This document shows, in pieces, positions 1 to 36,085 of a stretch of 36,085 nt of DNA. The DNA is from Bacteroidales bacterium. GTDB lineage: Bacteria; Bacteroidota; Bacteroidia; Bacteroidales; UBA12077. Below the pieces are notes generated by a model. That model saw nothing but the letters and a program-made list of their open reading frames with translations, ran no database searches and was not told the origin of the DNA. The stretch lies in the NCBI GenBank assembly GCA_021740225.1, contig JAIPAF010000004.1, positions 1-36,085 of the forward strand. Direction: 5' to 3'. Every line of letters begins with the position of its first letter. Positions within the stretch are counted from its first letter, which is position 1. Both the position numbers and the translations under genes were made by a program.

Positions 1-716
1 CATTTGCCACGCTTCAGGTTTTTCTTTGTCAACCCGGCAAAAAGCACCCGGTCCAGCTTTTTTATCCGGTATCCCAGGGTTTCGAAAATCCTCCGCACCA
101 CCCGCGTCTGTCCTGAATGGATCTCGATACCTATTTGTGTCTTATCCTCCTGATCCACGTAGCTTACAGCATCAGCAGCTACAATACCTTCTTCCAGTTC
201 GACTCCTTCGGCAATCTGTTCGAGGTGTTTTTTTGTCACAGGCTTGTCAAGAACCACATGATAAACTTTTTTCTTCTTATAACTGGGATGGGTCAGCCGT
301 TTGGCCAACTCTCCATCATTGGTCAAAAGCAACACGCCCGTGGTGTTTCTGTCCAGTCTTCCGACCGGATAAACCCTTTGAGGACATGCCTCTCTAACCA
401 GGTCCATAACGGTTTTCTGAGCGTATTTATCCTTAACAGTAGTTACACAATCTCTGGGTTTATTCAGTAATATATAAACGGGGCGTTCGTTTTGCAATAC
501 TTTGCCCTTATAACGGACTACATCGGTAGTTTTTATCTTTGTGCCCAACGCTTTTACAGTTTCGTTGTTGACGGTAATCTTACCCGAGCGGATAAGCTCA
601 TCTGCCTCGCGCCGCGAACATAATCCACTGTTGGCAATGAATTTGTTCAACCTTACCGTATCATTAGCCACGGTCGCTTTTTGCTTTTCTCTATGACTCT
701 GTCTTTTGCCTTTCAT
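1..716 (-). CDS. RsuA/RluB-family 23S rRNA pseudouridine synthase (C-terminus cut by window edge)
   Basis: Manual reverse translation gives MKGKRQSHREKQ...VRLNKFIANSGLCSRREADELIRSGKITVN (S4 domain) ... VYPVGRLDRNTTGVLLLTNDGELAKRLTHPSYKKKKVYHV (catalytic GRLDxxTxG). Open to the left edge, so absent from the ORF track. Confidence 0.93.
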   Translation of the reverse strand, partial: MKGKRQSHREKQKATVANDTVRLNKFIANSGLCSRREADELIRSGKITVNNETVKALGTKIKTTDVVRYKGKVLQNERPVYILLNKPRDCVTTVKDKYAQKTVMDLVREACPQRVYPVGRLDRNTTGVLLLTNDGELAKRLTHPSYKKKKVYHVVLDKPVTKKHLEQIAEGVELEEGIVAADAVSYVDQEDKTQIGIEIHSGQTRVVRRIFETLGYRIKKLDRVLFAGLTKKNLKRGK

Positions 717-921
717 GGCTTGCTAAATAAAATGATTCAATCTATGAGGCCCTGTATATTAAATCTACAAAGATATTAAGAAAGATTGAATTATAAGGTG
801 TAAAAGATTTGTTTAGTTGTATCAAAATAAAAGTAAATGCTCGTCCAAAATAATATATCTCCAATCTTTGGGTTTTAGAAAAAAAGATTTTTGATTGGTT
901 TCAGTACCAAAATCGGTCTGT

Positions 922-1962
922 ATGAAAAAAACATGGCTCCTGTCAATCCTTCTTTTAACGCTCTTTGCCTTTGGCCGGGGCTCCAATTACAACCCGGACA
1001 AGCGTTTCACCGTAGCTTTCTACAATGTTGAGGATCTATTCGACACCCGTAACGACCCAAACACTTATGACGATGCTTTTACTCCATCCGGTGAGAAACA
1101 CTGGACAGCAGAAAGATACATGCAAAAGCTCGATCATATTGGCAGGGTACTGACCTCACTGAATGTCCATGAATACCCTGAAATAATTGGTATGGCTGAA
1201 GTAGAGAACCGGCAGGTCTTGCTTGACCTGATCCGGTCGGACCGATTCAATAGTGCCTACTACAAAATAGTTCATGAAAACAGCCCGGATATGCGGGGCA
1301 TAGATGTGGCTATGCTCTACAGACCTGATGAATTTCAGTATATACAACATCACTCCATTCCCATCCAATTTCCTTTCGACCCGGAATCAAAAGTGCGAGA
1401 CATACTCCACATCAAAGGCGTGGCTGCCGAAAAGGATACGCTTCACGTGTTCATCAATCACTGGAAATCCAGGGCCGGCGGAAGAAAAGCTACCGAACAG
1501 AAACGGATTTATTCTGCCAGGGTACTGAAAAGATACACCGATTCGCTAATACATCATAATCCGAAGGCCCGAATCGTTATTATCGGTGATTTCAATGATG
1601 AACCCCGTAACAAAAGCCTCTCACAAGTTTTGGAGGCCGAATGTCCGGGACAGGAGAAGGAAGAAGGAAATTTATACAATCTGATGTGCGAAAAAACCAG
1701 AGATGGTAGGGGAACCTATTACTACAGAAAAGAATGGTATAGGCTGGACAACTTCATTGTGTCCTCCCCCTTGTTGAAAGAACGGGGATATCACATCAGC
1801 GGGGATAAAGTCCGGATATTTGATCCGCCATGGGTACTATATGCTCCTCCGGGTGAAGGGGAGAAAATTCCTGACCGTACTTACGGAGGTAACGACTATT
1901 ACGGCGGATACAGCGATCATCTGGCCATTTATGGAACATTCAGGTATGTATCGGAGAACTAA
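922..1962 (+). CDS. Endonuclease/exonuclease/phosphatase family protein, secreted or lipid-anchored
   Basis: ORF 895..1962; Met at 922 gives a better signal peptide (MKKTWLLSILLLTLFAFG). Motifs FYNVEDLFD, GMAEVENR, NHWKSR, IIGDFNDEP, YSDHLAIYG are typical of the EEP fold. Confidence 0.88.
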   Translation: MKKTWLLSILLLTLFAFGRGSNYNPDKRFTVAFYNVEDLFDTRNDPNTYDDAFTPSGEKHWTAERYMQKLDHIGRVLTSLNVHEYPEIIGMAEVENRQVLLDLIRSDRFNSAYYKIVHENSPDMRGIDVAMLYRPDEFQYIQHHSIPIQFPFDPESKVRDILHIKGVAAEKDTLHVFINHWKSRAGGRKATEQKRIYSARVLKRYTDSLIHHNPKARIVIIGDFNDEPRNKSLSQVLEAECPGQEKEEGNLYNLMCEKTRDGRGTYYYRKEWYRLDNFIVSSPLLKERGYHISGDKVRIFDPPWVLYAPPGEGEKIPDRTYGGNDYYGGYSDHLAIYGTFRYVSEN

Positions 1963-1974
1963 GTAAAAACACTT

Positions 1975-4011
1975 ATGGATTACAGGATCACATCTAAATA
2001 CAAACCAACAGGAGATCAGCCCGAAGCCATCAAACAGCTTACCGAAGGCATACAAAGGGGTGACCGCTTTCAGACCCTGATGGGGGTCACCGGCTCAGGA
2101 AAAACCTTCACCATTGCCAACATGATCGAAAACGTCAACAAGCCCGTGCTGGTGCTGAGCCACAACAAAACTCTGGCAGCCCAGCTTTACGGAGAATTCA
2201 AGGAGTTCTTCCCGGAAAACGCCGTGGAATATTTCGTTTCCTACTACGACTATTATCAGCCCGAGGCTTACCTTCCCGTAACCGACACCTATATTGAAAA
2301 AGATCTCTCCATTAATGAAGAAATAGAAAAGCTCAGGCTGAGCGCCACCTCTTCCCTCCTTTCGGGTCGCAGAGATGTTGTGGTCGTCTCTTCCGTTTCC
2401 TGTTTATATGGCATCGGGAATCCCGATGATTTTCATAAGAACACCATTCAACTCGAAACAGGGCAGGAGATCGGCAGAAACGAGTTTCTGAGAAAACTGG
2501 TAGACAGTTTGTATTCAAGAAGTGAGATGGAATTCAAACCCGGTAATTTCAGGGTTAACGGCGATACGGTGGATGTATTCCTGGCCTACAGCGATCATGC
2601 CTATCGTGTCACCTTCTGGGGAGACGAGGTCGATGAGATCGAAAAATATGATCCTTACAACAACAGTACCATCGAGCAGGTAGACAACGCCACCATTTTC
2701 CCGGCGAACATCTTTGTAACCACCAAAGAAAGGATGCACAACGCCATCAAACAGATACAACTTGACCTCCAGGATCAAATCCAGTATTTTAAGGATCAGG
2801 GAAGAGAGCTGGAGGCCAAACGCATTAAGCAAAGAACGGAGTATGACCTGGAGATGATCCGGGAACTGGGCTATTGTCCCGGTATTGAAAACTACAGCCG
2901 CTATTTCGACGGCCGGTCACCGGGATCCCGGCCTTTCTGCCTGCTCGATTATTTTCCTGACGACTTCATCATTGTAGTAGACGAAAGCCACGTAACCATA
3001 CCTCAGATCCATGCCATGTTCGGCGGTGACTATTCCCGGAAAAAGACCCTGGTGGAATATGGCTTCCGGCTTCCGGCGGCCGTGGATAATCGTCCCCTGA
3101 AATTCGAAGAGTTCGAGAATCTACTCAACCAGGTGGTATTTGTCAGCGCTACCCCGGCAGATTACGAACTGAAAAAGAGCGGTGGTGTGTTTGTCGAACA
3201 GGTGATCAGACCTACCGGTCTGCTGGACCCGGAGATCGAAGTGCGACCCACCCTCAACCAAATCGACGACCTGATGGAAGAAGTGCGGCGACGGTCGAAA
3301 AACGACCAGCGGGTGCTGGTCACCACACTGACCAAAAGGATGGCGGAAGAGCTGACGAAATACCTGACCCGGTTCAATGTTAAATGCAGGTACATCCACT
3401 CGGACATCGATACGCTGGAACGGGTGGAGATAATGGACGGACTGAGAAACGGCACATTTGACGTGCTGATCGGTGTAAACCTGCTGCGTGAAGGGCTCGA
3501 TCTGCCAGAAGTATCACTTGTAGCCATTCTGGATGCCGACAAAGAAGGATTCCTCAGGTCTACCGTATCCCTCACCCAGACCGCAGGCAGGGCCGCCAGA
3601 CACCTGGAAGGGAAAGTCATCATGTATGCCGACAACATTACCCGTTCGATGCAGCAAACCATCGACGAAACAAACCGGCGAAGGGAAAAACAGCTTGCCT
3701 ACAACGAAAAGCACAACATCACCCCGCAGCAGATACAAAAAGCTTCCCGGTCAGTAATGGCTGACTACAGGGAAAAGATCGGGCAATACCAGCCGAGAGG
3801 CTATACCGAACCCCGGGAGCTGGATGCCGCTGCCGACCCTGTTATCCAGTACATGAACAAAGAAGCCCTGGAAAAAGCCATTGAAAAAAATAAAAAAGCC
3901 ATGGAAAAAGCTGCCTCGGAGCTTGATTTCAAAGAGGCAGCCAGGCTGAGAGACGAGATGTATGAGCTGCAGGACAGACTGGCGAAAATAACAAAAGAAA
4001 AATCAAAATAA
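1975..4011 (+). CDS. uvrB: Excinuclease ABC subunit B
   Basis: 678 aa; Walker A GVTGSGKTFT, beta-hairpin YYDYYQPEAYLP, DESH, GVNLLREGLDLPEVSLVAILDADKEGFLRS, C-terminal UVR motif. Confidence 0.99.
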   Translation: MDYRITSKYKPTGDQPEAIKQLTEGIQRGDRFQTLMGVTGSGKTFTIANMIENVNKPVLVLSHNKTLAAQLYGEFKEFFPENAVEYFVSYYDYYQPEAYLPVTDTYIEKDLSINEEIEKLRLSATSSLLSGRRDVVVVSSVSCLYGIGNPDDFHKNTIQLETGQEIGRNEFLRKLVDSLYSRSEMEFKPGNFRVNGDTVDVFLAYSDHAYRVTFWGDEVDEIEKYDPYNNSTIEQVDNATIFPANIFVTTKERMHNAIKQIQLDLQDQIQYFKDQGRELEAKRIKQRTEYDLEMIRELGYCPGIENYSRYFDGRSPGSRPFCLLDYFPDDFIIVVDESHVTIPQIHAMFGGDYSRKKTLVEYGFRLPAAVDNRPLKFEEFENLLNQVVFVSATPADYELKKSGGVFVEQVIRPTGLLDPEIEVRPTLNQIDDLMEEVRRRSKNDQRVLVTTLTKRMAEELTKYLTRFNVKCRYIHSDIDTLERVEIMDGLRNGTFDVLIGVNLLREGLDLPEVSLVAILDADKEGFLRSTVSLTQTAGRAARHLEGKVIMYADNITRSMQQTIDETNRRREKQLAYNEKHNITPQQIQKASRSVMADYREKIGQYQPRGYTEPRELDAAADPVIQYMNKEALEKAIEKNKKAMEKAASELDFKEAARLRDEMYELQDRLAKITKEKSK

Positions 4012-4050
4012 TTATGCACAGGGCTAATGGATTGGAAGAATTTGATAAAT

Positions 4051-4104
4051 CAGTTGGCAACCGGCAGTTTGCAGTTGACAACCACCAATGCCAAGGTTGG
4101 CAGG
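4051..4104. repeat. Degenerate CAGTTGGCAA/GGCAGTTTGCAGTTGACAA intergenic repeat tract
   Basis: cagttggcaaccggcagtttgcagttgacaaccaccaatgccaaggttggcagg: tandem, imperfect 7-10 nt units. Confidence 0.5.
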
Positions 4105-4160
4105 AGAATAAAATAGTCATTCATTGTCATTTATTATCCCTGGAGGAGAACACTCAACAT

Positions 4161-4193
4161 AAAAAAATCCCGGCCATTTTCACCGGGATTTTT
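4161..4193. terminator. Bidirectional intrinsic terminator between convergent uvrB and the sigma-factor gene
   Basis: aaaaaaatcccgg-ccattttca-ccgggattttt: perfect GC stem with A-tract and T-tract on either side. Confidence 0.85.
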
Positions 4194-4222
4194 CCAATTA
4201 ACCAAACCATTAATGTCGAAGT

Positions 4223-5083
4223 TTAGCCTAAATATGCCTTCAGCAATTTACTTCTTGAACGATGTCTAAGCTTTCTGATGGCTTTCTCCTTGATCTGGCG
4301 TACCCGTTCCCGGGTCAGACCAAATTTATTCCCGATTTCCTCCATGGTCAAATCGGGAACACCGATGCCAAAAGTATATTTGATAATGGCTCTTTCCCTT
4401 GCTGTTAATGTGCAAAGGGTTCTTTCCACCTCGTTGTTGAGCGACTCCCTAAGCAGCGTATTGTCGGTTTTCGGTGCATTTTCGTTGGGCATGACATCGA
4501 GGAGACAATTGTCCTCATCATCACCAAAAGGAGCTTCCATAGACATCTGTTTTCCACTGACCTTCATGGTTTCGGTAACCTTTTCACTGGGCAGATTCAA
4601 TGTATCGGCCAATTCTTCTTCCGAGGGTGTTCTCTCATTCTTCTGCTCAAACCTTGCCTGCTCTTTGTTGATCTTATTCAGGGAACCCACCTGATTAAGC
4701 GGTAAACGAACGATCCTGGATTGTTCGGCAAGTGCCTGAAGGATCGATTGCCGAATCCACCAAACGGCATAGGAGATAAACTTAAATCCTTTAGTCTCAT
4801 CGAATTTTTTGGCTGCCTTAATCAGACCCACGTTGCCTTCATTAATCAGATCGGGCAAACTGAGCCCCTGATTCTGATACTGTTTGGCAACAGACACCAC
4901 GAAACGCAGGTTGGCACGGGTTAGTTTTTCCAATGCAGCCTGATCACCCTGCCGAATCCTTTGAGCCAATTGAACTTCTTCATCTACCGTGAGGAGCTCT
5001 TCCCTGCCAATCTCCTGCAAATATTTGTCTACGGAAGCGCTTTCTCTGTTTGTTATTGATTTGGTGATCTTTAACTGTCTCAT
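4223..5083 (-). CDS. rpoD: Primary (RpoD/sigma-70 type) RNA polymerase sigma factor, short Bacteroidota form lacking region 1.1
   Basis: 286 aa; region 2 [57 protein letters not shown]; region 4 [29 protein letters not shown]. Confidence 0.95.
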
Positions 5084-5204
5084 TGGCCATAAATTTTAGG
5101 GTTTACAACAAGGTATCTGTTTATAAACAAATGTAATATTTCATCGAAACAAACATGAATTTTGTCGGGAAAATCTCTGGTATATTCGCCAACCCCCATG
5201 TAAA

Positions 5205-5241
5205 AGACCGGATCATTGGTATAACTCCAACGATCCGGTCT
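5205..5241 (-). terminator. Strong stem-loop downstream of htrA, putative terminator or 3'-end structure
   Basis: AGACCGGATC (5205-5214) pairs with GATCCGGTCT (5232-5241); inner TTGG/CCAA extends the stem across one mismatch. On the minus strand it is followed by TTTTAC (weak T-tract). Confidence 0.55.
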
Positions 5242-5283
5242 GTATTGTATTTGTCAGGAAAAATCTTATGTCTCCTCAGGTAC

Positions 5284-6765
5284 CTACTTTTCGACCTGAT
5301 ACACGTATACGTAATCGCCGCCGGGATATAATCCTTCAAATTCCATTCTGGCTCCGTCAGGGAGCTGATTGTATATGCTCTTGATGTCATTTATATTCCT
5401 TACTTCCTTACCATTTATGGAGAGGATTATAAATCCTTCTCTGATTCCGGATTCACTAAGCTTGCCTTCTTCAAGGCTTACAACCTGTACGCCATGTGAA
5501 ACACCTGTTCTTTGTTTTTCCTGATCATCTATAGCCTTGAATTCTGCTCCCAGTTCATCCAGAGCTTGCTGACCTGTTACAAGTTCTGTACTACCTTGTT
5601 TGTTACGTAAGGTGACGTCAAATTGTTTCTTTTCTCCGTCTCTTATTACGGTAACGGTTACTTCATCGCCCGGACTATAGCTGTTGATAGTAGCTTGCAA
5701 TTCGGCCACATCACTGATCTCTTTGCCGTCGACGCTGGTTACCACGTCCCCGGGTTTAATACCGGCTCTGTCAGCAGCGCCATCCCGATTTACGGCAGCT
5801 ATGTAAGCCCCTTGGCGGGTTTCCAGGCCATACTTTTCTGCAAGTTCCTCATTTATATCCCGCACCTTAACATTGAGCATAGCCCGCTGCACTTCACCGT
5901 ATTTGATCAGATCCTGCACCACTTTACTGGCAATTTCAGCGGGAATGGCAAAAGAATATCCGGCATAGGTACCGGTAGGAGATGCAATGGCGGAGTTGAT
6001 ACCGATAAGCTCTCCTTCGATGTTAACAAGGGCACCACCGCTGTTGCCTTTATTCACTGCTGCATCGGTCTGAATAAACGACTCAATGGACAATTGATTC
6101 TCGCCGGAACGCTGATTTAAAACGCCCACTCTCCGGCCTTTTGCACTGACAATTCCGGCTGTCACAGTTGTGCCGATATTAAAAGGATTACCGACTGCCA
6201 GCACCCATTCGCCCAGTTTCATTTCCTGGGAATTACCAAATTTGAGATGGGGCAAATTCTCGGCGTCAATCTTCAGCAAAGCAAGATCGGTAGGAGGATC
6301 TGTACCAACAATTTCGGCTTTATACTCTTTCTCATTGTGCAAGGTGACGGACAATTCATCCGAACGTTGCACCACATGATTGTTAGTAACAATATAGCCG
6401 TCCGGGGAAATGATGACCCCGGAACCAAAGCCTTCCACTTCACGCCGCTGCTGTGGAGCGCGCTCATCGAAGAAAAACCGATATAAAGGATTGGTCGGCT
6501 GCTCCCGTGTAAATTGGGTTTTGACATGCACTACAGCAGGTACCGAATTCTCCGCAGCCAGAGTAAAATTGAAGCTTTCAGCCTTAAAGTCGGCCGGCAG
6601 ATTGGTGAAATGAATTCCATTCGTATCGTTTTGGCTCAACTGCTCGGCGGCAGCGAAACGATTTTGCGTATCATTGTTATTGGTTAGGCCCGAATAGATT
6701 ACCACTGTAAGCAAAGCAGCCAGGATCGCTATTACGACTGTTCCAATATGTTTTCTTATACTCAT
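5284..6765 (-). CDS. HtrA/DegP-like periplasmic serine protease (Do family) with two PDZ domains
   Basis: 493 aa; N-terminal TM/signal; catalytic triad motifs TNNHVV, TDLALLKI, GNSGGAL; two PDZ regions. Confidence 0.96.
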   Translation of the reverse strand: MSIRKHIGTVVIAILAALLTVVIYSGLTNNNDTQNRFAAAEQLSQNDTNGIHFTNLPADFKAESFNFTLAAENSVPAVVHVKTQFTREQPTNPLYRFFFDERAPQQRREVEGFGSGVIISPDGYIVTNNHVVQRSDELSVTLHNEKEYKAEIVGTDPPTDLALLKIDAENLPHLKFGNSQEMKLGEWVLAVGNPFNIGTTVTAGIVSAKGRRVGVLNQRSGENQLSIESFIQTDAAVNKGNSGGALVNIEGELIGINSAIASPTGTYAGYSFAIPAEIASKVVQDLIKYGEVQRAMLNVKVRDINEELAEKYGLETRQGAYIAAVNRDGAADRAGIKPGDVVTSVDGKEISDVAELQATINSYSPGDEVTVTVIRDGEKKQFDVTLRNKQGSTELVTGQQALDELGAEFKAIDDQEKQRTGVSHGVQVVSLEEGKLSESGIREGFIILSINGKEVRNINDIKSIYNQLPDGARMEFEGLYPGGDYVYVYQVEK

Positions 6766-6871
6766 AACAAAAGGTTTTTAAGATTTCAGTTTCATATTCG
6801 AGTACTAAAATAGCAAAATATATGCCTGTGTTCAATTTAATTTTTAACTTTAACATAAATTAACAGGACCT

Positions 6872-7681
6872 ATGTCCCAGCAATTCCACAAATATCACGG
6901 TGCCGGGAACGATTTCATCATCATTGACAACCGGCAAAAACCTTTCAAACCTGACAGCAACGTCATAGAAGGGTTGTGCAGGCGAAAATTCGGCATAGGA
7001 GCAGACGGGCTGATGCTGCTGGAAAAATCGGCAGAAGCGGATTTTTATATGCGATATTTTAACTCCGACGGGAAAGAGAGCACCATGTGCGGAAACGGCG
7101 GCAGGTGCATCGTAGCTTTTGCTCGTGATCTGGGGATTATTGACAGGAATACTCAATTTTTGGCTTCCGATGGAGAACATAAGGCATTAATCAAAGAGGA
7201 CAATTTGATTGCCCTAAAAATGCAGGATGTTGAACGGGTCAAAATCTTCGATGACCATTTTTTTGTAGATACCGGGTCGCCCCACTACGTCCGCTTTGTT
7301 GATAATCTGTCAAAAGTGCCCGTTTATGAGGAAGGGAAAAAAATACGCTACAATACCGGCATATCTGAAACCGGCACCAATGTCAATTTTGTCTCCTTTG
7401 AAAAGGAGGGGCTGATATCAATTCGTACCTACGAAAGAGGGGTTGAGAATGAAACCCTTGCCTGCGGAACCGGTGCAGTGGCTTCTGCCATCAGTGCATG
7501 CCTCCACTCCCATACTGACAAAAATTCATACACGGTCAATGCTATGGGCGGGAGGCTCCATGTGTCATTCGAACCGGCCGGCGGAAACCGGTTTACCAAT
7601 GTTTGGCTCACGGGGCCTGCCGAATATGTGTTTGAAGGAAGTTTTCCCCGGGATAGTTTGATAAAAAAGGATGATAAATAA
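6872..7681 (+). CDS. dapF: Diaminopimelate epimerase
   Basis: 269 aa; KYHGAGNDFIIID, MCGNGGRCIVAFA, ERGVENETLACGTGAVASA. Confidence 0.97.
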   Translation: MSQQFHKYHGAGNDFIIIDNRQKPFKPDSNVIEGLCRRKFGIGADGLMLLEKSAEADFYMRYFNSDGKESTMCGNGGRCIVAFARDLGIIDRNTQFLASDGEHKALIKEDNLIALKMQDVERVKIFDDHFFVDTGSPHYVRFVDNLSKVPVYEEGKKIRYNTGISETGTNVNFVSFEKEGLISIRTYERGVENETLACGTGAVASAISACLHSHTDKNSYTVNAMGGRLHVSFEPAGGNRFTNVWLTGPAEYVFEGSFPRDSLIKKDDK

Positions 7682-7713
7682 TTACCCCCCTATTTCAGTT
7701 TGCCGGGCATCAT

Positions 7714-7845
7714 TTATTCCACCTTCGCCTTCAGTACCGGTTTGTAGCCATTAAAATAAGCATAAATCAGCAGCACTTCAAGGATAAATACAATGCCTAT
7801 AAATTGGGAGTAAAAGAAAATCAGGGCCTCTTTCCCTGGCCTCAG
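7714..7845 (-). pseudogene. Probable C-terminal remnant of an unidentified membrane protein
   Basis: Manual reverse translation of the intergenic region: LRPGKEALIFFYSQFIGIVFILEVLLIYAYFNGYKPVLKAKVE*; hydrophobic helix with charged tail, no start and a stop just upstream. Confidence 0.4.
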
Positions 7846-7952
7846 TTATTCTGAATAAGCTTTTCCAGTTGCTCTTTTGATCCAATACCTGCAACTACAT
7901 TATTTTGTTTGCCTCCCTGATTGCCAACTGTTTCTTGCCAACCGCCAACCAT
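7842..7952 (-). pseudogene. Probable thioredoxin-family C-terminal remnant
   Basis: Reverse translation gives ...QGGKQNNVVAGIGSKEQLEKLIQNN*, resembling the thioredoxin C-terminal strand-helix (GK-x-V-x-x-x-x-G-x-x-x-K-x-x-L-x-x-x-I). It is in frame with, and directly after, the TAG stop of the 1077-aa ORF. Confidence 0.4.
7921..7949. repeat. Second degenerate TTGCCAACTG/TTGCCAACCGCCAACC tract
   Basis: ttgccaactgtttcttgccaaccgccaacc, the reverse-complement family of the tract at 4051-4104. Confidence 0.5.
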
Positions 7953-10900
7953 CTACTTAAACGCCTTCTCCAGCAGTCCGTCTCCGGAAAGTTTCAGCCT
8001 TTCGAAATAGTCGGGGATAGGTTTACCCATAAGCTTGTCCACATAAAGTTTGGCAAGGTACTGGCCAAGCATATATCCCTGGCCGCGCAGCCCCAGGAAA
8101 AGTCCCAGCTCAGGGTCGATCACCATCCGAGGCTCCACGTAATATCCGGCCCAAACGGCCTGGAACCCGACAGAAGACAACCTGGGAATCCAGTTGGTAA
8201 AAATCTCGGTGGCAATGTTCATGAAATCCAGCGAGTTGACCTTTAAATTTTTACCTGTTTCATTGGGCTCAACAGCGGGTGAAGCACAGCCGATCACCTG
8301 GCCGGTTTCAGCAAGCTGCTGACCATACACGGCAACAAAGCCTTTGTAATTTCTCCTGTCGATCATCATCGGCAGGTGATCGCCGTTCACACCCAGGTAG
8401 GGCAGCCTTCTGGTGATGAAAGCCTGGTGTTTCACCGGGAACAAGCCGGTTTCAATGCCCATCCTCCCTGCAAAAGCAGGACCTTCATGACCCAACGCAT
8501 TGACAAACACACCGGTTTGGTATTCCACATATTCCCTGTTGTGGTTCCGAACCAGCACTTTATATGTATCGCCCTCCTTTTGCACATCGATTACCCGGCA
8601 ATCCTCTTCAATGGTGCCGCCGAGCTTTTCGCCCAGGTGCCGGACCAGATCGAGTACCTTGCCCGGAGTCGACTGCCAGCAATTTCTGGCGACCAACGCG
8701 CCCTTATAGGTTTTCAGATTGGGATTGAAATAAGGGGAGAGCTCTTTTTGAAAATCCTTGGGCCCGATCATATAAGCATCAGACCATTCCATGGACTTCT
8801 CCAGGATTTTATAAATCTCATCGTTATGGGCAAAAGTGACATACCGGTTGGGCCGATAATCGACGTTGGCAATCTCCTGAAGTTCCCTAAAAATCCGGTT
8901 GTTGTTGTCAGCAATATCAGATAGCTCGGGCAGGCTGAAATTGGATCTGCCTCCTGCAATATTTCGCCAGGAGGAACCCCTGTTGCAGTTGACCAACACC
9001 GGTTCCTGACCCGCCTCTGCAAGGTAACGGAAAAGGGCGCTGCCTCCTATTCCGCCACCGGCAACCAACGACTGAACGCTTACCTTTTTTACCTTCCGGC
9101 CATTCGTAAAGGGTTGCACATTTTCATGAACCTCCCTTGGATAAAGCTCACCCATCGAAATCTGGTTTGCCATGGGGCCACGGGGTGTAGCCTCTCCTAC
9201 CAGAGATTTCCCGTATTTGGGCAATATTTGCTTCAGGCGCTTAACGCAACGCTTGCCACGACAAGACCCCATTCCCAGTCGCGTAGTGTGTTTTACCTCA
9301 TCCACGCTGATGAACTTGCGTTCTCCAATGACCTCCAGTATATTCTTCAGCTTAACGTCATCACAATGGCAGATATACTGTTCCATTTCAAGATCACCCT
9401 CGTAAGACTCAAAATGTAGTGCTTCGGGATAGGATGTTTTGGCAAGGAAGCCCCGCACTTCCATAAGACTATCACCATGTAGATTGTCCGATTTCACCCG
9501 TGCAATATGGGTTTTGTTCGGCTTCCGCTGTATTTTCTCCACCCGGCCTTCACCAAGCTTCCTGCCGTGGTTGTCCACAAGATAAACCTCTCTCCCTTCC
9601 TCTGCCTCCATCTCTATGGGCAGAAAAACCCAATCTTTCTTCAGATTGTATCCGAAAATGGCCAGGCCGGGACACTGATACACGCACTGCATGCATCCCG
9701 TACATTTTTCATAATCAATCACGGGAACCGTGCCTGTTGACGACTTGGTAATGGCCCCGAAAGGGCACACAAACGCGCAGGGATTGCAGGCAAAACCATA
9801 CAGGCAATCAATAATCACAAACGGCTTTTTCTCCCTGCGTTCTTTCGAAGGCTTATAAGGCTCATCCAGAACCCTGACCGGCTCTTGCTGGGAATCAATA
9901 TATTCTTTGGAAACTTTCAGGTAATCGTTATAATGATATTTTTTCCCCATCTCATTAAGAATATCATAGGCCACCTGCTTTCCTCTCAGCACGGCACTGG
10001 TTCCCTCGCCAATGCGAATCGCATCACCCGCTCCGTGGCAATCCCTTCCGAATATTTCCTTGCCCTTGGAAAGCAATCCATCATCCGAAACCAAACCCGT
10101 ACATATATTGATGGCATCGATGTCTTCGATCACCTTTTCGGTGTCGGGGACAGGTTCAAAATTCTCAGATTCCGCAACCACCGCCCCGACAATGCCATCG
10201 TGGTTTTTATTGGGTATGGCTTTCAACAACTGATGAGAAGTGATTATGGGTATACCCAGCCGCCTAACCCGAGCTGCCTGGACCGGGAATCCCCCTTCAT
10301 CAGGCAAAGCCTCCAAAATGGCCTTCACATTGGCGCCAGCCTGTATCAGTTGGTAAGAAGTGAGATAACCAATATTTCCGGCTCCTACAGTCAAAACATT
10401 CTTCCCCAGCAAAGTACGTTCAAGGTTCATCATCTTCTGAACCACAGCGGCTGTATATACGCCCGGAACATCATCGTTTTCGAAAGGCGGCATAAAAGGT
10501 ACCGCACCGGTGGCCACAACCAGGTGACCGGCATCCACATAATAAACCTCTTCCGTCTTAATATTTTTTACTGCCAGGCGTTTTCCTTCCAGAATATCCC
10601 AAACAGTTGAGTTAAAAAAAATTCCGGTAAGATCCTCACCTGCAAGTTTTTTAGCTATATCAAACCCCCGCATTCCCCCAAATGTCTTTTCTTTCTCAAA
10701 GAAAAAAAACTGGTGGGTTTGCATGAGGAACTGTCCGCCAATCTTTTCATTGCTATCGATCACCAGATTATCAATATGATAATCGTCAAATATCACTCGT
10801 GCTGCCAGGCCAGCCGGACCGGCGCCTATAATGACCACATCTGTTTTGTATACATCATAAGCCTGACCGGTAGACACCACAGTTTGACGGGGTTCATAAT

Positions 10901-11186
10901 TAAGCGGTATTTTACGGATCTCGTTTACATGATCCACCGGTGTGATGCAAATCCTCCTTACTTCTCCGTCCACGATCATCTCGCAGGCACCACATTTCCC
11001 TATACCGCATTCCAGACTGCGGTTTCTCCCTTCCAGACTATATGAATGCACAGGAAACCCGGCCTGATGCAGAGCAGCTGCAATGGCAAGCCCTTTTTCA
11101 CAAGTGATGAGATGGCCTTCATAGGAAAAAGTAACGGTTTCTCTTTTGTCTATATCCAGAATGGGATGTCCTGTAATGGGATACAT
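7953..11186 (-). CDS. Multidomain FAD/iron-sulfur oxidoreductase fusion: 2Fe-2S (HcnA-like) + NAD(P)/FAD oxidoreductase (HcnB-like) + 2x[4Fe-4S] ferredoxin + BFD-like 2Fe-2S + DAO-type FAD oxidoreductase (HcnC-like)
   Basis: 1077 aa; CGIGKCGACEMIVDGEVRRIC; VVIIGAGPAGLAA; CNPCAFVCPFGAI and CTGCMQCVYQCP; YICHCDDVKLKNI...GMGSCRGKRC; VAGGGIGGSALFRYLAEAG and C-terminal DAO fold. Confidence 0.9.
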   Translation of the reverse strand: MYPITGHPILDIDKRETVTFSYEGHLITCEKGLAIAAALHQAGFPVHSYSLEGRNRSLECGIGKCGACEMIVDGEVRRICITPVDHVNEIRKIPLNYEPRQTVVSTGQAYDVYKTDVVIIGAGPAGLAARVIFDDYHIDNLVIDSNEKIGGQFLMQTHQFFFFEKEKTFGGMRGFDIAKKLAGEDLTGIFFNSTVWDILEGKRLAVKNIKTEEVYYVDAGHLVVATGAVPFMPPFENDDVPGVYTAAVVQKMMNLERTLLGKNVLTVGAGNIGYLTSYQLIQAGANVKAILEALPDEGGFPVQAARVRRLGIPIITSHQLLKAIPNKNHDGIVGAVVAESENFEPVPDTEKVIEDIDAINICTGLVSDDGLLSKGKEIFGRDCHGAGDAIRIGEGTSAVLRGKQVAYDILNEMGKKYHYNDYLKVSKEYIDSQQEPVRVLDEPYKPSKERREKKPFVIIDCLYGFACNPCAFVCPFGAITKSSTGTVPVIDYEKCTGCMQCVYQCPGLAIFGYNLKKDWVFLPIEMEAEEGREVYLVDNHGRKLGEGRVEKIQRKPNKTHIARVKSDNLHGDSLMEVRGFLAKTSYPEALHFESYEGDLEMEQYICHCDDVKLKNILEVIGERKFISVDEVKHTTRLGMGSCRGKRCVKRLKQILPKYGKSLVGEATPRGPMANQISMGELYPREVHENVQPFTNGRKVKKVSVQSLVAGGGIGGSALFRYLAEAGQEPVLVNCNRGSSWRNIAGGRSNFSLPELSDIADNNNRIFRELQEIANVDYRPNRYVTFAHNDEIYKILEKSMEWSDAYMIGPKDFQKELSPYFNPNLKTYKGALVARNCWQSTPGKVLDLVRHLGEKLGGTIEEDCRVIDVQKEGDTYKVLVRNHNREYVEYQTGVFVNALGHEGPAFAGRMGIETGLFPVKHQAFITRRLPYLGVNGDHLPMMIDRRNYKGFVAVYGQQLAETGQVIGCASPAVEPNETGKNLKVNSLDFMNIATEIFTNWIPRLSSVGFQAVWAGYYVEPRMVIDPELGLFLGLRGQGYMLGQYLAKLYVDKLMGKPIPDYFERLKLSGDGLLEKAFK

Positions 11187-11347
11187 TAATATATTCCTTT
11201 AAAATTAAAGAATGAAGATCAAAATCATCCCGGGATTTTTCAATGATTTTTATCAGGACAATGATTCATAGATAAAAGGATGGATCAGTACTTTTTGTGT
11301 TTGAAAATTTTTCAAATCCCAAACGGTTGTAGTTTATGTCTATAGGG

Positions 11348-11389
11348 GCAGAATTTCCCCAACTACCCACCCGGCGGGAGAAGTTCTGC
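11348..11389. repeat. Imperfect inverted repeat / hairpin downstream of murI
   Basis: Arms gcagaatttcccc (11348-11360) and gggagaagttctgc (11376-11389) form about 12 pairs (including one G-U) with one internal mismatch. Confidence 0.5.
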
Positions 11390-11424
11390 TTTCGAAAGGG
11401 AGGGGGAGGCCAGTCAAAATACTA

Positions 11425-12237
11425 CTATTCTTTCCAGATATTTTTCTTTTCCAAATGGATGGATTCATCAAAGAACATCCGGGCGATGGATTCAAAGTAT
11501 TCGGTGTAATCAGAAACGTAAAATACATCCTCCGGATATTTCCGATTGTTTAAAAGATTGTGTTTTTCGAGCAATTCCTTCAGGTGCAGGGCTACAATAT
11601 TGGATGAATCCACAACTTCCACATTAAAATCGAAAAATCTTCTGATCTGGTTTTTAATGATGGGGTAATGGGTACATCCCAAAATCAGGGATTGTATATT
11701 TTCCAGTCTTTTATCCGACAGGTAAGCCCTGATGATGGCATTGCTGATGTCGTCATAAACAAATCCCTCTTCAATCATCGGGACAAATAAAGGAGTAGCG
11801 AGTGAACTTACCTCTATCCGGTCATCTTTTTCCATAATTTTATGCTCGTAGGTCCCGCTTTTTATGGTTGCCTTTGTTCCAATAACGCCTACCTTTTTTC
11901 CTGAAAAACGGCCGATAATATAATTGACCACCGGATCGATCACATTCAAGAGGAACACACTATTATTCAAATGACTGACAAGCTTATTATAGGCCACTGC
12001 GGACGCGGTATTGCAGGCAATTAAAACGAGTTTCACGTTTTTCTCCAGGAGAAAGTCTGTAATTTGAGTGGAATAATTAATGATCGTTTCATTGGATTTA
12101 TCGCCATAAGGAAGGTGAGCAGTATCTCCGAAATAGATGATCCGCTCGTCAGGCAATACATGTTTTATAGCAGAGGCTACAGTTAAGCCACCTACTCCTG
12201 AATCAAAAATGCCAATAGATTGTTCGGGTTTTAACAT
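11425..12237 (-). CDS. murI: Glutamate racemase
   Basis: MLKPEQSIGIFDSGVGGLTVASAI...; catalytic Cys motifs LIACNTASA and LILGCTHYPI. The ORF track extends to 12288, but Met at 12237 precedes the conserved start. Confidence 0.97.
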   Translation of the reverse strand: MLKPEQSIGIFDSGVGGLTVASAIKHVLPDERIIYFGDTAHLPYGDKSNETIINYSTQITDFLLEKNVKLVLIACNTASAVAYNKLVSHLNNSVFLLNVIDPVVNYIIGRFSGKKVGVIGTKATIKSGTYEHKIMEKDDRIEVSSLATPLFVPMIEEGFVYDDISNAIIRAYLSDKRLENIQSLILGCTHYPIIKNQIRRFFDFNVEVVDSSNIVALHLKELLEKHNLLNNRKYPEDVFYVSDYTEYFESIARMFFDESIHLEKKNIWKE

Positions 12238-12255
12238 GATGATGCGGCAAAAATG

Positions 12256-12282
12256 AAAAAAAGACCATCTCCTGAGATGGCC
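12256..12282 (-). terminator. Intrinsic terminator after the ompH gene, upstream of murI
   Basis: Minus strand GGCCATCT-CAGG-AGATGGTC followed by TTTTTTT. Confidence 0.75.
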
Positions 12283-12306
12283 TATCATTCAACTATTCAT
12301 TAACTG

Positions 12307-12825
12307 CTACTGCAATCCAAGCTCTTCCTGAACCAGAGGCATCACATTTTCGCTTTGTTCGGATTGATAAACGATGGCCCCTGCACTGGTATCAAAAATA
12401 TAAATATACCCGTGTTGTTTTCCTACCCGCTGTATGGCATTGTCAATCCTGTTCATCAGGGGTTTCATCAATTCCTGCTGTTTCTGCTGCATATCCTGCT
12501 GGGCGGTAGACTGAAATTCCTGGATCCGACCTTGCATTTGCTGCAATTCCTTTTCCTTGGATTTTCTGACCATTTCGGAATAATTTTGCCTGTTTTTCTG
12601 GTATTCCTGGAATTTTTGCGAATACTCCTGGCGCATGGTTTGCATTTCCTTCTGGAGCATTTTTTGGTATTCTTGCATTTCCTGTCTTATACTGTCTCTT
12701 TCAGGCATCATACTCATTAGCTCGGACACATTAAGGTGCCCGAATTTTAGATCCTGGGATTGTGCAAAACTAACAGCAGGAAGAACAAACGCTATTAATA
12801 ATAATGATAAAACAATTCGCTTCAT
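12307..12825 (-). CDS. OmpH/Skp-family periplasmic chaperone (copy 1)
   Basis: 172 aa; signal peptide, FGHLNVSELMSMMPE, long coiled coil, C-terminal YIFDTSAGAIVY. Confidence 0.9.
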   Translation of the reverse strand: MKRIVLSLLLIAFVLPAVSFAQSQDLKFGHLNVSELMSMMPERDSIRQEMQEYQKMLQKEMQTMRQEYSQKFQEYQKNRQNYSEMVRKSKEKELQQMQGRIQEFQSTAQQDMQQKQQELMKPLMNRIDNAIQRVGKQHGYIYIFDTSAGAIVYQSEQSENVMPLVQEELGLQ

Positions 12826-12866
12826 AATTTACTGATTTTAAAATATTAATTTACAAATTTATTAAT

Positions 12867-13385
12867 TTATTTTTTATATCCCAATTCTTTCAAAACATCG
12901 TCGCTTTTATCGTAATTGGGATCGGTGTAGAGTATATTGGATTGACCGGCTGCATCGAAAATAACCGCATAGTTGCCCCTGCTTGCAATGGTTTCAATAG
13001 CACTATACACTTCTTCCTGGATGGGCTTCACCAATTCCTGTCTCTTTTGATAAAGTTCACCTTCAGGGCCGAAATACTTTCTCTGCAGTTTCTGAATCTC
13101 CTTTTTCTTTTCATTAATTTCATTCTGTCGCCTTTGTTTCATTTCATCCGTGAGCAATACCTTTTCACTTTGAAACTCCTTCTCCATTTTCTCTAGTTCC
13201 TGTTTTTGGGTTTCAAGCTCCTGTTGCCATTCATAGGACAATTGATCCAATTTTTCCTGCGCGGCCTTATAGGCCGGAATGTTATTTAAAATATACTCGG
13301 TATTTACATAAGCATATCTTTGGGCGTATGATACGGAACCGATAAAAACCAACAGGAGTATGAATATCCATTTCCGCATAGGCAA
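12867..13385 (-). CDS. OmpH/Skp-family periplasmic chaperone (copy 2)
   Basis: 172 aa; signal peptide, YAYVNTEYILNNIPAYKAAQEKLD, coiled coil, AVIFDAAGQSNILY. Confidence 0.92.
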   Translation of the reverse strand: MPMRKWIFILLLVFIGSVSYAQRYAYVNTEYILNNIPAYKAAQEKLDQLSYEWQQELETQKQELEKMEKEFQSEKVLLTDEMKQRRQNEINEKKKEIQKLQRKYFGPEGELYQKRQELVKPIQEEVYSAIETIASRGNYAVIFDAAGQSNILYTDPNYDKSDDVLKELGYKK

Positions 13386-13389
13386 CGCG

Positions 13390-15900
13390 TTAAAATTGCT
13401 GTCCGATTAGGAAATGGAACTGGCCCCCGTTCGCGTCGGGTCTGCCCGGTATTTCATCAAATCCGTAACCCCAGTCGATGCCCAATAATCCGAACATGGG
13501 AAGGAAAGCCCTTAGACCGATTCCTGCAGATCTTTTCAATGATAAAGGATCTAACTCTTCAGTATTTTGCCAGGCATTGCCCGCCTCAATGAATCCCAAA
13601 ACATAAATGGTAGCCTGGCGTTTAAGAGAAACGGGATATCTCAGCTCCATATAGTTCCTCTCATAAATATTGCCTGCTTTCTTACCTTCTTTATTAATAG
13701 GCGTCAACGAACTATTTTCATAGCCGCGCAATGCAATGGTTTCTCGGCCATATAAATTGTAGCCTGATATACCATCACCGCCAACATCGAAGGTGCCAAA
13801 CGGACTGTGGCCGATATCTTCATTGTAATACCCCAGGTATCCGAACTCCGTGTTTACAGCCAATACAAGGTCACCAAGCAATCTCTGATACCACTCGCCT
13901 TTATATTTCCATTTATGGTATTCAATCCAGTTATATTTCACAGCTTGTGAAGCCGTTTTGTAATTGATGTCGGTAAACAGGGAATATGGTGGGGTAATTT
14001 TTAGTGTAAGCATGAACTTTGAACCACTTCGCGGATAAATCGGCTGGGAAACGGAGTTTCTGCCAAAGGTGGTAGAAAAACTGAAATTATTTGCTATCCC
14101 ATTTTCAATGATAAAGCCTCTCCTTTGCCAGTCTTTCAAATTATACCGCTCATAACTAAACGAATTGCTTAAGATAAAATAGTCGTCCGGCCATTCAAGC
14201 CTTTGCCGGAGTCCAACAGAACCACCTGTAATTTTAAAATAAGATTCATCAGTAGAAGCCCCCCGGAAAAATCTACCAAAGCGACCGGCAGTATTTTGTA
14301 TCGAACGATAGGCTGAAACGGAAAAATTGTTCGGTTTTTTTCCACCCAACCAGGGCTCCTGAAAAGAGATGCTGTAGTTTTGATAATAACTTCCGTTGGT
14401 TCTTGCACGGACAGATAAAGTCTGGCCGTCTCCCGAAGGCACAGGTTTCCAGGCATCCTTTTCAAAAAGCCGACGGGCAGAAAAGTTATTAAAGGTAATT
14501 CCTATGGTACCGACAAACATTCCGGCACCCCAACCTCCGGATATTTCCAACTGGTCGTTGGGTTTTTCCACCACTGAATAATTCAGATCCACTTCACCTC
14601 TTGACTGATTGATATTAATGGGTTCAATCCCCATTTGTTCAGGATCGAAATGGCCAAGTTGTGCCAACTCCCTTTGTGAACGCTGAATGGCCGATCTATT
14701 GAAAAGATCACCGGGCTTGGTCCTCAATTCTCTTCGGATAACATGCTCGTTGGTTTTGGTATTGCCTTCAATAATTACCCGGTTCAACTGCGCCTGTTTT
14801 CCTTCCTGTATTCTCACCTCAATATCCACCGAATCGTCTTCTATTTGTGTAATTACCGGATTGGCATTAAAGAACAAATACCCGTTATCCAGATATAAGT
14901 TTCCAACAGCATCTTCAGCAGCGTTGATCCGCTCGTTCAACAACGACATATCAAAGGGATCCCCTTCATCTATTTTAAGCCTTTGCATGAGCATTTCCGT
15001 GGGATAAACAGTGTTTCCCGTCCACTCAATATCATCAAAGAAATACTGCTTCCCTTCATGGATTTGTATATCAATTTTAATGCGATCCTCACTCACCGAA
15101 TACACCGTATCATCAACAATTCTGGCATCCCGATATCCGTTTTCCATGTATTTATCAATGATTTTCTCCTTGTCTTCTTCATACTTTTCAGGAATAAACT
15201 TTGAACCCTGGAAAATGTTCCAGTTCTTCTTATGGGTATGTTCCATAGTCCTTCTTAATTCACCGTCATCAAACACGGTATTTCCCGAAAAAGTAATGTC
15301 TTTAATCTTCACCTTCTCGTTCTTATTAACCCTGATTTGCAAGTTCACCCGGTTGCTACGGGTGGTGTCATCCACCCTGGTTACCTGTATTTCTGTATTT
15401 AAATATTTTTTGTCGTAAAAATATTCCTTAATGGTTTCTCTAATGTTGTTAATCACATTCCTGTTAACCTGGCTTCCCTGCTTCAGCTTAAGTTCCTCTT
15501 TGATGTCTTTCTCTTCCCGATTGCGAACACCGATAATGTCAAATCCGGAAAGCCTGGGCTGTTCTTGTAAGTATATTCCGAGAGAAATGGAATCCACCTG
15601 AACCTCCTTGGCAAAAATCTTAACATCCGAAAACAGTCCCTGCGACCATAAATTATTAATGGCTTTGGTTATTTGCTCTCCGGGAATGGTTATCCGGTCG
15701 CCCTGTCTTAATCCTGAGAGGTTGGCCAGTATTTCCTCATCCAGATATTTTACCCCCTGTATATCAATTGATTTGATGTAATATTCCTGGGGGTTTGAAT
15801 AATCCATCACCTCATAATCCGGTTTCTTTTCCTGGGATAAGGTAACGTTCTGCATGAATAAAAACAATAAGCCAAATATTAGTGCAACTTTCCTAACCAT
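13390..15900 (-). CDS. bamA: Outer membrane protein assembly factor BamA
   Basis: POTRA repeats (IKSIDIQGVKYLDEEILANLSGLRQGD, etc.) plus C-terminal Omp85 barrel ending in ...GQFHFLIGQQF. Met at 15900 (MVRKVALIFGLLFLF) is the likely start rather than 16008. Confidence 0.95.
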   Translation of the reverse strand: MVRKVALIFGLLFLFMQNVTLSQEKKPDYEVMDYSNPQEYYIKSIDIQGVKYLDEEILANLSGLRQGDRITIPGEQITKAINNLWSQGLFSDVKIFAKEVQVDSISLGIYLQEQPRLSGFDIIGVRNREEKDIKEELKLKQGSQVNRNVINNIRETIKEYFYDKKYLNTEIQVTRVDDTTRSNRVNLQIRVNKNEKVKIKDITFSGNTVFDDGELRRTMEHTHKKNWNIFQGSKFIPEKYEEDKEKIIDKYMENGYRDARIVDDTVYSVSEDRIKIDIQIHEGKQYFFDDIEWTGNTVYPTEMLMQRLKIDEGDPFDMSLLNERINAAEDAVGNLYLDNGYLFFNANPVITQIEDDSVDIEVRIQEGKQAQLNRVIIEGNTKTNEHVIRRELRTKPGDLFNRSAIQRSQRELAQLGHFDPEQMGIEPININQSRGEVDLNYSVVEKPNDQLEISGGWGAGMFVGTIGITFNNFSARRLFEKDAWKPVPSGDGQTLSVRARTNGSYYQNYSISFQEPWLGGKKPNNFSVSAYRSIQNTAGRFGRFFRGASTDESYFKITGGSVGLRQRLEWPDDYFILSNSFSYERYNLKDWQRRGFIIENGIANNFSFSTTFGRNSVSQPIYPRSGSKFMLTLKITPPYSLFTDINYKTASQAVKYNWIEYHKWKYKGEWYQRLLGDLVLAVNTEFGYLGYYNEDIGHSPFGTFDVGGDGISGYNLYGRETIALRGYENSSLTPINKEGKKAGNIYERNYMELRYPVSLKRQATIYVLGFIEAGNAWQNTEELDPLSLKRSAGIGLRAFLPMFGLLGIDWGYGFDEIPGRPDANGGQFHFLIGQQF

Positions 15901-16678
15901 AATGCGGTGCGTTGTTTTTCTTTTTATTCGATTCATTTTGATCCTTGAGCTGACCACTTGTCTTGCCAAATCTTCTCTCCCGATTCTGGTAGTCAACAAT
16001 TGCTTCATAAAAATTTTCTTTTCTAAAATCAGGCCAAAGCACTTCTGTAAAATATAACTCCGTATAAGCCAACTGCCACAATAAAAAATTGCTGAGCCGG
16101 CATTCCCCGCTTGTCCTTATCAACAGATCGGGATCGGGGATATCCTTGGTGGTAAGATATTTCTTAACTGTATCATTATCCAAATCATCTTCTGTTCTTC
16201 CCTGTTTAACATCATTCCCGAAATTTCTCATAGCCTCGGCCAATTCCCAACGCGCGCTATAGTTCAATGCCAAAACAAGGTTCAACCCTGTATTATTCTC
16301 CGTCTTTTTTTTGGCTTCGGCAATTTTTCCCCGGACGTTGTCCGGTAGTCCGGTGATATCTCCAATGCACAGCAAACGAATATTATTCTCTATAAGGGTT
16401 TTAATCTCCCTGTCGATGGTTGAAATCAACAATGACATCAGGGCTTCGATCTCGTGTTTGGGACGATTCCAGTTCTCTCGCGAGAATGCATACAAGGTGA
16501 TGTGAGAAATACCTAAGTCTGCCGCGGCTTCCACGGTCTCCCTTACTGACTTAACTCCCTCCTTATGTCCGAAAATTCGCTGATTACCTCTTTTCTTAGC
16601 CCAACGACCGTTACCATCCATAATGATGGCCACATGCCCGGGTAATCTTTCCTTATTTATTTGTTCTTTTGTTGCCAT
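15893..16678 (-). CDS. uppS: Isoprenyl transferase / undecaprenyl diphosphate synthase
   Basis: 261 aa; HVAIIMDGNGRWAKKRG, GHKEGVKSVRETVEAA, TLYAFSRENWNRP, DPDLLIRTSGECRLSNFLLWQLAYTELYF. Overlaps the bamA start by 8 nt. Confidence 0.98.
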   Translation of the reverse strand: MATKEQINKERLPGHVAIIMDGNGRWAKKRGNQRIFGHKEGVKSVRETVEAAADLGISHITLYAFSRENWNRPKHEIEALMSLLISTIDREIKTLIENNIRLLCIGDITGLPDNVRGKIAEAKKKTENNTGLNLVLALNYSARWELAEAMRNFGNDVKQGRTEDDLDNDTVKKYLTTKDIPDPDLLIRTSGECRLSNFLLWQLAYTELYFTEVLWPDFRKENFYEAIVDYQNRERRFGKTSGQLKDQNESNKKKNNAPHYG

Positions 16679-16690
16679 AGATCAAAATAG

Positions 16691-17356
16691 TTATTCCTCA
16701 TAGGTCGGGCACTCGGTTTGCTCTTTAAAAGGTTTGAACGTCAAAAATAGAAAGCCATGATGATACCAGTCATCGTTATGAATTATCGCACCCTTGTCCT
16801 TTTCTGAAACATTCACAACCTTATCTCTATTGTCATAAAAGATTTTTTTAGCCATCCATAGTATTCCTATTGAAAAGCGCTCAAAGATATTATATTTAAT
16901 TCCCAATCCAAAAGGAATTGTTACCTGAAATTTATCTGGCACATCACTCAGGAAATGAGTGGCACCCACTCCTCCAAAAACAAAGGGTGCGAAATTACGC
17001 TTTCTGATGTTGTAGGTTTCGTATGGCAAAAAATTAAACTCAGCCATCAGGGAAAGATCAATTTGTCTGGTATTGAATGAACCAATATCGCTATCCGGTA
17101 AATTATACTGTTCAACATATTTCGTACTTCCTCTAAGTGGATTATAGGAACCCATAAGATGAAAGGAATAACGCAAACCCTGATCCGACTTGATCCCGAA
17201 TCCGAAGGCCGGTAAAGGCGAAAAAAAAGGGTTTGCTTTATTCATATCGCCCATGTATTGTGAAGTCCCACCATAAAACCCTATGGATAAATCATCCTGA
17301 GCATGAACGCATGTTAAAAAAAAGTAAAAAATGATAAGAAGGGTTAATCTATTCAT
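16691..17356 (-). CDS. DUF6089-like outer membrane beta-barrel protein
   Basis: 221 aa; signal peptide, SIGFYGGTSQYMGDMN, repeated aromatic beta-strand pattern, position next to uppS/bamA. Confidence 0.75.
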   Translation of the reverse strand: MNRLTLLIIFYFFLTCVHAQDDLSIGFYGGTSQYMGDMNKANPFFSPLPAFGFGIKSDQGLRYSFHLMGSYNPLRGSTKYVEQYNLPDSDIGSFNTRQIDLSLMAEFNFLPYETYNIRKRNFAPFVFGGVGATHFLSDVPDKFQVTIPFGLGIKYNIFERFSIGILWMAKKIFYDNRDKVVNVSEKDKGAIIHNDDWYHHGFLFLTFKPFKEQTECPTYEE

Positions 17357-17523
17357 TAAATGATCCTTATGACCTCAATCTTCTGTTATAATACGCACTT
17401 ATAATTAATACAACGTTCAACTATCAAGAAATAGTATAAGTCTTTTAGTCAAGGCATAATTCCCTGACGTATTGTCAGCACCCTTATCATGTTCCTTGTT
17501 GTGAAGGTTCCTGCATGCGGAGT

Positions 17524-18411
17524 TCAACCGAAAGAATTTCTGGTATCGATACCCCACATCAATTTATTTCTCAAAGTTGTATAGAAATCTGTGTGATCCA
17601 TCTGCAGAACCTTCATGGAAAATTCGGCTTTCTTTACAGTGATATTCATCACTTTATTAATAATTTTGGAATGATGGTCCATAGATATCAGATACTTTGA
17701 ACCTCGCCCTTCCGGTTTTAATAAGATCTCGCTCTCATCAGGAACCACTATTGGTCTCACCGTGAGATTATGAGGCGAAATAGGGGATATAATAAAATTG
17801 TTCGTATCGGGTAAAACAATAGGTCCCCCCACGCTAAGAGAATACGCGGTGGAACCTGTAGGCGTAGCTATGATTAAACCATCAGCCCAATAGGTATTTA
17901 AATATTGGCCATTCAAATAGACATGAACCGTGATCATCCGGGAATCCTTTTTCTGGATGGTCATATCGTTCAAGGCATAACTGAAATCCGGAAATATAAT
18001 CTCCTCCGAACTCAGGTGTAACAAGGAACGTTCCTCAACTGTATATTTACCAAAATATAAAGATTCAATGGCCTCAGGTATCTCTTCTTTGGCCACATTT
18101 GCCAGGAATCCCAGTTTGCCTGAATTGATTCCAATAACAGGAATATGGGTTTCCCTTACCAAAGATACCGTATCCAAAAAAGTGCCATCTCCTCCTATAC
18201 TGATGAGGAAATCCACGTTCTCGTCAATATCCTTATATCCGGTAAAAGTACTGTTCACAGAAGGATAAAATTGGTATTGATCGCTCATAAAAGATAAAAA
18301 ACCCCGGTGGATGTCAATTTGAAATCCATAATGATTCAGATAATGGAAAAAAGCCTGAATATAACCAAGAAAACCCTGATCGAAGTTTCTCCCGTATACA
18401 GCAACTTTCAT
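17524..18411 (-). CDS. nadK: NAD kinase
   Basis: 295 aa; ISIGGDGTFLDTV, GINSGKLGFLAN, NDMTI, ADGLIIATPTGSTAYSLSVGGPIV. Confidence 0.97.
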   Translation of the reverse strand: MKVAVYGRNFDQGFLGYIQAFFHYLNHYGFQIDIHRGFLSFMSDQYQFYPSVNSTFTGYKDIDENVDFLISIGGDGTFLDTVSLVRETHIPVIGINSGKLGFLANVAKEEIPEAIESLYFGKYTVEERSLLHLSSEEIIFPDFSYALNDMTIQKKDSRMITVHVYLNGQYLNTYWADGLIIATPTGSTAYSLSVGGPIVLPDTNNFIISPISPHNLTVRPIVVPDESEILLKPEGRGSKYLISMDHHSKIINKVMNITVKKAEFSMKVLQMDHTDFYTTLRNKLMWGIDTRNSFG

Positions 18412-18433
18412 GTAGTAATTATTTTATAGATTC

Positions 18434-19099
18434 TCAAGTATTTAAATATCTCATTAGATGATCAAAGCGGGAATTATACAGGTCTTCTTGTTTATCAACT
18501 TCCATAAATGAAGCTTTCACCTCATAGTCATACCGGTTGAATGTTTGAATGACAGAGGTAAGGTCAGCAACATCCAATTTAAGCGTCACTCCCATCCTAA
18601 CGGAATTGGGCCGGGTCTCGATATACATGCTCAATATTTTAGCATCGTTTGATTCCACAATTTGAGCGATTTCACTTAATGAATAATCATTCATATGCAG
18701 GTCAAGGACGATGATTCCCCCCTTTTTTTCGATGGCTGACAACCTGGCAAAAAAATGCATCAGGTCTACCATCTTGATCATTCCCAAATATTCATCCTCT
18801 TCATTGATAACCGGAATAACGGTAAGCCTCAATCTTGAGGCAACTTCAAGGATTTCATACGGATGCTGACTGGAGTAAACATAGGGCCGGAAAAGAGAAA
18901 GCCGGTGATTTCCAATAGGTTCCGCCGGATCATTTAATTCGTATATATCGTCTTCTGCAATTAATCCTAAAAATTTTTTATTATTAACAATGGGGAGATG
19001 AGAAACTTTATAGAATACCATCCAGTTTAAAGCTTCCAATCCGGTATCGGATGTCTTAACAGATGCAATATCATATGATATTAAATCTTTGGCTACCAT
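18434..19099 (-). CDS. CBS-domain pair protein
   Basis: 221 aa; SHLPIVNNKKFLGLIAEDDIYEL and TVIPVINEEDEYLGMIKMVDLM CBS motifs. Confidence 0.88.
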   Translation of the reverse strand: MVAKDLISYDIASVKTSDTGLEALNWMVFYKVSHLPIVNNKKFLGLIAEDDIYELNDPAEPIGNHRLSLFRPYVYSSQHPYEILEVASRLRLTVIPVINEEDEYLGMIKMVDLMHFFARLSAIEKKGGIIVLDLHMNDYSLSEIAQIVESNDAKILSMYIETRPNSVRMGVTLKLDVADLTSVIQTFNRYDYEVKASFMEVDKQEDLYNSRFDHLMRYLNT

Positions 19100-19115
19100 A
19101 TAAAGTTCCTTTAAA

Positions 19116-19147
19116 AACGTTAACTTTGCAACGTTAAATTAACGTTA
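19116..19147. promoter_or_regulatory. Triple AACGTTAA element in the divergent CBS / pdxJ intergenic region, overlapping a candidate Bacteroidota -7 box
   Basis: AACGTTAA at 19116-19123 and 19130-19137, inverted TTAACGTT at 19139-19146 (perfect 17-nt palindrome 19130-19146). TAACTTTG at 19121-19128 matches TAnnTTTG. Confidence 0.5.
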
Positions 19148-19182
19148 CCTCAAATTGTTCTATTTTAATTTGGGCAAAAATC

Positions 19183-19896
19183 ATGACAAGATTAAGTGTA
19201 AATATAAATAAAATTGCAACACTCAGAAATGCCAGGGGAGGTAATATTCCCAACGTGCTGGAAGCAGCAAAAAACTGCGAGAGGTTCGGAGCTCAGGGCA
19301 TCACAGTTCATCCCCGTCCGGATGAAAGACATATACGCTATCAGGACGTAAGGAACATCAAACCTGTAATCACCACAGAATTCAATATAGAAGGTTATCC
19401 CTCGGATAATTTTTTGCAACTGGTAAAAGAAGTCAAACCTCACCAGGTAACCATGGTACCGGATTCCCCAAAAAGCCTGACCTCAAACCAGGGTTGGGAT
19501 ACCGTCAATCACAAGGATTTTCTCAAGGAAGTGATTAAAGAGCTACATTCTGAAGACATCAGGACTTCCATCTTTATTGAAACCGCTCCGGAACTTATCA
19601 GAAATGCCTCTAAGACAGGAACAGACAGGGTCGAACTCTATACCGAGCCTTATGCAAGAAAATATCCTGTAAACAAAGAAGAGGCCATAGAGCCCTTTAT
19701 ACGAGCTGCAGAACTGGCCAGAGAACTGGGGCTTGGCCTGAATGCCGGTCACGATTTAAATCTTGAGAACCTGCATTATCTGAAGCAAAACATACCGGGA
19801 TTGCTGGAAGTCTCTATCGGACATGCATTGATTGCCGATGCATTGTATTATGGAATGGAAAATACCATACAGCTTTATCTCAGACAATTAATATAA
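19183..19896 (+). CDS. pdxJ: Pyridoxine 5'-phosphate synthase
   Basis: 237 aa; [93 protein letters not shown]. Confidence 0.98.
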
Positions 19897-19899
19897 TAT

Positions 19900-20748
19900 A
19901 TGAAATTGCATTTCAAGCAAATGGGAGCAGGAGAACCTCTGATTATTCTCCATGGATTGTATGGTTCCTCTGATAATTGGATGAACATAGGAAAAATGCT
20001 CTCGGAATTTTATCGGGTTTATCTTGTAGATCAGAGAAATCATGGACATTCTCCTCACAGTAACAAGCACAACTACTATTTGATGCGTGACGATCTCCTG
20101 GAATTCATGAAAACTCAAGGCCTAGAACAAGCAAACATAATCGGGCACTCTATGGGTGGCAAAACCGCCTTGTTTTTTGCGGTTGCCTATCCCAAAATGG
20201 TTCAGAAACTGATCGTTGTAGATATCGCCCCTACTCCCTATCAGATGTTGACAGATTCAAATCCCCATGCCCTTAATCATTTAAACATCATCAATGCATT
20301 ATATAATCTGGATATAGATCATATAAGCACATTAAAAGAGGCCGACAGACAACTATCCGAACTCATTCCTTATCAAAGGATACGGCAGTTTTTGCTAAAA
20401 AATCTGAAGCGCGATAAAGATGGAACTTTCAGATGGTTATTGAATGTAAGCACCATACGCAATGAACTACCGGCCATTCTGAACGGGCTGAACCCTGATA
20501 AGTATCAAAACACCAACAAACTCTTTTCTTTTCCCGTACTATTTATTAAAGGAGAAAAATCCGAATACATTCAACAAAAAGATAAGGAAGACATTTTGAA
20601 AATTTTTCCTCACGCCGGGATACAAACCATAGAAGGTGCGGGGCACTGGGTACACGCTGAAAAGAAGGAAAAGTTCATGGAAATGGTACGGGGTTTTCTT
20701 TCTTATAATGGAGCATCTCATAATAAAACCGATCGATCAGTAAATTAG
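19900..20748 (+). CDS. Alpha/beta-fold hydrolase (YbfF-like esterase)
   Basis: 282 aa; LHGLYGSSDNW, VDQRNHGHSPH, nucleophile elbow IGHSMGGKTA, C-terminal GAGHWVHAEK. Confidence 0.93.
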   Translation: MKLHFKQMGAGEPLIILHGLYGSSDNWMNIGKMLSEFYRVYLVDQRNHGHSPHSNKHNYYLMRDDLLEFMKTQGLEQANIIGHSMGGKTALFFAVAYPKMVQKLIVVDIAPTPYQMLTDSNPHALNHLNIINALYNLDIDHISTLKEADRQLSELIPYQRIRQFLLKNLKRDKDGTFRWLLNVSTIRNELPAILNGLNPDKYQNTNKLFSFPVLFIKGEKSEYIQQKDKEDILKIFPHAGIQTIEGAGHWVHAEKKEKFMEMVRGFLSYNGASHNKTDRSVN

Positions 20749-20797
20749 ATAGACCGATCCAATTTCCGAATTTCATAGAACTTTCTGTACATACAAA

Positions 20798-21520
20798 TCA
20801 ATCGGTTACATATTCAATTTTCTCCTGGGCAATTAATTGGATTCCCTTGTATCGCAATAAAAGCTGGGCCACAGTAATTGCATCCTTTTCGCAATAACGA
20901 ACAATGCGGGAAAGATCCCTGTCTTCCCAGTATATTTTTCCGACCATGCTTCCGTCAATATCGTCTTTAGGTGTGGGGATGCCGAATTTATAGGCAAGAA
21001 GATCGAGGCTGGTATAATTTTTATAATCCCCGAATTTCCACAATTCCATTGTATCAAGGAAAGGTACTTCCCAGGGTTTCTTACCGGGTACATTCAATAT
21101 TTCCGGTACAGGCAATCCATTGATTAACAATCTTCTGATTATGTATGGGAAATCAAATTCCTTGCCATTATGGGCACATAGGTAAACATCTGATTTACTG
21201 GAAAACTTATTCAGCATATCTGTGAAATCATTTAAAAGACTTTTTTCATCATCGCCGTAGAACGATTTTACTCTAAGCCCGTACGTACCGGATCGATCAA
21301 TGATTAATCCCACAGAAATACATATCACCTTACCAAACTCCGCATAAATTCCGGCCCTTGAGTAAACATCCGCTGCAGTCTCCTCTTCCCCTCTAAACTT
21401 TGAAGATTTTTTATCCCAGAATTTTTCCTCACTTTCAGGAAGTTCACTATAGGAAGAAAAGAGGGGTACGGTTTCTATATCCAGAAACAATATTTTCTCA
21501 GGGTTGTATTGTTCGAGCAT
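20798..21520 (-). CDS. Predicted 3'-5' exonuclease, DnaQ/PolB-like fold
   Basis: 240 aa; DIETVP (ExoI), AHNGKEFDFPYI (ExoII), YCEKDAITVAQLLL (ExoIII). Confidence 0.88.
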   Translation of the reverse strand: MLEQYNPEKILFLDIETVPLFSSYSELPESEEKFWDKKSSKFRGEEETAADVYSRAGIYAEFGKVICISVGLIIDRSGTYGLRVKSFYGDDEKSLLNDFTDMLNKFSSKSDVYLCAHNGKEFDFPYIIRRLLINGLPVPEILNVPGKKPWEVPFLDTMELWKFGDYKNYTSLDLLAYKFGIPTPKDDIDGSMVGKIYWEDRDLSRIVRYCEKDAITVAQLLLRYKGIQLIAQEKIEYVTD

Positions 21521-21752
21521 AATATCTGAATTAATTGATTCATCTTCTATACAAATTTTTTGAGAATGGTTGTATGGATGCTGATGGCCACCGAACCCCT
21601 ACCACCTTAAAGGTATAATGGTATTCGTATATCTTCTAGTAGGCTCGATAAACTGCAGCATCATGGGGTTTACCGTTGTTTTACCAAGCCCGAGGCTTGT
21701 CATCAATGCCAACTACCCATATGTTTGTGTTTTATGTTTTTATCAGGATTCT

Positions 21753-22625
21753 TTACAGACCAAACAAACCACCCCCGGCCTTTCTCTTAATTCTCCTGAA
21801 ATCTCTTTTCAAAAAACCATCGGGTCTTCTTCCTTTTTTTATAATATGATAATCAAAATAATAAATCTTAGCATCTTTCGCTCCCATCAATATTTTATAG
21901 CACCGTTCTCTGTAGCGAGAACCTTGAGGCCCAACTTTATGTAAAAACACCACCTTCTCTCGCTCGTCTTTAATGGCCTGTTTCACCTCCCCCCTGGTTA
22001 CCAGCTTAAAATCATAGGGATAATACTCTTTGATCTTTTCTCTAGTGTTTACATCTTCTGCCAATTCATCCTCAATCAGGTAAAGCGTTTTATCCTTAAT
22101 ATCCTCCAGATTTTTATTGTAATAGTCTAAGTCTTCATCAACAATATCCGGATTCTCCTTCATGTTTTTTACATGGTTCTGCATAAATCTTATTATAACA
22201 TCCATTTTGTAGACCCAGGATTCCTCATCCACCTTCCGGTAAGAAAGTGGAAAGGCGCATAGTGAAGGCATCTCCTTCAAATCATCTTCCCCATCTCCTT
22301 TTAAAAGACTTAGAAAACGGTATCGTACTTTTGTTTTATCTCTCTCAAAAACAACAAGATTCGAAATTAAAAAGAAATTATCCGGATTATTTTTCTTCTC
22401 TTCGAATTCATTGCGCTCTATAAATTCATAATCACCTATATGCCAATTAGTTTTTACAGCCTCTTTTAGTTTGATATTATAGGTGGAGGTAGGATTGGGA
22501 TCTAAAACGATGTAAGTTTCGGTATCAAAAAACTCATTCAATTCCTGAACAGTTGGAGCCTCATGCTGTGCGAATGCACTAAAAGAAAAGATTATAAGGA
22601 TTACAAAAAACAGAATCTTCTTCAT
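21753..22625 (-). CDS. Exported protein of unknown function, 290 aa
   Basis: Signal peptide MKKILFFVILIIFSFSAFAQ; long ORF with normal codon use; no recognised catalytic motif; strongly basic C-terminus (IIKKGRRPDGFLKRDFRRIKRKAGGG). Confidence 0.8.
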   Translation of the reverse strand: MKKILFFVILIIFSFSAFAQHEAPTVQELNEFFDTETYIVLDPNPTSTYNIKLKEAVKTNWHIGDYEFIERNEFEEKKNNPDNFFLISNLVVFERDKTKVRYRFLSLLKGDGEDDLKEMPSLCAFPLSYRKVDEESWVYKMDVIIRFMQNHVKNMKENPDIVDEDLDYYNKNLEDIKDKTLYLIEDELAEDVNTREKIKEYYPYDFKLVTRGEVKQAIKDEREKVVFLHKVGPQGSRYRERCYKILMGAKDAKIYYFDYHIIKKGRRPDGFLKRDFRRIKRKAGGGLFGL

Positions 22626-22807
22626 AGTTAAATTTTTGTGGGGTATTATACATCAACAAAAATAATATAACAATACCTTTATTGAAAATAAAATCAATTA
22701 ATTTTCTTCACTTTATTTGACTAATAGGGGTAAATTTTGTTTCTTTCATTCTCTCAAAATGAATAAATTCATTAACTTTACGGTTGAATTAATGAGAACA
22801 ATGTTAT

Positions 22808-24520
22808 ATGAAGGTTTTTTACAAAATATTTAAATTCCTCAATGCAGACAATTACCTTGTTGAAAATAAAGAATTTAACCACCAACTTTTCATAAATATT
22901 CTTTCCATCTTTCCACTGATATTGCTATGTACGGTTACACTTAATATGATATTGGAATCCGGAATCAGGACTGTAATCATTTTTAACTTACTGGCTGTGT
23001 TATTATTGGGGACAAATTTGATCATACACAATAACCATAAAAATGATAAATCAGCATTTACAGGCAACTTTCTGTTATTAATCATTTCGGTATATTTCTT
23101 ATCGGCTCTGGGTACAGGGACAATTCAGGGGGGAAATGTTCTGTGGTGCACCACCTATCCCATTGTAGCCTTGTTATCCACTAAAAGAAAGGCCAACCTT
23201 TTTTCCTTTTTGTTTCTTTTAATCATTCTTGTTTCCCCTGTATTCTTACCTTTTCCCATATTCACTCAGCCTTTGGCTTTGGATACGGGCAGGATTGCCT
23301 TTTCAACAGTTTATATAGCAAATTTTTCAATTGTTTATCTGATGATTAAAGGCATTTATAATACGGGAAGAAAAAAAGACACCAGAATCTATCAGTTACA
23401 GGATGAGTTAAAAGATAAAGAAGAGTTCATATCCAAAGTATCCTATCAAATCCGCACCTCACTCAATAATATCGTTGTGGTTTCCAATATGCTTAATACT
23501 TCTGAATTGGACGAACAGAAAAAAGATTACTTCGATACCATTCTGGCATCTACCAATAATTTAGTTGACATGGTCAACAGCTTTTCAGAAATCACCAATG
23601 TAGATGTTCCGGAGCGAAAAAAAAACCAGATAAGGTTTGACCTCAATAGTACCTTACAAAACACCAAGAATCTTTTCGTTATTAAAGAAATCGATAATAA
23701 GAAACATCCCATACGTATCTATTCAGATATAGATTATCCGCTGATCGGCGATCCAGTTAAGGTAAAACAGATCTTTCTGAATCTAATCGAACAAATTTTA
23801 AAACTTTCACGAACCAAACAAATCGAGATCAATCTATACACCAAACAATCCGTTACGGAAAACTCATCGGTAGATATACTTTTTGAACTTTCCACCACGA
23901 GTCTTCAGCAAATTAACAAAGAGATCAGGCTCCGGGACAGATCACAGACTTTTAAAACCAAAAAGGTAATAGATAAACTTGGGTTGCACATAGCAAAACG
24001 AACCATTGAATCTTTAGGGGGAGAGCTTAAGATAGAGATTCAACCGGAAAAATATAATTTCCAGTTTACCCTCAAATTTAAGAAGGCGCTGGAACCGGAG
24101 AAGAAAGAAAATACAAAAATAGCCCCAAGTAGTGAAAGTAAGATCAACCTCAAGAATGCCAATGTGCTTCTGGTAGAAGATAACATGATCAATCAAAAAA
24201 TCGTAGTACTGAGCCTTAAGAATTCCGTTAAAAATGTAGATGTAGCCAATAATGGAAAAGAAGCATTGGATAAATTCGGTTCAGTAAAATACGACATTAT
24301 ACTAATGGATATCCAGTTGCCTGTTATGAATGGAATTGTTACAACTAAAAAAATTAGGAATATCGAAAAAAGCACGAACACCCACACTCCCATCATTGCC
24401 ATAACAGCTTATGCTTTAATGGGTGACAAGGAAGAATGTTTGGCTGCAGGAACCGATGACTATATAAGCAAACCATTCCAAATAGAAACGTTGCTGGAAA
24501 AAATGAACAATTTATTGTGA
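22808..24520 (+). CDS. Membrane hybrid histidine kinase-like protein with apparently degenerate kinase core and intact receiver domain
   Basis: 570 aa; multiple N-terminal TM helices; HisKA-like KVSYQIRTSLNNIV with Tyr in place of His (TAT at 23444-23446); HATPase-like region with non-canonical N box; C-terminal REC LLVEDNMINQKI...IILMDIQLPVMNG...IIAITAYAL...ISKPF. Confidence 0.88.
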   Translation: MKVFYKIFKFLNADNYLVENKEFNHQLFINILSIFPLILLCTVTLNMILESGIRTVIIFNLLAVLLLGTNLIIHNNHKNDKSAFTGNFLLLIISVYFLSALGTGTIQGGNVLWCTTYPIVALLSTKRKANLFSFLFLLIILVSPVFLPFPIFTQPLALDTGRIAFSTVYIANFSIVYLMIKGIYNTGRKKDTRIYQLQDELKDKEEFISKVSYQIRTSLNNIVVVSNMLNTSELDEQKKDYFDTILASTNNLVDMVNSFSEITNVDVPERKKNQIRFDLNSTLQNTKNLFVIKEIDNKKHPIRIYSDIDYPLIGDPVKVKQIFLNLIEQILKLSRTKQIEINLYTKQSVTENSSVDILFELSTTSLQQINKEIRLRDRSQTFKTKKVIDKLGLHIAKRTIESLGGELKIEIQPEKYNFQFTLKFKKALEPEKKENTKIAPSSESKINLKNANVLLVEDNMINQKIVVLSLKNSVKNVDVANNGKEALDKFGSVKYDIILMDIQLPVMNGIVTTKKIRNIEKSTNTHTPIIAITAYALMGDKEECLAAGTDDYISKPFQIETLLEKMNNLL

Positions 24521-24569
24521 ATTGAATTAACAATATCAGAAATGGCTCGTTTCAGGGATACAAATATTA

Positions 24570-27500
24570 TTATTCAGCTAAGGTTTGGGGGTTAAAGCCC
24601 ACTATCAATATGTCGTCTACCTGTTCCTGATCCTTCATCCAATCTTCAATGCTCTTTTCCAGGTAATATTTTTGCTGCACCACTGGCAGTTTATGAATGT
24701 TTAACAATAAGTGACGAAATCTCCTATATTTATACTTTTTCCCTTCAGGACCCCCAAATTGGTCGGCATATCCATCGGTAAACAAATAGATCATATCGTG
24801 ATCCGTGAGTGAAAATTTGCTTTTGGTAATCTCTGTGGCGTCCATTAATTCTTCATGCAATCCCACGGAGAAACGATCTCCTTTTACTTCTTCTATTTTA
24901 TTGTCGCGAAGCAGGTACATCGGACGAAATGCACCGGCGAATTCCAATTCTCTTTTCTTCTTATCTACTACACAAAGGGCAATATCCATCCCATCACGTA
25001 TAGACCGAGTCTTATCCTCTTCCTGCGATAAAGCCGTGAAAATTGCCTTATTCATTTCATAAAGGATATTTCCCACTTCAGTGATTCCCTGGTCATTGAC
25101 TATATGGTCGAACAATTCCACACCAATAATAGACATAAAAGCTCCCGGTACACCGTGGCCGGTACAGTCAACCACCGCCAGGAAAAGCTTGTCATCCTTT
25201 TCATGTATCCAGTAAAAATCGCCACTCACAATATCTTTGGGCTTAAAAAGTATAAAGGAATTTTTTAGTAAATTGTTCAGGTCAGTATTGGAAGCCAAGA
25301 GAGCCTCCTGGATTCTCTTGGCATATAAAAGGCTATCTGTAATACTTTTATTTTTATTTGTTAATTCTTCTTTTTGTTTGGCGATCTGTTGTGCGAATCT
25401 TTCCCGTTCTTTCCGTTGTTGTTTTTTCTTTTTCAATCTTTTGTTTCTCCAATGGAAGATCAATACCAGTAAAGAAATGCTTAAACCCCCATAGATAAGC
25501 AACGCGAGATCACTTTGCCAATAAGGAGTTTCAACTATAATATGAAGCGAGGTGCCTTTGTCATTCCAAATGTTATCATTATTCGAACCCTTTACTCTGA
25601 AAGTATATTCTCCCGGAGCTAAATTTGAAAAAGTGGCATATCTTCTGTTTCCGATATTTACCCATTCATTCTCCACACCTTCAAGCCTATAGGCATATTT
25701 ATTCTGCGAAGGTTGCATAAGGTCCAAGGAAACAAACTCTATGGTGATAAGATTATTCTTATAAGAAATAGTCAGGCTGTCGGTGGCTAACAGGTCATGG
25801 GTTCTTTTCTCTTGATTGGTAACCATTTCAACTGAAGTAATCTCTATATTGGGAATAGTGGTATCCCTCCGAATGGAATCGGGATAGAAAGAGTTTAAGC
25901 CAGAGATTCCCCCGAAAAACATTTCACCGTCACTGGCCTTATAAGCAGCAAGATGGTTAAATTCATAGGCCTGAAGCCCATCGTAAATATCAAAATTCAA
26001 AAAAATCTCTGAAACAGGATCAAATTTGGTAATTCCCATATTTGAGCTTAACCATAAATTACCGTTATCATCTTCAAGAATGGCGTATATCAAGTTATTG
26101 GGCAGACCGTCCTGCTCAGTATAGGTTTTAAACTCTTCGTTCCGGGGATTAAACCGATTAAGACCACCAACTGTTCCAATCCATATATAACCAGCGGAAT
26201 CCTCATGTAAACATAAAACTTCATTGCTTGCCAAGCAATTATGGCAAGCAAGCGACTTTTTTCTGAACTGTTTAAAACCTTTACCGGAACCCAGATATTT
26301 ATTAAAACCTTTATTTGTTGCCACCCAAAGGGTATCATTACTATCAATCATGACATCATATACCAGACTGGAAGTCAAAGAATTTGTGTCATTACTATTG
26401 CCGTAAAAACTTCTCATATCCCCTTCAGCATAAACGTGAAGACCTTTTCGTGTTCCGAACCAGAGTCTGCCTGATTGATCTTCATCAATAGAATATATCC
26501 TGTTGTCGGTGAAAATTTTCTGTAAATGCGAAGGTTCAATAAAATGAAAAGAGCGGGTCTTTAAATCGTAATACGAGACACCCTGGTCTGTCCCTATCCA
26601 TAGCCGGTTCCGACTATCCGGAAACAGCGTATGCACATCATTGCCGGGTATATAGGGCGATTGCCGGATAAATCTTTCCATTCTGAATGTTTCTCTATCA
26701 AGCCTATATAATCCTTTATTCCATGTACCAACCCAAATCCTGTTATATTTATCTTTATAAACAGAAGCGATAAGGTTATCGGCAAACAGTGGCTGATTAT
26801 CATCGTCTTTCTTATAAAGTCTGAAATCTTTCAGATTTTTCTGTAATTTTACTAAACCCTGTAAAGTACCAACCCATATTATATTAGAAGTAAAGCAGCT
26901 GATTTTGTTAATTTGTATGTCCGTTAATCTTGAAGAATTATGCAATAAATTGTCAGGATCTTCAAACTTACCTTCACCGGGTTTAAATAAATAGAGACCT
27001 GCTTCGGTTCCTACCCAAAACAGGCCTTCTTTGTCAATACATATATCATTGATGTTGTTAACATCATGGTATATATTCATGGTATCTACATAATACCGCT
27101 TAAAATCACCGGTATTCCTGTTAAATTTATTAAGTCCTGCATCCGTTCCAATCCAAAGATTCCCGCTGTTATCCTCATAGATCACCTGAATTTTGCTATT
27201 GGTCAACGATTGTTTATCAGAGGAATCATATTTATATCTGTTAAACTCCCCGAGCGCTTCATTAAAATAATTCAATCCATTATTTGTGCCTACCCAAAGC
27301 CTATCCTGATGATCTCTCAAGATGGCAAAATTGTTATCGGCTTCATAATAATTAAAATAATCCCCGGGATACTTGTAACTGGTAAAATTATTTGTTTCCG
27401 GTGCATAACACGTAAGATAACGACTGGTTTGAATCCATATAGAACCCTCATCATCCTGATATAAATTGAACACAGGATTTTCAGGAATGCTATTGCGCAT

Positions 27501-27908
27501 TGAATCAGCCAGAAAAACTTCGAATTCTCCATTGACCGGATCATACCTATTCAATCCATAATTTGTGGCTATCCACAAAAGGCCCTTCTCCGATTCGATA
27601 ATGTCATTAATGTAGTTATGGGATAAGGAATTGGTATCAGTAGGTTTGTTTTTAAACGTCTTAAATTTATAGCCATCGAATCGATTAAGACCATCCTGCG
27701 TTCCAATCCATAGAAACCCACGTTTATCCTTCATGAAACAGGTAACGCTCGATTGAGAAAGTCCCTGATTGACGTTAAAATTGGTGGAGTGGATTATCTG
27801 TGCATAATTAAAGTTAAGCCCTGCTAAAGTCAATAAAATTACCAAACAGAAATTTCTTAATGTCCTATGTAATGAATGATATTTTCTGAATTGTGCAAAA
27901 ACCAACAT
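24570..27908 (-). CDS. Two-component-regulator-propeller sensor with Y_Y_Y domain, TM helix, coiled coil and SpoIIE/PP2C phosphatase output
   Basis: 1112 aa; about 13 repeats of the (L/I)W(I/V)GTxxGLxxF type; Y_Y_Y-like [61 protein letters not shown]; SpoIIE motifs [35 protein letters not shown] and [20 protein letters not shown]. Confidence 0.93.
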   Translation of the reverse strand: [1112 protein letters not shown]

Positions 27909-28228
27909 TATTTGGTTACAATATTGTTATATCCTCCTGGAATTCCCCGTATTAATTTCGTAATCTATGGGATACAATTTGATTAAAAGCGGATATAAAA
28001 AATCCTCGTTTCAAATCTATAAATCATTGACCAATCTCCCAATTTAGTGACTCTAAAATTAATCTTGGCATTCCCCAAATTTCAAAACGATAAAGATACA
28101 CAAATCATGATCATCCCATTCATATAAATGCCTTTTTAAATGATAATTTATATCACCTACTCCTTTATACTATTTCAGCAAAATAGCATTTCTTGCACCG
28201 GAAAAAGAACGAGGCGGTTATAATTCAA

Positions 28229-28266
28229 TAAAAATCCGCAGAAATCTTATTTTCTGCGGATTTTTA
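28229..28266 (-). terminator. Intrinsic terminator downstream of eno
   Basis: AAAATCCGCAGAAA-tcttat-TTTCTGCGGATTTTT: perfect 14-bp stem with T-tract. Confidence 0.88.
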
Positions 28267-28293
28267 AAAAGCATGATTTACTAAACCAGCAAT

Positions 28294-29592
<1,299 letters not shown>

Positions 29593-29671
29593 TTAATTTA
29601 TTGTGAATATTATGAATTATCGTCTCAAATTTATTCAATATAATTTATAATGCCATATAAACTCAATAATC

Positions 29672-29708
29672 AAAAAATAAAAAAGGGATGATTCAAATCA
29701 TCCCCTTT
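29672..29708 (-). terminator. Intrinsic terminator at the end of the rplQ operon
   Basis: GGGATGAT-tcaa-ATCATCCC, with a T-rich tract on the minus strand (CCCTTTTTTATTTTTTG). Confidence 0.8.
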
Positions 29709-29732
29709 ACAATCCATCTAAAAAATGAACAA

Positions 29733-30428
29733 TTACTCATCTTTTTTCTCTTCTTCGGAACCGCTGTCTTGCTGATCCGCTCCTCCTTTATTCTGTCTCT
29801 CTTCCCCGGAATCTTTTTGCTGTGCTTCGACTGATTCATCTTTTTGCTGTTGTTCTTCTGCCCCTTCTTGTCCTGTTATATCTTGTTTTTCCTCACTTAC
29901 AGACTGCTCTTCATCCGTGTCCCGTGACTGCACCTGAGGGCCTTCTTCGCTTTGGGAAGCCGGAGATTCCTGAGCTTCTTGCTGTGACGGTGACTTTTTC
30001 TTTCCACCTCTTCTTCGTCTTCGTCTACGTGAAGGGGTTTTCTTTTCTTCAGCAGAAGATGTATAGGTTTCATTATAATCTACCAGCTCCAAGAAACACA
30101 TCTCAGCATTATCCCCGTTACGGTTCCCGGTTTTCAATATCCGGGTATATCCTCCCGGGCGATCTCCAACCTTTTCTACCACATCCCTAAAAAGCTCGGA
30201 GACAGCAATCTTATTCTGTAAATAACTAAAGACCATTCTTCTTGAATGGGTATTGTCCTGCTTTGCTTTTGTTATAAGAGGTTCAACATAGGTTTTCAGG
30301 GCCTTGGCCTTTGCCGTAGTGGTTGATATTCTCTTATACAATATTAAAGAAGACGCCATATTGGCAAGCATAGCCTTCCTATGTGAACTCGTCCGGCCTA
30401 AATGATTGATCTTTTTTCGGTGTCTCAT
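29733..30428 (-). CDS. rplQ: 50S ribosomal protein L17 with long low-complexity C-terminal extension
   Basis: 231 aa; N-terminal [29 protein letters not shown]...[21 protein letters not shown] is L17; residues after about 125 are a basic patch then an E/Q/S/K-rich tail. Confidence 0.97.
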
Positions 30429-30432
30429 CCTT

Positions 30433-31425
30433 TTACTCTTTGTCTAATTTATACTTAGAAACATCCATTCCAAAATTGAGATTCATTTTATCCAACAATT
30501 CCTCCAGTTCGGCCAGTGATTTTTTGCCAAAATTTCTGAACTTCAACAAATCATTCTTATTGTACTGCACAAGATCGCCCAAAGTCTCAACTTCAGCTGC
30601 TTTAAGACAGTTCAAGGCTCGTACCGAAAGATCAAGGTCAGTTAATTTGGTTTTGAGCAATTGTCGCATATGAAGTGCCTCTTCATCGAACTCCTCTGTT
30701 TCATATTCTCCTTCCGTATCCAGTGTGATCTTTTCATCAGAAAACAACATCAGATGATAGATCAGAATTTTAGCCGCTTCTTTCAGCGCATCTTTCGGAT
30801 AAATCGATCCATCTGTAGTTATATCAAAAACAAGCTTTTCGTAGTCTGTTTTCTGCTCCACACGATAATTTTCTATAGAATATTTAACATTCTTAATCGG
30901 GGTAAAGATGGAATCAATGGGTATTATGCCTACTGCATCATCTTCGGATTTATTTTCCTCTGCCTGTACGTAACCCCTTCCCTTGTTAATATGAATCTCC
31001 ATTTGAAGTTTCACATCGGGTTCCATCGTACATATCAAAAGGTCTGGATTAAGAACCTTAAAATTAGTGAGAAAGTTATTCAACTCCCCCGCACGAAACT
31101 CATTCTTACCTTTTACGGTAACATTGATTTTTTCGTTGGTCACATCTTCGACAGTTTGTTTAAATCTAACCTGTTTAAGATTCAGAATAATCTCACTAAC
31201 ATCCTCAATGACACCTGTTATGGTTGAGAACTCGTGTTCAACACCTTCTATCTTTATTTTTGTGATAGCGTATCCTTCCAATGATGATAACAAAACCCTT
31301 CTTAAAGCATTGCCCACAGTAATTCCGTATCCGGGTTCCAATGGACGAAACTCAAAAGAACCCTGAGTTTCATCCGATTCGATCATAATGACCTTTTCGG
31401 GCTTCTGAAATTCTAATAAAGCCAT
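30433..31425 (-). CDS. rpoA: DNA-directed RNA polymerase subunit alpha
   Basis: 330 aa; [34 protein letters not shown]-terminal domain [42 protein letters not shown]. Confidence 0.99.
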
Positions 31426-31443
31426 AAATAAATGATATTAATA

Positions 31444-32052
31444 TTATTTTGAATACAATTCTACAATTAGCTGTTCTTTAATTTTCTCCGGTATCTCTTC
31501 TCTCTGCGGATTGTTAACAAATTTTCCCGCCATTTGCTGTCCATCCCATTCCAACCAGGAATATTTTGATACATTTGAAGATTCAAGTGAATCATTAATG
31601 ACTTCAAGGGATTTGGATCTTTCCCTTACACCAACAATATCTCCGGGGTGAACGTTATAGGATGGAATATTGGTTACTCTGCCATTGACTGTAATATGCC
31701 TATGCGATACAAGTTGTCTGGCGGCCCTGCGCGTTGGAGCTAAACCCAGGCGAAAGACCACATTATCCAATCTGGATTCGAGTAAAACCAGAAGGTTTTC
31801 ACCTGTAATACCCTTCTTCTGCGAAGCTTTTAAAAACGTATTATAGAATTGCTTCTCCAGCAAGCCGTACGTATATTTGGCTTTTTGCTTTTCCAGCAAT
31901 TGCATCCCATATTCCGAGAGTTTCCTTCTTTTCTTGGTCATTCCGTGTTGGCCCGGTGGATAATTCTTTTTCTCAAAATATTTATCCGGCCCAAAAATAG
32001 GTGCCCCAACTTTTCTTGCAATCTTTGATTTTGGTCCTCTATATCTAGCCAT
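31444..32052 (-). CDS. rpsD: 30S ribosomal protein S4
   Basis: 202 aa; [16 protein letters not shown]...[24 protein letters not shown]...[31 protein letters not shown]. Confidence 0.99.
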
Positions 32053-32088
32053 ATTCTAATAATCAGTTTTTCTTGTAATGTATAATAA

Positions 32089-32478
32089 TTAAACTCTTCT
32101 CCTTTTTGGCGGACGACATCCATTATGTGGGATCGGAGTAATATCAACGATCTCCATTACCTGAATTCCGGTGTTGTTTATTGTTCTGATGGCCGATTCT
32201 CTGCCTGCGCCAGGGCCCCTTACATATACTTTTGCTTTTCTCATACCCAGATCATAAGCTATTTTGGCGCAATCCGCAGCGGCTACCTGGGCAGCGTAAG
32301 GAGTGTTCTTCTTGGAGCCTTTGAATCCCATCTTACCGGATGAAGCCCAGGAAATAACCTCTCCATTAGCGTTGGTCAGACTAATAATAATGTTATTAAA
32401 CGAAGCGTGGATATGAGCCTCACCACTCGGCTCAATAGAAACCTTTTTCCTTCTTGTTGTTCTACTTCTTTTCGCCAT
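32089..32478 (-). CDS. rpsK: 30S ribosomal protein S11
   Basis: 129 aa; [44 protein letters not shown]...[16 protein letters not shown]. Confidence 0.99.
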
Positions 32479-32488
32479 ATTTGATTAA

Positions 32489-32866
32489 TTATTTAATAGC
32501 TTTTTTCTTATTAGCAACGGTTTTCTTCTTTCCCTTTCTGGTTCTGGCATTATTACGTGTAGACTGACCCCTCACAGGCATACCTGAACGATGGCGTATG
32601 CCTCTGTAACAACCAATATCCATTAACCTTTTAATATTCATCTGCACTTCAGAACGCAAAGAACCCTCTACCTTATATTTTTCATTCAAAATGTTCCGCA
32701 GGGTGGATATCTGGTCGTCACTCCAGTCATTAACCCTAATGTTTTTATCAATTCCTGCTTCCTCCATGATTTTGGAAGCAGTACTTTTCCCTATACCATA
32801 GATATAGGTAAGGGCTATAACGCCTCTTTTGTTTTTGGGTAAATCAACTCCTACTATTCTTGCCAT
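32489..32866 (-). CDS. rpsM: 30S ribosomal protein S13
   Basis: 125 aa; [26 protein letters not shown]...[28 protein letters not shown]. Confidence 0.99.
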
Positions 32867-32902
32867 ATCTTTTTCAATTTGTGTGCAAAATTAACAACAA
32901 TG

Positions 32903-33019
32903 CTATCCTTGCCGTTGTTTTAACTTAGGATTCTTTTTATTGATAATGTACAAATGTCCTTTTCTTCTGACGATTTTACAATTGCTGCTTCTTTTCTTTA
33001 AAGATGCCTTTACTTTCAT
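32903..33019 (-). CDS. rpmJ: 50S ribosomal protein L36
   Basis: [38 protein letters not shown] (38 aa), internal Met of the ORF-track entry 32903..33091. Confidence 0.95.
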
Positions 33020-33050
33020 TTTTCCCGATATTTTATTATTCCCAGAAATT

Positions 33051-33269
33051 TTATTTATATCTATATGTAATACGTCCCCTGGAAAGATCATAGGGTGACA
33101 TTTCCACTTTTACCTTATCTCCGGGTAGAATTTTTATATAATGCATACGCATTTTGCCAGAAATATGGGCAGTTATAATATGCCCATTTTCGAGCTCTAC
33201 CCGAAACATAGCATTTGAGAGTGCTTCAACAATAGTACCGTCTTGTTCAATCGAAGGTTGCTTAGCCAT
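33051..33269 (-). CDS. infA: Translation initiation factor IF-1
   Basis: 72 aa; [62 protein letters not shown]. Confidence 0.99.
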
Positions 33270-33281
33270 ACCTTTAAAAAC

Positions 33282-34061
33282 TTAATTTTCTGTTGATAAT
33301 TGATTCTCTATATATTCAAATGTTGACAAAATATCTGCTTCTCCGTTTCTAATTGCAAGGGCCAGTTCATAATGAGCAGAAGGTTTGTTGTCCATTGTTC
33401 TGATGGTCCAGCCATCGGGATCCTGCTTGATATTTCTTGTGCCCAGATTGATCATGGGTTCTACACAAATAACCAATCCCGGTTTCAGCTTTGGGCCCCT
33501 TCCCCTTTTCCCGTAATTGGGTACTTCTGGAGATTCGTGCATGCTGGAGCCCAAACCATGGCCTACCATTTCTCTTACTACTGAAAACCCCGCACCTTCC
33601 GCATGACTCTGCACCGCAAAGCTGATGTCGCCCACACGATTTCCTGCCACAGCTTTTTCAATACCTTTAAAAAGGGCCTCTTTAGTGGCTCTAAGCAATT
33701 TCTCCACTTCTTTATCAATCGCTCCTACTGAGAAGGTGTAGGCAGTATCCCCATAAAATCCGTTTTTGTAAGTTCCACAATCTATGGAGATAATGTCTCC
33801 CTCCTTCAATTCATAGTCCGAAGGAATCCCATGAACCACTGCGTCGTTAACAGAAGTGCATAGTGAATTGGGAAAACCTCCATATCCAAGAAAACCCGGC
33901 TCCGCCCCATGATCCCTAATGTATTCTTCTGCCCTTTTATCCAAAGCTGCAGTAGTTACACCGGGTTGAATCATTTTTCCGACTTCCGCCAGTGTGCTAG
34001 AAACCAATAGGTTATTCTCTCTAATCATTTCAATTTCTTCTGCACTCTTCAATTTCTGCAT
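33282..34061 (-). CDS. map: Type I methionyl aminopeptidase
   Basis: 259 aa; GGFPNSLCTSVNDAVVHGIPSD, DCGTYKNGFYGDTAYTF, MVGHGLGSSMHESPEVPNYG, VICVEPMINLG. Confidence 0.99.
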   Translation of the reverse strand: MQKLKSAEEIEMIRENNLLVSSTLAEVGKMIQPGVTTAALDKRAEEYIRDHGAEPGFLGYGGFPNSLCTSVNDAVVHGIPSDYELKEGDIISIDCGTYKNGFYGDTAYTFSVGAIDKEVEKLLRATKEALFKGIEKAVAGNRVGDISFAVQSHAEGAGFSVVREMVGHGLGSSMHESPEVPNYGKRGRGPKLKPGLVICVEPMINLGTRNIKQDPDGWTIRTMDNKPSAHYELALAIRNGEADILSTFEYIENQLSTEN

Positions 34062-34091
34062 TCAAAGAACCTTTAACCATTTTTCCAGGAT

Positions 34092-35438
34092 CTATATTAC
34101 GGATGCACCCCCTGAACCTGAGCGACCTTTTATCCTGCCGGTTTTCATTAGCCCATCATAATGTCGCATGAGCAAGTGACTTTCAATCTGCTGGAGTGTA
34201 TCCAAAACTACACCTACCAATATTAACAACGAAGTTCCCCCGTAAAATTGTGCCCACTGTTGGTTTACCCCCGCTATCATTGCAAAAGAAGGCAAAATGG
34301 CGATCAGTGCAAGGAAAATAGAACCGGGTAAAGTAATCCGTGACATAATCCGGTCCAGAAATTCCACTGTTTTCCTGCCCGGTTTCACTCCGGGAATAAA
34401 ACCTCCGTTTTTCTTCATATCCTCTGCCATCTGCGATGGATTGATCGTAATAGCGGTATAAAAATATGTAAAAAGGATCACCATCACAGCAAATGTAAAG
34501 TTATACCAGAAACCCGTAAGGTTGGAAAAGGCTGCGGCAAATCCGGTAAGGGCTTCTGAATCAGCAAATCCGGCAATTGTAATGGGAACAAACATTAAAG
34601 CCTGGGCAAAGATGATGGGCATAACCCCGGCTGAGTTAACTTTTAAGGGGATATATTGGCGAACACCGCCATATTGCTTATTTCCCACAATCCTTTTGGC
34701 ATATTGTACAGGTATTTTGCGGGTACCCTGTACCAACAAGATCACTGCCACAAACACAAAGAACAGTATAATCATTTCAAGCAGAAAAGCTACCAGCCCA
34801 CCTCCTGCTTCTTCCAGTCTTGAAATGAATTCTGCAAATAAGGCATAGGGCAGGCGGGCTATAATACCAATCATGATGATCAGGGAAATCCCGTTTCCGA
34901 TACCTCTGTCGGTAATGCGTTCACCCAACCACATGATAAACATGGAACCGGCAGTTAAAATAATCACTGAAGAAACCCAAAAGAACGATCCTTCCAGAAC
35001 AAAGGCCGTTTCAGGCAATTGAACCTGTAAGTTTTTGAGATAACTGGGAGCCTGAATGACCAATATACCTACGGTAAGATATCGCGTAATCTGGTTAATT
35101 TTTCTTCTTCCGCTTTCTCCTTCTCTTTGAAGTCGCTGGAAGTAGGGTACTGCTATGCCCAAAAGCTGTACAACAATTGAGGCAGAAATATAAGGCATAA
35201 TCCCCAGGGAAAATATCGATGCGCGGGCAAAAGCCCCACCTGAAAACATATTCAGCAATCCCAATACACCTCCGGAAGTCTGTTGCTGAAGGGCATCCAA
35301 CTGACCGGGATCTACTCCTGGGAGGACTACAAAACTACCCAACCGGTATATTAGCAATATACCTAAGGTAAACAAAATACGTTGCCTCAGGTCTTCAATT
35401 TTCCAGATGTTCTTTATAGTCTCAATTAATTGCCTCAT
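34092..35438 (-). CDS. secY: Preprotein translocase subunit SecY
   Basis: 448 aa; about 10 TM helices; RQRILFTLGILLIYRLGSFVVLPGVD, LGIMPYISASIVVQLL, LGERITDRGIGNGISLIIMIGI, GFIPGVKPGRKT. Confidence 0.99.
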   Translation of the reverse strand: MRQLIETIKNIWKIEDLRQRILFTLGILLIYRLGSFVVLPGVDPGQLDALQQQTSGGVLGLLNMFSGGAFARASIFSLGIMPYISASIVVQLLGIAVPYFQRLQREGESGRRKINQITRYLTVGILVIQAPSYLKNLQVQLPETAFVLEGSFFWVSSVIILTAGSMFIMWLGERITDRGIGNGISLIIMIGIIARLPYALFAEFISRLEEAGGGLVAFLLEMIILFFVFVAVILLVQGTRKIPVQYAKRIVGNKQYGGVRQYIPLKVNSAGVMPIIFAQALMFVPITIAGFADSEALTGFAAAFSNLTGFWYNFTFAVMVILFTYFYTAITINPSQMAEDMKKNGGFIPGVKPGRKTVEFLDRIMSRITLPGSIFLALIAILPSFAMIAGVNQQWAQFYGGTSLLILVGVVLDTLQQIESHLLMRHYDGLMKTGRIKGRSGSGGASVI

Positions 35439-35445
35439 TATGAAA

Positions 35446-35892
35446 TTATAATTTTACTGCGGTTCCTTCAACTGATTCTATTGCTTCCCTGGCTGACTTT
35501 GAGAAGGCATGTGCGTGAACCTCAAGCTTTTTTGTAAGTTTTCCTTTACCCAGGATTTTTACAAGGTTTCCCTTTTTCACCAAACCATTATTGTATATAG
35601 TATCCAGATCGATCTTCCCGAGATTCTTCTCCTGTGCAAGTTTTTCGAGGGTATCCAAATTGACGACCTTGTATTCCTTCCTATTGATATTTTGGAAACC
35701 GAATTTGGGTACTCTTCTATAAAGCGGCATTTGTCCCCCTTCGAAACCCAATTTTCTTCTATAGCCACTTCTTGACTTCATCCCTTCTTTTCCTCTTGTA
35801 GAGCTTCCTCCTTTCCCGGATCCCTGGCCCCGACCTTTCCGGATTTTGGTCTTAGACGAATTTGGTGCAGGTTTTATCTTACTTAAGTCCAT
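35446..35892 (-). CDS. rplO: 50S ribosomal protein L15
   Basis: 148 aa; GRGQGSGKGGSSTRGKEGMKSRSGYRRKLGFEGGQMPLYRRVPKFGF. Confidence 0.99.
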   Translation of the reverse strand: MDLSKIKPAPNSSKTKIRKGRGQGSGKGGSSTRGKEGMKSRSGYRRKLGFEGGQMPLYRRVPKFGFQNINRKEYKVVNLDTLEKLAQEKNLGKIDLDTIYNNGLVKKGNLVKILGKGKLTKKLEVHAHAFSKSAREAIESVEGTAVKL

Positions 35893-35907
35893 ATCTTGGC
35901 TTCTATT

Positions 35908-36085
35908 TTATTTTAATTCTTCTACTTCTACTAAATGCTCAACCTTCTTAATCATGCCCCTAATTTGAGGAGTATCCTCCTTTTCCACAGAATGATTAAT
36001 CCGTTTTACTCCCAGTGCCTCCAGATTTTTCTTCTGTCTCTTTGTACTTCCAATCTTGCTTTTTACTTGGGTAACTTTCAACTTC
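35908..36085 (-). CDS. rpmD: 50S ribosomal protein L30 (N-terminus at window edge)
   Basis: Manual translation [58 protein letters not shown]; position after rplO. Not in the ORF track because the start lies off the edge. Confidence 0.95.

Follow-up and report, generated by a model that had tools for sequence, protein, structure and literature searches.

A family of Bacteroidales membrane hybrid histidine kinases without G1 and G2 boxes and with an intact receiver domain

The locus and its neighbours

The window, that is the whole stretch of 36,085 nt of a Bacteroidales bacterium analysed here (contig JAIPAF010000004.1, assembly GCA_021740225.1), carries a gene for a membrane hybrid kinase of 570 aa that is predicted to be kinase-dead (Table 1). 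About 5–6 transmembrane helices, judged from hydropathy and an AlphaFold model, are followed by a DHp domain, an ATPase-like (CA) domain and a receiver. The DHp domain is recognized by Pfam as HisKA with 36.4 bits (cut-off 26.9) and the receiver as Response_reg with 88.3 bits; HATPase_c reaches 21.2 bits and stays below its cut-off of 26.4. The full-length model is of moderate confidence (mean pLDDT 72, pTM 0.38) and was used for topology only. A model of the DHp and CA domains, also of moderate confidence (pLDDT 76, pTM 0.73), has RetS (4.8e-13) and GacS (6.5e-13) among its top fold matches. Since both score about equally, the match is generic, and the model was dropped as a pointer to a specific relative. 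A reading of this gene from its sequence only (the sequence-only reading) had described the frame as open throughout and a simple frameshift as no explanation for its unusual motifs. We agree on both points: given the open frame, the intact receiver and the purifying selection described below, a frameshift or gene-decay artefact was rejected.

Table 1. Features of the predicted kinase-dead gene and its conserved neighbours in the window
Feature	Position	Strand	Basis or remark
F2, predicted secreted protein, 290 aa, conserved divergent neighbour	21753..22625	-	conserved gene order
Predicted kinase-dead hybrid sensor, protein P0001, 570 aa	22808..24520	+	open frame; orthologs found
N-terminal transmembrane region, residues about 20–180	22865..23347	+	hydropathy; AlphaFold helices
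DHp/HisKA-like domain, residues 200–263	23405..23596	+	Pfam HisKA over residues 204–262
Tyr213, codon TAT, phospho-acceptor position	23444..23446	+	His in 128/144 family members
Gln214 (H+1), replaces acidic residue required for kinase activity	23447..23449	+	PMC3510030 for role
Thr217 (H+4), HisKA phosphatase residue, retained	23456..23458	+	PMC3510030 for role
Degenerate CA/HATPase_c-like domain, residues 275–426, no G1 or G2 box	23630..24085	+	
Gln329, N-box Asn position	23792..23794	+	Gln in 5/5 genus members; Asn in 55/144 family members
Receiver domain, residues 450–568, catalytic residues intact	24155..24511	+	Pfam Response_reg
Asp501, phospho-acceptor of the receiver	24308..24310	+	144/144 in family
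Tyr535, two residues past receiver Thr; every close relative has Asn	24410..24412	+	lineage-specific change
Two-component propeller + Y_Y_Y + SpoIIE-type phosphatase, 1112 aa, conserved convergent neighbour	24570..27908	-	Pfam; gene order

The gene order, F2, the kinase-dead gene, a SpoIIE-type phosphatase gene and then eno, rplQ and rpoA, is conserved where examined. Because the directions of transcription are opposite, the kinase-dead gene and its neighbours do not constitute an operon. The SpoIIE-type gene is adjacent in 99 out of 144 family members, and in distant members the same position is taken by a short SpoIIE protein that lacks the propeller. F2 has no Pfam or NCBIfam match. Of 295 sampled Bacteroidales genomes, 109 encode a protein of this type, about 285 aa long; in relatives its gene often points away from the kinase-dead gene and adjoins a histidyl-tRNA-synthetase-like gene. 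F2 was rejected as an obligate partner, being present in 52 of the 58 family-bearing genomes but in 57 others too, counts that are uncorrected for shared ancestry. A second conserved predicted secreted protein, F28 (about 240 aa, no Pfam match; for instance at L045:7881-8582 (-)), separates F2 from the kinase-dead gene in many relatives, though not in the window. Elsewhere in the window, positions 7953-11186 (-) encode a single polypeptide of 1077 aa that joins 2Fe-2S, pyridine nucleotide-disulphide oxidoreductase, 4Fe-4S and BFD domains to a C-terminal DAO oxidoreductase, and ribosomal protein L17 (29733-30428 (-)) has an acidic low-complexity C-terminal extension of more than 100 aa past its Pfam domain.

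A Bacteroidales family without G boxes and with a conserved receiver

One best-scoring ortholog was found in each of 22 other searched genomes of the taxonomic family to which the window belongs, well apart in score from ordinary hybrid kinases, and further orthologs occur in many other Bacteroidales. Among the genomes sampled they are restricted to this order, and among 297 genomes sampled from the whole phylum the window itself was the only match. After removal of duplicates, 144 distinct members were aligned and placed in a tree with nine ordinary hybrid kinases as outgroup, from which they separate as a clade of their own (SH-aLRT 100); since the tree was built quickly and several of its branches are long, the deep order inside the family is uncertain. 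Most members come from metagenome-assembled genomes. Named isolates are Perlabentimonas gracilis (L097), with His at the phospho-acceptor position, and Saccharicrinis aurantiacus (L092), with Arg. One family member, L191 (G195 C144:7794-9134), is interrupted by several in-frame stops within the region that matched and is probably a decaying copy. In the openly licensed literature we found no account of this family.

The domain order is the same as in canonical HisKA hybrid kinases of Bacteroidales; the ATPase boxes are not. A G1 box (D-x-G-x-G) occurs in none of the 144 aligned members and neither does a strict G2 box, whereas the ordinary kinases keep G1 in 9/9, G2 in 8/9 and the N-box in 9/9 cases. 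A loose G-x-G-x-G is found in three of the 144 members, outside any recognizable box. As G1 and G2 are missing in the entire family and present in ordinary kinases, the loss of ATP use would most simply be ancient and date to the common ancestor of the family. In the window protein none of the N, G1 and G2 boxes of an active HisKA hybrid kinase was found. The absence of D-x-G-x-G and the Gln at the N-box Asn position (residue 329) had been recognized correctly before. The "GLGL-like remnant" KLGLHIA, however, is not a G2 box: aligned relatives read L-[DE]-[LFI]-x-I-A there, hence its "GL" is a chance match and a hidden G2 box (KLGL) is ruled out. An active kinase with an unconventional mode of ATP binding might be argued for from the fold, which appears retained in the structure model, and from an N-box Asn in 55 of the 144 members. 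As both G1 and G2 are missing, most members have a non-acidic H+1 residue and the window protein lacks the His, such a kinase is hardly credible.

Conservation within the family is highest in the receiver. The mean frequency of the major residue is 0.77 in the receiver, 0.60 in the DHp domain, 0.39 in the CA domain and 0.31 in the poorly conserved membrane region. The acidic pair, Asp, Thr and Lys expected of the receiver in an active hybrid kinase are all present in the window protein (E457/D458, D501, T533, K555), as had been claimed, and in the family E457, D458, D501 and K555 are found in 144/144 members each and T533 in 143/144. Thus, the earlier view of a pseudokinase scaffold carrying a functional receiver is supported at the sequence level in its main part, and for the whole family (no G1 in any of the 144 members; D458, D501 and K555 in all). 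Since this state holds family-wide, the natural reading is that phosphate would be received from elsewhere. The term "scaffold", however, is too weak, because most members keep the DHp His and/or the Thr at H+4, the residues on which phosphotransfer and phosphatase chemistry depend in other HisKA proteins.

The phospho-acceptor position and the residues beside it

Where an active HisKA hybrid kinase has the His of its H-box, the window protein indeed has Tyr213, within EFISKVSYQIRTSLNN. The alignment puts a His in exactly this column in 128 out of 144 members, which rules out a His elsewhere in the DHp helix. The remaining 16 members have Tyr (11, the window protein and ten others), Asn (2), Arg (2) or Phe (1). 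The nearest relative, a congener with 70% identity (L002), has His, encoded by CAT where the window has TAT. Conservation in orthologs had been proposed as a check for both Tyr213 and the missing ATP boxes; only the missing boxes are conserved (no G1 in 144 members), and the two do not form a single conserved pseudokinase trait. Orthologs with a normal His, which the same reading had named as evidence against itself, are the rule as far as Tyr213 is concerned. Unlike the loss of the ATPase, Tyr213 is, judged from the aligned sequences, a recent change. On the best tree the His was lost in about nine changes, at least four of them on supported branches. The SpoIIE-type neighbour is absent in 14 of the 16 non-His members versus 31 of the 128 His members (raw counts), but once relatedness is controlled too few independent pairs remain, and a tie between the two losses is therefore unsupported.

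The window gene shows eight unique changes at columns that are invariant among its relatives (H213Y, P218S, N535Y and five milder ones), compared to 0–3 in seven other members. This speaks against Tyr213 as a single sequencing error, and the eight changes hint at an altered constraint. They would also fit a gene that is decaying in the lineage of the window, with Tyr213 as an early inactivating mutation in a protein being lost. The receivers of non-His members point in the same direction, as they deviate at a median of 5 of 52 conserved columns versus 1 in His members, and so do the in-frame stops in one relative (G195). However, the frame is intact, all catalytic residues of the receiver are present, the gene order is conserved, Tyr-bearing clades persist, and dN/dS between the window gene (L001) and L002 amounts to 0.17 for the entire gene and to 0.036 for the receiver. 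For the Tyr-bearing genes L167/L169 it is 0.07 overall (with dS near saturation) and 0.032 in the receiver. By these ratios Tyr-bearing genes are still under purifying selection, and decay is quite improbable.

For CrdS and other HisKA kinases, Willett and Kirby demonstrated a division of labour in which only the kinase reaction depends on the acidic residue at H+1 and only the phosphatase reaction on the Thr/Asn at H+4 (PMC3510030). At H+1 of CrdS an E-to-Q exchange kills the kinase, and E-to-A keeps full phosphatase activity (PMC3510030). All nine ordinary Bacteroidales hybrid kinases have Glu at H+1. This is not the case in the kinase-dead family, in which the 128 His members have Gln (86), Lys (21) or Arg (12) in most cases, an acidic residue in only six, all Asp, and never Glu. 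The H+4 residue is Thr in 107 of the 128 His members and 12 of the 16 non-His members; 21 members, essentially one clade, have Glu instead and all of these keep the His (21/21). The commonest H-box motif, H-Q-x-R-T, looks, given the roles of both positions in CrdS, like a natural kinase-minus, phosphatase-plus signature. Compared with HExxT, the window protein keeps the Thr at H+4, with Gln at H+1 and Tyr for His. In CrdS the H371A variant retains most of the phosphatase activity, the half-life of CrdA~P being 2.6 min versus 0.7 min with the wild type and 53.5 min alone (PMC3510030). By analogy, Tyr for His need not abolish phosphatase function.

Known systems and possible function

Several characterized proteins share part of these features. 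RetS of Pseudomonas aeruginosa, the nearest precedent with a known mode of action, is a hybrid kinase with an HATPase domain without G-boxes that cannot autophosphorylate; its receiver takes phosphate from GacS and its HExxT motif dephosphorylates GacS (PMC5992135). The window protein resembles it as a membrane hybrid with a degenerate, G-box-less HATPase domain, Thr at H+4 and an intact receiver. However, RetS has two receivers and keeps both His and HExxT, whereas the window protein lacks the acidic H+1 residue and, in the window species, the His. The sensor of RetS is also different. With 72.5 bits for GacS and 65.7 bits for RetS, the scores argue against a specific sequence kinship to RetS.

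DivL of Caulobacter has, like the window protein, Tyr in place of the phospho-acceptor His; it lacks autokinase activity, contains PAS domains and retains weak binding of an ATP analogue (PMC4211667). In the Bacteroidales family, however, Tyr is a minority state and not the rule. DivL is not known to have a receiver. ChpT, Spo0B and PhyT derive from kinases and combine a DHp His that still functions with a degenerate CA domain; crystals of ChpT showed that it does not bind ATP (PMC3433190, PMC5898713). With Tyr213 the window protein does not conform to this type, but by sequence 128 of the 144 members would combine a DHp His with a CA domain that does not bind ATP. The family differs in its membrane sensor, its C-terminal receiver and the repeated loss of the His. 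A fusion to a receiver is not known for ChpT and Spo0B.

With moderate confidence, we favour a kinase-dead phosphatase and phosphate acceptor that would act on a putative partner, similar to RetS and with DivL-like Tyr variants, over a pure relay or a purely binding regulator. The common ancestor of this membrane hybrid family would have lost ATP-dependent autophosphorylation, and Asp501 of the receiver would accept phosphate from a partner kinase or phosphotransferase, whose existence we infer. Through the Thr at H+4 the DHp domain may dephosphorylate its own receiver or that of the partner, and where the His remains it may serve as a phosphotransfer site too, with the membrane sensor setting the balance of these activities. 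What the sequences show is the family, its lost and retained motifs and purifying selection; each biochemical step is inferred. In the window species the DHp domain with Tyr213 would no longer carry phosphate on a His, which would leave phosphatase activity or a DivL-like recognition of a phosphorylated receiver. Some findings do not fit easily. About 21 members, which form a clade, carry Glu instead of Thr at H+4, so phosphatase activity cannot be universal in the family. With 89% of members, the His is retained more often than expected if the proteins were purely phosphatases, and for PleC, as quoted in PMC3510030, the His is required for phosphatase activity. Moreover, packing of the DHp helices could partly explain the conservation of His and Thr.

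The persistence of the His in 128 of 144 members despite a lost ATPase in all of them might rather indicate the middle piece of a phosphorelay, in which the degenerate kinase half, joined to its own receiver, would have turned into a histidine phosphotransferase comparable to Spo0B, ChpT or PhyT and would move phosphate Asp-to-His or His-to-Asp between other proteins; in the window species this role would have been lost with the change to Tyr. ChpT and PhyT show that a kinase with a degenerate ATPase domain can give rise to a phosphotransferase (PMC3433190, PMC5898713), and the clade with Glu at H+4, devoid of the phosphatase residue, has the His without exception. Hpt domains were detected in 32 of 39 genomes searched, many of which have Hpt proteins of stand-alone size, and none was found in the incomplete assembly of the window's own genome; as such domains are common in these genomes, phosphorelay partners are plausible. 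However, the His was lost repeatedly while the receiver stayed intact and the genes remained under purifying selection, so a relay through the His is not indispensable, and most members retain the phosphatase residue. We regard a pure relay as possible but rather unlikely. A non-catalytic regulator similar to DivL or RetS, the dead half of which would only bind a phosphorylated receiver or, as a heterodimer, a partner kinase and so alter the activity of the partner, appears less probable still. DivL, with its Tyr and neither kinase nor phosphatase activity, binds DivK~P (PMC4211667), RetS directly inhibits GacS autophosphorylation (PMC5992135), Tyr replaces the His more often than any other residue (in 11 of the 16 non-His members), and RetS and GacS are among the best fold matches of the predicted DHp-CA structure. 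Yet this fold match does not distinguish between RetS and GacS, and Tyr is one transition away from His, so its frequency could reflect mutational bias. For most members, the invariant receiver chemistry and the retained Thr at H+4 indicate phosphate chemistry.

The best-studied dead histidine kinases, DivL, RetS, ChpT and Spo0B, are from Proteobacteria and Firmicutes. In Bacteroidales there is a whole syntenic family without ATP use, the receiver of which is strongly constrained. Only tentatively, this may be extended to an order-wide scenario, in which ATP use was lost once, a phosphorylatable receiver and a kinase-minus, phosphatase-plus H-box (H-Q-x-R-T) were kept and the His was repeatedly replaced by a non-carrying residue, mostly Tyr. 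If true, this would be a natural replicated experiment in the conversion of a kinase into a phosphate sink or sensor, and the family might work together with the neighbouring SpoIIE-type phosphatase. As the cultured isolate Perlabentimonas gracilis has a homologue, the family is open to experiment. Because the His was lost repeatedly, mostly to Tyr, nature offers replicates in which the importance of the phospho-acceptor can be studied after loss of the kinase.
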